DNA of 64,000 nucleotides from Bacteroidales bacterium. GTDB lineage: Bacteria; Bacteroidota; Bacteroidia; Bacteroidales; UBA10428. The stretch spans positions 1 through 64,000 of the forward strand of contig JAFGBD010000017.1 in assembly GCA_016933335.1 (NCBI GenBank), in the 5' to 3' direction. Every line of letters begins with the position of its first letter. Position 1 is the first letter of the stretch. The notes under the pieces are model-generated. The model did no database searches. It had not been told where the DNA came from and was given only the letters and a program-made list of their open reading frames with translations. Both the position numbers and the translations under genes were made by a program. Below, piece after piece: positions 1 to 64,000 of the stretch.

Positions 1-123
1 TGATTATTACCCGGCATTATCGACGACAAAGAGATATAAACGGCGCTTATTTAAAGGAATTTTCTAATGTGTCAAAGTAGAATTAAGTTAAAGTATTTTA
101 AAATCAGCCTGATAATTTAAAAA

Positions 124-762
124 ATGCCTGTTCCTGCCAACATATTTCTTTATCGTCTCATCCACAAAGATAATTTGGAACATATACTATCAACTCAAAA
201 GCTAGTATGTCCCAATCATCCTGAACGTTCACAGAATTATAGGTCAATAGGAGAAACAGAATTAATTCGTCTCCGCAGCACACGTTCTTTGCCTATCAGC
301 CCTGGTGGATCTTTTCGCAATTATGTTTCATTTTACCTTGGACCCAGGCCGGTAATGTTATATGCTATTAAAAACGGTTTTAATGTTGAAAGATTACCAC
401 AAGAGGAAATTATTTACCTTATCTCAACTTTTGAAAGAGTACAGACACATAGATGCCAGTTCGTATTTTCTGATGGTCATGGTTATGCAGCATTTACAGG
501 TTGGTATAATAAACCCGAAGATTTCAAAGAAGTGGACTGGTCGGTGGTTAACTCAAATCGATGGAATGATACAGATGATGATCCTGATAGGAAGAGGAGA
601 AAACAAGCAGAATTTTTAATCCATCATGAAATATCAATTTCAATCATTGAAAGAATCTCAGTTTTTAATCAAAAATCATTAAATTTTGTTAATAATTTAA
701 TGATAAGATATTCTAAAAATAGAAGTATATTGACAGACATAAATACTTCATTATATTATTGA
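124..762 (+). CDS. darT: DarT-family ssDNA ADP-ribosyltransferase toxin
   Basis: DarT enzymes transfer ADP-ribose from NAD+ onto thymidine bases in single-stranded DNA, which blocks replication; DarTG pairs act in phage defence. The 212-aa protein has the DarT (formerly DUF4433) layout: an N-terminal YRLIH segment near residue 10 where NAD+ binds, an Arg-rich RLRSTR stretch at 49-54, the FYLGPRPVMLY core at 70-80, FSDGHG at 115-120, and the catalytic Glu in QAEFLIH (E163). The length is normal for the family. The gene ends 4 bp before darG, the usual toxin-antitoxin order, so the two are probably co-transcribed. The family call is strong from motifs; target base and activity are inferred. Confidence 0.93.
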   Translation: MPVPANIFLYRLIHKDNLEHILSTQKLVCPNHPERSQNYRSIGETELIRLRSTRSLPISPGGSFRNYVSFYLGPRPVMLYAIKNGFNVERLPQEEIIYLISTFERVQTHRCQFVFSDGHGYAAFTGWYNKPEDFKEVDWSVVNSNRWNDTDDDPDRKRRKQAEFLIHHEISISIIERISVFNQKSLNFVNNLMIRYSKNRSILTDINTSLYY

Positions 763-766
763 AGTT

Positions 767-1798
767 ATGATTTCATTTACAAATGGCAACATATTATCAT
801 CACAGACTGACGCACTGGTAAATTCAGTTAATACTCATGGAGTTATGGGTAAAGGATTAGCGCTGGCATTTAAGAAAGAATATCCCGACAATTTTGAATT
901 TTATAAAAAAGCCTGTGAAGAAAAAAGTTTTGATACCGGACAAGTTCTTATTTTTCCTACAGGTAAATTAATGCCACGATACATAATTAATTTCCCCACA
1001 AAAAAACACTGGAAGTATCCTTCAAAAATGGAATACATAGAAAGTGGTTTAGATATTTTGGCGGAAAAAATAAAGGAACTCAATATCAAATCTATTTCTA
1101 TTCCTCCATTAGGAAGTGGGAATGGAAAACTGGACTGGAATAGTGTTAAAAAAATGATAGTTGAAAAACTGCAATCACTTAAAGATTGTGAAATTATTAT
1201 CTATGAGCCAGGTTTCTTACAAGAAATTAAAACAGTCGGGCAACAACCAACACTAACACTGGCAAGAGCTATGCTTTTATATCTTTTTTACAAATACAAA
1301 GCACTTGATTATGATATTACTATGTTGGTTAGTCAAAAATTGGCTTATTTTCTTCAAAGGTTTGGTGAACCTTTAAGGTTGCGTTATGAAAAAGGTTGGT
1401 ATGGCCCTTTTGCACCCAATCTGAACAAAGTTCTTGAAATATTGAACGGATATTATATTTATTATAAAAAAAATGATGACTCTCCTTCTAATGTAATAAG
1501 GCTTGAAATGATTAGGCAAAAGGACGTTGAAGATTATTTACATAAGAATATTTCCTTTGAACAAAAACAAAGATTAAATTCAGTTTGTAGCTTAATTGAA
1601 GGTTTTGAAACCCCTTTTAGCCTTGAATTACTAGCAACTGTTGATTTTATTTTAAAAGATAATCCTGATTTTACACCTATTGAAATTCATGAGAACATAC
1701 AAAACTGGACCCAGAGAAAAAAAGAACTAATGAAACCACTTCATATTGAAGTCGCATTCAATAAACTTAATGAATTTCGTGATTTATTAATTTCGTAA
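767..1798 (+). CDS. darG: DarG macrodomain antitoxin
   Basis: DarG neutralises DarT in two ways: its N-terminal macrodomain removes ADP-ribose from DNA, and its C-terminal domain binds the toxin. Residues 1-155 form the macrodomain, with the NGNIL start, the VNSVNTHGVMGKGLA substrate loop at 19-33, the KKHW..PSK segment that carries the conserved Lys, and the IPPLGSGNG phosphate loop near 111. Residues 160-343 match the DarG C-terminal region, with the typical RYEKGWYGPFAPNL motif. The 343-aa length and the position just after darT fit the family. The codon and base composition is AT-rich compared with the genes further right, as is common for mobile defence modules. Confidence 0.93.
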   Translation: MISFTNGNILSSQTDALVNSVNTHGVMGKGLALAFKKEYPDNFEFYKKACEEKSFDTGQVLIFPTGKLMPRYIINFPTKKHWKYPSKMEYIESGLDILAEKIKELNIKSISIPPLGSGNGKLDWNSVKKMIVEKLQSLKDCEIIIYEPGFLQEIKTVGQQPTLTLARAMLLYLFYKYKALDYDITMLVSQKLAYFLQRFGEPLRLRYEKGWYGPFAPNLNKVLEILNGYYIYYKKNDDSPSNVIRLEMIRQKDVEDYLHKNISFEQKQRLNSVCSLIEGFETPFSLELLATVDFILKDNPDFTPIEIHENIQNWTQRKKELMKPLHIEVAFNKLNEFRDLLIS

Positions 1799-2154
1799 AA
1801 GTTCAGTTGTTTCATCATAAGTCAGGATAAGTGACTGTTCCCGGGCAGTTACAATTCCGATTGAAGGATAAGAAAATCATTGTTTCCTTTCAAAACCTCA
1901 AAATCTTTTAAAAAACTTACACCATATCAATCGCACCAATTAAGTAAACATTATTTTCTTTTACATGGTTTTTTGATAATCCCGGTGTTTATATTAACAA
2001 TTTGTCTTATGTTATATTCCTTTTCATCAAAGTGTTCAGGAACTCACCCGGTTACCCTGGATCGTTTGTGCCTCAAATTATTTTTTTATCCTTAATTTTG
2101 TTTTTTGCATGACAGTATTAAACAATTCTTTCATTTACGTTAACTACAAAAGCC
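1799..2154. other. Intergenic region, no convincing gene
   Basis: These 356 bases separate darTG from the DUF502 gene. A 71-codon open frame at 1880-2095 opens with TTG and has no recognisable domain, so I do not call it a gene. A possible promoter box for the downstream gene lies at 2093-2100. Confidence 0.5.
2065..2100 (+). promoter_or_regulatory. Putative promoter of the DUF502 gene
   Basis: TAATTTTG at 2093-2100 matches the Bacteroidota -7 consensus TAnnTTTG. A TTTG at 2065-2068 could be the -33 element, but the 24-bp spacer is longer than the usual 19-21. The start codon is 55 bp downstream. Confidence 0.3.
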
Positions 2155-2802
2155 ATGAAAAACGGATTTATAAAAAGACTTAGAAACTTTGTGCAGACTG
2201 CCATTCTTGGGGGAATAGCAGCAATTTTGCCCATTGCTTTTATAATTATTGTGTTTCAATGGATTTTTAAATTCGTGTATAAAAAACTCGAACCTTTGAC
2301 AAGTTATTTTCCTCTAAGCAACGACTATCAAAAAATAATTGTAACCATTCTGATTGCCATTACCATCATATTTTTGTTCTTTCTTGCAGGGTTGCTGGTC
2401 AAGAGCCGGATCGGATTGTTTTTTAAACGCGTGCTGGAGCAGAAGTATCTGATGAGGATTCCCGGATACAAGGTGGCAAGAGAAACGGTTCGTCAGTTTT
2501 TTGGTAAAAACCAGTCCTTTTTTTCAGAGGTTGTGCTGGTAGATGTTTTTAACTCGGGAACTCTCATGACCGGATTCATTACCGACAAACAGGAAGACTA
2601 TTATTCCGTTTTCGTTCCCACAGCGCCAAATCCGACCTCAGGAAATATTTATCACGTAAGCAAGGACAAATTAATCCATACATCAACGAAAATAGAAGAC
2701 GGGATGAAAACCATCATCGGCTGCGGATCAGGTTCAGGTGAAATATTCATGAACAGGGTAACCGAAGAAAAAATCCTGAAAACAAAGCACAAGGTAAAAT
2801 AA
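2155..2802 (+). CDS. DUF502 family membrane protein
   Basis: The 215-aa protein belongs to the DUF502 family of inner-membrane proteins, whose function is unknown. There are two hydrophobic segments: about 17-41 (TAILGGIAAILPIAFII) and about 63-83 (IIVTILIAITIIFLFFLAGLL). They are followed by the conserved KSRIG, RIPGYKVARETVRQF and VFVPTAPNPTSG motifs of the soluble beta-rich half. The length is typical. It stands alone between darTG and the convergent typA gene, so the neighbours do not suggest a role. Confidence 0.9.
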   Translation: MKNGFIKRLRNFVQTAILGGIAAILPIAFIIIVFQWIFKFVYKKLEPLTSYFPLSNDYQKIIVTILIAITIIFLFFLAGLLVKSRIGLFFKRVLEQKYLMRIPGYKVARETVRQFFGKNQSFFSEVVLVDVFNSGTLMTGFITDKQEDYYSVFVPTAPNPTSGNIYHVSKDKLIHTSTKIEDGMKTIIGCGSGSGEIFMNRVTEEKILKTKHKVK

Positions 2803-2868
2803 ATTCTGAAGTGTCTGCATCAGATATAATAAAGATGCCTCACCTTTGTAAGTCACCACCTCAATCTA

Positions 2869-4683
2869 TTACCCATACGATTTTTTAGACCTTTTCCGCT
2901 CATGTTCACTAAGCAATATCTTTCTCAGACGAATGGATTTAGGAGTCACTTCAACATATTCATCATCACCTATATATTCCATGGCTTCTTCCAGTGAGAA
3001 TTTTACTGCCGGTGCAATGGACACTTTCTCGTCCGAACCCGAAGCACGCATGTTGGTGAGCTTTTTGGTTTTGATCACATTAACCACGATGTCGTCATAT
3101 CTTGTGCTCTCTCCTATCACCTGACCCGCATAAATATCTTCATCGGGTTCAATGAAGAATTTTCCCCTGTCCTGCAACTTGTCAATGGAATATGCAATGG
3201 ATGTTCCTGTTTCCATGGCTATCAGTGCACCGTTTCTTTTGCTTTGTATCTCTCCTTTCCAGGGCTCATAGCCTTTGAACCTGTGGGTAATTGAAGCTTC
3301 GCCTTCGGTAGCTGTGAGAATCGGATTTGTCAGACCTATCAATCCACGGGTCGTTATTTTAAATTCAAGATTGATCCTGTCATTCTTTGTTTCGATATTC
3401 AGAATATCACCCTTGCGCCTGGTGACAATCTCTATTACTTTGCCTGAAAACTGTTCAGCAACATTCACATACAGCAGTTCTACCGGTTCATGCTTAAAAC
3501 CTTTAATTTCTTTAATCACCACTTTCGGTTGTCCCAGCTGAAGCTCATATCCCTCTCTGCGCATGGTCTCTATCAGGATGGACAAATGAAGAATGCCCCT
3601 GCCGGAAACCAGGTACTTATCAGGAGAATCCGTTTCTTCAACTCTCAGTGCAAGGTTCTTTTCAGTTTCCCGGTACAACCGGTCTCTTAAATGCCTTGAT
3701 GTTACATATTTTCCTTCTTTCCCATAAAAAGGTGAATTGTTAATGGTGAAAAGCATGCTCATAGTAGGTTCATCAACAGAGATGGGTTTTAATGCTTCGG
3801 GATTTTCAAAATCAGCTATTGTATCCCCGATATCAAAGTTCTCAAGTCCCATGATGGCAACTATCTCACCCGATTTCACCTCCTCCCTGGTTTTTTCTTT
3901 TCCCAGTCCTTCAAAAAGATAAAGTTCTTTTATAACCGATTTATTGATCAGACCGTTTCTCTGAACAACTGAAACCCGATCACCCATCTTAACGCTTCCG
4001 CGATGTATTTTTCCCACAGCAATTCTTCCTGTGTAGGATGAGTAATCGAGTGAGCTTATCTGTAACTGTAATGTCCCCTCGTTGTGTTTTGGAGGATCAA
4101 AATACGCGATGATCGTATCTAACAAATAAGCTACATCATGCGCAGGTTTTCTCCAGTCGGGCCCCATCCAACCTTGTTTTGATGAACCGTAAACCGTTGG
4201 ATAATTCAGCTGCTCCTCTGTTGCATCGAGGGAAAACATCAGTTCAAACACACGTTCATTTACATCTTTGGGATTGCAGTTGGGTTTATCCACCTTATTA
4301 ATTACAACGATGGCCATTAAACCAAGTCCCAACGCTTTCTGCAGTACAAAGCGTGTTTGCGGCATAGGTCCTTCAAAGGCATCGATAAGCAGGAGCACTC
4401 CGTCGGCCATATTCAATACACGCTCAACTTCTCCTCCGAAATCTGAATGCCCGGGCGTGTCAATGATGTTTATTTTTGTGCCTTTATAGCGTACGGAAAC
4501 ATTTTTTGACAAAATGGTTATCCCTCTTTCCCTTTCAAGTTCATTTGAGTCAAGGATCAGCTCCCGTACCTCCTGGTTTTCCCTGAACAATTTCACCTGG
4601 TGCAGGATCCTGTCGACCATGGTTGTCTTTCCATGATCAACATGTGCAATAATTGCGATGTTTCTTATATCCATTCCCGGCAT
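2869..4683 (-). CDS. typA: Ribosome-associated translational GTPase TypA/BipA
   Basis: TypA/BipA is a translation-factor GTPase that binds the 70S ribosome and aids 50S assembly and stress or low-temperature growth. The 604-aa length is standard. The G1 motif AHVDHGKTT, the G2 region RERGITI, the G3 DTPGHSDFGGEV and the G4 NKVDK are all present, followed by domain II, the EF-G-like domains III and V, and the BipA-specific C-terminal domain (RGLIGLTNPILTATEGE, then SIAPAVKFSLEEA). Two ATGs are possible, at 4683 and 4674 (MDIRNIAIIAHVDHGK); the second resembles most family members more closely. A promoter box sits just upstream at 4704-4711. Confidence 0.97.
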   Translation of the reverse strand: MPGMDIRNIAIIAHVDHGKTTMVDRILHQVKLFRENQEVRELILDSNELERERGITILSKNVSVRYKGTKINIIDTPGHSDFGGEVERVLNMADGVLLLIDAFEGPMPQTRFVLQKALGLGLMAIVVINKVDKPNCNPKDVNERVFELMFSLDATEEQLNYPTVYGSSKQGWMGPDWRKPAHDVAYLLDTIIAYFDPPKHNEGTLQLQISSLDYSSYTGRIAVGKIHRGSVKMGDRVSVVQRNGLINKSVIKELYLFEGLGKEKTREEVKSGEIVAIMGLENFDIGDTIADFENPEALKPISVDEPTMSMLFTINNSPFYGKEGKYVTSRHLRDRLYRETEKNLALRVEETDSPDKYLVSGRGILHLSILIETMRREGYELQLGQPKVVIKEIKGFKHEPVELLYVNVAEQFSGKVIEIVTRRKGDILNIETKNDRINLEFKITTRGLIGLTNPILTATEGEASITHRFKGYEPWKGEIQSKRNGALIAMETGTSIAYSIDKLQDRGKFFIEPDEDIYAGQVIGESTRYDDIVVNVIKTKKLTNMRASGSDEKVSIAPAVKFSLEEAMEYIGDDEYVEVTPKSIRLRKILLSEHERKRSKKSYG

Positions 4684-4983
4684 ATATATTCTTCAACAGC
4701 CTGCAAAAATAGTCAATCAGTCGGTATGAAAATGGATTACCTTCTTTATTTAAAGAAATATTTTTCAGAATACCATCCACTAAACGTTGCACTCACCTTA
4801 TTTTATTAAAATCCATAATTTGTTCCTTTAATCTGTATTTGTTTCCATTGATTTAAAATAATAAGCGATATACCTTAATTCTATGATATAATCTAAGGTC
4901 GAATGTGTTTATAATCAACCTGAAGTTAATCTTAAAAAAGCCAGAGAAAAGAGGTAACAATTGCTGTCAAATGTTTTTCAGGG
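4684..4983. other. Intergenic region between typA and the FISUMP lipoprotein gene
   Basis: This AT-rich 300-bp gap holds the typA promoter box at its left end. I see no other gene, hairpin or repeat in it. Confidence 0.5.
4704..4711 (-). promoter_or_regulatory. Putative typA promoter -7 box
   Basis: On the minus strand this reads TATTTTTG, an exact match to TAnnTTTG. It would start a transcript about 15-20 nt before the typA ATG. No clear TTG was found at the -33 position. Confidence 0.42.
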
Positions 4984-6012
4984 CTAATCCCTCACGCACC
5001 GTATGCTGACAGCGTTTTCTTTTCTATAATAATAACAACCTGCCGCTTTATCACCGTACCACATTCTGCATATCCATGTAAATCCGGCATTAATGTCCTC
5101 AGTAGAAGACCACCATAAACCTTGCTGTTCCATTTGAATGAAAGCATACTGGTAGTGCAAATATCCGCCCGGAAGCGCGGTAAATCCGCTGCTGTTTTCA
5201 GCGCCTTCGTTAGGACTCATCCAATGAGCAAAACCGGCTTCCTTTAATTTACTCCCGGCAATGCTATCCCCGCCCAGTGTATCAGTAAGTTCAGTCCATT
5301 CTGCAAAACTTGGCAGGTGCCATCCGCAGGGGCATGCTCCCTGAACGCTGCCCGGATTTGAGCTGTCGCTGGCTGCTCCGTTCATTGCTGCAGGCCAGTT
5401 ATATAACACACCGTATGTCGAATAATTTGATGTGGCTTTTGCCTCATCCACACTATTGCCATCGTAAGCATAGACATAATAATGCGGATCAGTTCTGGAT
5501 ATTTCAGCAGAGGCGCTGACTGCAGGTAAATAAGCCAGGTTTTCGGCCATCCAAACCTGGTTGTTAATTCTTATCCATTTGTATTCATGGTTATCCCTGG
5601 GATCAGAAAATACTCCACTGGGTGGAATGTACCGAAAAGTCACCTGGTTCCCGTAAGCCGTTCCTAAACTGTTTGTTGCATATGCCCTGACATAATATGT
5701 AACATCGGGATCATAACCTGTAATACAGCTTTCATAAATTCCCGTATCCGAAGCATCAGAAGTTTTGTTACCATCAATTGCCGGTACCGGAGTTGAGCTC
5801 CAGCATACCCCGCGCGCAGTCACCATAGAACCGCCATCATTGAAAATCCTTCCGCCGCATATTGCAGTGTCAGCAGTTAACTGATTAACACGACGTGTTG
5901 CCAGTTTGGGCAATTCAATATCAGGAGTATTGTTATCCTCAGACTTTTCAGTCTCACAGGTTAAAAAAAACATGGTGAGAAAAATGAGTTGCAGTATGAT
6001 TGTTCTTTTCAT
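4984..6012 (-). CDS. FISUMP-domain lipoprotein
   Basis: The 342-aa product carries a lipoprotein signal peptide (hydrophobic 5-17, lipobox FFLTC, Cys 19) and should be acylated and exported. Residues about 36-128 form a fibronectin-like domain seen in Bacteroidota surface proteins (RGVCWSS, YYVRAYATNSLG). Residues about 133-341 match the Fibrobacter succinogenes major paralogous domain: SDPRDNHEYKWIRI, QVWMAENLAYLP, GVLYNWPAAM, CPCGWHLPSFAEW, GFTALPGGY, WWSSTE and SIRCVRD. The role of the domain is unknown; it is usually found on outer-surface lipoproteins. It precedes another lipoprotein gene on the same strand but with an AT-rich gap of about 100 bp. Confidence 0.9.
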   Translation of the reverse strand: MKRTIILQLIFLTMFFLTCETEKSEDNNTPDIELPKLATRRVNQLTADTAICGGRIFNDGGSMVTARGVCWSSTPVPAIDGNKTSDASDTGIYESCITGYDPDVTYYVRAYATNSLGTAYGNQVTFRYIPPSGVFSDPRDNHEYKWIRINNQVWMAENLAYLPAVSASAEISRTDPHYYVYAYDGNSVDEAKATSNYSTYGVLYNWPAAMNGAASDSSNPGSVQGACPCGWHLPSFAEWTELTDTLGGDSIAGSKLKEAGFAHWMSPNEGAENSSGFTALPGGYLHYQYAFIQMEQQGLWWSSTEDINAGFTWICRMWYGDKAAGCYYYRKENAVSIRCVRD

Positions 6013-6109
6013 TTCAATGCAGTTTAGAGCACCCCTGCCAAATAAAACTTTGTCAGATAAATCACAGGATGTTGGCTAAGTATTCCGGATAAAATACCAT
6101 TCCTGAGAA

Positions 6110-6841
6110 TCAGTTACAATCATATACATATTCTATTTCCCAGATAATTGTACCAATGGTCTCAATTTCCCTTATAACATAACCGGCTTTGTTTATGTCG
6201 TATGAATAATTTGAAATGCGGTTAATCGTGCCGGAAGTATAAGTCATCTGTTTCGTCAGATTGACACTCTGTTTGCCTTTGTAAGGATATCGGTTATTAA
6301 ATTTGTTTGGTTTGTCCAGGTAGTACTCATATTCCGATTCACTGTAAAAAGCGCTCTTATCATGAATATGCTCTTTGTACATAAGGTTCCCGTCTTCGTA
6401 TTCATAATTGTTGATATCCACATCCGTATGATCGTCTTCATCGACCTCGGTCGTTGAAATCAGGTATCCGTCTTCATCAAAATCATAGGTGGTTGTGCTT
6501 TCCGGATCGGCGTTCCCTGCCTTTGTATATGTTGATGTCATTGCATACCCGTCAAAATCGAGGGTATAAACATTTGTGTATGAAAGCGCACCATCAGCGT
6601 AGCTTTTTTCGGTGACCTTGTTTGTCCCGTACTGGTATGTCGTATACCAGTTTTCATCAAGTTCTGTTTTTATAAGCCTTCCCTTGTCATCATACACATA
6701 CATGATGGAATCACTCTCTTCGCCCGATTTGATCTTCATGACTGTAACCCGGCAGACTGTTTCTTTGCTGTCATCTTTTTCACAGGTGCTGAGAACAAAA
6801 AATGGTACAAGAGCAAAAAAAAGATAGTATTTTTTTTTCAT
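6110..6841 (-). CDS. DUF4595-like lipoprotein
   Basis: The 243-aa protein has a lipoprotein signal (MKKKYYLFFALVPFFVLSTC, Cys 20). EKDD follows the Cys, resembling the lipoprotein export signal for surface display in Bacteroidota. The rest is a run of short beta hairpins with repeated Y-x-Y and D-x-D-G patterns (YVYDDKGRLI, YDFDEDGYLIS, YEYEDGNLMY, YSYDINKAGYVI), as in DUF4595 and YD-like secreted proteins. No catalytic motif is visible. It is probably a surface or periplasmic beta-sheet protein of unknown role. A promoter box lies about 70 bp upstream. Confidence 0.8.
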   Translation of the reverse strand: MKKKYYLFFALVPFFVLSTCEKDDSKETVCRVTVMKIKSGEESDSIMYVYDDKGRLIKTELDENWYTTYQYGTNKVTEKSYADGALSYTNVYTLDFDGYAMTSTYTKAGNADPESTTTYDFDEDGYLISTTEVDEDDHTDVDINNYEYEDGNLMYKEHIHDKSAFYSESEYEYYLDKPNKFNNRYPYKGKQSVNLTKQMTYTSGTINRISNYSYDINKAGYVIREIETIGTIIWEIEYVYDCN

Positions 6842-6908
6842 CTGTTTGAAATTATGAGGTTTATTAATCGATTTCTCAGATCAAAATATTTAAAAAGAAA
6901 ATTTGAAA

Positions 6909-6916
6909 CAAAGTTA
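6909..6916 (-). promoter_or_regulatory. Putative promoter -7 box of the 6110-6841 gene
   Basis: On the minus strand this reads TAACTTTG, matching TAnnTTTG. No well-spaced TTG was seen at -33. It lies in the divergent gap between two lipoprotein genes. Confidence 0.3.
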
Positions 6917-7106
6917 TAAAGTTAGTTTATAATTATTTAAGGTGTTGCAAAAATTTACAATCAGATTGATACTTAATTGGAATGCCCGATCCGGTTCCGG
7001 TGCAGGATTTTATGTAAGTAAACCCCGATTATTATGCGAAACTGTAACTAATTACTCTTTAATACGTTAAAGAATTCGTATTTATCCTCTAACCAAATCA
7101 TTTATC

Positions 7107-8081
7107 ATGAAATCAAATGCAAGATTACTGACGTTTTTTGTAATTGCTTTTTTGCTGGCCTCAGGCTGCGAAAAAGATGAGAGTTCTTCCCCTTATATCT
7201 TTACTGATGAAAACATCGCATCTTTTGATGTGGCCAGTGAAACCATGTTAAGACAAATACCGGTTCAATACATAAACGCTGCCAGAAACAACCTGCATGT
7301 TGCCTATCAGCATACTTCACACGGCACTCATGTAAGTTACGGATTGTACGGCCTGCAGGATTACAAAACAGGTGATGATGTGCTTTTTGGCATTACAAAC
7401 AATGATCCCCAGCCTGATAAGCTCGACTTCAGGGATTATGCCATGGCATCCTATGCAGAGACGGGAGTCGACGCTGCCGACCTGAGCCGTGTTGAATCTG
7501 CCTTTATCCAGGCCACACGCAATTACCTGGATGATCCGGACAATGCCGAAATCAATGTTGTCATGTGGTCGTGGTGCAGCATCAGGGGACATGATGTTGC
7601 AGGAACCTATCTGCCGGGGATGCAGGCCCTGATCGGTGAATACGGACCGGGAGGTTCAAAGATCGGCACCGGAGAAGGGAAAAAAGAAAATGCAGTTACT
7701 TTCATTTTTATGACAGGCCATGCAGAGACCAACAACAATGTTGGCGATCTGAAACCCAAAAACCAGGCGGATACCATCATTGGATACTGTAAAGCAAAAG
7801 GGTATTTCTGCCTTGATTATTACGGCATTGATACACATTCCATGGATGGCCGCTACTGGGAAGATGCCGGTGATGATGGCAATTCAGCCGCATATGGCGG
7901 AAATTTCTATATTGATTTTCAAAACGATAATCAGCTCGGCACCCATTATTATGAGAATAAATCTTCGCCGGGCGGAAGCGCGACTTATGGCGCTCATAAT
8001 TCACAACATATAACTGCCAACCGGAAAGCCTATGCCATGTGGTATATACTTGCCCGTATTGCCGGCTGGGATGGAAAATAA
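7107..8081 (+). CDS. Uncharacterised lipoprotein, possible SGNH-like hydrolase
   Basis: The 324-aa product has a lipoprotein signal with lipobox LASGC (Cys 21) followed by EKDE, an export-like acidic tail. I do not recognise a named domain. Several polar motifs look like active-site blocks: YQHTSHGTHVSYGL near residue 70, WSWCSIRGHD near 152, IFMTGHAETN near 197, and an invariant-looking C-terminus SQHITANRKAYAMWYILARIAGW. The HTSHG block recalls the HHSTG nucleophile block of some SGNH-fold esterases, but this is only a guess. The gene is 9 bp from a BNR-4 propeller gene and probably co-transcribed, so it may act on the same carbohydrate. Confidence 0.7.
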   Translation: MKSNARLLTFFVIAFLLASGCEKDESSSPYIFTDENIASFDVASETMLRQIPVQYINAARNNLHVAYQHTSHGTHVSYGLYGLQDYKTGDDVLFGITNNDPQPDKLDFRDYAMASYAETGVDAADLSRVESAFIQATRNYLDDPDNAEINVVMWSWCSIRGHDVAGTYLPGMQALIGEYGPGGSKIGTGEGKKENAVTFIFMTGHAETNNNVGDLKPKNQADTIIGYCKAKGYFCLDYYGIDTHSMDGRYWEDAGDDGNSAAYGGNFYIDFQNDNQLGTHYYENKSSPGGSATYGAHNSQHITANRKAYAMWYILARIAGWDGK

Positions 8082-8090
8082 GATAACAAC

Positions 8091-9413
8091 ATGATATTAA
8101 GGTACTATCTGGTTATCATCTCGCTGATCCCGTTTACCGTCTTCGCTCAGAATATTATTGAAGGCGGGTGCATCCCCGGTGAAGATCATCTGACACTGAC
8201 CAGTGACGGTGCATGGTGCTGGTTTTCAGATCCCAGGGCCATCCTGTACAAGGGCAATCATAACAGAATTTATGCAGGATGGATGAACAGTTCTGGTGAT
8301 GTGGTTGCAGGCTTTTATGATTGCGATGACAACGGAATCATTTCCGATACCATTCATCGCAAACTTGAAATTGATGATCATGATAATCCGTCACTTTTCA
8401 TAGGCCAGGCGGGAAAACCGATATTCTATTACAGCGGCCATGCACAAAAGTCGCCCATATATGCAAGAAAATCAAAAACACCGGAGTATATCGGGGAATG
8501 GGAAAATGAAAAATTGCTGTATCTTAATGATACAATCAGCTATAACAATTTAAGTAACTCTTATACCTATACAAATATCATCCAGCTTTCGCAAGAAAAC
8601 AACAGGATGTACCTGTTCTGGAGAGGAATGGATTTCAAACCGAATTTCTCTGTCTCGGATGACGGCGGTACCAGCTGGTCTGCAGGTGAAATTCTCATAT
8701 TGCCTGACAGGTTATACAGAGACCGGAGGCCATATGTCAAGTTCGGTTCCGATGGAAAAGAAAAAATACATATTGCATTTACAGACGGCCACCCCAGGGA
8801 TGAACCAACAAACAGCATCTATTATCTGTGTTACAGAAATGACACACTGTTCAAAGCCGGTGGCACAATGATCGGAAGTTTATCCGATGTTCCTGTAAAA
8901 CCGGAACAGGCTGACCTCGTTTATAATGCAAATCTGACCGGTGAAAAAGCCTGGATATGGGATGTGGCAGAAGATAAAGACGGGAACCCGGTGATCGTCT
9001 ATACCAGGTTCCCTGATGATTCAAACCATTGCTATTATTATGCGATATGGAACGGTACAGGCTGGGAAAACCATTTCATGGTCAATTCCGGCGGATGGTT
9101 TCCACAAACCCCGCCTGGAAAAGCCGAGCCTGAACCCAATTACTCCGGAGGCCTTGTGCTGGATCATGAAGATCCGTCTGTTGTATATTTGTCAGTTAAA
9201 AGAAATAAAGTGTTTGAAATTGAAAAATGGACAACTCATGACAGGGGCCTGACATGGTCTGTTGATGAAATAACCTGCCATTCAAAAAACGATAATGTCC
9301 GGCCGTTCGCAATCCGCCATGCGGATAAAAATGACAGGATTCAGGTTATCTGGATGAATGTGAACCGTTATGTTCATTACACAAACTACCATTCATCGCT
9401 CAAAATGAAATAG
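8091..9413 (+). CDS. Secreted BNR-4 family beta-propeller protein
   Basis: The 440-aa protein has a cleavable signal peptide (MILRYYLVIISLIPFTVFAQ). It then follows the BNR-4 pattern: DGAWCWFSDPRAI near residue 37, the DDHDNPSL blade at 97-104, the FWRGMDFKP and SDDGGTSWS bulges (Asp-box type), KIHIAFTDGHP, and TTHDRGLTWS. Such proteins fold as sialidase-like propellers. Related propellers include polysaccharide lyases on ulvan and on rhamnose-glucuronate side chains (PL24, PL25, PL27), but family membership cannot be settled by eye. It lies 9 bp after a lipoprotein gene, and a strong bidirectional terminator follows. Confidence 0.82.
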   Translation: MILRYYLVIISLIPFTVFAQNIIEGGCIPGEDHLTLTSDGAWCWFSDPRAILYKGNHNRIYAGWMNSSGDVVAGFYDCDDNGIISDTIHRKLEIDDHDNPSLFIGQAGKPIFYYSGHAQKSPIYARKSKTPEYIGEWENEKLLYLNDTISYNNLSNSYTYTNIIQLSQENNRMYLFWRGMDFKPNFSVSDDGGTSWSAGEILILPDRLYRDRRPYVKFGSDGKEKIHIAFTDGHPRDEPTNSIYYLCYRNDTLFKAGGTMIGSLSDVPVKPEQADLVYNANLTGEKAWIWDVAEDKDGNPVIVYTRFPDDSNHCYYYAIWNGTGWENHFMVNSGGWFPQTPPGKAEPEPNYSGGLVLDHEDPSVVYLSVKRNKVFEIEKWTTHDRGLTWSVDEITCHSKNDNVRPFAIRHADKNDRIQVIWMNVNRYVHYTNYHSSLKMK

Positions 9414-9440
9414 GCAGGCTGTTTCATCAAACAGTCAAAT

Positions 9441-9470
9441 AAAAAACCGGATATTGCCATCCGGTTTTTT
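9441..9470. terminator. Bidirectional rho-independent terminator
   Basis: Perfect 12-bp arms, AAAAAACCGGAT and ATCCGGTTTTTT, enclose a 6-nt loop. The A and T tracts make it work on both strands: it ends the BNR-4 operon on the plus strand and the small genes approaching on the minus strand. Confidence 0.85.
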
Positions 9471-9503
9471 TAACACTAAATGAGGTTTTATCAATAATGC
9501 TGA

Positions 9504-9642
9504 TTATTCGGACTGTCCCAGTAATATAAACAGGAATTTAAGAATTATTATCAATAGGATCAAACCACCGGAAATGATGAGAAATGGCATCCACCCGGAT
9601 TTGTTTATTTTGAATTCCTTCTTTTCAGTATGTGTTTTCATA
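9504..9642 (-). pseudogene. Small single-pass membrane protein ORF split by a +1 frameshift
   Basis: Reading the minus strand from ATG at 9642 gives a charged start, MKTHTEKKEFKINK. A frame change at the T4 run around 9600-9603 then gives SGWMPFLIISGGL, continuing as a long Ile/Leu membrane segment and ending LLGQSE-stop at 9504. The whole span is 139 bases, one more than a multiple of three. Removing one base would give a 45-aa protein with a basic head and one transmembrane helix, typical of Bacteroidota small membrane proteins. As it stands, only a 28-aa peptide from an internal ATG contains the helix. It may be a real frameshift, a sequencing error in the homopolymer, or chance. Confidence 0.35.
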
Positions 9643-9736
9643 TTAGCTATTATTTAATTTGTGATTTTTCAGACAGATTTATCCAAAATGATTCTCAATA
9701 ACAAATAAATGTTATCTCACTCTTTTTGGAAAACTG

Positions 9737-10066
9737 CTAAATTCTTAACCTTCTGAAAAGAAGATATGATCTATAAAAACCTTTGAAATTATGAATTGCT
9801 GATTTGAAAATATTACTATCAGTATGACCGGAGAATAAATTTTGCTGATAACTTAGATAAGTATCCAAATCATAATAAAACAATGATTTACGCTTCTCCT
9901 CCGGTAACTGGAGGAACTTTCCTGAAGGCAGGATGAGATTCAGCTCAACAATATAAAGAGGATCCCTGGTAAAAAACTCCGGAGTTTTTAACGCAGGTAA
10001 TGTTCCGCCACATATCCTTGCATAAATGATTAATAATAAAATAGTTACGTGATTTTTTCTGAGCAT
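9737..10066 (-). CDS. Hypothetical small secreted protein
   Basis: The 109-aa open frame begins with a signal-peptide-like stretch (MLRKNHVTILLLIIYARICGG) followed by a 90-aa polar region rich in Phe, Tyr and Leu (PLYIVELNLILPSGKFLQLP; KGFYRSYLLFRRLRI). I recognise no domain. It sits between a small membrane ORF on the same strand and the divergent M16 protease. The signal peptide is the main support; coding status is moderately likely. Confidence 0.45.
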   Translation of the reverse strand: MLRKNHVTILLLIIYARICGGTLPALKTPEFFTRDPLYIVELNLILPSGKFLQLPEEKRKSLFYYDLDTYLSYQQNLFSGHTDSNIFKSAIHNFKGFYRSYLLFRRLRI

Positions 10067-10201
10067 AGGAAAATGACCTTTACACCTGCCAGTCTTTTTA
10101 TTTAGACGGATCTTTAATTAATAGTAACAGCAGGGTTGGTATTTTATGTTGTGATTTATTAAAAATACACTTATCTTCCTCACATTAAAAAATCGTTCGG
10201 T

Positions 10202-13018
10202 ATGAAAAACAAATTATCCGGAATTATCGGGTTAATGCTTTTAATATCAATGACCTGTGGAGTATCAGACGCCCAGGTTAAAAGCGACCGGCAGCTACCC
10301 GTTGACAAAAATGTCAGAATCGGAAAACTAAAAAATGGTTTGACCTATTATATCAGAGAAAACTCAAAACCTGAAAACCGGATCGAAATGCGGCTTGTCG
10401 TAAAAGCAGGTTCGGTGCTTGAAGATGACGACCAGCAAGGACTGGCACATTTCATTGAACACATGTGCTTTAATGGCACCAGGCACTTTGAAAAGAACAA
10501 GCTGATAGAATACCTGCAGTCTGTCGGTGTACAGTTCGGACCTGAAATCAATGCCTATACAAGTTTTGACGAGACCGTTTATATGCTCACACTTCCTGCT
10601 GACTCACCAAAAATCGTGGAAAATGGTTTCCTGGTTATGGAAGACTGGGCTCATGCGGTAACCTTTGATACCTCCGAGATAAACAAAGAACGGGGTGTTA
10701 TCATCGAAGAATGGAGAATCAATACAGGCGCTTTTCAACGCATGCGCGACAAGAACCTTCCGGTATTACTGAAAGATTCGAGGTATGCAGAACGTTTGCC
10801 AATAGGGAAAAAGGAGATCATTGAGAAGGCAGGCTATGAAACCCTGACACGTTTCTACAAAGACTGGTACCGGCCCGACCTGATGGCATTTATTGTTGTT
10901 GGCGATATTGACACGGATACCACCGAAGCCAGAATAAAAGAGCATTTCGGCAGACTGGAAACACCCGTGAAGCCAAGAAAAAGAGTCAGTTACGAAATAC
11001 CTGATCATAAAGAAACACTTGTAACGGTGGCAACAGACAAAGAATCACCCGTGACGGTGGTCTCGGTTTATTACAAATCTGACTCAAAGAAATTCAGTAC
11101 TTACCAGGATTACCGTAAAATGGTCAAATACAGTCTTTTTACAGGAATGCTTAACCAGCGACTCAGCGAGCTGAAAGATCTGCCGGAGCCACCCTTTATC
11201 AATGCGGCAAGTTACTATGGAACACTTCTCGGTGATAAAAGCACTTTTGTATCCCAGGCACTGGTAAGTGATACAGGTATTGTAAAAGGGCTGGAAACGC
11301 TTCTTACTGAAAACGAAAGACTCAGACTGCACGGTTTCACCGAAAGCGAGCTTGAAAGGTACAAGAAAATAATACTGAACCAGTACGAACGTTTATATCA
11401 TGAAAGGGATAAAACAGAATCATCCGGTTTTACCGATGAATACACCAGGAATTTTCTGCAGGAAGAACCCATCCCCGGAATCGAGTTCGAATACCAGTAT
11501 GTTAAAGAGAACCTGAAGGGCATTACCCTGGCAGAAATCAATGATCTGACAAAGGAATTAATCACCTCAGAGAACAGGGTGATAGTGGTTAATGCTCCTG
11601 AAAAAGAAGGCCTTTCCACGCCGGGAGAAACTGATATTCTTGCCATTGCAGATAATATCAGTAACAGTGAAATAAGTCCCTATACCGACAAGGTATCAGG
11701 AACCGATTTACTGCCTGTTAAACCGGAGAAAGGCAGGATTTTGTTTACCAAAAAGTTAAGTGATCTTGATGCGGTTGAGCTCAAATTGTCGAACGGGGCA
11801 AAAGTGATTCTCAAACCGACTGATTTCAAAAACGATGAGATCCTTTTCAGGGCAGAAAGCCCGGGCGGACAATCGTTGTACCCCTTAGAGGATCACCAGT
11901 CTGCTGCAAATGCCTCAAACATCAAGGATGAAAGCGGTCTGGGAGAATACTCCAGGAATGAGCTTCAAAAGCTGCTTGCCGGAAAAACAGCAGGTCTGTC
12001 AAGCAGGATCGGAATGTATTTTGAAGGTCTGTCCGGATATTGTTCACCCAGGGACCTGGAGACCCTCTTGCAACTGATCCACCTTGAATTTACACAGCCC
12101 CGGAAAGATGAGACTGCTTTTGCTTCATACATCAATAAAATAAAGGCATATTACCAGAATATTCTTTCAGATCCCAATCAGTATTTCTTTGACCAGTTTA
12201 ACCGGATTCAGTCTCAGAATCACCCCAGGGCAAACAGGATACCAACCATGCAGGAGATTGAAATGATCGATTTTGACAGATCGTTCGAGATTAATAAAGA
12301 AAGATTTGCAGAAGCCGGTGATTTTTATTTCTTTTTTGTCGGATCATTTGATACAGATTCCATAAAACCCCTGATAGAAACATACATTGCCAGCCTGCCA
12401 TCATCAGGAAAGACTGAAATATGGAAAGATCCAGGTATCCGCCCCCCAAAAGAAAAGCTCGATAAAAAGATCTTCAAAGGAAAAGATCCCAAGAGCTACG
12501 TGGTCGTCTACTTTGAAAAAGAGCAGCCATGGAACGAGGATGATGCTTTTCTGTTGTCAGCATTCGGTTCTCTTCTTAACAGGAAATACATCGAATCATT
12601 GCGAGAAGAGATGAGCGGTGTATACGGGGTTCAGGCAGCTGCCGGAATGGGAAAAATACCATACGAAAGGGCATACCTGAAGATTTTGTTCCCATGTTCT
12701 CCGGAAAATACTGACAGCCTGACCTCAGCTGCCCTTAAGGAGATAACGAAAATCCAGACAGAAGGAGCCAAAGAAAATGACATTCAGGCATCACAGGAAA
12801 TTCTCCGGCGAAACATTGAAGAGAGCCTTAAAACAAACGAATACTGGATCAGCAGTTTACAGGATATATATCTTAAGGACAGGTCGGTCGATCTGCTTGT
12901 CAATTATGATGAGTCAATCAGAAAAATCACTTCAGAAGAGCTGAAAAGAATCGCCGCTAAATATATTGATACCGGAAATTATATAAGAGCTGTTCTTTAT
13001 CCTGAAGGATCAGAATAA
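10202..13018 (+). CDS. Secreted M16 family zinc metalloprotease (pitrilysin-like)
   Basis: The 938-aa protein has a signal peptide (hydrophobic 8-20) and the two-halved M16 architecture. The inverted zinc motif HFIEH lies at about 83-87 (GLAHFIEHMCF). The downstream zinc-ligand Glu is in the KERGVIIEEW block near 160-169. Inactive-type M16 repeats follow (peptidase_M16_C at about 210-390; a second half from about 540). M16 proteases degrade peptides in the periplasm or outer membrane; Bacteroidota usually carry this long single-chain form. A small gene of unknown function follows after 48 bp. Confidence 0.93.
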   Translation: MKNKLSGIIGLMLLISMTCGVSDAQVKSDRQLPVDKNVRIGKLKNGLTYYIRENSKPENRIEMRLVVKAGSVLEDDDQQGLAHFIEHMCFNGTRHFEKNKLIEYLQSVGVQFGPEINAYTSFDETVYMLTLPADSPKIVENGFLVMEDWAHAVTFDTSEINKERGVIIEEWRINTGAFQRMRDKNLPVLLKDSRYAERLPIGKKEIIEKAGYETLTRFYKDWYRPDLMAFIVVGDIDTDTTEARIKEHFGRLETPVKPRKRVSYEIPDHKETLVTVATDKESPVTVVSVYYKSDSKKFSTYQDYRKMVKYSLFTGMLNQRLSELKDLPEPPFINAASYYGTLLGDKSTFVSQALVSDTGIVKGLETLLTENERLRLHGFTESELERYKKIILNQYERLYHERDKTESSGFTDEYTRNFLQEEPIPGIEFEYQYVKENLKGITLAEINDLTKELITSENRVIVVNAPEKEGLSTPGETDILAIADNISNSEISPYTDKVSGTDLLPVKPEKGRILFTKKLSDLDAVELKLSNGAKVILKPTDFKNDEILFRAESPGGQSLYPLEDHQSAANASNIKDESGLGEYSRNELQKLLAGKTAGLSSRIGMYFEGLSGYCSPRDLETLLQLIHLEFTQPRKDETAFASYINKIKAYYQNILSDPNQYFFDQFNRIQSQNHPRANRIPTMQEIEMIDFDRSFEINKERFAEAGDFYFFFVGSFDTDSIKPLIETYIASLPSSGKTEIWKDPGIRPPKEKLDKKIFKGKDPKSYVVVYFEKEQPWNEDDAFLLSAFGSLLNRKYIESLREEMSGVYGVQAAAGMGKIPYERAYLKILFPCSPENTDSLTSAALKEITKIQTEGAKENDIQASQEILRRNIEESLKTNEYWISSLQDIYLKDRSVDLLVNYDESIRKITSEELKRIAAKYIDTGNYIRAVLYPEGSE

Positions 13019-13066
13019 AAGAACCTGGTTTAAATCAGATACATAAATAAATAATTCTTAAACAAA

Positions 13067-13624
13067 ATGAATGTTAAAGGAACCGCACTGACTACAACAA
13101 GGGATTTTGTAAAAACCAATTTCCCTGAAAAATTCAATGAGTTTATCGAATCCCTCCCGCCTGTCACCAAAAGCTATTACACATCCACACTGGATGCCAC
13201 CAAATGGTATCCGTTGAAAGAAGGTTATCTGATCCCGATCAAAATGGTAATCGATTTGTGTTTTAAAGGAGACATCCCTAAAGGAGCAGATGCAATAGGC
13301 AGGTTTAGTGCTGATGTGGCACTGAAAGGATTTTACAAGGTTTTTCTGCTTATTGCCTCACCCGGTTTCATGATCAAAAGGGCTTCCAAGATATTCTCAA
13401 CCTTCTATGATCCCAGCGAGATAAATGTGATTGAACAGGATTCAAACCATGCAACTTTAAGGATCATTCAATTCGATGAAATAGATTCGGCACTTGAATA
13501 CCGGATTGCCGGATGGATCGTACGTGCACTTGAGCTGGCCAATTGCAGAGAGCCACATTACGAATTTGGCAAGAGACTGTCAAAAGGTGATGAATTCACC
13601 GATATCCGCTTCGGGTGGTCGTGA
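13067..13624 (+). CDS. Hypothetical protein, DUF2378-like
   Basis: The 185-aa soluble protein has no signal peptide. It contains an alpha/beta pattern: GRFSADVALKGFYKVF near 84-99, then RASKIFSTFYDPSEINVI and ATLRIIQF. This recalls DUF2378 (TIGR02265) and haem-NO-binding-like folds, where an N-terminal helical part precedes a small sheet that could bind a ligand. The similarity is judged by pattern only. It follows the M16 protease on the same strand and ends 26 bp before the convergent pfk gene. Confidence 0.6.
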   Translation: MNVKGTALTTTRDFVKTNFPEKFNEFIESLPPVTKSYYTSTLDATKWYPLKEGYLIPIKMVIDLCFKGDIPKGADAIGRFSADVALKGFYKVFLLIASPGFMIKRASKIFSTFYDPSEINVIEQDSNHATLRIIQFDEIDSALEYRIAGWIVRALELANCREPHYEFGKRLSKGDEFTDIRFGWS

Positions 13625-13650
13625 TTGGTCCAGTCCGTAATAATGGTAAC

Positions 13651-14775
13651 TTATGAATCGCCCATACAGGTTCCCACAGCCCTGGCACATTTTATCCACT
13701 CATGATCCAGGGGAACTGTTTTTTTAATGCCTACCACTTCCTCAAGCGGCACAGGCTCTGTGCCATCACCACGGGCAGCGACCATGATGCCGTATATTCC
13801 TTTGTCAATATAATCCGCACATGCAGTACCAAGCCTCGTAGCCAGCAGCCTGTCAGCCGGTGAAGGTATACCTCCCCGCTGCAAATGGCCCAGTATCGTT
13901 ACCCTTGATTCCAGGCCTGTCAGCTCTTCAAGCATACCGGCCAATCGCATTGTTGATCCCTCCCTCAGAGAAGACAATGCTTTTAATTCTGCTTTTAGCT
14001 GTGCTTTTTCCTCCGGACCGCCAGCATTTTCAATTTTTTTGTCCATCAGATCCTGTTCCTTGGACTGTTCACCGGACAATGCCCCTTCAGCAACCGCAAC
14101 AATACTGAAAGGTGACCCCAGCTGGCTTCGTCTCAGGATGCTCCGGGATACAACATTGATGTCAAAAGGTATTTCAGGAATCAGTATCACATCAGCCCCG
14201 CCTGCAACACCTGCTCCCAGTGCCAGCCATCCTGCCTGGTGTCCCATTATCTCGACAACGATGATACGATGGTGGCTGTGCGCCGTACTATGCAACCTGT
14301 CAATAGCATCGGTAGCTATAATCAATGCAGTATCAAATCCAAAAGTCACATCGGTTTTTGCAACATCATTGTCAATGGTTTTTGGCAGGGTGATAATGTT
14401 CAAGCCTTTCTGCAGCAGTCTGTAGGCATTTTTCTGTGTCCCTCCGCCCCCAATGCAGACAAGGCAATCCAGGTGATGACGCCTGTAATTCTCAACAATG
14501 GCATCTGTCATATCCATGGTCTTCCCCCCGATAGGCATTTTATGGGGTTTATCCCTGCTGGTACCGAGAATGGTCCCGCCACGGGTCAGTATTCCTGAGA
14601 GCGACTGCCGGTCAAGCATCATGATCCTGTTTTCCATCACACCGCGAAATCCGTCTTTAAAACCTATCAGCTGCATTCCGTAAATACCATCGGCAGCTTT
14701 TCCTATCCCGCGTATGGCTGCATTTAATCCCGGACTGTCACCTCCTGCAGTCAGAACACCTATCGATTTTGCCAT
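13651..14775 (-). CDS. 6-phosphofructokinase, group III-like
   Basis: This enzyme phosphorylates fructose 6-phosphate at C1 in glycolysis. The 374-aa form starting [16 protein letters not shown] is chosen; the longer frame overlaps the preceding nuclease-like gene. The GGDSPGLN phosphate-binding loop (11-18), GGTILGTSR (67-74), the catalytic TIDND (133-137) and MGHQAGWLA are present. Two sites that decide the phosphate donor are unusual. The family GGDG/GGDD motif reads GGGG (109-112), so the Asp that coordinates Mg is absent. The Gly before TIDND is replaced by Lys (K132), as in PPi-dependent and mixed group III enzymes. I cannot say whether ATP or PPi is used. The extended C-terminus past residue 340 is common in this group. 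Confidence 0.92.
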
Positions 14776-14818
14776 TAAAAATATTTTTTGCCGGTTATCA
14801 AATAAATTTTGCATCAGA

Positions 14819-15574
14819 TCAGAGATCCGGAATCTCAAAATTCCAGTCTGAATCATTATATTGCGATTCGATCTCGTTTTCCAGGTCATCAGGCAGAGAA
14901 TGAAAAAAATCTATTCCTGTGATTTCCTCAACCTTATCGATCGACATGGCAAACGGCTTTAATGATCCGGAACTCATGCTGTTCTTTACCACTATCCCCA
15001 TGCCCTTTTTGCCTTTTATGTCCAGCACAACCTTATAAAAGCGCGATGGTATGCTGACTTTGCCCGGACCAAAGGCAGGAAAAGGGGCATCAGCAAGAAC
15101 TGGGCCGCCTGCAACCAGAAGCGATCCTGATTCCTTTGCCCACTCCCTGATTATGTCATTTATCTTTCTCCATGTATATTTATTGAAAGCAAGCTTTTGA
15201 GGTACAACATTCGACAGATAAAATGATTCTGTAACGGCTGCTTCAGAGAATCTCATGTCTTCAACAGGAGCCAGCTGTCCGGGTACATATCCTGATTTTT
15301 TATAATCTTTTCTGGTGGCCGAACCAGTGCTTATCAAGGGATCCTCCGTGTATTTTTCCTTAAAATCAAGAGAACCCGAAGCCTCTTCTGCAGTCAGCTC
15401 ATATGCAACCCAGGAGGCAAGCTCATATCCCTCCACAAATGATAATGTGTAATACTGATGCCTGACAATTTCTTCTCTTGGTTTCTCTGCAGGCAGCTCT
15501 AATTGCTCCTGCCCGGATACAAAAGAACCGGCAAACATCCATGCCAATAATAAAGTTATGTGCTTCATGATCAT
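14819..15574 (-). CDS. Secreted DNA/RNA non-specific endonuclease fold, catalytic His absent
   Basis: The 251-aa protein has a signal peptide ([21 protein letters not shown]) and the beta-beta-alpha-metal nuclease layout: RKDYKKSGY at 88-96, [10 protein letters not shown] at 117-126, FNKYTW with the metal-binding Asn (N131), and the [17 protein letters not shown] strand. Active enzymes have DRGH before LAP; here residues 97-100 read VPGQ, so the general-base His is Gln. The later helix Glu is also replaced (IND, N139). This predicts a catalytically dead or repurposed member, perhaps a binding protein. It is followed after 43 bp by pfk on the same strand; the two are probably unrelated in function. 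Confidence 0.85.
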
Positions 15575-15787
15575 ATACCTGATTTTTGGATTTTTAAGAA
15601 AGTTTTCTGTTTGAAGATAAATTTAATGAAAATATCCTTACTGCCGAAACAAATTAAAATATAAAGGTTATTTACGGATATAAAATACAAGCTGAATGAA
15701 GTGTTAAAATATTCTGGACTTTTTTTTATCAATAATAATATAAATTTTGTTAATTTGTTTCAGGTAGCGGTATCATAACACTCTTCT

Positions 15788-18700
15788 ATGACTTATTATC
15801 AATCAAAATCCAGAAAATTATTCACCACCGGCTTCGTATTGTTTTCCATTACAGCCGGTCTGTATTCACAGCCAGGTAACATCAAGTTTGAGAATATTTC
15901 GATCAGGGACGGGCTCTCACAGTCATCACCAAACTGTATCATTCAGGATTCAAGAGGGATCTTATGGATCGGAACGGAAGACGGCCTTAATAAATACGAT
16001 GGTTACTCCTTTGTCGTATATAAGCCGGAAGTCGGCGTAACCGGCAGCATAAGCAATAACAGGATCAACTGCATCATCGAGGCAAAAGACGGGAACTTAT
16101 GGATCGGGACCAATGGCGGAGGACTAAATCTCTATGACAGAAGAACGGATATGTTCTTTCATCATACAGGTTCTGATTCAGATGATTTTAAGAGTGAGAC
16201 CATTAACTGTTTATATGAAGAAGACGACGGCACTTTATGGGCCGGTACCCTCAACGGCCTTGCCAAAATTCAGCAGTCAACACAGAGCATAAAAACTTAT
16301 ATCAGTAACCCTCTTCAGTCAGGTACCATAAGCAGTGACCATATCACCTGTATTGCCGCTGATGAGCCCGGATTCCTGTGGGTTGGCACAAATGATGGCC
16401 TTAACCGGATGAATACCGGCAGGGAATCGTTCGAAAGGTACTACCACGACAGTACAGATGCCTCCAGCATATCAAGCAATTCAATCACCTGCTTTCTTAC
16501 AGACCAGACAAACTTATTCTGGATTGGCACATCAGACGGTTTAAATCTTTACGATCATTCAAATGATGCATTTGAAAGAATAACCCTACCCCATCATAAT
16601 AATATCAATGGTGTCACCGAAAATACGATCACAGCGCTGGCAGAAGACAATGACGGTAATATCTGGATCGGCACAAATGGTAACGGTGTTGACATATTTA
16701 TCAAAAACATAAATCAGGCTATCAACCTGAAATACAATCACAATAATCCATACTCCCTGAGCAATAATGAGGTATTATCCATATACAGGGATCAGTCCGG
16801 CATTATCTGGGCAGGTACAAATGGACTTGATAAATACAATTCAAAGAAAGAAAAATTTACACTTTTCAATTTCGATCCGTATTCATCCGAAGGATTGGTC
16901 TACAGACATATACATTCAATATACGAAGATGATTACGGTGTTTTATGGATTGGCTCAAAAAGCGACGGAATTCTGCTGCTTAACCGTGCAAAAAAAGTAT
17001 CGGGCAGAATCATGATGGCTGAAGATCGCAGTTCCGGCTTATCGAGCAATAAAATCAGAGTTATCAGGGAACATCCGGAAGGGATCATCTGGGTTGGCAC
17101 TGATGACAACGGACTCAACCGGATAGCATTGAATGAGGAAAGAATACCATCATCATATGAAGTTTTCAGGCATGATCCCGGAAATTTTAACAGCCTTACC
17201 AGTAACACAATTTATACATTATACTTTGACGAAAAAGACAACTTATGGATAGGCACCGACAATGGTATTTCGGTCATGAATCTGAACACAGGCGAAATAA
17301 AAAGACATGTTTATAATCCGGACAATCCCAACGGATTAAATAACAATACAGCATACTATATTTACGGTGACAGCAAAGGCAATATCTGGATTGCAACAGA
17401 CAACGGGATTAACAGGCACCTTCCCGAAAGCGACGGGTTTTCTCATTATGTTTCAAAGGATGATGATCCGAATTCTTTAAGCAGCAATGAATTGCTTACA
17501 ATTTATGAAGACAGAAACAACATTATCTGGATAGGAACCTATGCCAAGGGAATAAACAGCTTTAACCCTGAAACCGAAGAATTCAACCGTTACGAAGAAA
17601 TTACCGGATTGTCAACAGCTGTGGTATATGGTATCCTTGAAGACAGCAAATCATATCTTTGGTTAAGTACAAATGATGGTATCATCAAGTTTGATCCGTC
17701 TGAGAAAAGCATTGCCAGACATTTTACCATCGAAGATGGTCTTCAGAGTAATGAATTCAACGGGGGAGCATATTTCAAAAGCGTATCAGGAGAGATGTTT
17801 TTTGGAGGCCAGTACGGATTTAATTCATTCTTCCCAAATGAAGTGTCGGTTGATACAATACCTCCCAAGATCATTCTTACCGAACTAAAAATCAACAACA
17901 AAGTAATTGCACCGGGAAAAGACTCACCAATTGACTGTCATATCTCGGAAGTTTCTGAAATCATTCTGAATTCAAGGCAGAATAATTTTACCCTGAGTTT
18001 TGCCGCCCTGCATTTTGCAAATCCTGATGGAAACCATTACCGGTATATGCTGGAAGGTTTTGACAAAGACTGGATAGATGGAGGTACACAACGTTTCGTT
18101 TCCTACACCAGCCTGCCTTATAAAACATACAATTTCAGGGTTCAGGCAGCCAACAGCGATGGTATATGGAATGAAAGCGGACTGGCTGTAAGGATCAAAA
18201 TCAGGCCGCCTTACCACGCAACAACCGGCTTCAGGTTTCTGATTGTCCTTTTGATCATCACAGCAGTTTATTTAATTATCAGGGGCCGCATCAGGGAACA
18301 AAACAGGCAAAAAGAAAAGCTTCAGAAAAAAATAGAAAAGAATACGCAGGAACTGGCTGATACCAAAAAGCAACTTGAAAAGCAGCAGGAAGAGATTACC
18401 ATTCAGAAACAGGAAATCAGGCTAAGAGAAAAAGAACAGCAGGATATCATGTGGTATAATGAAGGTCTGAATAAATTCAGTGATTTGATGAGTAAAAATC
18501 AGGGAGATATCAAAAAACTAACCCAGGTGATCATCAACAACCTTATTGATTATGTAGAAGCTGAACAGGGCGGGATATTCCTTCTGAATGATGATAATCC
18601 CGAAGATATTCATTTACAGCTGGCAGCCAGTTACGCATACAACAAGGAACGACTGGATGCCAGATTTCTCATTGGTGAAGGATATATCGGTACCTGCTTT

Positions 18701-19198
18701 AAAGAAAAAAAGGTGATCGAGCTCGAACATCCGGAAAAAGAATATACCGCTGTGCGTTCGGGACTCGGAGAAGAACACCCGAAATACATAATATTCATCC
18801 CTATAAAAATGGATGAAAGCGTTGAGGGAGTTATCGAGGTTGCCTCGTTCAAAAAGCTCAAAGGTTACAAAGTCAGTTTTGTACAAAAAATGGCAGAAAC
18901 ACTCACTTCTATCATTACCAGTGAAAAAGCGACTCAGAAAATGTTTAAAATCGTCGAACAGTCTAAACTTCAGTCAGAAGAACTTGCTGCACAGGAAGAA
19001 ACACTCAGGCAGAATCTTGAAGAAATGAGTGCTGCCCACGAGGAAGCTTCAAGAAGAGAAGACGATCTTATCAAACAGGCTGAAGAATTTGCCTCCAACG
19101 AAACAATACTTCAGGAAGAGATAGAATCGCTCAGGTCTGAGAACCGGAAATTAAAAGAACAAATTACAAGCCTGTCAAAAAAAAATAAAAAGAATTAG
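15788..19198 (+). CDS. Propeller (reg_prop) sensor with Y_Y_Y, TM, GAF and coiled coil but no kinase
   Basis: The 1136-aa protein resembles the input half of Bacteroidota hybrid two-component systems. After a signal peptide come about 14 reg_prop repeats of the ILWIGTEDGLNKYD type (residues 40-640, two seven-bladed propellers), then a Y_Y_Y domain (about 715-790, ending at NFRVQAANSDG) and one transmembrane helix (FLIVLLIITAVYLIIRG, about 816-832). The cytoplasmic part has a coiled coil (835-900), a GAF domain (about 915-1060, with GEGYIGTCFKEKKV) and a second coiled coil (1065-1136), and then stops. There is no His-kinase, response-regulator or AraC domain. The GAF/coil part closely matches the protein at 22308-25022. 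It probably senses a periplasmic glycan or signal and relays it by an unknown partner. Confidence 0.88.
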   Translation: MTYYQSKSRKLFTTGFVLFSITAGLYSQPGNIKFENISIRDGLSQSSPNCIIQDSRGILWIGTEDGLNKYDGYSFVVYKPEVGVTGSISNNRINCIIEAKDGNLWIGTNGGGLNLYDRRTDMFFHHTGSDSDDFKSETINCLYEEDDGTLWAGTLNGLAKIQQSTQSIKTYISNPLQSGTISSDHITCIAADEPGFLWVGTNDGLNRMNTGRESFERYYHDSTDASSISSNSITCFLTDQTNLFWIGTSDGLNLYDHSNDAFERITLPHHNNINGVTENTITALAEDNDGNIWIGTNGNGVDIFIKNINQAINLKYNHNNPYSLSNNEVLSIYRDQSGIIWAGTNGLDKYNSKKEKFTLFNFDPYSSEGLVYRHIHSIYEDDYGVLWIGSKSDGILLLNRAKKVSGRIMMAEDRSSGLSSNKIRVIREHPEGIIWVGTDDNGLNRIALNEERIPSSYEVFRHDPGNFNSLTSNTIYTLYFDEKDNLWIGTDNGISVMNLNTGEIKRHVYNPDNPNGLNNNTAYYIYGDSKGNIWIATDNGINRHLPESDGFSHYVSKDDDPNSLSSNELLTIYEDRNNIIWIGTYAKGINSFNPETEEFNRYEEITGLSTAVVYGILEDSKSYLWLSTNDGIIKFDPSEKSIARHFTIEDGLQSNEFNGGAYFKSVSGEMFFGGQYGFNSFFPNEVSVDTIPPKIILTELKINNKVIAPGKDSPIDCHISEVSEIILNSRQNNFTLSFAALHFANPDGNHYRYMLEGFDKDWIDGGTQRFVSYTSLPYKTYNFRVQAANSDGIWNESGLAVRIKIRPPYHATTGFRFLIVLLIITAVYLIIRGRIREQNRQKEKLQKKIEKNTQELADTKKQLEKQQEEITIQKQEIRLREKEQQDIMWYNEGLNKFSDLMSKNQGDIKKLTQVIINNLIDYVEAEQGGIFLLNDDNPEDIHLQLAASYAYNKERLDARFLIGEGYIGTCFKEKKVIELEHPEKEYTAVRSGLGEEHPKYIIFIPIKMDESVEGVIEVASFKKLKGYKVSFVQKMAETLTSIITSEKATQKMFKIVEQSKLQSEELAAQEETLRQNLEEMSAAHEEASRREDDLIKQAEEFASNETILQEEIESLRSENRKLKEQITSLSKKNKKN

Positions 19199-19246
19199 CA
19201 TCAAAAATCTGCTGTTTCCCTCCTTTCTTAATCATAATAAACCATG

Positions 19247-20428
19247 CTAGTCTTTTTTGGAATATGAGATGGCATTTTCCAGATCCTCAATAAGATCATC
19301 AATATGCTCCAACCCGACAGAAACACGCATCATTCCATCAGTAATACCTGCTTCAGTCCTCTCTTCGTCAGATAACTTTGAATGGGTAGTTGTTGCAGGA
19401 TGTGTAATGGTAGTCCTTGTATCACCCAGGTTTGGTGTAATTGAGAACAGCTTCAAAGCATTAATAAATTTCATGGCCCTTGGCCTGCCGCCTTTAAGTT
19501 CGAATGTAACCAGTGCCCCTCCAAGTCTCATTTGCTTCCTGGCCAGCTTATAATTCGGATGAGATGAAAGAAAGGGATATTTTACCCATTCAATATCCGG
19601 GTGATTTTCCAGGTATTCCGCCATTGACAGCGCATTTGAACATAACCTCTCCATACGGATGGATAGGGTTTCCAGGCTCTTTGACAAGAGCCATCCCGTA
19701 GTCGGTGCCATGGTTGTGCCAACCATCCGTGAAAGGGTAATGATGTCATTCATGAATTTTTCTTTACCAAGTATGGCTCCTCCTATGGTCCTGCCCTGGC
19801 CATCAATGAATTTTGTGGTGGAATGGATTACAAAGTCTGCACCATATTTCATGGGATTCTGGAGATAGGGAGTGGCAAAACAATTGTCCACAACAAAATA
19901 CAGATCATGTTGCTTTGAGAATTTACCGATCAGTTCAAGATCAAATATCTCGAGCCCGGGATTTGAAGGGGTTTCAACAAAGATCATCCTTGTTGAAGGC
20001 AAAAGACAGGTTACAATTTTTTCAGGGTTATTCATTTTTACATAGGAATGTGTGATTCCCCATTTTGATAATACCTGTTCAACCAGCAGATGAGTTGTCG
20101 CAAATAAATGCCTGGAAAGGATGATATGATCACCGGCACGCAATATTCCACCCATACTTAAAAAAACTGCTGCCATTCCTGATGAAGTAGCAACACCTGA
20201 TTCGGCATTTTCCAGAAGGCAGAGTTTACTCACAAGCTCATCTGTATTCGGATTATTGTATCTGGAGTACAGGTAGCCGCTCTTCTTTTCTGCGAAAACA
20301 GCTTCTGCTTCCTCGGCAGTGTTAAATACAAAACTGGAAGTTTCATAAATCGGCACACTGTGCTCTTTATAGGAAGATTGAATGGCCTGTGTCCGTATTG
20401 CCCGGGTTTCGAATTTTTTGTTCTTCAT
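19247..20428 (-). CDS. metZ: O-succinylhomoserine sulfhydrylase / Cys-Met metabolism PLP enzyme
   Basis: PLP-dependent enzymes of this family replace the activated hydroxyl of homoserine by sulfide, making homocysteine for methionine. The 393-aa length fits. Motifs: YSRYNNPN near 54, SSGMAAVFLSM near 82, the cofactor-binding Asp in VVDNCFATPYLQ near 180, and the PLP Lys in HSTTKFIDGQGR (about 205-210). The IDGQGR stretch after the Lys is typical of MetZ rather than of MetB or MdeA, but substrate choice cannot be fixed from motifs alone. A well-matched promoter box lies 32 bp upstream; no SAM riboswitch was recognised. Confidence 0.85.
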   Translation of the reverse strand: MKNKKFETRAIRTQAIQSSYKEHSVPIYETSSFVFNTAEEAEAVFAEKKSGYLYSRYNNPNTDELVSKLCLLENAESGVATSSGMAAVFLSMGGILRAGDHIILSRHLFATTHLLVEQVLSKWGITHSYVKMNNPEKIVTCLLPSTRMIFVETPSNPGLEIFDLELIGKFSKQHDLYFVVDNCFATPYLQNPMKYGADFVIHSTTKFIDGQGRTIGGAILGKEKFMNDIITLSRMVGTTMAPTTGWLLSKSLETLSIRMERLCSNALSMAEYLENHPDIEWVKYPFLSSHPNYKLARKQMRLGGALVTFELKGGRPRAMKFINALKLFSITPNLGDTRTTITHPATTTHSKLSDEERTEAGITDGMMRVSVGLEHIDDLIEDLENAISYSKKD

Positions 20429-20459
20429 TCAAACGAGTTTTAAGGTATGACATAATGAC

Positions 20460-20467
20460 CAAAGATA
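20460..20467 (-). promoter_or_regulatory. Putative metZ promoter -7 box
   Basis: On the minus strand this reads TATCTTTG, an exact TAnnTTTG match, giving a leader of about 25 nt. The -33 position reads CTG rather than TTG. Confidence 0.45.
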
Positions 20468-20532
20468 ATTTATCCGGTTGAAATTTCAGCAGTAATATGA
20501 TGCAGACATAAAACACGCAGGAGCAGAACAGG

Positions 20533-21735
20533 TCACAAACCCTGGGCCAGTTTCAGTTTTCGGTCAGCAATCAGTTCCTTGCAATAATCAATCAATTGCC
20601 GGTTAAGGCTTTTCCAGGGCATCGGATGTCTCGCTTCCAGATCGGAATATGGTTTGTTGATGATTACCGGTACCTGATGCGACAGTCCTGTTTCTGTTCC
20701 GTAATATAAGACAGGAGGGTGTGGCTGGTCAAACTGTATTTTCAGGGCCATCTTCAGCTTCTCAATACTCTGGCCGCATTCATACACAAACCTGCTCATA
20801 TCATGGTTGTCTATGAAATTCGGAAGGTAATAACCGGATGGAAACCGTCTGTAATGCTGTTTAAGCGAATCTGCAATCTGACCTGCATAATCATGGGGAT
20901 TCTCTTTCCAGGCAATATATTCGACCAGACGGTCTCTCAGTACAAAATCAAGCACTCCGTCCAGTATGCCTGTATACTCTTTCTGGATATCCTCCTGCTT
21001 CAGATCAAAGAGCCATTTCAGGTACTTGTTTCTCAGGCCTATTGTTGACAGATCTTTAAAACGTATACCGCTAATCCATGCCTCTCCTATCAGCAATGCT
21101 TCCTTATGACAGGATCTGATCTCTTTTGAAAATATCTTCCAGAAATCAACAGGAGGACCTACCACATGGTCAAGCCTGAAGCCGTCAATCCCTTTGTCAA
21201 GCCAGAATTTTGCCGCCTCAATGATATGTCGTGAAGTATCTGCATTATTCAGATTCAGTTTTGGAAGCGAGTGTACCTGGAGAAAACAAAGGTATTTATC
21301 AGGCCATCTTCTGAAATAAAACCAGTTATGATATTTACTCGCTTTATTTTCCCTGGCTTCGATAAAAAAAGGATGCCGGTTTGAGCAATGATTGGGTATG
21401 AAGTCCGCAATGATCCGGATATTTTTTTTATGTGCAGCTGAAATCAATTGTTCCAGAATATTGATACTGCCGAAGGCCGGGTCAACCTGAAAATAATCTG
21501 TTACATGGTATCCGTGATACCTGTCTGTTTTATAAAATGGTGAAAGCCAGATAGTATTGATTCCCAGATCACAGAGATAATCAATCTTTTCAAGAACTCC
21601 GTTCAGGCTGCCTCCGATAAAATCAGGCTTATCCCAGGGCCTGTTTTCATCATATCCTGCAAATCTGTCAATCAGGATATGATAGACAATGGATTCTTTA
21701 AACCAGCTTGCCGCACTATTCATAACATCTTTCAT
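20533..21735 (-). CDS. Cytoplasmic GH13 alpha-amylase family enzyme
   Basis: The 400-aa protein has no signal peptide, so it should act on maltodextrins in the cytoplasm. It contains the GH13 blocks: DFIPNHCS (region I, about 111-118), DGFRLDHVV with nucleophile D189, LLIGEAW with acid/base E218, and FIDNHDMSRF with the third Asp near 308. The C-terminal beta domain is very short, so the enzyme is compact. Exact specificity (amylase, cyclomaltodextrinase-like, or debranching) is not clear. It stands alone and is preceded by a 572-bp gap containing an isolated hairpin. Confidence 0.9.
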   Translation of the reverse strand: MKDVMNSAASWFKESIVYHILIDRFAGYDENRPWDKPDFIGGSLNGVLEKIDYLCDLGINTIWLSPFYKTDRYHGYHVTDYFQVDPAFGSINILEQLISAAHKKNIRIIADFIPNHCSNRHPFFIEARENKASKYHNWFYFRRWPDKYLCFLQVHSLPKLNLNNADTSRHIIEAAKFWLDKGIDGFRLDHVVGPPVDFWKIFSKEIRSCHKEALLIGEAWISGIRFKDLSTIGLRNKYLKWLFDLKQEDIQKEYTGILDGVLDFVLRDRLVEYIAWKENPHDYAGQIADSLKQHYRRFPSGYYLPNFIDNHDMSRFVYECGQSIEKLKMALKIQFDQPHPPVLYYGTETGLSHQVPVIINKPYSDLEARHPMPWKSLNRQLIDYCKELIADRKLKLAQGL

Positions 21736-22307
21736 TCAGCAGGCTTCAATCATTAATCAATTTAACTAATCCTTAAAGAGGTCAGTCAATAAGCGTATTG
21801 AAGGCAGGATTAAAAATAAGGAAGTCTGCCGTTTGCAGCAGACTTCCTGGTTTTATGGGTTCAATCGTTAGGGTTAATAATGCCGTAAATATACTAAAAT
21901 AGTTCAATAATACAATACCAGCATTAAAAAATTTGAATCTGTAAAGGAAATACAGTGGAATGCCCTAATGGATTATTTATTAACAACAGCTCCCGGGCAT
22001 CATCCTTCATCTTTGAATTCATTGGTATTTTGTGTCACAACCTTTTTTCATAAAATAAGATACATATATTTCAGTTTTCCGTGTCTATTTATTAACTTTC
22101 GTTTGAAGTTAAACTGATCATTCAGCTCATCATATATCATCAGGATACAAAAAAATAAATGATTGAAATATCATATGAATTCCATGAGACAACAACCATT
22201 TTAAATACTAACATATGAAACCTCCTTGTTCTTCAAGCACAAATAAGTATGAATATAATTCGCAACATGGAGGTTAAATACGACCATAAAAATAAAATTA
22301 TCTGCGT
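21736..22307. other. Large divergent intergenic region
   Basis: This 572-bp AT-rich gap separates the minus-strand GH13 gene from the plus-strand PAS/GAF sensor. It contains a 10-bp-stem hairpin at 21820-21847 and an inverted repeat TTAACTT..AAGTTAA at 22092-22112 (7-nt loop). I found no convincing small gene; a 63-codon minus-strand frame at 22201-22392 overlaps the sensor start and looks spurious. Confidence 0.5.
21820..21847. terminator. Isolated terminator-like hairpin
   Basis: GGAAGTCTGC and GCAGACTTCC form a perfect 10-bp stem with an 8-nt loop. On the minus strand it is followed by TTATTTTTA, as in an intrinsic terminator, yet no minus-strand gene ends here. It could end a small RNA or act as an attenuator in the GH13 leader. 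Confidence 0.45.
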
Positions 22308-25022
22308 ATGAAACCAACAAATAAGATGCCCGTGATTGTTTTGTTAATGGGATTAGTGTTGTTATCAACCACAATGGACGAATCAAATGCATTAAGTACC
22401 AGTCATAAGGATATTCATATTTACAAAAGCCTTTTACTGATAAGGAGCCTGTATCAGTTTGAGGAAACAGACAGTATCATAGATGATTCCGGAGAGCAAA
22501 CAAAATCTGATTCCGTAAATAAAGCAATATCTGACGAATCTCTGATTCCGGAAGCATCAGAAGAAATCACTGAGGATAAGGTTGATATGCCGTCAAGTGA
22601 TCGGGATAGCGACAGCCTGGATATCATCAGTCAATCATCAGAAGCTCAAACAGGTAAAGCGGCCAGATTTCCATTTTACAGAAGATGGTGGTTTTCATTT
22701 CTTCTGGTTCTCCCCGTTTTCCTGATAATGCGCCGCTCTTATTTAAAAAAGGAAGGTGAATTTCTAAATACCATTGAAAAGCAGAAAGAAGAGATAGAAA
22801 CTGTTAAAGAGCAGCTGGTTGATACGGAGACCCATTTTGATAAAACGCAAAAGGAACAGGCTGAGAGGCTGGAAGCTGAAAAGGAGCTCAGATATAATGC
22901 GGAGGGTATATCAAAGTTCAGCGACCTGTTATCCAGAAATAAAAGCAATACAAGTGTACTGGGCCAGAAAATCATATCGGAACTGGTTTCATTTGTTGGT
23001 GCCAATTCAGGCGCCATGTACCTGTTGAAAGAGGAAAATAACGGCAATGAGCCGCTGCTGGAATTTTTAGGAGGATTTGCCCCTGACCTCAGCCAGATCA
23101 AATCATCTTTCAAAGAGGGAGAAGGTTATGTCGGGTCATGTTTCAAAGAAGGTAAAACAATGGAACTGAGTAATACCGAAGAATCATTCATGAAGGTTTA
23201 TTCAGGTCTCGGCGAAGCTTCTCCAAGTCATATTGTCTTCGTACCGCTGAAACAGGATGAATTTAAAATAGGGGTTATTGAAATTGCCTCATTTCGTAAG
23301 CTTGATGAATATAAGATCAGATTCATTGAAAATCTGTCAGAAAACATTGCCTCTACCATTGCATTGAATCAGGCAAATGACAAAATGCAGGCAATGCTTG
23401 AGCAATCAAAGATACAGTCCAAAGAACTTCAGACACGCGAAGAAGAATTAAAACAGAATCTTGAAGAAATGCATGCAACCCAGGATGATCTGAACCGGCA
23501 GATGGAAAAAAACAAAAAGATGCAGGAAAGCCTGATGAAAGAAAAAGCCCTTCTGGATTCACTCCTGAACAGCCTGCCTGATTATATTTATTTTAAAGAC
23601 CTGAACAGTAAGTTCATCAGGATCAGCAAATCAATGTTGCCCCTCTTCCCTGTCAAAGATGTGGACGAAATGATCGGAAAATCAGACTTCGACTTCCAGG
23701 ATAAGGAAACTGCCCAGAAGTATTATGAGGAAGAGAAGAATATCATCAAAACCGGGAAAGGATTTGTTGATAAAGTGATACATGAAGTAATGGAAAACGG
23801 GTATGAACAATGGTCATCAACATCCAAAATGCCATTGTATGATGAGACCGGGAATTGTATCGGTACATTCGGTATTACAAAAAATATTACCGAGCTGAAA
23901 AAGCTTGAAATGGATGCGAAAGAGCGGGCAGAACAGCTGTTATCGCAGGAGGAAGAACTGAAACAGAACCTTGAAGAGATGCAGACCGTACAGGAAGATC
24001 TTCAGAAACAAAAAGAGGAACTGTCAAAAGAAAAAAGCCTGATGGATGCATTATTAAGCAATGCCAAAGAGTCTATCTACTTCAAGGATGAAAAAAGCAG
24101 ATTTATCAAGGTCAGCAATTCAATGGCTAAAATGTTCAAAGTTAAAAGCGTTGAAAAACTATATGGCAAGACTGATTTTGATTTCTTTACTGAAGAACAT
24201 GCGCGTCCGGCTTTTAATGATGAGATGAATATCATTAAAACAGGGAAGCCAATATTGGATAAAATTGAAAAAGAGACACATCCGGACGGACGTGTCAGCT
24301 GGGTAACCACATCAAAAATGCCATTGAGAAACAGTGCAGGTAAAATTATAGGCACGTTCGGTATCTCAAAAGATATAACGGATCTCAGAAAGATGGAAAT
24401 GGCAATCAAGGAAAAGAATGAGGAGCTTCTGGCACAGGAAGAAGAACTAAGACAAAACCTTGAAGAAATGCAGACCACGCAGGAAGAACTGGAACGGCAA
24501 ATCCAGGAAAACAAAGCAATCCAGGAAGAACTGGAAAAAGAAAAATACCTGATGGATGCCCTGATGGAAAATGTTCCGGAATATATCTATTTTAAAGACC
24601 TGGAAAGCAAATTCATTAAAAACAGTAAATCGCACGCTTTACTGTTCGGGTATCCCGATCCGAAAAAAATATATGGAAAATCTGATTTTGATTTTTTCGC
24701 TGAGGAGCATGCCAGACCAGCATACAAGGATGAACAGAGAATTATTAAAACAGGAAAGCCAATCATTAACCTGGTCGAGAAAGAGGTTAAAAAAGATGGT
24801 AAGGTTTCATGGGTCAGTACTTCAAAAATGCCATTGAGGAATCAAAAAGGAAAAGTTGTCGGAACCTTTGGCATTTCCAAAGACATTACCGATATAAAGA
24901 ACATGGAGTTTGAAATAAAGCAGAAGCTGGATGAAAATGAAAAAATAAAAAAAGAGTTCGAGAAAAAGGAAAATGAATTTAAAAAAACAATTCAAAAGCT
25001 CAAACAGGAAATGAAGAAATGA
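22308..25022 (+). CDS. Membrane GAF + triple-PAS coiled-coil sensor without output domain
   Basis: The 904-aa protein starts with a hydrophobic segment (about 8-22) and has a second transmembrane helix at about 127-142 (WWFSFLLVLPVFLIMRR). It therefore presents a short Ser/Asp/Glu-rich loop outside the cytoplasm. Inside are a coiled coil (150-195), a GAF domain (about 205-350, GEGYVGSCFKEGKTM), and three PAS domains (about 420-545, 575-700 and 755-870). Each PAS begins IYFKD, contains GK(S/T)DFDF, and ends GTFGI(S/T)K(D/N)IT. They are joined by coiled coils with the repeated LKQNLEEM pattern. No kinase, GGDEF, phosphatase or HTH domain follows. The GAF and coil regions are paralogous to those at 18480-19190. 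Confidence 0.85.
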   Translation: MKPTNKMPVIVLLMGLVLLSTTMDESNALSTSHKDIHIYKSLLLIRSLYQFEETDSIIDDSGEQTKSDSVNKAISDESLIPEASEEITEDKVDMPSSDRDSDSLDIISQSSEAQTGKAARFPFYRRWWFSFLLVLPVFLIMRRSYLKKEGEFLNTIEKQKEEIETVKEQLVDTETHFDKTQKEQAERLEAEKELRYNAEGISKFSDLLSRNKSNTSVLGQKIISELVSFVGANSGAMYLLKEENNGNEPLLEFLGGFAPDLSQIKSSFKEGEGYVGSCFKEGKTMELSNTEESFMKVYSGLGEASPSHIVFVPLKQDEFKIGVIEIASFRKLDEYKIRFIENLSENIASTIALNQANDKMQAMLEQSKIQSKELQTREEELKQNLEEMHATQDDLNRQMEKNKKMQESLMKEKALLDSLLNSLPDYIYFKDLNSKFIRISKSMLPLFPVKDVDEMIGKSDFDFQDKETAQKYYEEEKNIIKTGKGFVDKVIHEVMENGYEQWSSTSKMPLYDETGNCIGTFGITKNITELKKLEMDAKERAEQLLSQEEELKQNLEEMQTVQEDLQKQKEELSKEKSLMDALLSNAKESIYFKDEKSRFIKVSNSMAKMFKVKSVEKLYGKTDFDFFTEEHARPAFNDEMNIIKTGKPILDKIEKETHPDGRVSWVTTSKMPLRNSAGKIIGTFGISKDITDLRKMEMAIKEKNEELLAQEEELRQNLEEMQTTQEELERQIQENKAIQEELEKEKYLMDALMENVPEYIYFKDLESKFIKNSKSHALLFGYPDPKKIYGKSDFDFFAEEHARPAYKDEQRIIKTGKPIINLVEKEVKKDGKVSWVSTSKMPLRNQKGKVVGTFGISKDITDIKNMEFEIKQKLDENEKIKKEFEKKENEFKKTIQKLKQEMKK

Positions 25023-25335
25023 ACAGGATTTAAATACTACATACATAACGATATCGCTCAGAAGAATGATTGTATTCAATTGAAAAACTTGTTCTTAAAA
25101 GTCATTTAATCATCCAGTTACGGTCATAAAATATTTGTTTTTTAGGGTTATGCAAATCATCAATATAAGATGAGTAAAATCATCTTTTGCTAAAATACTG
25201 AATATGTTTGAATTATATTATAAATCCCGATTGATTGTTATATATTGATCTCAATATGATATTAATCCGATGATAATCAAATTACATTTCTTAACTTAAA
25301 CTAAAATTTTAAATTTAATTCAAATTGATGCTATT
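25023..25335. other. AT-rich intergenic region with a weak terminator-like hairpin
   Basis: This 313-bp gap contains AAGATGA and TCATCTT (25167-25186, 6-nt loop) followed by TTTT. It may end the sensor transcript. No TAnnTTTG box with good spacing was seen before the next gene, and no gene was found. Confidence 0.4.
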
Positions 25336-28300
25336 ATGAGAAAAGTTTTACTACCGATGATTATAATGGGAGTTTCGTTTTTAACAGCTGTCGGACAGGC
25401 TCCCAGATTATGGCTGAATGCCGGTGAATTCTACACTGAGATGGCAGCAGGTGAGATTGATTCCCAGCTTGTGATCATCCGGAATACAGGTAACAGGGAT
25501 CTGAATTGGAGTTTTACGGATGTCTATGGCAACAGTGTTGATTTCACAAAAGCTGATTATGCCGACTGGACACTGGCTGAAAACCAGGACAGGATAACCG
25601 GTGCCGTCTGGATAACCAGGGCCAATGAAAGAGGGATTTTTAACATTGCCCGGGAGGAGGAATTTGACTGGATGTCCCCGGTAAACACTGAATGGGCCCC
25701 TGGCAACACCCTGGGAGTTGATCCCGGTGATTACACAAACTGGGGAAATGCCGTTGGCTGGAATCCTCCCAATATGGTAGGCAAAACATATTCTATGTTT
25801 CTGCCGGAATATTCACAATTTTACGATGTGGTGTTTCACAGATGGACACAAGGTGCAGGCGGTGAAGGACAGGGAGGCGGATTTTCATATACACGTACGG
25901 AAATACCCAGGTGGATAAGTGCGTCTAAAATGTCCAATACTTTGATCCCCGGTGGGTCTGATACGGTCTGGGTTTACTTTGATGCCGGAAACCTGGTGCA
26001 AAGAAACTATGTGGCTTACGCTGAAATGACCACAAATGACCCGCTCACACCTCTGGCAGTGATAACCTTTAATCTGAATATTTCTTCGGGCAATCCCGAA
26101 ATCTATATTGAAGAAACCTCAATTGCATTTAATGATGTGTTTGTGAACTATCCGGAAACATATCAGCTGAATATCATTAATGAAGGCTCCGGGGACCTCG
26201 AGATAACCGGTGTTGCATTCAACCTGCCGGAGTTCTCATCTCCAACAACCAGTCTGACTGTGCCTCCGCTGGATTTCCGATCAGTAGATGTTGTGTTTAC
26301 CCCGTTATTGAAAAAAGAATATTCTGACACGATCTATCTGTCCAGTAATGATACCGATGATCCGCTCATAAAGATACCTCTTACCGGTACAGGTATCGCA
26401 CCTGCTGATATCCAGGTCGATCCTTTATCCTTCGTTGAAACTGTACCCCAGGGCAATATTGTTGCGTTAAAACTGGTTATTTCCAACACCGATTCGACCG
26501 ACCTGGAATGGGGAATAGATGTTATGGCTGACATGGTTAAAACCGGCAATGAGGTTACATTCACCAAAGCAGATTACAGCGACTGGAACCTCCCGTCCAA
26601 CCAGGATATCTGGTCGCCTAATGTTACCATAACACGTGCAAACAGCCAGGGAATTTTCAATATCGCAAATGAAGCCAGTTATCAATGGGGTTCACCCTCG
26701 TTAACACTCTGGTCGTTTGGAAATACGGGTGAATTAGAACAGGATGACTATGAAATCTGGGTAGATGCGGTAATGGGCAATCCGCCTTCAATGGTTGACA
26801 ATCCCATGTCAGTATATCTGCCCGAAGACGATATATACTATGATATCCTGTTCCACAGCTGGTCAGGTGGCGGAAGCGGAGGAGGATTTTCATATACCAG
26901 GCAGTTGTTCACCAAATGGCTGGGTATATCAGAAGCATCAGGAACAACAAGTATTACCGAACCCGACACCGTAACTGTGCTGATTGATGCAACCGGCCTG
27001 GTGAACGGGACCTATTCGGGAAGTCTTGCCATATACAGCAATGACCCTGATGAAGGAGAGATTAACATTCCTGTTCAGATTACAGTTGCAGGGGGAGTCC
27101 AGAATATCAGTGTATCTGAGCCATTGCTTGATTTCGGGGATGTCTTTGCAGGTGATTCAAAGATCCTTGCACTTGAAATTGAAAATGACGGAACAGGTGA
27201 TCTGACAGTAAGCGGGATTACAACGATCAGTGATAAATTTGAGGTTGCTCCCTCATCCTTCACACTGAACGGCAATTCCAAACAGACTGTTGATATTGAA
27301 TTTTCTCCTGAATCGGCAGAAAGCGTAGTTGATACTTTATACATAACAAGTGATGATCCGGAGACCCCGCTTGTAAAGATACCGATTGTTGCAAATGTTA
27401 TTTTACCTCCGGGTATTGAAGTGCCGACCCAGGATATCTCCGTCGACATAATGAGCGATGATATCTTTGTTTATAAACTACCTGTTAAGAATACCGGTGA
27501 TAACGATCTTGAGTATGAAATTGTAAGAAAACAGCAGGTTGTTTTCTCTAAAGAAGATTATGCAGACTTTACCCTGCCTGAAAATCAGGACAGGATAACC
27601 GATAATGTCTGGATTACCAGGGCAAGCACCCAGGGCCTGTTTAATGCCGCTACTGAGAATTCGTTTAACTCAACCATATCACCTGACGGGACCGAATGGG
27701 CATACGGAGCTACAGAAGATGTCGATCCGGGTGATTATGAGGTATGGGTTAATGCAATAGGCTGGTACCCTCCGGGAATGGTAGGTAATGTATTATCGCT
27801 TCACCTGATTGAAGAGGATCTTTATTATGACGTGGAATTTACGAGCTGGACACAGGGCGGCAACGGGGGAGGATTCTCATACATCAGAGCAGAACAAATG
27901 CCGGACTGGCTTGACGTGGTAAACAAGAGTGGTACTGTTGCTCCCGGAGAGACAGACACGGTGGAACTGGTATTCGATTCCGAAGGGCTGAATGAACAGG
28001 CATACCAGATCACTTTCCTGATGAATACAAATGTACCGGGAAGTAAAAGCATCCTGTTTAATGTAACAATGAATGTACAAGGCGTACCGGATATTTCCAT
28101 CTCAGCTAATGATCTTGATTTCGGTACCACTTATATCGGTTTTCCTGATACATTGCAGGTAATTGTTACCAATACAGGCACCGATTCACTGGTACTGGAT
28201 AACCTGACAACGCAAACCGGTTATTTCAGCCCGGTTGAAGATCAGCTGCTGGTTATGCCCGGTGAAGACAGACCTTTACGGATGGTATTCAATCCCGATG

Positions 28301-30975
28301 CTTTACAGGAATATCTTGACACTGTGGAATTTTCAACGAATGTGACAGGTGTTCCTTCAATGTCGGTATCCCTGAAAGGTATGGGTGCCAATCCGCCCAA
28401 CCTGTCTGTCGAGCCTGAAATGCTGAGTTATGTGACCTATTATGATAAGATCATAACCGATTCGGTATTCCTGCTGAACAGTGGTTCCGGTCCTGCATTA
28501 TGGAACGCAAATCTCATTGACAGGAATATCGGTCTCGATGATGTTCTTGAAAATCTGAATACCAACAGTGCCGGTATCATCTCACAGATACCAAACATGT
28601 ACACCTTTTCCTACGACGGAGATGATTATTCAATAGGTGACGGCGGGAATGATATGTATGATGGAGGTAACTACCTCAGTACATCAATGGGAATGTCAAA
28701 TATCATGTATTCGGATAACATTATTGTCAGCGGAGATATGCATTTTGGTGCAAACACTGCATATTTCACGCGGCACCTGGACGGATTGTTTGTGCTTGCT
28801 GCTGACATGAATGAAGTGGAATCCTTTCACATCGACGGAGACCTGGGTGCTGACGGAGGCGGAAGTTACAACTCTGCCGTACTTGAATATGAATATAATG
28901 GAATTAGATTCAAGGGTTTTGTCAAGAGGGTTTACAATGCAGGAGATCCTTCAGTAAATCACCTGGTGATCATTGAAGAAAACCCAAATGCCACGCAGTC
29001 GATTGGCACTACTACAAATAGTGATATGCATTATCTGGAAGGATTATCCGGAACGCAGAGAATGTATTATCTGCTTTATGCAGGTGCCAGCGGTTATTAT
29101 ATTGATGATCCCGGCACCATGGCCATCATGGAAGCTTTCATTGAAAGCGTATATATGGCACCGGAGTGGATTAAGCTGACTTTTACAAATGATGCCATTG
29201 CTTCATCATCCACAGACACCATCGGTATTACGATTAATACAACAGGAATGATGTCGGGAGATTATAACGGAAGAATTTTCATTCCATGTAACAATCCGGT
29301 AAACCGGATGCTGGAAGTGCCGGTAAGTCTGACTGTCAAGGGCATTGCGGTTGTCAATCCCCTGGAAGACATGCTGGTTAATGAAGGATTTGTATCTGAT
29401 ACCATTGATATTTCAGGCGTGTTTGAGGATGCAGAAGGAGACGCGCTGGAATATACGATAACCAGTAGCGAACCAGAGGTGGTTACCGTTGATACCACGG
29501 AAGGTAAATTACTGGTAATGGAAGCCGGCACAGGAACTTCGACCATTACCATCAGGGCAGCCGATGGATTTGGCAATGTTGAGTATGAAGATTTCCAGTA
29601 CAGGGTCAATGCCAATCCAACGCTGCTGACTCCAATAGCAGATTATACGGTAAATGAAGGATTTGCAGCAGATACGATTGATTTATCAGCTGTATTTGCC
29701 GATGTGGATAATGATCCACTGAAATTCAGTTTCACCAACAGCAATCCGGCAACAGTAGACGTATCTGTAATGGAGAATATGCTGCTGATCGGTGAGGTGG
29801 CATACGGTAATTCAAACATCTCGGTTACGGCATCTGACAGTGTAGGAATTCCTGCTACGGATGAATTTGTGATCACTGTCAATTCTTTGCCTGTAGTAGC
29901 CGGTGCGATTAATGACACCACTGTGAATGAAGGATTCGCCAGTTATACCGTTGATCTGTTAGCCGTATTTAACGATGCAGATAATGAAACCTTGGCATAT
30001 GAATTAACAAACAGCAACCCGGCTGCGGTAACCGTATCTCTAGCAGGTGATGTGCTTACCGTACAGGAGGTGGCATATGGCATATCAACCATTTCTGTTT
30101 CAGCAACCGACAACATCGGCACACCGGCCAGTGATGAGTTTGTGGTCACGGTCAATGCTTTGCCGGTTCTGGCCAAAGCCATAAACGACACCACCGTGAA
30201 TGAAGGATTCGCCAGCTATACCGTTGATCTGTCAGCCGTATTTAACGATGCGGATAATGAAACCCTGGCGTATGAATTAACAAACAGCAATCCAGCTACG
30301 GTAACCGTATCTGTAACAGGAGATGTGCTTACCGTACAGGAAGTTGCATACGGCAGCTCAACCATCTCCGTTTCAGCATCTGACAACATCGGGGCACCGG
30401 CCGGTGATGAATTTGTGGTCACCGTAAATGCAATCCCGGTGGTTGCCAGTGCATTGTCCGACATAAAGATGGATGAGGGCTTCGTAACCCATACTGTAGA
30501 CCTGGGCAGTGTTTTTGCCGATAATGATGACACCCAGCTGGAACTTTCTGCCACCAGTGACAATACTGCTGTCGTAACAGTGTCGGTAGATGCTGCAACC
30601 CTGACAGTTACCGAAGCAGGTGTCGGAACCGCCAATATAACTGTGACTGCAACAGACAGCAAAGGGGCAGATGCATCGGATGTGTTCGAATTCACAGTAG
30701 AAGATGTTACAGCTCTTGAAAGCCTGACAGATGCCGGCGTCAGCCTGTATCCGAATCCGACAAAAGGTAAGATTTACCTGTCGGTTGAAAATGCAGACCA
30801 CATGCTGATTACTGTTGAGTTTACAAACATAACAGGAGATGTCATGATGAACGACCGGTTCCGTTGCTCAGGAATAGCAAGGGAACTTGATCTTACATCG
30901 TTTTCAAAAGGTATGTACTTCATGAAAATCACATCTGACGACTGTTCAGTTGTTAAAAAAATAATCATTGAATAG
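25336..30975 (+). CDS. Giant type IX-secreted repeat protein (ASH-like, cadherin-like, novel module)
   Basis: The 1879-aa protein has a signal peptide (MRKVLLPMIIMGVSFLTAVGQ) and a C-terminal type IX sorting domain (SLYPNPTKGKIYLSV to SVVKKIIIE, about 1800-1879), so it should be exported through the outer membrane. The N-terminal 1060 residues alternate ASH/HYDIN-like Ig sandwiches (DFGDVFAGDSKILALEIEN type) with three copies of a module of about 118 aa (68-187, 407-522, 735-851). A region at 1070-1340 looks like a unique globular domain (SYDGDDYSIGDGGNDMYDGG). Five cadherin-like repeats of about 91 aa follow (1336-1790). The sequence suggests a long adhesin or structural surface fibre; no enzyme motif is seen. 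A perfect terminator follows. Confidence 0.9.
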   Translation: MRKVLLPMIIMGVSFLTAVGQAPRLWLNAGEFYTEMAAGEIDSQLVIIRNTGNRDLNWSFTDVYGNSVDFTKADYADWTLAENQDRITGAVWITRANERGIFNIAREEEFDWMSPVNTEWAPGNTLGVDPGDYTNWGNAVGWNPPNMVGKTYSMFLPEYSQFYDVVFHRWTQGAGGEGQGGGFSYTRTEIPRWISASKMSNTLIPGGSDTVWVYFDAGNLVQRNYVAYAEMTTNDPLTPLAVITFNLNISSGNPEIYIEETSIAFNDVFVNYPETYQLNIINEGSGDLEITGVAFNLPEFSSPTTSLTVPPLDFRSVDVVFTPLLKKEYSDTIYLSSNDTDDPLIKIPLTGTGIAPADIQVDPLSFVETVPQGNIVALKLVISNTDSTDLEWGIDVMADMVKTGNEVTFTKADYSDWNLPSNQDIWSPNVTITRANSQGIFNIANEASYQWGSPSLTLWSFGNTGELEQDDYEIWVDAVMGNPPSMVDNPMSVYLPEDDIYYDILFHSWSGGGSGGGFSYTRQLFTKWLGISEASGTTSITEPDTVTVLIDATGLVNGTYSGSLAIYSNDPDEGEINIPVQITVAGGVQNISVSEPLLDFGDVFAGDSKILALEIENDGTGDLTVSGITTISDKFEVAPSSFTLNGNSKQTVDIEFSPESAESVVDTLYITSDDPETPLVKIPIVANVILPPGIEVPTQDISVDIMSDDIFVYKLPVKNTGDNDLEYEIVRKQQVVFSKEDYADFTLPENQDRITDNVWITRASTQGLFNAATENSFNSTISPDGTEWAYGATEDVDPGDYEVWVNAIGWYPPGMVGNVLSLHLIEEDLYYDVEFTSWTQGGNGGGFSYIRAEQMPDWLDVVNKSGTVAPGETDTVELVFDSEGLNEQAYQITFLMNTNVPGSKSILFNVTMNVQGVPDISISANDLDFGTTYIGFPDTLQVIVTNTGTDSLVLDNLTTQTGYFSPVEDQLLVMPGEDRPLRMVFNPDALQEYLDTVEFSTNVTGVPSMSVSLKGMGANPPNLSVEPEMLSYVTYYDKIITDSVFLLNSGSGPALWNANLIDRNIGLDDVLENLNTNSAGIISQIPNMYTFSYDGDDYSIGDGGNDMYDGGNYLSTSMGMSNIMYSDNIIVSGDMHFGANTAYFTRHLDGLFVLAADMNEVESFHIDGDLGADGGGSYNSAVLEYEYNGIRFKGFVKRVYNAGDPSVNHLVIIEENPNATQSIGTTTNSDMHYLEGLSGTQRMYYLLYAGASGYYIDDPGTMAIMEAFIESVYMAPEWIKLTFTNDAIASSSTDTIGITINTTGMMSGDYNGRIFIPCNNPVNRMLEVPVSLTVKGIAVVNPLEDMLVNEGFVSDTIDISGVFEDAEGDALEYTITSSEPEVVTVDTTEGKLLVMEAGTGTSTITIRAADGFGNVEYEDFQYRVNANPTLLTPIADYTVNEGFAADTIDLSAVFADVDNDPLKFSFTNSNPATVDVSVMENMLLIGEVAYGNSNISVTASDSVGIPATDEFVITVNSLPVVAGAINDTTVNEGFASYTVDLLAVFNDADNETLAYELTNSNPAAVTVSLAGDVLTVQEVAYGISTISVSATDNIGTPASDEFVVTVNALPVLAKAINDTTVNEGFASYTVDLSAVFNDADNETLAYELTNSNPATVTVSVTGDVLTVQEVAYGSSTISVSASDNIGAPAGDEFVVTVNAIPVVASALSDIKMDEGFVTHTVDLGSVFADNDDTQLELSATSDNTAVVTVSVDAATLTVTEAGVGTANITVTATDSKGADASDVFEFTVEDVTALESLTDAGVSLYPNPTKGKIYLSVENADHMLITVEFTNITGDVMMNDRFRCSGIARELDLTSFSKGMYFMKITSDDCSVVKKIIIE
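25537..25896 (+). repeat. Module copy 1 (FTKADY...GGGFSYTR)
   Basis: This is the first of three homologous protein modules (residues 68-187). Shared marks are (F/V)xFTKADYxDW, NQDRIT, the (V/T)xITRANxxGIFN block, a DPGDYxxW segment, NPPxMV and the closing GGGFSYTR. Confidence 0.8.
26554..26901 (+). repeat. Module copy 2 (FTKADY...GGGFSYTR)
   Basis: Second copy, residues 407-522. It keeps FTKADYSDW, VTITRANSQGIFN, GNPPSMV and GGGFSYTR; NQDRIT is changed to NQDIWS. Confidence 0.8.
27538..27888 (+). repeat. Module copy 3 (FSKEDY...GGGFSYIR)
   Basis: Third copy, residues 735-851. It keeps DYADF, NQDRITDNVWITRA, DPGDYEVW, WYPPGMVG and GGGFSYIR. The spacing between copies is about 330 residues. 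Confidence 0.8.
29341..30705 (+). repeat. Five tandem 273-bp cadherin-like repeats
   Basis: Units begin at 29341, 29614, 29887, 30160 and 30433, an exact 273-bp (91-aa) period. Each has the core VNEGF, then VDLxAVF, DxDN, and TVxVT or a variant. Units 3 and 4 are nearly identical, which suggests recent duplication and possible length variation by recombination. Confidence 0.85.
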
Positions 30976-30993
30976 CTATCAGATCTGGAACTT

Positions 30994-31030
30994 AAAGAGG
31001 CTGTCCCAAAATCCGGGACAGCCTCTTTTT
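30994..31030. terminator. Strong rho-independent terminator
   Basis: A perfect 14-bp stem (AAAGAGGCTGTCCC and GGGACAGCCTCTTT) with a 7-nt loop is followed by T residues. It lies 19 bp after the stop of the giant secreted protein. Confidence 0.9.
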
Positions 31031-31177
31031 ATTTGTAAACCTTCGAATCTGTTTTCAATTATTGATCCTCCGGAAGACAATTCGAAGGTATACAATCTGA
31101 CGTGCAATACAACCTTTCTTTGTGTTCGAAGATCCAGGAGAAAAACCGGGACTTCAGTTCCCAAAAACTCAGGATCA

Positions 31178-32008
31178 TTATTTCAGTGATTTCCTGATAT
31201 GCGTTTTTTGATCCAGAAGCCTGCTTTTCAGGATATTCATGTCTTTTTTCAGCCCGGCAACCGTTTTTAATAATTCTTCCTGGGGTATCACGGGTTCCGG
31301 GATCTCTGCACAAATATAATGAACAAACTTCCAGATCTCCTTAACCTCGGTAATGGCCACATCATAAGGTTCGTAAACCGGATTAAGCGAATACAGCCTG
31401 AGTACCTGTTCCTGTTCAATCAGGTTTTCGACAATTTTAAATACAATCCCGTCGTCAATTGTCAGTACAATATATCCGTGCCCCGTGATTATTGATTCCC
31501 AGTTCTGCAGAAATTCCCCGGTTACCCATGCACCATGGGGTATGGGCAGCATCGAATCTCCCGAAAGCTGGAACGTGCGGTATTTCTTATGCCGTGATAA
31601 AAAGGGAAGCTGGAAAACAGGCAGTTCGCTGATGAACTCGGGATCAGCAAAACCGGTTGTATAACCTGCCCTGGCCTTTTCGTTCACCAGTTCAATATTG
31701 TCTTCGTTTCGCTTGCTGACAGTGGTTGCCAGTATCCTGAGATTGCTGCCCCTGATGAATACATCCCCTCCCCTTTCAAGCTGGGAGAGCTGGCTGTCAG
31801 ACAACCGGTAAAGATCAACATTCAGCAGGGTGTCAATGGCGATACCATAGTATTTTGAAAACGCCATCAGTGCCTGTACAGTAGGCTGGCTGACTTCGTT
31901 TTCATAACCGCTGAGGGTTGAACGTTTCATGTTCAGCGCCCTGGCTACATCTTCCTGTGTGCGTTTGCGGCGCCTTCTTAATAATTTAAGGTTGGAGCTG
32001 AAAAACAT
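31178..32008 (-). CDS. XRE-HTH / S24 (LexA-like) self-cleaving repressor
   Basis: The 276-aa protein joins an N-terminal XRE-type helix-turn-helix (7-62, TQEDVARALNMKRSTLSGYE) to a C-terminal S24/LexA-like domain (about 110-220). The catalytic Ser is in SGDSM (S152) and the Lys in GIVFK (K191), a separation of 39, close to LexA. An Ala-Gly pair at 114-115 lies 38 residues before the Ser, where LexA is cut. A C-terminal coiled tail (235-276) is extra. The protein is probably a DNA-damage-responsive repressor. It lies divergent to Pol IV and the short DnaE, its likely targets, but a transposase gene now sits between them. Confidence 0.88.
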   Translation of the reverse strand: MFFSSNLKLLRRRRKRTQEDVARALNMKRSTLSGYENEVSQPTVQALMAFSKYYGIAIDTLLNVDLYRLSDSQLSQLERGGDVFIRGSNLRILATTVSKRNEDNIELVNEKARAGYTTGFADPEFISELPVFQLPFLSRHKKYRTFQLSGDSMLPIPHGAWVTGEFLQNWESIITGHGYIVLTIDDGIVFKIVENLIEQEQVLRLYSLNPVYEPYDVAITEVKEIWKFVHYICAEIPEPVIPQEELLKTVAGLKKDMNILKSRLLDQKTHIRKSLK

Positions 32009-32052
32009 TGCATAAGATTTTTGGTGTTATAAATCATGAGCATAGATCATCT

Positions 32053-32148
32053 GATCATCAGATCATCAGATCATCAGATCATCAGATCATCAAATCATCA
32101 GATCATCAAATCATCAAATCATCAGATCATCAAATCATCAGATCATCA
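32053..32148. repeat. Tandem 8-bp repeat, RATCATCA x12
   Basis: Twelve head-to-tail units of GATCATCA or AATCATCA run without interruption for 96 bp, starting 45 bp upstream of the S24 repressor start. The first unit overlaps a 15-bp palindrome (ATCTGAT-C-ATCAGAT, 32049-32063). The units could be simple-sequence slippage products or a cluster of binding half-sites. The period of 8 rules out a CRISPR array. Confidence 0.9.
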
Positions 32149-32154
32149 GTATAG

Positions 32155-32174
32155 CACCATGCTTTAGCATGGTG
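32155..32174. repeat. REP-like hairpin, downstream copy
   Basis: CACCATGCT-TT-AGCATGGTG forms perfect 9-bp arms with a 2-nt loop, immediately after the transposase stop. It has the same arms as the two hairpins on the other side of the gene. Confidence 0.8.
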
Positions 32175-32176
32175 AA

Positions 32177-32614
32177 TTATATATTATAGATTCCATATTT
32201 TTTTTTCCATTCCTCATATTCATCAGCAAATGTTTTCCTGGCATGGTGATTTTGTTGATTTTCTATGTATCTTTTTACAATACCAATTTGGGAAGCACTG
32301 ACAGAATAAGCACCAAATCCTCTTTGCCAGCTGAAATGATTCTTAAGAATTTTATTCTGATTCATCCAGTAAGATGATTCGCCTTTTAATTTACGCATCA
32401 AATCAGAAAGCAAAACATTTGTAGGCAAATCAATCAATCCATGAATATGTTCAGGTTGTATATTTAGACGTTCAAAAGGCACCTTTATCTCTTCCCTTGT
32501 ATACGTTATTAAATGATTATACAATTGTATTCCATAATCTTTAAACAGGCATCGTTGCCTGTTTTTGGTTGTCCATATCAGATGTATCCAAATCCTGGAA
32601 TGTGTATGTTGCAT
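32177..32614 (-). CDS. REP-associated tyrosine transposase (RAYT, Y1/HUH)
   Basis: The 145-aa protein is a Y1 HUH nuclease of the TnpA-REP type. IWIHLIWTTKNRQ opens the fold, PEHIHGLI carries the His-x-His metal pair, and SQIGIVKRYIENQQNHH carries the catalytic Tyr and following Gln. FADEYEEWKKKYGI is the usual RAYT tail. The ATG at 32614 (MQHTHS) is chosen because a longer frame would run through a REP hairpin. The gene is bracketed by hairpins with identical arms, and there is no TnpB or IS end. RAYTs bind and cut REP hairpins and are domesticated rather than freely mobile. It sits between the S24 repressor and dinB. Confidence 0.92.
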   Translation of the reverse strand: MQHTHSRIWIHLIWTTKNRQRCLFKDYGIQLYNHLITYTREEIKVPFERLNIQPEHIHGLIDLPTNVLLSDLMRKLKGESSYWMNQNKILKNHFSWQRGFGAYSVSASQIGIVKRYIENQQNHHARKTFADEYEEWKKKYGIYNI

Positions 32615-32625
32615 TATTTCATTTA

Positions 32626-32709
32626 TTATCACCATGCTGAAGCATGGTGCTGGTCTGATGTTTTGTACCATTATCACCATGCTGAAGCATGGTGCTGGTC
32701 TGATGTTTT
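32626..32709. repeat. Two direct 45-bp repeats, each with a REP-like hairpin
   Basis: Copies start at 32626 and 32671 and share 39 identical bases. Each holds CACCATGCT-GA-AGCATGGTG (32630-32649 and 32675-32694), a perfect 9-bp-stem hairpin, followed by the conserved tail CTGGTCTGATGTTTT. With the copy at 32155 they flank the transposase, forming a REPtron-like unit. Confidence 0.88.
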
Positions 32710-32773
32710 TTACACAATCAAAAAAAAAATTAATCCCGGATATTTATTTTTTCATAAAAAATGTTTAATTTAT

Positions 32774-32789
32774 AATCATCAAATTTGAT
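32774..32789. promoter_or_regulatory. Candidate operator upstream of dinB
   Basis: ATCAAATTTGAT (32778-32789) is a 12-bp palindrome 65 bp before the dinB ATG. It overlaps AATCATCAAAT (32774-32784), an 11-mer also present in the tandem array next to the S24 repressor gene. This shared word may be a repressor half-site; the evidence is limited. Confidence 0.3.
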
Positions 32790-32853
32790 TATTAAACAAT
32801 CAAATATATTGTATTTTTCAGAAAAAACAAAATATTTTTCAACATCACAAAAA

Positions 32854-34005
32854 ATGCTTGCAGAAACCGGAAAACATATCGTTCATCTCGACCTCGACAC
32901 CTTTTTTGTTTCGGTGGAGCGGCTCATCAACAGCAGTCTCAACGGAAGGCCTGTGATCATAGGGGGGTCATCTGACCGGGGCGTGGTGGCAAGCTGCAGT
33001 TACGAGGCCAGGCATTTTGGCGTGCATTCTGCCATGCCCATAAAAATGGCCCGCCTGCTTTGTCCCGATGCCGCTTTTGTAAGGGGAGACATGGAAATGT
33101 ACAGCAAATATTCCAACATGGTTACCGATATCATTGATGAAAAGGCCCCGCTGTACGAAAAGGCATCAATTGACGAACATTACATCGATATCACGGGCAT
33201 GGACCGGTTTTTCGGCTGCATGGTGTGGACGCACGAATTGCGCCAGTCCATTATCAGGGAAACAGGACTGCCTGTTTCCCTGGGCCTCTCAGTGAACAAA
33301 ACCGTTTCCAAGATAGCCACCGGTGAAGCCAAGCCCAATGGCGAAAAAGAGGTGCCCCCTGCCCTGGTAAAGCCTTTTCTGCACCCCCTGTCGATCAAAA
33401 AAATACCCATGATAGGCGACAAAACCTATCACCTGCTACGATCGATGGGAATAGCAACCATAGGTACGCTGGGCATGATCCCCATTGAAATGATCGAAAA
33501 AGTGCTGGGGAAAAACGGCATTGTCATCTGGAAAAAAGCCAACGGCATTGACTCAACTCCTGTGCAGCCTTACTTTGAGCAAAAATCCATCAGTACCGAG
33601 CATACGTTCGACCAGGACACCACCGACGTGGTGATGCTGAATGAAAGACTGGTAAGCATGGCAGACAGGATTGCTTTTGATCTGAGAAAACAACAGAAAC
33701 TGACCTCCTGTGTGACGGTGAAAATACGTTACTCCAATTTCGACACGCACACGCTGCAAAAGCGTATTCCCTACACCTCGTTCGATCACAAGCTGATTGA
33801 GGTTGCCAGGGAGCTTTTCCGGCGGCTTTACCAGCGGCGGATGCTGATACGGCTTATCGGGTTGCGGTTCAGTCACCTGGTGCAGGGTACCGAGCAGCTG
33901 AACCTGTTTGAGGATACTTCAAAAGCCATGCGGCTGTACCAGACACTTGACAGGCTGCGGAAACGCTACGGCCGGAATGCCGTGGCAAGGGCCGTGGAGG
34001 TGTGA
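32854..34005 (+). CDS. dinB: DNA polymerase IV (Y family)
   Basis: Pol IV copies past damaged bases at low fidelity. The 383-aa form from ATG 32854 (MLAETGKHIVHLDLD) is used because the upstream 23 codons are outside the family. Catalytic motifs are HLDLDTFFVSVE (D13, steric-gate Phe nearby) and ASIDEHYIDITG (Asp-Glu near 109-110). SYEARHFGVHSAMP matches the fingers, and two HhH-type helices follow near 185-235. The end carries a beta-clamp-binding motif (EQLNLFED). The stop codon is 1 bp before the start of dnaE, so the two are surely one transcript; expression is likely under the S24 repressor. Confidence 0.95.
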   Translation: MLAETGKHIVHLDLDTFFVSVERLINSSLNGRPVIIGGSSDRGVVASCSYEARHFGVHSAMPIKMARLLCPDAAFVRGDMEMYSKYSNMVTDIIDEKAPLYEKASIDEHYIDITGMDRFFGCMVWTHELRQSIIRETGLPVSLGLSVNKTVSKIATGEAKPNGEKEVPPALVKPFLHPLSIKKIPMIGDKTYHLLRSMGIATIGTLGMIPIEMIEKVLGKNGIVIWKKANGIDSTPVQPYFEQKSISTEHTFDQDTTDVVMLNERLVSMADRIAFDLRKQQKLTSCVTVKIRYSNFDTHTLQKRIPYTSFDHKLIEVARELFRRLYQRRMLIRLIGLRFSHLVQGTEQLNLFEDTSKAMRLYQTLDRLRKRYGRNAVARAVEV

Positions 34006-34006
34006 G

Positions 34007-36949
34007 ATGTACCTGAACTGCCATTCATATTACAGCCTGCGGTACGGCACCATTTCCGTTGAGGATCTGGTTACAGAGGCTAAAAAAAATGGTGCGGATG
34101 CCCTGGCCCTTACCGATATCAATAATACCATGGGCACCATCGACTTTGTGAAAGAGTGCCACATCAACGGGATCAGGCCGGTAGCAGGCATTGAATTCAG
34201 GGATGATAAACACCGGTTGTTGTATACAGCCATTGCGCTAAATAATAAAGGATTCAGGGAAATCAACGAGTTCCTGACACACCATAACCTGGCCGAAACA
34301 CAGCTTCCAGCCCTCGCGCCGGTCTTTCATGATGCATACATCATCTACCCCTACCCCTCGGGAATCCCTTTAAAGCTGAGAGAAAACGAGTTCATCGGCA
34401 TACAGCCCCATGAGCTCAGGAAACTGGTCACTTCAAAGCTCCGTTACCGGCAGGACAGGCTCGTGGCATTTCATCCCGTGACTTTTATCAAAGACACAGA
34501 TTATCTGCTTCACAGGCACCTGAGGGCAATTGATAACAACACGCTGCTTTCCAAGCTGACAGCCGAACAACTGGCATCACCAAAGGAAAAACTGTTACCC
34601 CCCGATTTTATTGAAATCATATACGGCGATTATCCTGAGATCATCCGTAACACGAAGCAACTGATTGACAATTGCGGAATTGATTTCGATTATAGCACGG
34701 TTAAAAACAAGCAAACCTTTACGGGAAGCCGTTATGACGACAAACTGCTGCTGGAAAAGCTCGCATATGACGGACTTGAGTACCGTTATGGCAAGGGCAA
34801 CAAAGAGGCTGTCAAAAGGGTGAAGCACGAACTTGAAGTGATTGATAGCCTTGGATTCTCATCCTATTTTTTAATTACATGGGACATTATCCGTTATTCC
34901 ATGAGCAGGGGATTCTATCATGTGGGGCGAGGCAGCGGGGCAAACAGCATCGTGGCCTATTGCCTGAAAATAACCGATGTGGATCCCATTGAGCTGGATC
35001 TCTATTTTGAGCGTTTCATCAATCCCAAACGCACCTCTCCTCCTGATTTTGACATCGACTATTCATGGAAAGACCGCGAAGAGGTGCAGGATTATATTTT
35101 TAAACGGTACGGGACAAAGCACACAGCTCTGATAGGAACCGTTACTACATTTAAGGACAGGGCTATCTTCCGCGAGCTGGGCAAGGTGTACGGGCTTCCC
35201 AAAGAAGAGATCGACAGCCTGGCAGATAATCCGGCTGCAGAAAGCAACCGGAACAGCATCACCGAACAGCTCTTCAGGATCGGCAACCTGCTGATGGATT
35301 TCCCGAATATCCGCAGCATTCATGCCGGAGGGATCGTCATCTCCGAGGAGCCGGTGACCTGCTACACGGCCCTCGATCTTCCCCCGAAAGGTTTCCCGAC
35401 CACCCAGTTCGACATGTATGTGGCAGATACCATCGGGTATGAGAAACTCGATATTCTCAGCCAGAGAGGCATCGGGCACATCAACGAAAGTGTTGACATC
35501 ATCCGCCGGAACAGGGGAATCAGGGTGGACGTCCACCAGGTAAGCAGGTTCAAGAAGGATCCCGAAACAAACCGGATGCTCAACATTGGTGAAACCAATG
35601 GCTGTTTTTACATTGAAAGTCCTGCTATGCGCGGATTGCTCAGGAAGCTCAGGTGTGACAACTACCCCGGACTGGTGGCAGCCAGCTCAATCATCCGGCC
35701 CGGTGTGGCCAAATCGGGTATGATGAAGGAATACATCAGGCGTTTTCACAGCAATGGCGATTTCAGGTACCTGCATCCCGTGATGGAGGAACAGCTGAAA
35801 GAAACCTTCGGCGTGATGGTCTACCAGGAGGATGTGATCAAGATATGCCACCATTTTGCCGGACTTGACCTTTCCGATGCCGATATCCTGCGCAGGGCCA
35901 TGGCCGGCAGGTTCCGGTCGAAAAAAGAGTTTGAGCGCATCCGCAGTAAATTCTTTGAGAACTGCAGGGAGCGCGGTTATTCTGATGAGCTCACCTCAGA
36001 AGTCTGGCGGCAGATCTCATCCTTTGCCGGATATGCCTTCTCAAAGGCGCATTCAGCTTCATATGCCGTTGAAAGTTACCAGAGCCTTTATCTGAAGACC
36101 TATTTCCCGCTGGAGTTCATGGTGGCAGTCATCAATAACTTCGGCGGTTTCTACCGGACATGGGTGTATGTGAACGAGGCCAGGAGACGGGGAGGTAACA
36201 TCTGCCTCCCCTGCGTGAACAACAGCATGTACATGACCAGCATCAAAGAAAAAGACATCTATCTCAGCTTTGTGCATGTCATGAACCTCGAATCACAAAT
36301 TGCCAAAGCCATTCCTGAAGAAAGGGAGAAAAACGGAGAATTTACAAGCCTTGAAGATTTCATTCACCGTATCCCGGCCGGCAATGAACAACTGGTCATT
36401 CTTATCAGGCTCGACGCCTTCAGGTTTACAGGCAAAACAAAAAAACAGCTCCTGTGGGAAGCACACATGCTGCTCGGGAAAAATGAAAAAGAACCGAAAA
36501 ACAGGCAGCTTTTTTATGAAAAGCCAAAGGAATTTGTTTTGCCCGAACTTGAACAAAGCCGGATTGAGGATGCCTATGATGAAATTGAGCTGCTGGGATT
36601 TCCTGTTTCGGTGTCAGACTTCGACCTGCTTGAAACACGGTTCCGGGGAAACATACTTTCCAGAGATCTGATTCATCATGTCAAAAGAAAGGTGCGTATC
36701 CTGGGTGACCTGGTCACCATTAAGAATGTAAGGACCGTTAAACACGAGTGGATGCATTTTGGCTGTTTTTTTGATACAGCAGGGGAATTCTTTGATACGG
36801 TTCATTTTCCGGATTCGCTGAAACAATATCCTTTCAGGGGATACGGGGTCTATCTGATTCTTGGCAAAGTAGTGGAAGAATTCGGATTCCCGAGCATCGA
36901 AGTGGAGAAAATGGCAAAATTACCGTTTAAAAAAGATCCAAGGTATTGA
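34007..36949 (+). CDS. Short DNA polymerase III alpha (DnaE2-like, error-prone type)
   Basis: The 980-aa protein is a C-family polymerase, shorter than replicative DnaE (about 1160 aa or more). It starts with a PHP domain in which metal-ligand positions are lost: NCHS instead of HxHS at 4-7 and TDI instead of TDH at 36-38, so no PHP exonuclease is expected. The polymerase core is intact: GRGSGANSIVAYCL, the PDFDIDY catalytic Asp pair (about 347-352), RPGVAKSGM and YQEDVIKI, GYAFSKAHSASYA. An HhH region and C-terminal OB fold (ILGDLVTIKNVRT) follow. Coupled to dinB with a 1-bp gap, it parallels imuB-dnaE2 mutagenesis cassettes, but without ImuA in the window. A second, replicative DnaE should exist elsewhere. 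Confidence 0.92.
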   Translation: MYLNCHSYYSLRYGTISVEDLVTEAKKNGADALALTDINNTMGTIDFVKECHINGIRPVAGIEFRDDKHRLLYTAIALNNKGFREINEFLTHHNLAETQLPALAPVFHDAYIIYPYPSGIPLKLRENEFIGIQPHELRKLVTSKLRYRQDRLVAFHPVTFIKDTDYLLHRHLRAIDNNTLLSKLTAEQLASPKEKLLPPDFIEIIYGDYPEIIRNTKQLIDNCGIDFDYSTVKNKQTFTGSRYDDKLLLEKLAYDGLEYRYGKGNKEAVKRVKHELEVIDSLGFSSYFLITWDIIRYSMSRGFYHVGRGSGANSIVAYCLKITDVDPIELDLYFERFINPKRTSPPDFDIDYSWKDREEVQDYIFKRYGTKHTALIGTVTTFKDRAIFRELGKVYGLPKEEIDSLADNPAAESNRNSITEQLFRIGNLLMDFPNIRSIHAGGIVISEEPVTCYTALDLPPKGFPTTQFDMYVADTIGYEKLDILSQRGIGHINESVDIIRRNRGIRVDVHQVSRFKKDPETNRMLNIGETNGCFYIESPAMRGLLRKLRCDNYPGLVAASSIIRPGVAKSGMMKEYIRRFHSNGDFRYLHPVMEEQLKETFGVMVYQEDVIKICHHFAGLDLSDADILRRAMAGRFRSKKEFERIRSKFFENCRERGYSDELTSEVWRQISSFAGYAFSKAHSASYAVESYQSLYLKTYFPLEFMVAVINNFGGFYRTWVYVNEARRRGGNICLPCVNNSMYMTSIKEKDIYLSFVHVMNLESQIAKAIPEEREKNGEFTSLEDFIHRIPAGNEQLVILIRLDAFRFTGKTKKQLLWEAHMLLGKNEKEPKNRQLFYEKPKEFVLPELEQSRIEDAYDEIELLGFPVSVSDFDLLETRFRGNILSRDLIHHVKRKVRILGDLVTIKNVRTVKHEWMHFGCFFDTAGEFFDTVHFPDSLKQYPFRGYGVYLILGKVVEEFGFPSIEVEKMAKLPFKKDPRY

Positions 36950-37023
36950 TGATTTCAGCATTTGTTATAACGTTTTGGCAATGGGGATGATTTCAGCATC
37001 TGTTATGATGTTTTGTGCACGGG
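36948..37023. repeat. Imperfect 38-bp direct duplication after dnaE
   Basis: Two adjacent 38-bp copies start with the identical GATGATTTCAGCAT; about 8 positions differ between them. The first begins within the dnaE stop codon. No hairpin or gene is apparent. Confidence 0.6.
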
Positions 37024-37228
37024 GAGAATTTTGGAATATGTGATGCTAACTCCAAAAATAAAGGCACCGGAAAGCACTTTATGAAATTATGATAAATCTT
37101 TCGGATGCAATACGGATTTTTTTCATAATCAATAAAATAATGGTACCATACACTTATTAATCATATTTTTACTAACTTGAAAGAAAATTACTTCCACTCT
37201 ATATTATGTTCAACCTAAACCTTAAACA

Positions 37229-37663
37229 ATGAAAAACATTAGTAAAACATTGGGTGTAATTTCACTTATAGTACTTTTTATCGGTACTATTTTTAAAAAA
37301 TCGCACTGGCCCGGCGCAGGTATCATTCTTACAATCAGTGCCCTGGCAGTCCTGGCTTTTTTTATTACATATTTGTTTATTGGAATCAAGCCATTGTCAA
37401 CAAAGCTTGAAAAAATATGTTGTATCTCAGGCAGTATCGCAATGTGCATAACTTTAGTCTCCTTTCTATTTAAAGTGCAGCACTGGCCGGGTGCAGGTAT
37501 ACTGATAATCATTTCGCTTGCTGCATTGCTTATTACCGGTGTTTTATTGATCATTGATGCCATCAGAGAAACAGATCAGGCAAAACGGAGTATTAAGACC
37601 TTATTTGCATTTAGCCTGACCACAATAGTTATTATGCTATTTATGATAACGGTTATATTTTAG
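37229..37663 (+). CDS. GldL-like membrane protein with two HWPGAG motifs
   Basis: The 144-aa protein has about four hydrophobic helices arranged as two halves. Each half carries FK(K/V)xHWPGAGI(I/L) (about 22-33 and 80-91), preceded by one helix and followed by another. FKxxHWPGA is the hallmark of the GldL N-terminus, part of the type IX secretion/gliding motor, where it occurs once. Here it is duplicated in a protein that lacks the GldL cytoplasmic tail. It stands alone, with no gldK, gldM or gldN nearby. Function is unknown; similarity to GldL transmembrane helices is inferred from the motif. Confidence 0.8.
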   Translation: MKNISKTLGVISLIVLFIGTIFKKSHWPGAGIILTISALAVLAFFITYLFIGIKPLSTKLEKICCISGSIAMCITLVSFLFKVQHWPGAGILIIISLAALLITGVLLIIDAIRETDQAKRSIKTLFAFSLTTIVIMLFMITVIF

Positions 37664-37717
37664 AAATTACCGAATAACATTATGATAATTAATGGCGCAA
37701 GGCTGGAGCCCGGCACC

Positions 37718-37747
37718 AGATCATACCAAATCATACCAGATCATATC
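37718..37747. repeat. Three 10-bp direct repeats, RATCATAyC
   Basis: AGATCATACC, AAATCATACC and AGATCATATC follow one another at the 3' end of the DUF218 gene. The RATCAT core is shared with the 8-bp array at 32053-32148. Confidence 0.6.
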
Positions 37748-38472
37748 CACCCTTTGAGCTTATAATAGGCCAATGCGACATATTCCCTGATGATCATCAC
37801 CTCATATTTCAGGTGGGTCCAGAAGCGATAGCGCAATGAGATGCTTTTATTTACATCAGGAATGAACCTGTTGCCCCCCAGGTCATCTTTGACTGCAGTT
37901 ATGTCGGACTCAATGGCAAACTCAAAGGCAGGATAACCCCCGACATTTTCAAATCCTGCTTTCCTGAAACTCAATACACTCCGGCGCATATGTTCAGGTG
38001 AGGTCACAATCACTATTTTGCTTTTTCTGGCCGAATCGGACAATAATCTGTAAGTATTCAAAGCCTGTGCCCGGGTGTTCAATCCATCAGTTTCAAAAAG
38101 AATACGTTCCGTTTTTATTCCACGAAGGATCATCTCGCCAGCCAGCTGAAAAACAGCACTTGCAGTATCGGATGTATCACCGGGAAGCGCAATGATCAAT
38201 GGCAGGGCAGGTAACTCCCCGGCTATCTCTGCAGCGTAATACGACCTGATCAGGTTTGACTCACTGGGCATGCCTGAACCGCCAAGCAAAACGATGCAAT
38301 CAGGTTCAAAACTGAAATCAATATTCCTGGTACCCAGATGATAATACATCCAGAACGGTCCTGACGTAAATGCAAAAACGATGAGGAATAATGATAAAAT
38401 CCCTGTGATAAGGAGGATCCGGCGAAATAAAGCATCAGCCCTTTGTAAAGTGTTTTTAAAACTTAATTTCAT
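37741..38472 (-). CDS. DUF218 (YdcF/ElyC/SanA) family membrane protein
   Basis: The 243-aa protein has an N-terminal membrane helix (about 18-40, ILLITGILSLFLIVFAF) and a DUF218 domain: DCIVLLGGSGMPSESNLIRSYYAAEI (56-82), the ALPGDTSDTA block and ETDGLNTRAQALNTYRLL, then IVIVTSPEHMRRSVLSFRKAGF. DUF218 proteins act near the cell envelope; some affect envelope integrity or vancomycin sensitivity, but the biochemistry is unclear. It is 34 bp downstream of a hypothetical gene and in line with purL, so the three may form one transcript. Confidence 0.9.
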   Translation of the reverse strand: MKLSFKNTLQRADALFRRILLITGILSLFLIVFAFTSGPFWMYYHLGTRNIDFSFEPDCIVLLGGSGMPSESNLIRSYYAAEIAGELPALPLIIALPGDTSDTASAVFQLAGEMILRGIKTERILFETDGLNTRAQALNTYRLLSDSARKSKIVIVTSPEHMRRSVLSFRKAGFENVGGYPAFEFAIESDITAVKDDLGGNRFIPDVNKSISLRYRFWTHLKYEVMIIREYVALAYYKLKGWI

Positions 38473-38506
38473 CCCCAGGCTTTTTACGTCATGATCTTTC
38501 AGTTGA

Positions 38507-38944
38507 TCAGTTCTCCCTTTTCATCATCCATGTTCCTGACAGGGCATATTCGGCAAAACCAAAAGTAAGCTGCCTGACTTCGTATATCACATGCCAGTCG
38601 CCTTCGAATATATCATTCTCAGGATCATAATATCCCGAATAATTAAATTCCGGCGGTTCTTTTTCAGGGATTTCCCTTATCTCACCTTTCTGATCCATGA
38701 TATAACAGGCGGGATACTGCTTGACGAAGCTTATCATATTATCTTCAACAAATCCGTTTATTGAAGCCTTTTCGTTAATTACACCGGTGCCTTCTGTGTC
38801 GATGCATTCACCGGTGATCTCCCCGTCATTTTCTTCAATGACCAGCCTGAAATTCATTTTTTTCTCCTGAAAATCCGGTCCGTATTCCTCCCCATAAGTT
38901 AGCTCTCCATGCCATGTCCCGGAAATTTTAATCTTGTTTTCCAT
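38507..38944 (-). CDS. Hypothetical cytoplasmic beta-rich protein
   Basis: The 145-aa acidic protein lacks a signal peptide. It looks like a small beta-barrel or lipocalin-like fold: ISGTWHGELTYG at 7-18, NFRLVIEENDGEITGECID, INGFVEDNMISFVKQY, then YSGYYDPENDIFEGDW and ALSGTWMMKREN, with GTW at both ends. I recognise no named family. It lies between purL (64 bp upstream) and the DUF218 gene (34 bp downstream), all on the minus strand. Confidence 0.65.
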   Translation of the reverse strand: MENKIKISGTWHGELTYGEEYGPDFQEKKMNFRLVIEENDGEITGECIDTEGTGVINEKASINGFVEDNMISFVKQYPACYIMDQKGEIREIPEKEPPEFNYSGYYDPENDIFEGDWHVIYEVRQLTFGFAEYALSGTWMMKREN

Positions 38945-39008
38945 TCAGAACCTGATATTATTTATTTTTAATGATTTAATCCCTGTGCAATCTGCATACT
39001 GATTTTCT

Positions 39009-42000
39009 TCACCTGTTTGTCTTTTTGATCCACTCCCTTGCATTTACAAACGCTTCAACCCATGGAGAAATCTCATCATTTTTCCTGTCTGCGGGATAAT
39101 ATGCCCAGTTCCATGGAAATATCGTCCGCTCAATATGAGGCATCATAACCAGGTGCCGGCCATCGTCAGAACATAAGCCTGCAACAGCATAATCAGAGCC
39201 ATTCGGGTTACCAGGATACTGGCTGTAGGAATACTTCATTGGTATATGGTACTCAGTCTCTTCATCAGGTAACCTGAACCTGCCTTCTCCGTGAGCAACC
39301 CATATCCCTAATCTTGAGCCGGCCAGGGAATGAAGCATCACCGAATGATTTTCAAGAATACTGACATTCAGAAAATGTGACTCGAACTTGTATGACTCAT
39401 TGAACAGCATCCGGGGCTTTTCATTGTGGCCGGATGTTACCAGGTCCAGTTCAATCATCAGCTGGCAGCCGTTGCATACTCCCAGGCTTAAAGTATCCTT
39501 CCGGGCATAGAACTTCACAAGAGCATCTTTGGCTTTCGGATTATAAAGAAAAGCACCTGCCCATCCCCTGGCACTTCCAAGGACATCGGAATTCGAAAAT
39601 CCGCCCACAAAAACGATCATGTTGATATCCTCCAGTGTTTCCCTGCCTGCGATCAGGTCGGTCATATGCACATCCTTCACGTCAAATCCCGCCAGGTACA
39701 TGATATAAGCCATTTCCCTGTCACCATTAACGCCCTTCTCACGGATGATGGCACCCCTGATACCGCTTTTGGTTCTTCGCTTCAAATCAATACCCATATC
39801 AGATGCGAGGCCCCTGAACCCTTTGGGAAAACTAAAGCTAAGTGCATGGTTTTTATAATTCGCATATCTTTTCAAAGCCAGTTCCGGTCCGCACTGTTTA
39901 CGGTCAAGCAGGTATGAGGTTTTATACCATGTGTCGCGCAGCTGACCGATATCCAGCTCTATATCTTCCCGGTCTTTATGTATGATCAGTTTCCTTTTGA
40001 ATACAGGGTTACCGATGATATAAAATTTAAGGTTGTTCTTCCTGAGAATGTCTTCCACAAACTGCACTTCTTTTACCTGTATAATGATTCCGGGATTTTC
40101 GCTGAAAAGAATCTTAATGATGTCTTTTTCCGGAATTTCATTCAGATCGATCTCAAGTCCTGTATCAGTCAGGCTGAAACACATCTCAAGGAGGGTTGTT
40201 ATCATGCCTCCTGCAGAAATATCATGACCGGAAAGAATTTTCTCAAGATGAATCAATTGCTGAACGGCTTCAAAGGCCCTGGCAAAATAACCCGGATCTT
40301 TAACCGTGGGAGCCTCTGTTCCAATCCTGTTCATTACCTGGCTGAAACTGCTTCCACCCAGCTTAAAAGCATCAGATGAAAAATCGATATATAACAAACA
40401 ACTATCGGTATCCGGATTAAGCACTGGTTCGACAGTTTTTTTATTATCACTCACTTCCCCGGCTGCGGATATGATAACGGTCCCCGGGGCATAAACCACC
40501 TGGCCGTCAGGGTATTTTTGCGTCATTGACAATGAATCTTTGCCGGTAGGTATGTTGATACCAAGGGCGATGGCAAAATTGCTGGCGGCTTCAACGGCAT
40601 CGTAAAGCCTGGCATCCTCACCCCTGTTTTTACAGGGCCACATCCAGTTGGCGCTCAGAGAAATGCCTTTTAATCCGCCTTCGACGGGTGCCCAGATTAT
40701 GTTGGTCAGTGCTTCTGCAATGGAAAGAACCGAACCATGCGCAGGATTGATGAGCCCGCTAACCGGCGCATGTCCGATTGCGGTTGCAACACCCCTGGCA
40801 CCCTGATAACCGATTGCCGACACACCCAGGTTGTTCAGCGGGAGCTGCAGCGGACCGCATGTTTGCTGTTTTGCTACCTTTCCGGTCACCGACCGGTCTA
40901 CCTTATTGGTCAGCCAGTCCTTACAGGCCACGGCCTCCAGCTGAAGCACTTCCTCCAGGTATTGCACCATCTTGTGCTTATCATAGCTTATCTCACCGAA
41001 CCGCTGAGACACATTTTCGTCAGCCATAATGGTCTTCGGAGGATTGCCAAACATGTCTTCCAGCTGCAGGTCAATAGGCCTGATTTGCTTTGCCTCGCTT
41101 TTAAATGTAAACTGATGATCACCGGTTACCGAACCAATCATATAGAAGGGTGCACGCTCTCTGGCAGCAATCCGTTCCAGTAATTTTGTGTCGGCAGCTC
41201 TCAGAACCAGTCCCATTCTTTCCTGCGATTCATTGCCTACAATCTCTTTGGCTGAGAGCGTAGGATCACCAATGGGCAGCTTATCCATATCAATAATACC
41301 GCCGGTTTTTTCAACCAGCTCCGAAAGACAATTCAGGTGGCCTCCCGCGCCATGATCGTGGATAGACACGATCGGATTACTGTCCAGCTCGACCATAGCC
41401 CTGATGGCGTTAACAACACGTTTTTGCATCTCAGGATTTGAACGCTGCACGGCATTCAGCTCAATGGCATTATCGTATTCACCGGTTGCCACTGAGGAAA
41501 CTGCACCTCCGCCCATACCAATCCTGTAGTTATCGCCCCCCATTAGTATAATCCTGTTTCCCGGTTCAGGCATCCCTTTGATACTGTCTTTTTCTTTTCC
41601 GAACCCGATACCCCCTGCCAGCATGATAACCTTATCATATCCGTATTTCCTGCTGTTCTCGTCATGTTCAAAGGTTAGCACACTGCCGCAGATAAGCGGC
41701 TGCCCGAATTTATTTCCAAAATCACTTGCCCCGTTTGAAGCTTTGATCAGGATCTCTTCAGGTGTCTGGTAAAGCCAGATCCTTGGCATAAGGTTCCTTT
41801 CCCAGGAACGTCCGCCGTCAATGCGCGGATAAGCTGTCATATACACTGCTGTTCCTGCAAGCGGGACAGCGCCCTTGCCTCCCCCTACCCTGTCGCGTAT
41901 CTCGCCACCCGTACCTGTGGCGGCACCGTTGAATGGCTCGACGGTTGTAGGGAAATTATGGGTCTCTGCTTTCAGCGAGAGTACCGATTTAAAGTCAGTA

Positions 42001-42704
42001 ATTTCAAAATAATCAGGCTTATCCTGGGTCTTTGGGGCAAACTGCTCTGCCAGGGGTCCTTCGAGAAAAGCACAATTGTCTTTATATGCCGATACCACAC
42101 GGTTTGTATTCTTCTGAGTGGTAAGTTTGATAAGCTGAAACAGCGACAGTTGCTTTTTCGTGCCGTTAATAATAAATGTCCCGTTAAAAATCTTATGCCT
42201 GCAATGTTCCGAATTCACCTGGGAGAATCCGAAGATCTCGCTGTCAGTCAGGTTTCGTCCCAGCCTGCTGCTCAGTTCTTCAAGATACCTGATCTCATCA
42301 TCATTCAAAGCAAGACCTTCCTGCTGATTGTATTCACAGATGTTTTCAATGTATTTTACAGGCTCAGGTATCCTCTTTATTTCAAATATGTCCTGGTCCA
42401 GTCCATCGTAAAGCTTCTGAAGCATCGGATCGTATCCGGCATGCCGGCCTGATGCCCTGCTGAATTCCTCAATCCTTTCAATGCCTTTGATACCCATATT
42501 CTGGGTGATCTCTACCGCGTTGGTGCTCCATGGTGTAATCATCTCTCTTCTCGGACCGGTATAATAACCGTTAATCCTCTCTTCAGGAATGAATTCAGCG
42601 TTACCAAACAGCCATCTCAGTCTTTCAGTTTCCTCCATTCCAATTCTGCTTCCGGTTTTAACCGCATAGATCAGTCCCTCACCTGTTTTAAAAAAAAGAA
42701 TCAT
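39009..42704 (-). CDS. purL: Phosphoribosylformylglycinamidine synthase
   Basis: This enzyme converts FGAR to FGAM in purine synthesis using ATP and glutamine. The 1231-aa single-chain form joins an N-terminal PurS-like part (1-150), a linker (SRLGRNLTDSEIFGFSQVNSEHCRH), two AIRS-type ATP-binding halves (KAETHNFPTTVEPFNGAATGTGGEIRD and HDISAGGMITTLLEM) and a C-terminal glutamine amidotransferase with nucleophile Cys in SLGVCNGCQL and the His/Glu pair in MMPHIERTIF. All key blocks are present. It heads a leftward run with a hypothetical and a DUF218 gene. Confidence 0.97.
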   Translation of the reverse strand: MILFFKTGEGLIYAVKTGSRIGMEETERLRWLFGNAEFIPEERINGYYTGPRREMITPWSTNAVEITQNMGIKGIERIEEFSRASGRHAGYDPMLQKLYDGLDQDIFEIKRIPEPVKYIENICEYNQQEGLALNDDEIRYLEELSSRLGRNLTDSEIFGFSQVNSEHCRHKIFNGTFIINGTKKQLSLFQLIKLTTQKNTNRVVSAYKDNCAFLEGPLAEQFAPKTQDKPDYFEITDFKSVLSLKAETHNFPTTVEPFNGAATGTGGEIRDRVGGGKGAVPLAGTAVYMTAYPRIDGGRSWERNLMPRIWLYQTPEEILIKASNGASDFGNKFGQPLICGSVLTFEHDENSRKYGYDKVIMLAGGIGFGKEKDSIKGMPEPGNRIILMGGDNYRIGMGGGAVSSVATGEYDNAIELNAVQRSNPEMQKRVVNAIRAMVELDSNPIVSIHDHGAGGHLNCLSELVEKTGGIIDMDKLPIGDPTLSAKEIVGNESQERMGLVLRAADTKLLERIAARERAPFYMIGSVTGDHQFTFKSEAKQIRPIDLQLEDMFGNPPKTIMADENVSQRFGEISYDKHKMVQYLEEVLQLEAVACKDWLTNKVDRSVTGKVAKQQTCGPLQLPLNNLGVSAIGYQGARGVATAIGHAPVSGLINPAHGSVLSIAEALTNIIWAPVEGGLKGISLSANWMWPCKNRGEDARLYDAVEAASNFAIALGINIPTGKDSLSMTQKYPDGQVVYAPGTVIISAAGEVSDNKKTVEPVLNPDTDSCLLYIDFSSDAFKLGGSSFSQVMNRIGTEAPTVKDPGYFARAFEAVQQLIHLEKILSGHDISAGGMITTLLEMCFSLTDTGLEIDLNEIPEKDIIKILFSENPGIIIQVKEVQFVEDILRKNNLKFYIIGNPVFKRKLIIHKDREDIELDIGQLRDTWYKTSYLLDRKQCGPELALKRYANYKNHALSFSFPKGFRGLASDMGIDLKRRTKSGIRGAIIREKGVNGDREMAYIMYLAGFDVKDVHMTDLIAGRETLEDINMIVFVGGFSNSDVLGSARGWAGAFLYNPKAKDALVKFYARKDTLSLGVCNGCQLMIELDLVTSGHNEKPRMLFNESYKFESHFLNVSILENHSVMLHSLAGSRLGIWVAHGEGRFRLPDEETEYHIPMKYSYSQYPGNPNGSDYAVAGLCSDDGRHLVMMPHIERTIFPWNWAYYPADRKNDEISPWVEAFVNAREWIKKTNR

Positions 42705-43036
42705 GCTGGTTGTTGTGACGTTTAAAATTCAATCGTAAAAGTAAAAAATCCGGACAAATTTTTCGGTCATGGGTCATTTTACTTTTAAACCATCGGTTGT
42801 GAATAAACTGGTGGTTCATTTTCCCGGTGATATTGTGAATAATGATTGGTGATGCCGGAAGCTGATGGTTTGTTTAATTCTTTGCTGTTCGATGGTACAC
42901 TGATTTGAAAGCAAAGAATCAATTACGAAATCATGCATTCATTTCTAACAAATATGATCCTTATCTTACCATCCCCTGATTTAAACTTTATTCAAAATGC
43001 CGTATTTTTGATCAGGTTAACCCAACATCAATCATC
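42705..43036. other. Divergent promoter region between purL and a secreted GH13 gene
   Basis: The 332-bp gap serves both genes. A good box for the plus-strand gene is at 43003-43010. On the purL side only an imperfect box (minus-strand AAAATTTG near 42757) was seen. No small gene or riboswitch was recognised. Confidence 0.45.
43003..43010 (+). promoter_or_regulatory. Putative promoter -7 box of the secreted GH13 gene
   Basis: TATTTTTG matches TAnnTTTG exactly and lies 27 bp before the ATG, giving a leader of about 20 nt. The -33 element is not clear. Confidence 0.42.
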
Positions 43037-44794
43037 ATGAAAAGAATCTTGCTTTCCTTTATTATGATTATTTCCCTTCCGGCTGTTCAGCATGTCAATT
43101 CACAGGAATATGCTGAGGATAACAAGGTAATCATTACCGGTAATTATACCATCCCTGATTGTCCTGACTGGCTGCATAAAGCAGTGTTCTACCAGATCTA
43201 TCCGCAGACATTTTACGACAGCAATGGTGACGGTACTGGAGACCTGCAGGGAATCATTGAAAAACTCGGTTATGTTAAAAGCCTTGGCGTGGACGGGATA
43301 TGGCTGAATCCATTTTTTGAGTCACCTTTTAATGACGCAGGATATGATGTTTCGGATTATTATAATGTTGCACCGAGGTACGGTACCAATGAAGATGCCA
43401 GGCTTCTTTTTAATGAGGCTGAAAAACGTGATCTGAAAATCCTGATAGACTATGTGATCAGTTACACCAGTATTGACCATCCGTGGTTCCGGGAATCGGC
43501 AAAGCAGGAGAAAAACAAATATTCGAACTGGTATATCTGGACCGATAACATGTGGATTAATCCGCCCGAAGCTTATAAAGATGCATTTATCAAGGGATAC
43601 AGCAGGCGAAACGGGCAGTTTATGCGGAATTTTTACTGGAGCCAGCCTGCATTGAATTACGGATTTGCCAAGCCTGAAGCACCCTGGATGCTTCCCGTTG
43701 ATCATCCTGATATCCTGGCGCTGCAGCAAGAGCTTAAAAAAGTGCTGAGATTCTGGATGGATATGGGTGCGGACGGCTTCAGGGCTGATATGGCAGGAGC
43801 GCTTGTAAAGAATGCAAATATTCAGGGTAACGACCAGTTTTACACTACAAGAGATGAAGGCACCAGGAAATGGTGGAATGAGATCAGGGGCATTATGGAC
43901 AAGGAATACCCCGGTTCTTTTATGGTTGCCGAATGGTCGCATCCCGAGTCAGCGCTGGACGGAGGAGGATTTCATGCAGATTTTTATCACTGGTTCCCGG
44001 GATACAACGATCTGCTTCAGAAAGAAAGCTGGCGTATCCTGAACGGTTACTCAGAGGGACACAGTTTCTTTGACAGGCAGGGAAAAGGCAGCATCACCGG
44101 ATTTCTGCAGATGTATATGGATCAGTATAACAAGACAAAGGGAAAAGGCTATATCCTTCTTCCCCTGGGAAATCATGACCTGTCACGACTGAATATCGAC
44201 CGCAGCCGGCAGGAGCTGGAAATGATCTTTGCCTTTTCCATCACCATGCCCGGGATACCTTTCATCTATTACGGGAATGAAATCGGGATGCGGCAACTGT
44301 ATGGTTTGCCGCATGTGGAAGGGGCCTACAAGCCAAGGGCCGGCGCAAGAACACCCATGCAATGGATGCCGGGAAAAAACCTGGGATTTTCGTCAGGTGA
44401 TCCTGAAAACCTTTATCTGCCGGTAGATACGGCAGCAGACGCGCCCAATGTTGCCGGCCAGGAAAATGATCCCCGTTCTTTACTGAACACGGTCAGGTAT
44501 CTCATTCAGCTGAAAAAAAATGAACCTTCCCTGGCTGCCTATGCCGAATTTGTTCCTGTGTATGCAAAGGAGAATACCTACCCCTTTATATTTGCCAGGG
44601 CAGCCGGAAAGGAGACCATTATTGCCATATTCAATCCTGCCGGCCATGAAGCCCGGGCTTCATTCTCCCTGAACATCGCTGCAAAGAAACTTAAACTGCT
44701 TGCAGGTGATAAAATCAACATCTCAAATAAAAAACAGGATTATACACTGACCATGCCCGGCACAAGTTATGCAGTGTATAAGATGATTTACTAG
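43037..44794 (+). CDS. Secreted GH13 alpha-amylase / alpha-glucosidase family enzyme
   Basis: The 585-aa protein has a signal peptide (MKRILLSFIMIISLPAVQHVNSQ) and acts outside the cytoplasm. The catalytic barrel starts at WLHKAVFYQIYPQTF (near 45). Region II is DGFRADMAG (nucleophile Asp near 252), region III MVAEWSHPE (acid/base Glu near 301) and region IV LGNHDLSRL (near 379). Region I is odd: family DVVxNH reads DYVISY, so the conserved substrate-binding Asn-His pair is missing. GYDVSDYYNV and RTPMQWM resemble oligo-1,6- and alpha-glucosidases. A short C-terminal beta domain ends the protein. A terminator shared with the convergent rha operon follows. Confidence 0.93.
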   Translation: MKRILLSFIMIISLPAVQHVNSQEYAEDNKVIITGNYTIPDCPDWLHKAVFYQIYPQTFYDSNGDGTGDLQGIIEKLGYVKSLGVDGIWLNPFFESPFNDAGYDVSDYYNVAPRYGTNEDARLLFNEAEKRDLKILIDYVISYTSIDHPWFRESAKQEKNKYSNWYIWTDNMWINPPEAYKDAFIKGYSRRNGQFMRNFYWSQPALNYGFAKPEAPWMLPVDHPDILALQQELKKVLRFWMDMGADGFRADMAGALVKNANIQGNDQFYTTRDEGTRKWWNEIRGIMDKEYPGSFMVAEWSHPESALDGGGFHADFYHWFPGYNDLLQKESWRILNGYSEGHSFFDRQGKGSITGFLQMYMDQYNKTKGKGYILLPLGNHDLSRLNIDRSRQELEMIFAFSITMPGIPFIYYGNEIGMRQLYGLPHVEGAYKPRAGARTPMQWMPGKNLGFSSGDPENLYLPVDTAADAPNVAGQENDPRSLLNTVRYLIQLKKNEPSLAAYAEFVPVYAKENTYPFIFARAAGKETIIAIFNPAGHEARASFSLNIAAKKLKLLAGDKINISNKKQDYTLTMPGTSYAVYKMIY

Positions 44795-44811
44795 ACCGGT
44801 CACACTGCACC

Positions 44812-44840
44812 AAAAAAGCCCCACTTTATTGGTGAGGCTT
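44812..44840 (-). terminator. Terminator of the rhaTBA operon
   Basis: AAGCCCCAC and GTGAGGCTT form a 9-bp stem with one mismatch; on the minus strand six T residues follow. It lies 25 bp past the rhaA stop and may also stop the convergent GH13 transcript. Confidence 0.7.
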
Positions 44841-44864
44841 CATTACAGAATATAGGGTCTGTTA

Positions 44865-46133
44865 TTATCTCTTGTTCAGTACCTCCTTTTCATATTGCTG
44901 TATGACAGGGATGAATGTTTCACCGACAGGTACGTTGTTTTTCATGCAATAATAATCCCAGACTGCACCGAATGGTTTTGCTTTTGCTTCTTCCATCAGT
45001 GCAAGTTTCTCAAATCCCTGTCCGTTGTTTTCATATTTCCGCATTGTCTCTGCCGGATCGAGCAGCGCAAGCAATAATGCTTTCAGGGCAGCCCTTGTGC
45101 CAATCACATATGCCCCGATGCGGTTGATGCTGGCATCGAAAAAGTCGAGACCGATACAAACCTTATCCAGCTTGTCAGCCCAGACAATTTCCTGCATCAG
45201 TGACCTCACCTCATCATTCAGGGTAACCACATGGTCGCTGTCCCAGCGAATCGGACGGGTAACATGGAATAACAGCTCATCAATAAACTGGAACACTGCC
45301 GAGACTTTATCCGAGACCTGCTCGGTCGGGTGAAAATGCCCGATATCCAGGCAAAGCATCATTTTATTTACAATTGCATAGCCGAGGTAAAATTCATGTG
45401 ATCCGACCGTGTAGGCTTCAGCACCGATCCCAAACAATTTTGATTCCACTGCATCGGCCATGTTTTTTGGATCATATTTTTTTGCGCTGATCACATCCAG
45501 CGAATCTTTCAGGATAGCCCTGTGCCTGAACCTGTCGACCGTCAGTTCTTTGGAACCGTCGGGAATCCAGATATTATGTACGGTCCTTGAACCAAGCTCC
45601 CTGCCGAAGAAATCACTGATTTCGCGGCAACGCTTCACATGTTCTATCCAGAAGTTTCGGATACCCTTATCTTTGGATGCAATGGTGAATCCTGAATCTG
45701 CCTTTGGATGAGAAAAAAGCGTGCAGTTGAAGTCAACACCGATACCCTGCGATTTTGCCCAGTCTGCCCAGCTTTTAAAATGTGCTGTCCCTATCTGGTC
45801 ACGATCCACCAGTTTGCCGCCAAAATCGCCATAGCTTGCATGAAGGCTGATACGGTGCTTCCCCGGGATCAGCGAATAGGCTTTTTCAAGGTCTTTTCTA
45901 AGCTGTTCAATGGTCCTTGCTTTACCCGGATAGTTACCGGTTGCCTGGATACCTCCTCCTGAAAGGACCGAATCGGGCTTCTCAAAGCCACCCACATCAT
46001 CGGCCTGCCAGCAATGCAAAGAAATAGCGGCTCCTGACAGACGGTCCATTGCCTTTTCGGTATCCACCCCTATGTCAGCGTATTCTTCGCGCGCCAGCTC
46101 ATATGCCTTCTGAATTCTTGTTGATTTATCCAT
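44865..46133 (-). CDS. rhaA: L-rhamnose isomerase
   Basis: The enzyme interconverts L-rhamnose and L-rhamnulose, the first step of rhamnose breakdown. The 422-aa length is normal. Family blocks are SLHCWQADDVGGFE (38-51), the ISLHASYGDF region, FNCTLFSHPKADSGFT, the metal-binding region LCLDIGHFHPTEQVSD, and HVTRPIRWDSDHVV. It is the last gene of rhaT-rhaB-rhaA, 33 bp after rhaB, and a terminator follows. Confidence 0.97.
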   Translation of the reverse strand: MDKSTRIQKAYELAREEYADIGVDTEKAMDRLSGAAISLHCWQADDVGGFEKPDSVLSGGGIQATGNYPGKARTIEQLRKDLEKAYSLIPGKHRISLHASYGDFGGKLVDRDQIGTAHFKSWADWAKSQGIGVDFNCTLFSHPKADSGFTIASKDKGIRNFWIEHVKRCREISDFFGRELGSRTVHNIWIPDGSKELTVDRFRHRAILKDSLDVISAKKYDPKNMADAVESKLFGIGAEAYTVGSHEFYLGYAIVNKMMLCLDIGHFHPTEQVSDKVSAVFQFIDELLFHVTRPIRWDSDHVVTLNDEVRSLMQEIVWADKLDKVCIGLDFFDASINRIGAYVIGTRAALKALLLALLDPAETMRKYENNGQGFEKLALMEEAKAKPFGAVWDYYCMKNNVPVGETFIPVIQQYEKEVLNKR

Positions 46134-46166
46134 AATAATTATTTATTGAATTGTTGATTATTAATT

Positions 46167-47645
46167 TTAGTAATTTATTGCCAGCTTCCTGAACCTTTCA
46201 TATGCCTTATCCCATGCTTCAAAGTTTTCCGGCTGATACGATTTGAATTCAAATGAATTCCTGATGATCTGCCTGATTTCAGACAATGACCTGGCATGGC
46301 CCAGTGCCATTGCCTGAACCATGATGTTGCCAATTGCAGTACCTTCTGCCGGTCCGGCCACTACAGGCAGTCCGGTAGCATTTGCAGTAAACTGGCAGAG
46401 CAGCTGGTTTTGCGAGCCGCCGCCAATAATATGAATTTTACTGATTTTCTTATCAGAAATACCCTTCAGACTTTCAATGACACCGCGGTACTTTAATGCC
46501 AGGCTGTCAAAAACACAACGTGAAAACTCAGCCGGGGTTTGAGGTACAGGCTGTCCTGTTGACCGGCAGAAATCTGCGAGGGCAGCTGGCATATCAACCG
46601 GATTCAGAAATGAGGAATCATCCGGATCAACCAGTGATCTGAAAGGATCAGCCTGTTCTGCCATTTTTACAATCTCGGGAAATGAATATTCCTTCTTCTG
46701 ATTATCCCAGCAACGTTTACATTCCTGAATCAACCATAAACCCATGATGTTCTTCAGAACCCTGTATGTTTTTTCAACTCCTCCTTCATTTGTAAAATTA
46801 AAGGCAAGGGTCTGCTCAGAAATCAATGGCTTTGGTGATTCAATGCCCATCAGCGACCAGGTACCGGAACTGATATAGGCAAAATGCTCATCCTCGGCAG
46901 GGATGGAAGCAATGGCTGCGCCTGTATCATGTGTTGCAGGTGCAATTACGTTTATCTGCGGCACCTGTGTCTCCCGTGCCACATCGGCTGTGAGTCTGCC
47001 AATGATTGTACCCGGATCCACGATTTCCTGCATGATATCCATTGAGACACCGATGGCATCAAACAGTTCTTTCTCCCAGCCTCCTTTGACCGGATTAAAC
47101 AGCTGTGACGTGGTTGCAAAAGTAAATTCCGATTTTTTCACACCTGTCAGAAAATAATTAATGATATCCGGGACGAACAACAAATCTGTTGCCAGTGTCA
47201 TGATGGGAAGTCCATCCCGCCTGGCGGCAAAAAGCTGAAAAATAGTGTTAAACTGCATGAACTGAATCCCGGTGAGTTCATAAACCCTTTTTTTCGGGAT
47301 AATCCTGAATAGTTCTTCCATTGCGTTATCGGTGCGATGATCACGGTATGCATAGGGGACGCCAAGCATGCTACCCTGCTTATCAAAAAGGGCATAATCC
47401 ACTCCCCAGGTATCAAGGCCAATGGACTCGGGCTTCTGTTCGATACCTGCACATTCTGCTATACCGTGTTTGATCTCATCAAACAACCTTAGAAAATCCC
47501 AGTGGTAATTACCCAGCAGGGTGGTCATACCGTTATAGAAACGGTTGATCTCCTTCAGGGATATCCTTCCTTTATCCAGAATCCCGAGCACACCCCTGCC
47601 GCTTGAGGCGCCAAGATCGAATGCTAAATAACTGTGTCCGCTCAT
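46167..47645 (-). CDS. rhaB: Rhamnulokinase
   Basis: The kinase phosphorylates L-rhamnulose at C1. The FGGY-kinase layout is present: YLAFDLGASSGRGVLG at the N-terminus (phosphate 1), LDTWGVDYALFD near 75, ATHDTGAAIASIPA near 238, ISSGTWSLMGIE, and HIIGGGSQNQLLCQF near 392. The ATG at 47645 (MSGHSYLAFD) is preferred to a TTG 12 bp earlier. Length is 492 aa. It lies 50 bp after rhaT and 33 bp before rhaA. The L-rhamnulose-1-phosphate aldolase gene (rhaD) is not in the window. Confidence 0.96.
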   Translation of the reverse strand: MSGHSYLAFDLGASSGRGVLGILDKGRISLKEINRFYNGMTTLLGNYHWDFLRLFDEIKHGIAECAGIEQKPESIGLDTWGVDYALFDKQGSMLGVPYAYRDHRTDNAMEELFRIIPKKRVYELTGIQFMQFNTIFQLFAARRDGLPIMTLATDLLFVPDIINYFLTGVKKSEFTFATTSQLFNPVKGGWEKELFDAIGVSMDIMQEIVDPGTIIGRLTADVARETQVPQINVIAPATHDTGAAIASIPAEDEHFAYISSGTWSLMGIESPKPLISEQTLAFNFTNEGGVEKTYRVLKNIMGLWLIQECKRCWDNQKKEYSFPEIVKMAEQADPFRSLVDPDDSSFLNPVDMPAALADFCRSTGQPVPQTPAEFSRCVFDSLALKYRGVIESLKGISDKKISKIHIIGGGSQNQLLCQFTANATGLPVVAGPAEGTAIGNIMVQAMALGHARSLSEIRQIIRNSFEFKSYQPENFEAWDKAYERFRKLAINY

Positions 47646-47695
47646 ATGATTGTACAAAAATTAAATAATACTTTCCGGATACGGAAAATTATGAA

Positions 47696-48757
47696 TTACA
47701 ATGATTTGGCAATACCAAAGACAATTGTCGAAGAAATCAGTATGATCAATCCGATGACCAGTGTGGTTATTGTTTTCCTGCTTACGCCTTTCCATTCCTT
47801 TGTTATCAATCCCCACATATTGCTGAATATTATGCTCGAGGCCATCAGCAGGCTCCACCCTGCAACTCCTTTGAGAATGGATTCACCCATCCCGTAGAAG
47901 AACATCTGCAGATACCAGAGAATGCCTGCAATGATTGAAAAAGTATAATTGTTGATAAGGGGAGCTTTCAGAAAATCACCACCGGTCCTGTTTTTTATCT
48001 GCAGGAAGATACAGTAAGCCGCGTTGATGAGAAAACCCCCGAACATGATACATATGAATGAAGGATTGTTCTGGAACACTTCGCTGGCACCATGAGCCTG
48101 CGTGATGCCGGCAAGAGGCTTGCCGGCTGCAACTCCCATAGCAAAAGCAGCACTCATCAGACCTGAAAAAACAGCAACCAGAATGCCTTTCTTCATATTA
48201 AAATCCCTGACACCTTCTTTCTTGACATCATCAGATACCTCCCTGTCCTTCATCATACCGGCACGGCCATTGATGGCAATGCCAAGAATGCATATAAGCA
48301 CTCCGAGCAGTGTTACGAGTCCTGAGCCGGTTGAAAGCAGATCACCAAAAGGAGGTGTACCCGGAAAGAGACCGGTAAATGCAGCGGGAGCAATGGATAC
48401 CATTGCAGAAGGCAGTAAGGCTCCGAATACAAGTGTAAGTCCGAGTGCAATGGACATACCAAGGGACACACCGAGGTATCTCATTGATAACCCGAATGTT
48501 AATCCGCCAATACCCCAAAGCACGCCAAAAATAAATGGTTTGAATAATGTTGCTGCCGGGGCTTCACCAAACACTCCTGTCAGATCAGGAACCGTGGCAA
48601 ATGAAAAAGCCCAGGGCGCGACGATCCATGAAAATACACCGCCTACCAGCCAGTATACTTCCCATGACCATGTTTTAACACGTTTGAATGGAATATAAAA
48701 TGTACCGTTTGCAAATCCTCCAAGGAGGACAAAGATAGTACCCAGCAAAATTGCCAT
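47696..48757 (-). CDS. rhaT: L-rhamnose/H+ symporter
   Basis: The 353-aa inner-membrane protein has about ten transmembrane helices and the RhaT-specific opening AILLGTIFVLLGGFANGTFY, the FKRVKTWSWEVYWLVGG block, then GLTFGLSMRYLGVSLGMS and AGKPLAGITQAHGAS. It imports L-rhamnose with protons. It is the first gene of the rhaT-rhaB-rhaA operon; upstream lie an inverted repeat and the divergent GH88 promoter, suggesting shared control. Confidence 0.96.
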   Translation of the reverse strand: MAILLGTIFVLLGGFANGTFYIPFKRVKTWSWEVYWLVGGVFSWIVAPWAFSFATVPDLTGVFGEAPAATLFKPFIFGVLWGIGGLTFGLSMRYLGVSLGMSIALGLTLVFGALLPSAMVSIAPAAFTGLFPGTPPFGDLLSTGSGLVTLLGVLICILGIAINGRAGMMKDREVSDDVKKEGVRDFNMKKGILVAVFSGLMSAAFAMGVAAGKPLAGITQAHGASEVFQNNPSFICIMFGGFLINAAYCIFLQIKNRTGGDFLKAPLINNYTFSIIAGILWYLQMFFYGMGESILKGVAGWSLLMASSIIFSNMWGLITKEWKGVSRKTITTLVIGLIILISSTIVFGIAKSL

Positions 48758-48850
48758 AATGATTTGAATTTATTTATAACATAAGGTTAAGAAACGATAA
48801 AAATATAAATTTTTTTTACATAATCCTGCCTGACAGCACGGAACTTTTTG

Positions 48851-48869
48851 CATCATGTACTTCATGATG
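48851..48869. promoter_or_regulatory. Inverted repeat, candidate rhamnose-regulator operator
   Basis: CATCATG-TACTT-CATGATG has 7-bp arms around 5 bp, about 95 bp upstream of rhaT. The word ATGTACTT inside it recurs at 48904-48911, between the two elements of the divergent GH88 promoter. No regulator gene of the RhaR type is adjacent. Confidence 0.4.
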
Positions 48870-48900
48870 TCCCTGCAGAAACGAAAAAAATGTTATAACA

Positions 48901-48932
48901 TTGATGTACTTAACAGGTATTTTTTAGTTTTG
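48901..48932 (+). promoter_or_regulatory. Putative promoter of the GH88 gene
   Basis: TTG (48901-48903), a 21-bp spacer and TAGTTTTG (48925-48932) match the Bacteroidota consensus well. The predicted leader to ATG 49056 is about 117 nt, long enough for leader control. Confidence 0.5.
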
Positions 48933-49055
48933 TATGCACCGGACATGAAAGGGATGGAATGAAGATTGCGGATCATTGAGACGGATTGACCTTATCTGGT
49001 AAATATACCTGTGAACTCATCATACATTAATACAAGAAATATATTGAAAAATATC

Positions 49056-50249
49056 ATGAAACCTTCTAATACGTTTTTGGCAGCTTTGATTGCGGCATTT
49101 CTCTTTGCAGCCTGCGATAATCAGTCTTTACGGCTTCAAAAGATGATCCTCCACAGCTTTGATTCTGCGGTACAACAGTATAAAATCATGGCTGACTCAT
49201 TAAAAAACAAGCCGGGAATGCTTCCAAGGTCATGTCAGAGCGACGGCTCACTTATCACATGTAAACCTGACTGGTGGGTAAGCGGCTTTTTTCCCGGTTC
49301 TTTGTGGTATTTATATGAATACTCCGGCGATGATGACTTAAAGCAACTGGCCGAATATTTCACAAAACGCGTTGAAGAGCAGCAATATAATACAAGCACC
49401 CATGATATCGGATTTATGATATACTGCAGCTATGGCAATGGATACAGAATTACGCAAAATGAACAATATAAGAATGTTATCCTTTCGGCTTCAGAATCGC
49501 TGGCAACAAGATTTCATCCGGTTGTCGGGTGCATCCGTTCATGGGACTGGGGCGAATGGCAGTACCCGGTCATCATCGACAACATGATGAACCTTGAATT
49601 GATGTTCTTTGCTTCACAAAATAAAAACGATGAGAAGATGTACCAGATTGCTGTTTCGCATGCCGGTACAACCCTTAAAAACCATTTCAGGCAGGACGGG
49701 AGCAGTTACCATGTGGTTTCATATGATACCCTCACCGGCCGGGTACTGAAACGCCAGACCAGGCAGGGTTATTCAGATGAATCGTCCTGGGCAAGAGGCC
49801 AGGCATGGGCATTGTATGGTTATACCATGAGCTATCGTGAGACCGGAGAACCCAAATACCTGAACCAGGCAAAAAAAATAGCCGGTTTCATTATGAACCA
49901 TCCAGGACTTCCTGAAGATAAGGTTCCGTACTGGGATTTTGATGCACCTGATATCCCCGGCACTTATCGCGATGCTTCAGCAGCAGCAATCATCTGTTCT
50001 GCATTAATCGAGCTCAGCCGGTCAGCGGATCCCTCCCAGGGCAGACAATACCTGGAGACAGCAGAGATGTTGCTTAAATCACTTTCTTCCCCGGAATACA
50101 GGTCTGACCCGGGGACCAACGGGAATTTTTTGTTAAAACATTGTGTCGGATCAATGCCTGAAAATTCGGAGGTTGATGTTCCTCTGACATACGCAGACTA
50201 CTATTACCTGGAAGCGATGATGCGGTATAAAAAGCTTAAGGGATTTTAG
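49056..50249 (+). CDS. GH88 unsaturated glucuronyl hydrolase lipoprotein
   Basis: These enzymes remove the 4,5-unsaturated uronic acid left at the non-reducing end by polysaccharide lyases. The ATG at 49056 gives a lipoprotein signal (MKPSNTFLAALIAAFLFAAC), so it is preferred to a GTG 45 bp earlier. The (alpha/alpha)6 barrel carries WWVSGFFPGSLWYLYEY, Asp 117 in THDIGFM, Asp 175 in IIDNMMNLELMF, ARGQAWALYGYT, and the LKHCVGSMPENSEVDVPLTYADYY end block, as in GH88. Length is normal. The gene is divergent from rhaT and next to a GH2 gene, which suggests a rhamnose/uronate glycan. Confidence 0.93.
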   Translation: MKPSNTFLAALIAAFLFAACDNQSLRLQKMILHSFDSAVQQYKIMADSLKNKPGMLPRSCQSDGSLITCKPDWWVSGFFPGSLWYLYEYSGDDDLKQLAEYFTKRVEEQQYNTSTHDIGFMIYCSYGNGYRITQNEQYKNVILSASESLATRFHPVVGCIRSWDWGEWQYPVIIDNMMNLELMFFASQNKNDEKMYQIAVSHAGTTLKNHFRQDGSSYHVVSYDTLTGRVLKRQTRQGYSDESSWARGQAWALYGYTMSYRETGEPKYLNQAKKIAGFIMNHPGLPEDKVPYWDFDAPDIPGTYRDASAAAIICSALIELSRSADPSQGRQYLETAEMLLKSLSSPEYRSDPGTNGNFLLKHCVGSMPENSEVDVPLTYADYYYLEAMMRYKKLKGF

Positions 50250-50272
50250 AAATTTTATGGAATCCGTGTAAT

Positions 50273-52105
50273 TCACCTGTACCTCATCTCTGCCTGGTCG
50301 TAAAAATCTTTAAGTATATGAAAAGCCTTTTTCTTTTTGCCATTCCGGCCAATAACACCTTTTCTGTTCCAGCCGTCCTGAATACCGGGCAATAATCTCC
50401 TGGGAGACCTGAAATCGCATAATATCCACGGAGACACTCCCCTGAACTGCGGGATCTTCATCAGCATCTCCAGTGTCTTTTTATAAAGGTCTTCCTGGTA
50501 TTCCTCAGACCATCTGGTCAGTGCATCAGCATGCATTCCCTGTAAAGCCCCTCCCCCGCATTCACTGATGATAACAGGTTTGTTGTACGGTATTTTCCAT
50601 GTAATGCTGTTACATTTTTCAGGAAGTCCGTCATACCAGCCGACATATTCATTAAAACTTATCACATCTACAAATTCGGCAAAAGGATCTTCCACAATTC
50701 TTAAATTCGGATCATTTTTATCGCCGCGGGCTTCCATGGCAGCCGAAACCAGCCTGGTATCATCCATGCTGCGTGCATGCTCTACCAGGCCTTTCAGAAA
50801 GCTGTTTCTTTCCCCGCTCAGAGGAGTCTCATTTGCCATTGACCAGATGATGACACTTGCACGGTTTTTATCGCGGTGAATGAGATCGGACAGTTGCTTT
50901 TTTGCAAGACCGAAAGTCTCCGGGTTATCAAACTGGATTGTCCAGTAAACAGGTATCTCTTCCCATACCATGATCCCCATCTCATCGGCCAGCCTTGCCA
51001 TATATTCGTTATGGGGGTAATGTGCCAGGCGCACATAGTTGCAGTTCAGCTCTCTGGCCCAGTTCAGCAGCAATTGTGCATCCACTTCCGAATAAGCCCT
51101 TCCACCGCGCAAAGCATTCTCTTCGTGGATACAGATGCCTCTCAGAAAAACAGGCTTATTGTTCAGCAATATCTCTGTGCCTGATGTCTCAACTGACCTG
51201 AAACCGATTCTTTCTGAAATACTGTCAGACAGGCTGATGATATTTACGCGGTACAGTTTCGGATTTCCAGGTGACCACAGATCCATCTTATCAGACGATA
51301 TATGAATGTCCGCATGGCCGTTAACATCACAGGTGAATTCACTGCTGATCTCCAGTTCAGGTATCTCAATGTGTATTTTTTGATTTTTTGTTTCACCGTC
51401 AAGCTTTACAAATCCTGCAATTTCGTTATTTGATCCTTTTTTTAACCGGATGGAATAGTCCAGGATAAATGTCGCAGGTACCTCTGCAATTATAACATCG
51501 CGGGTGATGCCTCCGTAATTCCACCAGTCGGTGTTCAATGTTGGCACACCTTCCATTTTACGTTTATTGTCAACTTTTACCACCAGCGAATTTGCCTTAT
51601 CACGCAGTAAGGAGGTAATTTCATAATTAAAGGGAGTAAAGCCTCCGATATGTTTTCCCAGCTTTTTTCCGTTCAGGTACACGTCGGCTTCATAATTCAC
51701 GGCTCCGAAATAAACAAACACCCTGTTGCCGGGTTTTGATTTCTCGTAATCAAAGACTTTCCGGTACCACACCGTGCCTTCGTAATAAAATAACTTCTCA
51801 GCCTGGGAGTTCCAGTCACCCGGTACCAGCAACGTAGGTGACATATCGAATGAATATTCAATCAAATCCGTCTTGTCTTTGGGTTTTTTGTCAAGAAAGA
51901 AACCTCCCCATGGATTGGGATTTTTATCAAATGGCACATAGCGGTATTCATAATAACCTGTCTCGTACGGATCGACGATATAGTTCCATCTGCCATTCAG
52001 CGAGATGGTTGTTCGATTACCGATATTAATGATTGTTGTCTGGGACCGAAGATTCGGACAAACCGGCAGAAGGAAAATTGCAAATATGAAAAGCAGATTT
52101 TTCAT
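50273..52105 (-). CDS. GH2 glycoside hydrolase, beta-glucuronidase-like
   Basis: The 610-aa protein has a signal peptide (MKNLLFIFAIFLLPVCPNLRS). Domain order is a jelly-roll sugar-binding domain (about 30-215, RKVFDYEK, YFGAVNYEADVYLNGKKLGKHIGGF), an Ig-like domain (about 216-310), and the TIM barrel (RGICIHEENALRGGRAYSE, LNCNYVRLAHYPHNEY). The acid/base Glu is in IWSMANETP and the nucleophile in ISECGGG. The overall look is that of beta-glucuronidases; exact sugar specificity is inferred. It is 20 bp downstream of a nucleotidyltransferase gene on the same strand and convergent to the GH88 gene. Confidence 0.92.
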   Translation of the reverse strand: MKNLLFIFAIFLLPVCPNLRSQTTIINIGNRTTISLNGRWNYIVDPYETGYYEYRYVPFDKNPNPWGGFFLDKKPKDKTDLIEYSFDMSPTLLVPGDWNSQAEKLFYYEGTVWYRKVFDYEKSKPGNRVFVYFGAVNYEADVYLNGKKLGKHIGGFTPFNYEITSLLRDKANSLVVKVDNKRKMEGVPTLNTDWWNYGGITRDVIIAEVPATFILDYSIRLKKGSNNEIAGFVKLDGETKNQKIHIEIPELEISSEFTCDVNGHADIHISSDKMDLWSPGNPKLYRVNIISLSDSISERIGFRSVETSGTEILLNNKPVFLRGICIHEENALRGGRAYSEVDAQLLLNWARELNCNYVRLAHYPHNEYMARLADEMGIMVWEEIPVYWTIQFDNPETFGLAKKQLSDLIHRDKNRASVIIWSMANETPLSGERNSFLKGLVEHARSMDDTRLVSAAMEARGDKNDPNLRIVEDPFAEFVDVISFNEYVGWYDGLPEKCNSITWKIPYNKPVIISECGGGALQGMHADALTRWSEEYQEDLYKKTLEMLMKIPQFRGVSPWILCDFRSPRRLLPGIQDGWNRKGVIGRNGKKKKAFHILKDFYDQAEMRYR

Positions 52106-52125
52106 GACAACTGTGTTTTTAGTTC

Positions 52126-52632
52126 TTATCCTTCATTGTTATTTTTAATTCCCTGATCTGATTTTTTATCTATCATTTTTTTGATTTCCTGCAGCTCCTT
52201 AACATCGTTCATATCTTTGAACCTTAATGACTTTGATTTAGATTCAATCAGTTCGTTATATCCTATGATATTTATTTTCAGACCCTCAATACCTGCAATT
52301 TCTCTGTTTGAATAAGCCTTGTCAAATTCAATCCTGACCATAAAGTCATCCATAAGCTCAATCAGATTCCTGTTTTTTGGTATTTTGATGATATGATTAA
52401 CTTTAAAAAACCTGATGGCTTCTGTACATTTTTCTTCCTTAAATCCCAGCTGTATAAGCGCCTTAAACAGGCGTTTAAGATTGGATTCATTGTTATTGAT
52501 CCAGATATCCATGTCTGCTGTTACACGAACATATCCATGATAATTGACAGCGTGTCCGCCAATGATAAGGTATTCAACTCCATTTTCATTAAGGGCTGAG
52601 ATAATATTTGTGTAAAAAACGGGGAATGTCAT
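52126..52632 (-). CDS. MNT-type nucleotidyltransferase (DUF6036-like)
   Basis: The 168-aa protein has the minimal nucleotidyltransferase fold: EYLIIGGHAVNYHGYVR (20-36) with the GG pair, then the Asp-x-Asp metal motif TADMDIWIN (38-46), a helical region and a third acidic strand (FMVRIEF). The C-terminal LKINIIGYNELIESK and LKEL-type tail is common in stand-alone proteins of this group. Relatives belong to toxin-antitoxin-like or abortive-infection nucleotidyltransferase systems, but target and role are unknown. The start lies 1 bp after a 66-aa gene, pointing to a coupled pair. Confidence 0.85.
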   Translation of the reverse strand: MTFPVFYTNIISALNENGVEYLIIGGHAVNYHGYVRVTADMDIWINNNESNLKRLFKALIQLGFKEEKCTEAIRFFKVNHIIKIPKNRNLIELMDDFMVRIEFDKAYSNREIAGIEGLKINIIGYNELIESKSKSLRFKDMNDVKELQEIKKMIDKKSDQGIKNNNEG

Positions 52633-52633
52633 T

Positions 52634-52834
52634 CTATTTTAACAGATAAGTACCCTTTAACCTTTTTTCAATTTCAAGATGATAATGCCTGTTCATCTTT
52701 TTTGACCATTCACCCAGCTCGTATGATTTTTTCAACCGTTCAACAGGAGTCATCGCTGCACAGTATTTATGATAATCGGTAATTACACTCAGGTTTTCCA
52801 TCTTAAATGAAAATACAGGATCAGTATATTCCAA
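52634..52834 (-). CDS. Small partner of the nucleotidyltransferase
   Basis: The 66-aa (or 55-aa from an internal ATG at 52801) protein is basic and helical: AAMTPVERLKKSYELGEWSKKMN near 26-48. It carries no named domain that I recognise. It ends 1 bp before the nucleotidyltransferase start, so translation is probably coupled. By analogy with paired toxin-antitoxin genes it may be the partner protein, but that is inference. Confidence 0.6.
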   Translation of the reverse strand: MEYTDPVFSFKMENLSVITDYHKYCAAMTPVERLKKSYELGEWSKKMNRHYHLEIEKRLKGTYLLK

Positions 52835-52930
52835 AGATAAGCTGAATTATATTTGTATCAATATGAGATAAAATTAGGTAATAAATTGCAAAAAAAGAAT
52901 TCCCGCGAACAATCTGCCGGACGGTTTAAT

Positions 52931-52985
52931 AAAACTGCAGGACCATCAGACCAGGAACCGGCTTGTCCGGATGTCCTGCAGTTTT
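52931..52985 (-). terminator. Large hairpin terminator after gnd
   Basis: AAAACTGCAGGAC and GTCCTGCAGTTTT pair perfectly over 13 bp around a 29-nt loop that holds an inner CCGG-cttgt-CCGG hairpin; TTTTATT follows on the minus strand. It lies 20 bp past the gnd stop and closes the long leftward sugar-acid operon. Confidence 0.8.
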
Positions 52986-53005
52986 ATGAGAACATGAGAA
53001 TCTGG

Positions 53006-54466
53006 TTAAACAGTATATGTTGAGGACGCGGTCTCTCCTCCTCTTCCGGTCCAGTTGGTATGGAAAAATTCACCTCTCGGCTTGTCTGTTCTTTCGTAGG
53101 TATGTGCACCGAAATAATCGCGCTGTGCCTGTAGCAGGTTTGCCGGCAGCCTTTCAGAACGATAGCCGTCATAATATGCCAGGGCAGTTGAGAATGCCGG
53201 AACCGGAATCCCATGCATTGCTGCTGCAGAAACAACCTTTCTCCAGCCCTCTTGTGCGGCCACAATTTTTTCCTTGAAATAAGGATCCAGCAGCAGGTTT
53301 TCAAGTTCAGGATTCTTATCAAAGGCCTCTTTTATTTTAGCCAGGAAAACCGAGCGGATGATACAGCCTCCGCGCCACATCAGTGCAATTCCCCCGTTGT
53401 TCAGGTTCCAGCCGTATTCACCGGCAGCAGCACGCATCAGAACATATCCCTGTGCATAGGATACCAGCTTGGAAGCATACAGTGCATGCCTGATATCCTC
53501 TATAAATGCCTTTTTATCGCCGCTGATTTTTTTTACAGGTCCTGTCAGCACTTTCGAAGCACGTACTCGCTCATCTTTTTGTGCCGAGAGGCAACGTGCA
53601 AAGACCGCTTCACCGATCAGGGTCAGGGGAACACCCTGGTCGAGCGCTGCCACGGCGGTCCATTTTCCCGTTCCCTTTTGTCCTGCCGTATCAAGGATCT
53701 TTTCCACAAGGGGCTGCCCGTCCTCATCCTTAAAAGCAAGAATATCGCGTGTGATTTCAATAAGATAGCTGTCGAGCTCTCCCTTGTTCCATTCTTTGAA
53801 TACTTCATGCATCTCATCCGGTGTCATGCCCAGCAGTTCTTTCATGATCTGGTATGCCTCGCAGATAAGCTGCATGTCGCCGTATTCAATACCGTTATGC
53901 ACCATCTTGACAAAATGACCTGCCCCGTTTTCTCCAACCCAGTCACAACAGGGTGACCCGTCAGATACCTTGGCCGCTATGGCCTGAAAGACTGGTTTCA
54001 CATGCGGCCATGCATCATTTGATCCCCCGGGCATAATGGAAGGTCCGAGCAGTGCACCTTCCTCACCGCCTGACACCCCTGTTCCGATATAAAGCAATCC
54101 TTTGCTCTCAACATATCTGGTACGGCGGATGGTATCCGGAAAATGGGAATTGCCTCCGTCAATGATAATGTCTCCCTTTTCAAGATGGGGGATCAGTTTT
54201 TCAATAAAATCGTCCACGGCCTGTCCCGCTTTAACAAGCATCATCACCTTCCTTGGACGCTTCAATGACTTCACAAGTTCCTCAATTGAATGGGTCCCGA
54301 TAAATTTTTTACCCTTACCGCGACCTTCAACAAACCTGTCTACTTTTTCCACTGTACGGTTAAATACAGCTACTGTAAAACCCTTACTTTCCATGTTAAG
54401 TACAAGGTTTTCGCCCATTACGGCCAATCCGATTAAACCTATGTCTGCTAATTTTTCCATTTCCAA
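53006..54466 (-). CDS. gnd: 6-phosphogluconate dehydrogenase (decarboxylating)
   Basis: The enzyme oxidises and decarboxylates 6-phosphogluconate to ribulose 5-phosphate with NAD(P)+. The 486-aa length is normal. The Rossmann start [19 protein letters not shown], the VFNRT block, [15 protein letters not shown], the substrate-binding [20 protein letters not shown] and [16 protein letters not shown] are all present, as is the KGTGKW block. It is the last gene of the leftward operon-like series, 17 bp after pdxB. Its place there suggests a link to gluconate or hexuronate flow. Confidence 0.96.
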
Positions 54467-54483
54467 TTGTTTAATTATTATGA

Positions 54484-55617
54484 TTACTGATTTATTTTAA
54501 CTTTGAATCCCAGTCTTTTTAACTTCCTTTGCACTTCCTGCCTCTTTTCTGAGAGGATGACCTGGTAAGCGTGGAACTCCCTTCTCAAAGGGTAACTTCC
54601 GCGCTGTTCTTCAAATGAAGAAGCAGATTCCCTTAACCTTCTGTCATCCTCAATGACCTTATATGTCGAAAGGATAGCCTTCTGTATGATCATATCATCG
54701 TTTTTGCCTGTGCAATCAACCATGATGTTCTTTTCAGATGGTTCAGGAATTCCGGAAGGGACCCAGTCATCGACTCCCAATCCGAAGAATTTACTCAGTG
54801 CACTTACACTCATCATGGTACCGTTCGCTTTACCATCTGCCGAATAACCGGCAATATGAGGTGTTGCGATAGCTGCCAGATGCATCAGCCCGGTATCGAT
54901 AAACGGCTCGTTTTCCCAGACATCCAAAACAGCAGCAGAAACCGGTCCGGACTGCAAAGCAGCTTTCAGGGCAGCGGAATTGACTACCTCGCCCCTCGAA
55001 CTGTTGATAATGATGGTACCTTCCGTCACTTTTTTGAGAAAAGCATCGTCAACCATGTGATATGTTTTGTCAATTCCGTCCATATTCAATGGTACGTGTA
55101 AACTGATGATGTCGCATTCCCTGATGATCCCCTCCAGTGAAATGAACTGGCAGGACCCTTCCTTTCTTTCGCGGGGAGGATCGTTCAGGTAAACATTCAT
55201 TTCAAGATGTTCAGCCAGGCTGACAATCTTTGAACCGACATTACCGACACCAATCACTCCCAGCGATCTGTTTTTCAGATCAAATCCTTTTTGCTCTGAC
55301 AGCGTAACAAGTGCAGAGGCAATATATTGCTGCACAGAGGATGAATTGCAGCCTGGTGCATTTGTCCAGAAAATGCCATTTCTTTCGCAATAAGCGGTAT
55401 CGAGGTGGTCATATCCGATGGTCGCAGTGGCGATAAATCGCACCTTTGTGCCCCTGAGCAGCTGTTCGTTACATCTGGTACGGGTACGGATAATCAGTGC
55501 ATCAGCATCCTGAACCATTGCATTTGTGATATCCCTTCCCGGCAGGTAAACAATATCTGCATATGGTTCAAGGGCACCTGCCAGAAAAGGTATTTTGTTG
55601 TCTGCAATAATCTTCAT
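54484..55617 (-). CDS. pdxB: 4-phosphoerythronate dehydrogenase
   Basis: PdxB oxidises 4-phospho-D-erythronate in pyridoxal phosphate synthesis. The 377-aa protein shows the D-2-hydroxyacid dehydrogenase layout: [11 protein letters not shown] near 62, the PdxB-specific [27 protein letters not shown] (NAD-binding loop, about 119), [16 protein letters not shown], and the catalytic [12 protein letters not shown]. The PdxB-type C-terminal domain follows. The ATG starts exactly where the Gfo/Idh gene stops. Why it sits in a sugar-acid operon is unclear; erythronate-like acids could be the link. Confidence 0.92.
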
Positions 55618-56604
55618 TTATAATTTTCGTAAAATAATATCCATCACTTTATTTGTTCTTGCTCCGGAAATACCGTTACTCGGACTCCTGCCAGTGCCCA
55701 TAAGCTCTTCCACCACATCCCTTATCAGGTAATACTGAATGTTTTCAGGATTTTCGGGCTTGAATTCTGTTGTCTTTTCCTTTGTCCTGAGCACAATTGG
55801 AGAGAAGTCAAAGGCAGAGAACAGGATGCTGCCATATTCTCCTGTAATCTCCATCCTGTCGGTTCCTGAACTCTCATCCGCAACAAAACTCCATAAACCG
55901 GTTCCCACAATTCCGTTTTCAAACTGAAACGAAGATGCTACGGTATCCTCTGTAGCATAAAGGCCCTTCCTGTTTGAAAACACGCCGTACACTTCAGATA
56001 TCTGTCCGAAAAAATAATCGAGTATGTCAAGCTGATGACAGGCAAGATCATAAAAATATCCACCTCCGGCAATATTTCTATTTACGCGCCATGGCAGATT
56101 GTTCTTATCGTGGTCTTCCTTTCTGGAGGCAGTGACCAGTTTGAGATCCACCGAGAGGATTTTGCCGATCTTATTTTCCTCTATCAGCTCCTTCACCTTC
56201 AGGAAGTAAGGCAGGCTTCGTCTGTAATATGCCACGAACAATGGCATCCCGGTTTCTTCAGCAACCCGGTTCATTCTGACACAATCGCTGTATGCAGCCG
56301 CCATCGGCTTTTCCACATATACAGGTTTACCTGCTTTCATGGCCCTGATGGTATATTCTGCATGATACAACGGAGGTGTTGCTACATAAACTGCGTTTAT
56401 TTCAGGGTCTTTGATCAATTCATCCGCATCATCATACCATTTCGGCACCTGGTGTCTCTGTGCATAATCCTGTGCTTTTTTTCTGTCTCTCCTCATCACG
56501 GCTATCAGATCAGAACCGCTGATCCTGTTAAAAGCCGGACCGCTCTTCAGTTCGGTTACATTGCCGCAACCAATGATACCCCATTGAACACTCTTCAGAA
56601 TCAT
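55618..56604 (-). CDS. Gfo/Idh/MocA family oxidoreductase
   Basis: The 328-aa NAD(P)-dependent dehydrogenase has the Rossmann opening WGIIGCGNVTELKSGPAF (9-26), the AVYVATPPLYHAEYT segment near 73 and the conserved EKP motif (GKPVYVEKPMA, near 98) whose Lys assists catalysis. Then comes the C-terminal sheet domain with GGGYFYDLACHQLDILDYFFG near 180. Substrates of this family are sugars, sugar acids and inositols; I cannot identify this one. It begins 10 bp after the LarA-like gene and abuts pdxB, firmly inside the operon. Confidence 0.92.
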   Translation of the reverse strand: MILKSVQWGIIGCGNVTELKSGPAFNRISGSDLIAVMRRDRKKAQDYAQRHQVPKWYDDADELIKDPEINAVYVATPPLYHAEYTIRAMKAGKPVYVEKPMAAAYSDCVRMNRVAEETGMPLFVAYYRRSLPYFLKVKELIEENKIGKILSVDLKLVTASRKEDHDKNNLPWRVNRNIAGGGYFYDLACHQLDILDYFFGQISEVYGVFSNRKGLYATEDTVASSFQFENGIVGTGLWSFVADESSGTDRMEITGEYGSILFSAFDFSPIVLRTKEKTTEFKPENPENIQYYLIRDVVEELMGTGRSPSNGISGARTNKVMDIILRKL

Positions 56605-56614
56605 CCGCTAACTG

Positions 56615-57886
56615 TTAATTCTTAAATCTGTTCCTGTATGACCACAACCCTATGGCAGGATTAGATATATAATAGATCCTTTCTCCTCCAGCCAGGTTAA
56701 ATCCGTCCTTCAGTTTTTCAGGATTATATTTCTGCATCATCTGATCCAGTGCGGCAAAATTAAAATTGACCCCTTCAATTTCTTCACGTGTCAGGTTACC
56801 CGGGCAATAGGTAATGGTGAACCTTTTTTCTGACGAACCGTGTATCAGGTGTGCAGCTGCACTCAGGTTATTCTTCAGATCTTCATTTTTCTGCACATTA
56901 TCAAGTATTTCGGGTGTGGTAAGATAGCCGTATTTCCGTATCAGCTTGTCAATCTCCCTATCCTCGCCAAATTCTCTCAGTCCCGGTGCCAGCACAATCA
57001 GCTCACCTCCGTCGGCAATTGCCATCCTTGTCCGGTAGATACTCTTATTTCCAAGCCATGTGCTTTTAAACTCTGACGGATCGAGATATACCACAACCTT
57101 TTTCAGCTCTTCATCCAGCATCTGAAAATTAACTTTCAATGACAATTCAACGGCCAGGTTGAAACATTCGATGTCGTCGCCGATATATAGTCCGCGGACT
57201 TTCAGTTTTCCGTCATCCCCCCTGCCGACGACGGTCTGCACATAAATAACAGGCAGATGTGTGGCAAAATGTTCCGAGGCGTAGTTGAGAACTCTCCTTA
57301 CCGGATTATCCGCCCTGCCCATGATGCGTTCCATACCATAGACAGCACCAAGGAAATGACTCTTGTTGATACCTTCCGAACCGCCCGCACCGACAAAAAC
57401 ATTTTTATTATAATTGGCCATGCCGATCACCTCATGCGGAACAACCTGTCCTATAGACAATATCAGATCAAAACCGCCTTCGGCAATCAGGCTGTTAACC
57501 TGTGCAGGCCAGGGATAATCTACTTTCCCTGCGGAAACCTCGTACAAATACTCTCCCGGGACTTCTCCCAGCTTTACCAGGTCGCTGCGCCAGTTATGCT
57601 CGCGGAACAGCGATTGAGGTATCTCACCGAACATCTCTGAGATCTCCTGCGATGTCATGGGGAAATGGGTTCCGATTGCAGGCAGAATGTCGGTAAGCTT
57701 TTCCCCGTAATACTCCCATGCATACCTTGTCAGCTCGCCTGCATGTGAATGAAACCTGGTGAAATCGGGCGGCAGGGCAAGCACTTTTGTCTTTTGCCCC
57801 AGTTTTCTCAGTGCTTCGAACAGACCGTTTTTCAGATCTTCGTGTCCCAGCACATCATTTTCCGAACCCCTGCTATATAGTAACAT
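56615..57886 (-). CDS. LarA-like nickel-pincer hydroxyacid racemase/epimerase
   Basis: LarA enzymes move a hydride on 2-hydroxyacids using a nickel-pincer (NPN) cofactor. Key residues can be placed in this 423-aa protein: PDFTR (D41, R44), GTHFPMT (H74), VVPHEV (H151), and the cofactor-binding Lys in GGSEGINKS (K175). These match the DxxR, H108, H174 and K184 positions of lactate racemase, so activity is likely. The substrate is unknown; inside a hexuronate operon a sugar acid (gluconate- or aldonate-type 2-epimerisation) is more likely than lactate. LarB, LarC and LarE, needed to make the cofactor, are not in the window. Confidence 0.85.
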   Translation of the reverse strand: MLLYSRGSENDVLGHEDLKNGLFEALRKLGQKTKVLALPPDFTRFHSHAGELTRYAWEYYGEKLTDILPAIGTHFPMTSQEISEMFGEIPQSLFREHNWRSDLVKLGEVPGEYLYEVSAGKVDYPWPAQVNSLIAEGGFDLILSIGQVVPHEVIGMANYNKNVFVGAGGSEGINKSHFLGAVYGMERIMGRADNPVRRVLNYASEHFATHLPVIYVQTVVGRGDDGKLKVRGLYIGDDIECFNLAVELSLKVNFQMLDEELKKVVVYLDPSEFKSTWLGNKSIYRTRMAIADGGELIVLAPGLREFGEDREIDKLIRKYGYLTTPEILDNVQKNEDLKNNLSAAAHLIHGSSEKRFTITYCPGNLTREEIEGVNFNFAALDQMMQKYNPEKLKDGFNLAGGERIYYISNPAIGLWSYRNRFKN

Positions 57887-57949
57887 ATTTTAGATTTTTA
57901 TGTTGATAAATACAATTAATCTTAAACCATGAATCAATGAATTGATCTT

Positions 57950-58366
57950 TCATCCTGATAATACATTTTCCTGTGCCATTGTCTTTTTCATTTTGCCGAG
58001 ACAGGCCATGGTTATTACAAGTCCCAGTACTATTCCCGCTGTATTATAGTACATATCATTCGGGTTGAAAGTCCTGCCCCCGATAAATTTCTGTACAAGC
58101 TCCGTTGCAACCGCAAAGGCAATCCACATCAGGATATAAAGCACTTTAATAATGCCTTTTTTACTGACAATCCCCCTATTGCTTTTCACATAAAGCAATC
58201 CGAGTACGAAGTAAACAACCAGGTGCTCAATGTAATCCATGCGAAAATCCAGTCCCCATACCACTACCCTTGATTTCGGTGTTTTTGGTATGACCGAGAG
58301 AATGATAACCATGATAAACCATACATGGAAAACAATATTCAGCAACCTGTTCTTATTAATAATCAT
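57950..58366 (-). CDS. VanZ-like membrane protein
   Basis: The 138-aa protein has four hydrophobic helices and the VanZ-family pattern: VIPKTPKSRVV near 25, MDYIEHLVVYFVLGLLY (43-59), then ATELVQKFIGGRTFNPNDMYYNTAGIVLG near 86-114 with the conserved Glu-Gln and Asp positions. Biochemical function is unknown. It is embedded in the leftward series (31 bp after the UroD-like gene, 63 bp before the LarA-like gene), an odd companion for sugar-acid genes. Confidence 0.9.
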   Translation of the reverse strand: MIINKNRLLNIVFHVWFIMVIILSVIPKTPKSRVVVWGLDFRMDYIEHLVVYFVLGLLYVKSNRGIVSKKGIIKVLYILMWIAFAVATELVQKFIGGRTFNPNDMYYNTAGIVLGLVITMACLGKMKKTMAQENVLSG

Positions 58367-58397
58367 TCTTTGCTATCTGAATCAGTCCCAAAAGAAT

Positions 58398-59420
58398 TTA
58401 TGAAACCACTTCTATCAGGGCCTGAATGTTTTCAGTTGTAACTCCCGGTGGCATTCCTCCTGCACAGGACAATATAAACCTGTCTTTATGTTCAAGTTCT
58501 TCAATTTGCTGTTTTACCGCTTTCGATACTTCTTCAGGTGTGCCACCTGCAAGCACGTCTCTGGGAGGAATGCTGCCAAGTATGGCCATTTTATTATCAG
58601 TCAGCTCTTTGATCCTGTTCACGGTAGTTTGTATTCCCGGGTTGTAAAGATTGATGCCAATCTCCGGGTAAAAAGCAACAGATGATTCACATTCAGCATC
58701 ATTATGAAAAAATTTTACCCTGACAGGTACATCATAAATCTGTTTGAGATATGGCAGACCGAACTCCTTAAATTCATCCGTACCGATAAAACCAACGATA
58801 TCATCCAGAACAAGTATCCCGTCTGTTGCCGGAAAGGTTTTTCGCTGAAGGTCATGCCACTCAACAAGGAAATCAGTAATGACTGTCATCAGTTTATGAA
58901 TCCGGGCAGGATCCATCAGGCACGCCATCATAAACTCGCTGACTCCCATCAGAAAAGTGGCAATATTCAGAGGTCCCCTGGATACCGAAAACCGGATACG
59001 GTGCCCGGCAGATTCGATAGCAGGCTGCATCAGCCTGAGGCGGTTAAGCATAAAAGGCAGCAATCCGTCAGTTCGCGGATTTGGTTTCATAACTTTATCA
59101 ATGTCATCGGTGGAATGGATGATCTTTTCGGCAAACGGAAATTCGTTTTCATAAAACAGGCACCTGGCACCGAAAGCAGAAGGTTCGGTACACATGCCAT
59201 ACTCGCTCCAGAAACCAGGCAGGAACCAGGTATCGGGAAATGTTTCAATGGCCTTTATGTTAGCCCTGAACCACAGATCGTCACTTGAAAAGTAGTCGAT
59301 GATTTTAATACCATACCAGTTGGGCAACCAGGGACAGTCGATGATGAACCCTGTTGGTATTTTCCCAGGAGTTTTGCCATCCAGAAGTTCTGCCAGGTCG
59401 TCCCATTGCTTATCGGTCAT
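58398..59420 (-). CDS. Uroporphyrinogen decarboxylase-fold protein (UroD/MtaA-like)
   Basis: The 340-aa protein has the UroD (beta/alpha)8 layout as in corrinoid methyltransferases MtaA and MtbA: SRGPLNIATFLMGVSEFM near 148, DGILVLDDIVGFIG near 200, FFHNDAECESSV near 239, INLYNPGIQTT near 257, then AILGSIPPRDVL and ILSCAGGMPPGVTTENI. Haem biosynthesis is unlikely, because the Arg-rich start of true HemE is missing. Homologues occur in sugar-utilisation loci of Bacteroidota, where their role is unknown. It lies between the SDR gene (57 bp) and the VanZ-like gene (31 bp). Confidence 0.85.
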   Translation of the reverse strand: MTDKQWDDLAELLDGKTPGKIPTGFIIDCPWLPNWYGIKIIDYFSSDDLWFRANIKAIETFPDTWFLPGFWSEYGMCTEPSAFGARCLFYENEFPFAEKIIHSTDDIDKVMKPNPRTDGLLPFMLNRLRLMQPAIESAGHRIRFSVSRGPLNIATFLMGVSEFMMACLMDPARIHKLMTVITDFLVEWHDLQRKTFPATDGILVLDDIVGFIGTDEFKEFGLPYLKQIYDVPVRVKFFHNDAECESSVAFYPEIGINLYNPGIQTTVNRIKELTDNKMAILGSIPPRDVLAGGTPEEVSKAVKQQIEELEHKDRFILSCAGGMPPGVTTENIQALIEVVS

Positions 59421-59477
59421 TTTTCACTTCTTTAATGATAATTATCATTTCGTTAAATTCCGGATAAAGTTATACTC

Positions 59478-60329
59478 CTATACTCCTCCGAAGGCGCTGT
59501 AACCGCCATCAACAGGTATGATGACCCCTGTCAGGAACTTTGATACATCGGAAAGAAGAAAAAGAGTTGTGCCCTGCAATTCTTCCACTTCACCATAACG
59601 TCCCATTGGTGTATTGTTTATTATCTTTTTACCCCGTGCGGTAGCTTCACCTGTTTTTTCATCGATCAACAGGAAACGGTTCTGGTTTGTAAGGAAGAAT
59701 CCGGGCGCCACAGCATTGACCCTGATACCTGTTTTTGCAAAATGCACAGCCAGCCATTGCGTAAAATTATTAATGGCTGCTTTGGCTGCCGAATATGCAG
59801 GTATCTTGGTCAGTGGCTTGTAAGAGTTCATTGAAGAAATATTGAGTATGGTTCCCTTTCCTGCTTCCAGCATATCTTTAGAAAGCACCATCGAGGGCAA
59901 TATAGTTCCCATGAAATTCAGGTCAAATACTTTTTGAAAGCCTTCCATTTGCAAACCGTAGAATGTTTCTTCAAGGGCAGCCACCTTATTGCTTTCCATC
60001 TGCTCCTGTTTGGTGGTGGCTGAAGGATGGTTGCCTCCCGCACCATTGATCAGGAAACCGATTTTCCCGAGTTTCCGGTTGATCTCTTCCCTGGCTTTTT
60101 CCAGTGAAGCCTTATCAAGGACATTTGCCTCCACACCAATGCACTCAACACCTGATTCCTTTTTAATTTCAGCGGCAACTTTATCAGCCATTTCCTTGTT
60201 GATGTCAAGAATGGCAATTTTCATACCCACCGATGCCATTCCCTGCACCAGTGCTTTTCCGATTACACCTGCACCTCCGGTGATGGCACAGACTTTTCCG
60301 TTTAAATCGTCAAATGATAACTTTTTCAT
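59478..60329 (-). CDS. SDR oxidoreductase, probable D-mannonate oxidoreductase (fructuronate reductase)
   Basis: The 283-aa NAD(P)-dependent short-chain dehydrogenase has VCAITGGAGVIGKALV (cofactor loop), LINGAGGNHPSAT, catalytic Ser in ILNISSMNS and the YxxxK pair in YSAAKAA (near 178-182), and a PVDGGYSAFGG end. It resembles the SDR-type fructuronate reductase UxuB of Firmicutes (YjmF) and its Thermotoga counterpart, which convert D-fructuronate to D-mannonate. That role fits the adjacent uxaE and uxaC, which would supply fructuronate. Mannonate dehydratase (uxuA) is not in the window. It starts 17 bp after the LacI regulator gene. Confidence 0.85.
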   Translation of the reverse strand: MKKLSFDDLNGKVCAITGGAGVIGKALVQGMASVGMKIAILDINKEMADKVAAEIKKESGVECIGVEANVLDKASLEKAREEINRKLGKIGFLINGAGGNHPSATTKQEQMESNKVAALEETFYGLQMEGFQKVFDLNFMGTILPSMVLSKDMLEAGKGTILNISSMNSYKPLTKIPAYSAAKAAINNFTQWLAVHFAKTGIRVNAVAPGFFLTNQNRFLLIDEKTGEATARGKKIINNTPMGRYGEVEELQGTTLFLLSDVSKFLTGVIIPVDGGYSAFGGV

Positions 60330-60346
60330 ATTGCATCCGGTTTTTA

Positions 60347-61408
60347 TTAATATTCAAGATAGTAATTTAGATTCTCTTTTGTTATGATATCTATAGGTAA
60401 ATATATGTTTTTATTGCATTCTTTTTTAAGGACCAGATGATTGAGCAGAGCCATGATCCCGTGGTATCCCTGTTCAACCGGTTTCTGACTGATCAGGAAA
60501 TCAATGGTTTCATTCTCCAGGAAAGGAATATTTTCCTCAATAAGATCATAACCTATTAATCTGATTTTTGTTTTCAACCCGGCCAAATACTTTGCCACTT
60601 TATATACCCTGGAACTTGGAACAAAAATCCCGTTGATATTACCGGACTTTTTAAAAACAGCCTCCAGGGTAAGATCCACAAATTCCTGACTGGTATTTTC
60701 AATATTGATTGTTTTGATCCTTATCTTATTATCAGGATGATCGGTAAAATATTTTTCAAATCCCCTGTTTCTTTTCAAAATATGCCTGTGATTGGCAATT
60801 TGTTTTGAAATATTGACAACCAGAATTTCAGAATCCGCAATTAATCCAAGGCTCATCAGTTTCGCAGCCAGGTACCCGCTTTGAACCGAGTCCTGACCAA
60901 TATAAGACAGATAGTCCATGTCTTCAATATTTGAATTGACAAAGACATAGGGAATATGATTCCTGATACAGGATTTAACCAGATTGACCGACTGCCTGTA
61001 TTGAACAGGGGCAAACAACAATCCGTCGGGTTTTGACTGTATGACCTTATGAGCCTGCTTTTGGAAAGAAGCAGTATCGAACTGGTCAAAATGAAGGTAT
61101 CTGGCTTCAATGCCAAAATGACTGATTTCCGCAATCGCCTTTTCCATTCCTGCCATCGGAGCTTTCCAGAAACTGCTGTCTTCCTGGGAATCCGGTATCA
61201 GAATGATGAACCTGTACTTCTTTTTGGAAGCAAGTACGCTCGCCAGAATATCGGGCCTGAAATGAGCTTTCTCGATTATCTTCAGTATTTTTTTTCGTGT
61301 CTCCGGCGAAACCTGCCCGCGATCATGAATTACCCTGTCGACCGTGCCAATGGATACCCCGGCCAGTCTGGCTATGTCTGTAATCGTTATTTTTTTCCGT
61401 CTTTTAAT
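60347..61408 (-). CDS. LacI-family regulator of the sugar-acid genes
   Basis: The protein has a LacI-type helix-turn-helix (KITITDIARLAGVSIGTVDR, IHDRGQVSPETRKKIL) and a periplasmic-binding-like effector domain (about 60-350). The start is uncertain. No ATG, GTG or TTG lies close to the HTH; the nearest in-frame candidates are TTG 61465 and GTG 61531, both inside or beyond operator and promoter sequences. The family N-terminus (M-K-R-R-K-K-I-T) matches an ATT codon at 61408, used here. A promoter box at 61472-61479 and an operator just downstream support a start near 61408 and autoregulation. It heads the leftward operon and should also control uxaE and uxaC. Confidence 0.85.
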   Translation of the reverse strand: MKRRKKITITDIARLAGVSIGTVDRVIHDRGQVSPETRKKILKIIEKAHFRPDILASVLASKKKYRFIILIPDSQEDSSFWKAPMAGMEKAIAEISHFGIEARYLHFDQFDTASFQKQAHKVIQSKPDGLLFAPVQYRQSVNLVKSCIRNHIPYVFVNSNIEDMDYLSYIGQDSVQSGYLAAKLMSLGLIADSEILVVNISKQIANHRHILKRNRGFEKYFTDHPDNKIRIKTINIENTSQEFVDLTLEAVFKKSGNINGIFVPSSRVYKVAKYLAGLKTKIRLIGYDLIEENIPFLENETIDFLISQKPVEQGYHGIMALLNHLVLKKECNKNIYLPIDIITKENLNYYLEY

Positions 61409-61448
61409 AAACAGGCAATTTAAGGAGAAATAAACATGGAATTTTTCC

Positions 61449-61462
61449 CGTGTACGTACACG
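61449..61462. promoter_or_regulatory. LacI-type operator O1
   Basis: CGTGTACGTACACG is a perfect 14-bp palindrome. It lies at about +3 to +17 of the predicted regulator transcript, an ideal place for repression. Its centre is 70 bp from the second site. Confidence 0.75.
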
Positions 61463-61471
61463 CAATACAGA

Positions 61472-61479
61472 CAAAAATA
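61472..61479 (-). promoter_or_regulatory. Putative promoter -7 box of the lacI operon
   Basis: On the minus strand this reads TATTTTTG, an exact consensus match. The transcript would start near 61465 and run through operator O1. Confidence 0.45.
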
Positions 61480-61518
61480 TTAAAAAAAACAAGAAAATGA
61501 ATAAATTTTTTGTATTTT

Positions 61519-61532
61519 CGTGTGCGTACACG
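61519..61532. promoter_or_regulatory. LacI-type operator O2
   Basis: CGTGTGCGTACACG differs from O1 at one base and lies 26 bp before the uxaE ATG. With O1 it could allow looping or joint repression of both divergent operons. Confidence 0.75.
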
Positions 61533-61558
61533 GAATATAATCATTTAATTTTTTAAAT

Positions 61559-62806
61559 ATGAAACTTGAAAAATATTCATTTGGACTTGGTGACAGGTTC
61601 GGACAGCAGGGTTTTTATCAGTTAAAAGCCATTATTAAGGCGAAAGAAGCCGGAATTGATATCACACCGGTGTGGAATAAATCAAACAGGGAACATAACA
61701 TTGTACATACCGAGCCTGGTGATGTGAGGATTGAAGCGGACCAGGCGGTTAAAAAAGCCGGCTGGAAGGGACAGTACCTGGTGGATGCCGATCATATCAA
61801 CCTGGGAAATGTGGAAAAATATATCAGCTCGTCTGACTTTTTCACCATTGATGTTGCTGATTACATTGGCAAGAAGGCGTCAGACGAAGATATTAAGGTA
61901 TTCATTGATAAAAACAGAAAATACATCGGCCAGTTATTCATCCCGGGAATTCAGAAACCATTTAACGTAACTGACAACCTGATGAGAAAAATATCCGAGA
62001 CTTTCCTGTATGCAGCAAAAGAAGCTTCCAAGATATACAATTTTATCGCCGAGCGGAAAGGCGCAGAGAACCTGGTACCTGAAGTGTCTATGGATGAAGT
62101 GAATTCACCGCAGACACCTGTTGAAATGTTTTTTATCCTGAATGCACTGGCTCATTATAATGTGCCGGTTCAGACCGTTGCACCCAAATTCACCGGGAGG
62201 TTCAATAAAGGAGTTGACTATGTTGGTGATATCAGGCAGTTTACACAGGAATTTGAAGAAGATCTGCTTGTCATTGACTTTGCCATTAAGGAATTCGACC
62301 TCCCATCCAGCCTGAAGCTCAGTGTGCACTCGGGGAGTGACAAATTCAGCATCTATCCTGTCATGGGAGAGCTGATCAAGAAACATGACAAAGGTATCCA
62401 TGTAAAAACAGCAGGGACCACCTGGCTTGAGGAAGTGATCGGACTGGCACTTGCAGGGGGAGAAGCCCTGGAACTGGCAAAATCGATTTATACCAAAGCC
62501 CTTGATCGCAGGGATGAGCTGTGCGGGCCTTATGCAACTGTCATAGATATTAATGAAAATGAATTGCCTTCGCCTGAAACGGTAAAATCATGGACTGGTG
62601 AAAAATTTGCAAACAGCCTCAGACATGTTCCCGGGCATTCTGATTATGATCCTAATTTCAGACAGCTGATACATGTGGGATATAAAGTAGCTGCCGAATA
62701 CGGCAATGTTTATATCCAACACATCAATGCAAATGCAGAACTGGTGGGTCAGCAGGTCTTCGAAAACATATACGGAAGGCATATTTCAAGACTGTTCGCA
62801 TTGTAG
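61559..62806 (+). CDS. uxaE: Tagaturonate 3-epimerase family protein
   Basis: UxaE epimerises D-tagaturonate to D-fructuronate at C3, letting galacturonate enter the glucuronate branch without tagaturonate reductase. The 415-aa protein matches the UxaE family pattern: KYSFGLGDRFGQQG at 5-18, VDADHINLGNVEKY near 76, VAPKFTGRFNKGVDYVGD near 206, SLKLSVHSGSDKFSIYP near 259, GIHVKTAGTTWLEE, and FRQLIHVGYKVAAEYG. Conserved His and Asp residues probably bind a metal. It sits downstream of operator O2 and 209 bp before uxaC. Confidence 0.88.
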   Translation: MKLEKYSFGLGDRFGQQGFYQLKAIIKAKEAGIDITPVWNKSNREHNIVHTEPGDVRIEADQAVKKAGWKGQYLVDADHINLGNVEKYISSSDFFTIDVADYIGKKASDEDIKVFIDKNRKYIGQLFIPGIQKPFNVTDNLMRKISETFLYAAKEASKIYNFIAERKGAENLVPEVSMDEVNSPQTPVEMFFILNALAHYNVPVQTVAPKFTGRFNKGVDYVGDIRQFTQEFEEDLLVIDFAIKEFDLPSSLKLSVHSGSDKFSIYPVMGELIKKHDKGIHVKTAGTTWLEEVIGLALAGGEALELAKSIYTKALDRRDELCGPYATVIDINENELPSPETVKSWTGEKFANSLRHVPGHSDYDPNFRQLIHVGYKVAAEYGNVYIQHINANAELVGQQVFENIYGRHISRLFAL

Positions 62807-62945
62807 GTCAGTTCAGATTTGATACCTGATCGCAATAAACACCTGAATCTTTGATAGAAAATTGTAATCATGTATTGAAGCAGTCAGTTTATTTCCGACT
62901 GATCGAACTGTATATTATCCTGTTCCAACTAAATCCCCGTCTGAT

Positions 62946-62977
62946 TTTGTATTTCTCAGGCAGGCTTGCTAATTTTA
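62946..62977 (+). promoter_or_regulatory. Putative uxaC promoter
   Basis: TTTG (62946-62949), a 20-bp spacer and TAATTTTA (62970-62977) match the consensus except for the last base. The leader to the uxaC ATG is about 32 nt, so uxaC may be transcribed separately from uxaE as well as with it. Confidence 0.45.
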
Positions 62978-63015
62978 AGTAGTTGAAATTGTTATTAAAA
63001 AATAAATAATAAACT

Positions 63016-64000
63016 ATGAAAAAATTCCTTGATGATAATTTTGTTCTGCAGACAAAAACTGCTCAGATATTATACCACGAGCATGCCAAAGACATGCCAA
63101 TCATTGATTATCACTGCCACTTGAGTCCTCAGGAAATAGCGGACAACAAGAAATTTGATAATCTTGCCCAGATCTGGTTGTATGGTGATCATTACAAGTG
63201 GAGGGCAATGAGAACCAATGGCGTGGATGAGAAATATTGTACAGGAAAAGTCTCTGACTGGGAAAAATTCGAAAAATGGGCGGAAACCGTTCCGCATACC
63301 ATCAGGAATCCCCTGTATCACTGGACGCATCTCGAACTCAAAACCGCCTTCGGCATTGAGAAAATACTAAATCCAAGGACAGCCCGGGAAATATTTGAAG
63401 AAGCTTCAGCCAAACTGAGAACGGATGAATTCTCTACCCGAAACCTGATGAGAAAATACAAGGTGGAAGTTGTCTGTACAACGGACGATCCCGTTGATTC
63501 CCTGGAACATCACAGGAAAATCAGAGAGGATGGTTTTGAGATCAGGGTATTGCCGGCATGGCGGCCTGACAAGGCCATGGCAGTCGAAAATCCACAAAAG
63601 TATAACGAGTATGTTGACCAGTTATCCAAAGCAGCTGATAAGAAAGTATCGACATTCAGTGATCTGATGGATGCCCTGGAGACCAGACATTCCTTCTTTC
63701 ACCAGAACGGCTGCCGTCTTTCGGATCACGGACTGGAAACCATGTATGCCGATGACTGTACGGATAAGGAAATAGATACCATATTCAGCAAAATAAGAGG
63801 AGGCAAAGCACTCAATGCTTCAGAGATCACACAGTTCAAATCTGCCATGCTGTATCACCTGGGTATCATGGACCATAAACGCGGATGGGTTCAGCAGTAT
63901 CACCTCGGCGCATTACGAAATAACAATACCCGGCTTTTTAAACAGCTCGGACCTGATACGGGATTTGATTCCATCGGTGACTGGAACATGGCCATTCCGA
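63016..64000 (+). CDS. uxaC: Uronate isomerase (glucuronate/galacturonate isomerase), partial
   Basis: UxaC isomerises D-glucuronate to D-fructuronate and D-galacturonate to D-tagaturonate. The reading frame opens at ATG 63016 and is still open at the window edge (328 of about 470 codons seen). It belongs to the amidohydrolase superfamily: IIDYHCHLSPQEIADN holds the metal-binding His pair (H33, H35), and LKTAFGIEK, VVCTTDDPVDSLEHH, VLPAWRPDKAM and LSDHGLETMYAD follow the family order. The C-terminal part lies outside the window. Confidence 0.95.
   Translation, partial: MKKFLDDNFVLQTKTAQILYHEHAKDMPIIDYHCHLSPQEIADNKKFDNLAQIWLYGDHYKWRAMRTNGVDEKYCTGKVSDWEKFEKWAETVPHTIRNPLYHWTHLELKTAFGIEKILNPRTAREIFEEASAKLRTDEFSTRNLMRKYKVEVVCTTDDPVDSLEHHRKIREDGFEIRVLPAWRPDKAMAVENPQKYNEYVDQLSKAADKKVSTFSDLMDALETRHSFFHQNGCRLSDHGLETMYADDCTDKEIDTIFSKIRGGKALNASEITQFKSAMLYHLGIMDHKRGWVQQYHLGALRNNNTRLFKQLGPDTGFDSIGDWNMAIP

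Follow-up and report, generated by a model that had tools for sequence, protein, structure and literature searches.

The two genes examined here lie on the forward strand of a 64,000-nucleotide stretch (the window) from a Bacteroidales genome. The first, at 15788..19198, encodes a sensor of 1136 residues in which thirteen Reg_prop stretches are followed by a Y_Y_Y domain (residues 743-805, 18014..18202; Pfam PF07495, E 2.6e-15), a transmembrane segment found by hydropathy scan (residues 815-833, 18230..18286), a coil, a GAF domain (residues 907-1043, 18506..18916; Pfam GAF_2, E 2e-8, also recovered by an AlphaFold2 model and Foldseek) and a final coil that runs to the end of the protein (18917..19195) and holds a conserved core with acidic pairs (EEMSAA) at 18989-19063. 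The second, at 22308..25022, encodes 904 residues in the order TM-coil-GAF-coil-PAS-coil-PAS-coil-PAS-coil. Its N-terminal part is hydrophobic, with a probable transmembrane helix (residues 127-141, 22686..22730) that was placed by eye and lies below the hydropathy cut-off of the scan. Pfam finds a GAF_2 domain (residues 218-351, 22959..23360; E 3.5e-13) and three PAS domains, the second a PAS_4 (residues 585-694, 24060..24389) and the third a PAS_9 (residues 760-862, 24585..24893), and a copy of the coil motif precedes each of the three (23436..23489, 23946..23999 and 24435..24488). The recurrence of the LKQNLEEM coil ahead of PAS 2 and PAS 3 marks this coil as an independent module. Among the neighbouring ORFs we saw no partner gene, and no CheR, SpoIIE or kinase gene adjoins either sensor. 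Downstream of the PAS sensor gene, at 25336-30975 on the forward strand, lies a secreted-looking repeat protein of 1879 residues with a tail that by eye resembles a type IX secretion signal. A role in anti-phage defence was considered and rejected, PADLOC returning no match.

Both ORFs lie where an earlier note on this DNA had placed them, and the GAF/coil module that it had described as shared between the two proteins is real. The bounding motifs (N/S)KFSDL(M/L)S(K/R)N and GVIE(V/I)ASF(K/R)KL lie in the propeller protein at residues 895 and 1014 and in the GAF/triple-PAS protein at 202 and 322, and in an own-genome search the two modules align over 205 aa (query residues 4-208 of 210) with 42% identity and an E of 1.4e-51. 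In line with the same note, Pfam gives no kinase, cyclase or DNA-binding domain above its cut-off in either protein, and no phosphatase domain; MCPsignal (PF00015) has no match in either protein, nor in the module relatives that were sampled. A degenerate kinase in the C-termini had been named as an observation that would speak against the absence of an output. Pfam finds none in either protein, and in the AlphaFold2 model of the last 312 residues of the propeller protein (mean pLDDT 91.6) a helix leads into a GAF fold and from there into a single continuous helix of 110 residues (model residues 202-311), with block means of pLDDT at or above 89 up to about residue 290. The top Foldseek matches of this model are GAF domains. 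A C-terminus predicted to be uninterrupted helix leaves no place for a concealed degenerate kinase. In hybrid two-component sensors, the Reg_prop/Y_Y_Y/TM arrangement normally continues into a kinase. The propeller protein shares with them the periplasmic propeller, the Y_Y_Y domain and the transmembrane segment, whereas its GAF-coil end stands where they have kinase, receiver and DNA-binding domains; such an output after Y_Y_Y is absent from the propeller protein (Pfam and model) and from four propeller relatives.

The own genome, of 4.05 Mb in 88 contigs, encodes eight proteins with the module, spread over six contigs. Besides the two window proteins, these comprise another propeller protein on contig C25, a protein of HAMP-GAF-coil type on C36, one on C53 that has GAF and PAS domains and a hybrid kinase as its neighbour, one on C65 in which a weak Cache match precedes the GAF-PAS part, and two on C80; one of the eight is fused to SpoIIE, and another adjoins CheR in the C80 cluster. 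The earlier note had proposed that the window proteins form a coiled-coil scaffold or recruit a kinase in trans. Action in trans is indeed the natural reading, whereas the idea of these two as a dedicated pair is not supported, as both belong to a set of eight dispersed paralogues, and our analysis gives no sign of a heteromer between them. The C80 cluster reads CheR, HAMP-GAF-PAS sensor, CheR, CheB without a receiver, short GAF protein, GAF-PAS-SpoIIE protein, SiaB kinase, SiaC and ABC protein. The HAMP region of its sensor was assigned by resemblance, Pfam giving only GAF and a weak PAS, and SpoIIE, SiaB and SiaC score above the cut-offs of PF07228, NF038262 and PF09345. Judged by what we take to be the core motifs of CheR and CheB, the expected residues are present in the first CheR and in the CheB, and the second CheR looks degenerate. 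Both CheR matches of the genome fall in this cluster and no MCP signalling domain was found anywhere in the genome, so these CheRs need another substrate. Sixteen SiaC-family matches in the same genome (G000) suggest many parallel partner switches.

To follow the module across Bacteroidota, genome contigs were scanned with the pattern [QRN]EE[ETQ][ML][RK]Q[NT]xE, which gave 543 relatives in 576 pattern matches; we retained the loci of the best 79 of the 543, whose titles all place them in Bacteroidota, and took 50 of the retained loci for counts of CheR, MCPs and SiaC. The kept loci, loci from a phylum sample and the own genome together yielded 148 full-length module rows, in 112 of which the complete protein ends in coil or PAS: in 25 the end comes within 75 aa past the module, in 58 the tail is roughly as long as one PAS domain and in 29 it is longer, with tails classed by length and by matches to our own reference domains and Pfam run on a sample. 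The remaining rows are the two window proteins, two that run off the contig end, 23 kinase-receiver fusions and nine SpoIIE fusions; the kinase fusions were deliberately fetched from the phylum sample, so that these row counts are not frequencies in nature. The survey of other genomes and C-terminal partners that the earlier note had called for hence returns mostly coil or PAS ends and some fusions, and its second counter-explanation, truncation of a missing domain in the homologues, fails: with 112 of 148 rows ending in coil or PAS, to lack an output is a normal condition in this family. Nor does an enzyme end any of four propeller relatives from two further genomes, which finish in coil (two) or PAS (two), and those in G387 and G462 have open frames and natural stops. 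The module is present in 70 of 198 genomes of the order, often in several copies; among the matches listed, those that extend into the Y_Y_Y end of the query come from the own genome, from G387 (same family) and from G462. Inputs vary across the family and include a periplasmic propeller, a HAMP or four-helix region and Cache. It is near certain that the two window proteins belong to this family of output-less GAF-coil sensors.

The best conserved part of these proteins is the coil after the GAF domain. Its core has a mean entropy of 0.59 bits, against 1.53 bits for GAF, in the non-redundant rows that lack an output (1.49 and 1.96 bits in kinase fusions), the conservation of coil columns 186-195 being partly selected by the scan pattern. 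At positions that the pattern does not cover, column 196 holds E in all 81 rows, and columns 199-202 hold A, T, Q and E in 77, 80, 80 and 78 of the 81. Within the motif AQEEEMRQNMEELxATQEE, exposed R, Q and N are near-invariant. One pair belongs to a site of the form EE[LM]x[AS][ST], present in 113 of 116 rows, that agrees with the chemoreceptor methylation motif EExxA[ST]; the match is to the downstream half of the consensus, the small residues upstream of the pair being missing. Among the rows that did not come from the pattern scan, the site is kept in 14 of 15, the fifteenth, with EEMSAA, being the propeller protein of the window. When the pattern is relaxed ([EQ]E pair then xx[AS][AST]), it fits 0 of 218 pre-GAF pairs, 2 of 177 pairs in kinase fusions, 69 of 3154 pairs in ORFs of other kinds and 16 of 77 pairs in MCPs. 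Ladders of at least four acidic pairs at seven-residue spacing are found in 89 of 116 rows versus 0.4% of composition shuffles, and elsewhere in 3 of 23 kinase fusions, 2 of 9 SpoIIE fusions and 0 of 115 pre-GAF helices. By our own assignment from the spacing of hydrophobic positions, the pairs would occupy heptad positions b and c. In FrzCD and Tar, according to one report (PMC2535941), methylation sites lie seven residues apart and are typically the second residue of a pair. The propeller protein has EEMSAA and a broken ladder of two pairs, and the three coil copies of the GAF/triple-PAS protein carry ladders of two, three and five pairs.

Gene linkage ties the family to CheR/CheB and to SpoIIE/Sia or kinase outputs, a connection that we consider well supported; this link to CheR/CheB, SpoIIE, SiaB/SiaC and hybrid kinases is the strongest context and was not part of the earlier note. 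In the phylum sample, the module (E<=1e-30) occurs in 23 of 296 genomes, and CheR is present in all 23 versus 187 of 296 overall (Fisher 1.5e-5 by genome and 0.004 by genus, shared descent ignored). MCPsignal is found in 92 of the 296 genomes and, among the matches listed, in one of the 23 module genomes (G184). In 20 of the 23, a module gene has a stand-alone CheR no more than about 5 kb away (the misses being G033, G214 and G164); the linked module is a kinase fusion in 16 of these genomes and a SpoIIE fusion in three, and the own genome has both an output-less sensor and a SpoIIE fusion. Contrary to a methylation reading, most CheR-linked modules of the phylum sample are kinase fusions, with coils that lack EExxA[ST]. 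Among the 50 genomes with output-less members, CheR is found in 49 (the exception is a 2.1-Mb assembly) and SiaC in all 50, as in the own genome; CheR and SiaC lie within 10 kb of each other in at least 37 (at least 35 by a hand count of genome-wide matches, and two from L042 and L047). MCPs are present in 36 of the 50, so that their CheRs also have an ordinary substrate. Some module genes adjoin hybrid kinase or SpoIIE genes. At five loci (L027, L035, L038, L052 and L055), a stand-alone SpoIIE gene is the immediate neighbour of an output-less sensor gene and lies on the other strand. Between CheB and the SpoIIE gene, the own cluster (L015:9483-10268) and the loci L042, L047, L058, L077, L091, L100, L104 and L108 keep a short, coil-less GAF protein of 220-261 aa. 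The second CheR of the cluster (L015:8080-8910, which is the own C80 copy, and likewise at L058, L077 and L091) has altered core motifs and looks catalytically degenerate.

At ten loci, a che operon includes an output-less member, which is the next gene after CheB in nine of them and the next but one in L070. The full operon is seen in the cultivable Alkaliflexus imshenetskii (L091), where MCP, a small ORF, a CheY-like receiver, a small ORF, CheA, CheW, CheW, CheR, a small kinase, CheD and CheB precede the GAF-coil-PAS sensor, and CheR, CheR, CheB, a short GAF protein, a SpoIIE protein, SiaB and SiaC follow it. We considered an MCP domain in the 281-416 aa tails of these members and rejected it, as the four tails run through Pfam are PAS domains and not MCP hairpins. 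All ten che-operon members, which are close relatives of one another, end in [DE]xF (VELF or VDLF) versus 0 of 103 other complete output-less members, five proteins having been skipped in this count for open ends or shortness. The 103 include L085, a relative of the che-operon type that ends ISAEFV and whose contig stops before any che gene; with L085 taken as che-linked by resemblance, the counts become 10 of 11 versus 0 of 104 (Fisher 1.5e-13, shared descent ignored). As a background, [DE]xF ends 34 of 1405 ORFs; of the complete MCPs at these loci, 7 of 10 have such an end. A C-terminal pentapeptide that binds CheR is carried by only a minority of MCPs. The Salmonella-type CheR tether is NWETF, its consensus combining W at position 2 and F at position 5 with acidic residues in the other places (PMC7390727). 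The che-operon peptide keeps the acidic residue and the final Phe; as it has no aromatic residue at position 2, we call it tether-like only. The one che-operon CheR tested, from L091, has Salmonella CheR as its best match (E 1.3e-47) and is gap-free between two core motifs, and the own-genome CheR matches Bacillus CheR best. The C53 protein of the own genome, in which there are no MCPs, is similar to the che-operon type, yet its last residues are TAFIQEIKT, and the peptide is absent from both window proteins. A small histidine kinase of about 300 aa between CheR and CheD also ends in [DE]xF (EIF, ETF or EEF) in nine of the ten che-operon loci (L058, L059, L063, L067, L070, L074, L077, L079 and L091, with L080 lacking it), as if docking on a Che enzyme.

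As the best explanation, we propose that these proteins are methyl-accepting sensors outside the MCP family, with a coil that is methylated and signals in trans; methylation and partnering are the parts we infer from sequence, at about even odds (roughly 0.5). The sequences themselves show the module and its lack of outputs, the acidic ladder, the linkage to neighbouring genes, and the members inside che operons with the peptide at their C-terminus. In the proposed mechanism, a variable input domain would drive the cytoplasmic GAF domain and, through it, the long signalling helix, often with PAS domains. This helix would be the working part, its solvent-facing acidic pairs forming a ladder like that of a chemoreceptor adaptation helix, and the stand-alone CheR and receiver-less CheB of the genome's cluster would add and remove methyl esters on it. 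The state of the helix would then be passed in trans to outputs that share the module, chiefly the GAF-PAS-SpoIIE phosphatase acting on SiaC, or hybrid kinases. More tentatively, and with the balance tipping somewhat against it, all members could form one class in which interchangeable inputs converge on one CheR/CheB pair and one module-sharing SpoIIE phosphatase/SiaC switch instead of CheA. The window proteins may share the fate of their che- and cassette-linked relatives; being unlinked to CheR and without a tether, they stand one inference further away.

The most serious competitor, though a rather doubtful one, keeps the action in trans and drops the methylation: the coil would be only a dimerization and signalling helix that forms mixed coiled coils with SpoIIE or hybrid-kinase outputs, and CheR and CheB would act elsewhere. 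This would suit the fusion of the same module to SpoIIE (9 of 148 rows) and to hybrid kinases (23 of 148), the continuous 110-residue helix of the model, the members that adjoin kinase or SpoIIE genes, and the CheR-linked kinase fusions without a methylation-like site. It leaves unexplained the CheR co-occurrence and the tether-like peptide, and it sits uneasily with a coil core that is more conserved than GAF (partly by pattern selection) and with an acidic ladder that is mostly missing from kinase-fusion coils. Improbable in our view is a role as scaffold or localisation factor, in which the C-terminal coil would be a fixed docking surface for one conserved partner, unmodified and with little signalling; the near-invariant exposed R, Q and N and the repetition of the motif between PAS domains would suit a binding site, whereas the GAF, PAS and varied periplasmic inputs point to sensing and the CheR/CheB link is again unaccounted for. 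That the sensors are decayed receptors, former hybrid kinases that lost the catalytic half and persist as dominant-negative competitors, is very improbable: the propeller and Y_Y_Y half does resemble hybrid two-component sensors, yet the G387 and G462 relatives have intact frames with natural stops, and the output-less form is the common state, with the coil as its best conserved part.

The principle behind the preferred methyl-accepting reading is known, its closest precedent being the methylation of RsbK by RsbM. RsbK of Bacillus cereus has a signalling helix after its GAF domain, and RsbM methylates this helix; the PP2C phosphatase RsbY serves as output, and RsbM has no methylesterase partner (PMC4574943). 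The RsbK-RsbM-RsbY system shares with the present family a GAF domain followed by a signalling helix, a methyltransferase, a PP2C phosphatase and a partner switch, and differs in that RsbK has its own kinase and receiver domains and RsbM is unpaired, whereas here the sensors are output-less and both CheR and CheB are in the cluster. A GAF-helix protein with a linked CheR-type gene holds for the family, whereas the two window genes are unlinked to CheR. What departs from the RsbK precedent is the absence of a sensor output, the pairing of CheR with CheB, the presence of SiaB and SiaC in the cluster and the che-operon branch. The family resembles MCPs in the seven-residue spacing of the acidic pairs along a long coil, in its CheR/CheB partners and, as regards che-operon members, in a tether-like C-terminus; it differs in having neither the MCP signalling domain nor the hairpin, and hence no CheA/CheW site. 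With SiaABCD of Pseudomonas aeruginosa, it shares a SpoIIE-type phosphatase, the SiaB kinase and the SiaC phosphoprotein, whereas the cluster here adds CheR, CheB and GAF-coil proteins, and no diguanylate cyclase gene was identified in it. A search of one limited library returned no paper on CheR/CheB-linked output-less GAF-coil sensors in Bacteroidota.

If the methyl-accepting reading is correct, it would give a role to hundreds of sensors that seemingly have no output, and it would explain why CheR and CheB are kept in genomes without MCPs. It would also mean that adaptational methylation, in these bacteria, is coupled to a phosphatase partner switch.

Follow-up and report, generated by a model that had tools for sequence, protein, structure and literature searches.

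The closest described systems are the repeat-array cargo of the type IX secretion system (T9SS; PF18962, TIGR04183) and the ASH, HYDIN and MSP-like domains (PF15780, PF22544, DUF1573). In the former, repeated extracellular domains lie between a signal peptide and a C-terminal sorting domain; the latter have a PapD-like fold. An 1879-aa protein encoded in the window, the whole 64,000-nucleotide stretch of Bacteroidales DNA analysed here, has the complete layout of T9SS repeat-array cargo and uses ASH-like domains as hosts for a second kind of domain, with intact ASH copies separating successive hosts. It departs from known cargo in its repeated unit, which belongs to an unnamed family; elsewhere, this module occurs as lipoprotein-like proteins and in organisms outside the Bacteroidota, whose export route may differ. 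The module has neither a sequence nor a fold match to ASH domains themselves and is placed in a loop of its host after the third predicted strand.

The carrier protein begins with a signal peptide, judged from sequence, and ends in a type A sorting domain, and its ASH/HYDIN-type domains are recognized by Pfam (PF22544, E 6e-38). The initial annotation had described it as a type IX-secreted protein with three homologous copies of an unnamed module, each ending in GGGFSY(T/I)R. Type IX secretion is borne out by the tail, which both PF18962 and TIGR04183 match. BLASTP within the protein confirms the homology of the three regions, with exactly the proposed boundaries, at 51–57% pairwise identity (E 6e-28 to 6e-41), far beyond chance, and the characteristic ending is present in every copy. 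The family profile fits copy 3 best, and copy 2 retains the conserved core intact except for R19 and W25. No further copies were found elsewhere in the assembly by a genome-wide search. Coordinates of all features are collected in Table 1.

Table 1. Features of the 1879-aa protein and its gene (positions refer to the window).
Feature	Position	Strand	Evidence
Gene for T9SS-secreted multidomain protein, 1879 aa	25336-30975	+	ORF; Pfam and NCBIfam domains
N-terminal half of split ASH-like domain around copy 1	25399-25527	+	Flank alignment; homology with copy 3
Module copy 1, residues 68-187	25537-25896	+	hmmsearch E 2e-42; BLASTP against other copies
C-terminal half of split ASH-like domain around copy 1	about 25897-26085	+	Flank alignment; homology with copy 3
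Intact ASH-type domain after copy 1	26218-26403	+	Part matched by Ig_CFAP65
N-terminal half of split ASH-like domain around copy 2	26413-26547	+	Flank alignment; homology with copy 3
Module copy 2, residues 407-522	26554-26901	+	BLASTP; hmmsearch
C-terminal half of split ASH-like domain around copy 2	about 26902-27075	+	Flank alignment; homology with copy 3
Intact HYDIN/ASH-type domain after copy 2	27106-27387	+	PF22544
N-terminal half of split ASH/PapD-like domain holding copy 3	27403-27534	+	Model of 27382-28104; Foldseek alignment with ASH/PapD/MSP structures that bridges the insert
Module copy 3, residues 735-851	27538-27888	+	hmmsearch E 2e-49; AlphaFold2 pLDDT 97.8
C-terminal half of split ASH/PapD-like domain holding copy 3	27889-28080	+	Same model; Foldseek
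Intact ASH-type domain after copy 3	28087-28386	+	Cep192_D4 and DUF1573 matches
Fourth slot: different unnamed insert, about 210-250 aa, in fourth split ASH-like domain	28438-29205	+	No Pfam match; homologues in relatives; flank alignment
T9SS type A sorting domain	30745-30972	+	PF18962 E 1.7e-13; TIGR04183 E 4.6e-10

The modules had been described as alternating with ASH-like domains. The ASH domains are indeed present, with an intact one following each module, but the module is predicted to lie within every second ASH domain and not between domains, so that the repeating pair is a split ASH domain with its insert followed by an intact one. This arrangement emerges from a 241-residue segment (27382-28104) comprising copy 3 and its host, which was modelled at pLDDT 94.5. 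Foldseek matches the model to ASH/PapD-like structures of HYDIN, CEP192, OCRL and MSP (E 4e-6). Targets of 112–142 residues (HYDIN, CEP192 and OCRL) span approximately 230 alignment columns of the 241-residue model, i.e. they run around the insert, and the HYDIN PapD-like domain reaches a TM-score of 0.73 by target length across it. This stretching of short targets implies that the halves of the host domain flank the module on both sides. The host is of ASH/HYDIN type both by the Pfam match of its intact copies and by its PapD-like fold once the insert is skipped. In flank alignments, the pattern I.NTG..DL.W.. before the module and P.WL....SG...PG.....V..D after it recurs in Bacteroidota and Neomarinimicrobiota homologues, and in many homologues the flanks are two ASH halves. 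On these models, every second ASH/PapD-like domain is split in two by a module that sits in one of its loops. For the different insert in the fourth slot (GGNDMYDGGN...), a search of 60 genomes found homologues in just four relatives, and three of the four also carry the main module.

The module, approximately 117 residues long, is an autonomous extracellular domain. Among the matches listed, the last module is complete in 143 ORFs; 54 of these stop no more than 12 residues past GGGFSYxR, and in 34 more, 61–120 residues remain after the module. Where a short protein has the module at its C-terminal end, a lipobox-like pattern is common (21 of 36), and all ten of the mid-size forms examined are made up of just the module and a T9SS sorting tail (E 4e-7 to 2e-15). 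The whole mature protein is often a single module, either preceded by a signal peptide or lipobox-like site or followed by a T9SS tail. Other fusion partners are of an extracellular, adhesin-like character and include LamG/ConA-like, bacterial Ig, PKD, TSP3 and cadherin-like domains, and one member has a weak dockerin match. In single-module proteins, an 'IWxGP' stretch, read by eye, usually precedes the module, so the true N-terminal limit of the domain may be a few residues upstream of the boundary used here.

The family was collected with a degenerate DNA pattern for its NQDR..VW.TR core, which retrieved at least 116 stretches in genome contigs. HMM searches place at least 199 module stretches in at least 138 sources, some of which are overlapping pieces of one gene, and reveal two pattern loci (L112 and L142) to be chance matches. 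The module is present in at least eight phyla, with the great majority in Bacteroidota and others in Fidelibacterota/Neomarinimicrobiota, Verrucomicrobiota, Planctomycetota, Hydrogenedentes, Krumholzibacteriota, Eisenbacteria and Spirochaetota. Loci labelled Pseudomonadota are single ones, and the Thalassobius locus among them may be mis-binned. Labelled as alphaproteobacterial, this locus (L128) encodes a Flammeovirga-like single-module lipoprotein on a contig that is probably misplaced. In even samples that count the present genome, the module is found in 11 of 392 Bacteroidota genomes (about 3%) and in 5 of 60 near relatives; among 241 Verrucomicrobiota genomes, only the seed genome has it. 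A single copy is present in 12 of the 14 genomes reached through loci of other lineages. Copy 2 of the 1879-aa protein clusters with its counterpart, the second copy in a congener (support 99/87), and copies 1 and 3 have their positional counterparts in the congener among their nearest rows. This pairing by position indicates that the three copies are old and have been maintained separately. A viral or phage origin was rejected, phages and plasmids giving no match and a pattern scan of viral contigs coming up empty. A contig classed as viral in IMG/VR (L017) encodes, in an ORF of 1592 aa, two copies of the module, each within a split ASH domain; it is probably bacterial or mis-called, as the same split-ASH architecture makes it look like host DNA.

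Over the weighted members, F3, K5, N16, Q17, D18, T27, R28, N36, P49, W54, R117 and the GGF.Y end are near-invariant. The core had initially been called Trp/Asp-rich, a description that does not hold: it is made of Lys, Asn, Gln, Asp, Thr, Arg, Trp, Gly, Phe and Tyr, and is not specifically rich in Trp and Asp. K5, N16, Q17, D18, T27, R28, N36 and R117 could just as well be a structural network buried in the fold or make up an active site. The overall explanation that we favour, at a probability of roughly one half, is an unnamed family inserted into ASH loops of a T9SS-exported protein, with the modules as putative binding elements on a stalk. In this model, T9SS exports the 1879-aa protein to the cell surface, and the module occupies the loop of three of the four split ASH/PapD-like domains. 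The ASH array would then form a stalk that may present the modules sideways, where they would act as multivalent binding elements of an adhesion or glycan type and not as enzymes. Such a binding role, displayed on an ASH stalk, is the most likely one because of the extracellular location, the multivalent repeats, the stalk-like hosts and the lectin-like fusion partners.

The same residues can be read differently. If the module served a purely structural purpose, as decoration or spacer, the conserved polar side chains would form a folding core and engage no ligand, and the mixture of conserved charges, glycines and aromatics does resemble a hydrogen-bonded core. The module is also tolerated among many repeat contexts, and family members share no obvious His, Ser or Cys whose conservation would hint at catalysis, nor an acidic pair. 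This alternative is nonetheless unlikely, given that a spacer would hardly make up whole proteins with only a lipobox-like site or T9SS tail attached, and that certain side chains are kept almost invariant from phylum to phylum, more strictly than a generic spacer requires.

Gene neighbourhoods in other genomes bear on a catalytic role. A DUF5777 barrel gene lies directly downstream of a single-module gene, on the same strand, in seven loci (L041, L045, L105, L109, L053, L092 and L141) from three lineages (Flammeovirga, Flavobacteriaceae and Flammeovirgaceae). YceI sits between the two in the Flammeovirga loci, while the two Flavobacteriaceae loci are preceded by a tRNA_anti-like gene and followed by one for a CxxCH cytochrome c. 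This neighbourhood, seen in some Flammeovirga and Flavobacteriaceae, fits poorly with a plain adhesin. Along with the near-invariant K, N, Q, D, T, R, N and R, it would suit a small enzyme, or a domain that binds a metal or cofactor, with a possible part in redox or envelope chemistry. Such a function is improbable in view of the tandem arrays, which reach seven copies per protein among the matches listed, and of the variation at D98 and other acidic positions in single-module proteins. Moreover, most genomes, the present one included, lack DUF5777 or its neighbourhood. DUF5777 was rejected as a general operon partner, being limited to these seven loci and missing beside the Aureicoccus gene. 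It was not found in the present genome by a search run without a positive control, so this neighbourhood does not explain the 1879-aa protein.

Returning to the favoured reading, the claim that the family is unnamed withstood a broad set of searches, and the profile search that had been suggested as its potential refutation placed the module in no existing characterized family. Against Pfam-A (2025), the three copies remained unmatched even at E 10, and when 138 diverse members were scanned singly, no consistent family appeared and the gathering cut-offs placed the module in none. For the same 138 members, NCBIfam (June 2026) gave nothing above its curated cut-offs, only scattered single-member matches (best E 0.017), and PHROGs gave no significant match by hmmscan (best E 0.0017, inconsistently in four members). 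PDB sequences yielded nothing credible with single copies or with profiles of 16 and 138 sequences; matches to a sulfatase (E 0.05) and a beta-lactamase (E 0.03) are not significant and fail the fold test. A literature search did not find GGGFSYTR, NQDRITDNVWITR or DUF5777, and no paper was found linking ASPM-SPD-2-Hydin with Bacteroidetes.

The structure prediction that the initial annotation called for gave a very confident fold for copy 3 (pTM 0.89; AlphaFold2 with 138 sequences in the alignment), mainly beta with two short helices. In the PDB, Foldseek detected no match to the module at E ≤ 0.001 (best E 1.2, TM-scores at most 0.35), with the ASH host, which the same tool found, as positive control. 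The closest plausible candidate, the DUF4466 protein 4ei0, has a Foldseek probability of 0.12, a TM-score of 0.35 by query, an rmsd of 6.7 and E 1.4, and is not a match. Viral structures (BFVD) gave no Foldseek match either. Compared with the PDB and BFVD, the module is confidently predicted to have a fold that resembles no solved or viral structure. The least probable alternative holds that the module belongs, as a divergent member, to a known family that sequence searches overlooked, such as DUF1554 or a C-type-lectin-like or galactose-binding-like fold. It draws on weak DUF1554 matches in 6 of 138 members (best E 0.0076) and STIV_turret_2nd matches in two, but profile-profile comparison with 15 DUF1554 sequences gave a probability of just 1.8% (hhalign, over 36 columns), and Foldseek, which retrieved ASH relatives at E 4e-6, returned neither lectins nor galactose-binding structures up to E 10. 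DUF1554 (PF07588) was consequently discarded as parent family and is not related as far as tested.

The family is thus new and unnamed, of an ordinary kind, namely a module of extracellular proteins. Many bacteria have it, and often it makes up an entire small surface protein, so it is a real building block, probably one that binds a partner outside the cell. The chances are about even that it forms a new family of domains whose fold is absent from solved structures and which serves as an exchangeable plug-in, either as a stand-alone surface protein or as a loop insert in an ASH stalk, with the slot open to unrelated modules. Its wide spread, stand-alone forms and lack of a solved fold add to its interest. 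A name for it would give an annotation at one stroke to many surface lipoproteins and T9SS cargos now called 'hypothetical'. With about 120 mature residues, the single-module forms lend themselves to crystallography and to ligand screens. That different inserts dock in the same loop of an ASH domain suggests modular construction of surface stalks.

The remainder of the protein, between the fourth slot and the sorting tail, contains approximately five cadherin/He_PIG-like repeats (VNEGF...DL..VF.D.D...L.Y...) of about 85 aa each (29386-30720). The upstream neighbour gene (22308-25022) encodes a 904-aa sensor-like protein with about three PAS-like units (YIYFKDL.SKFI...GKSDFDF) joined by coiled coils.
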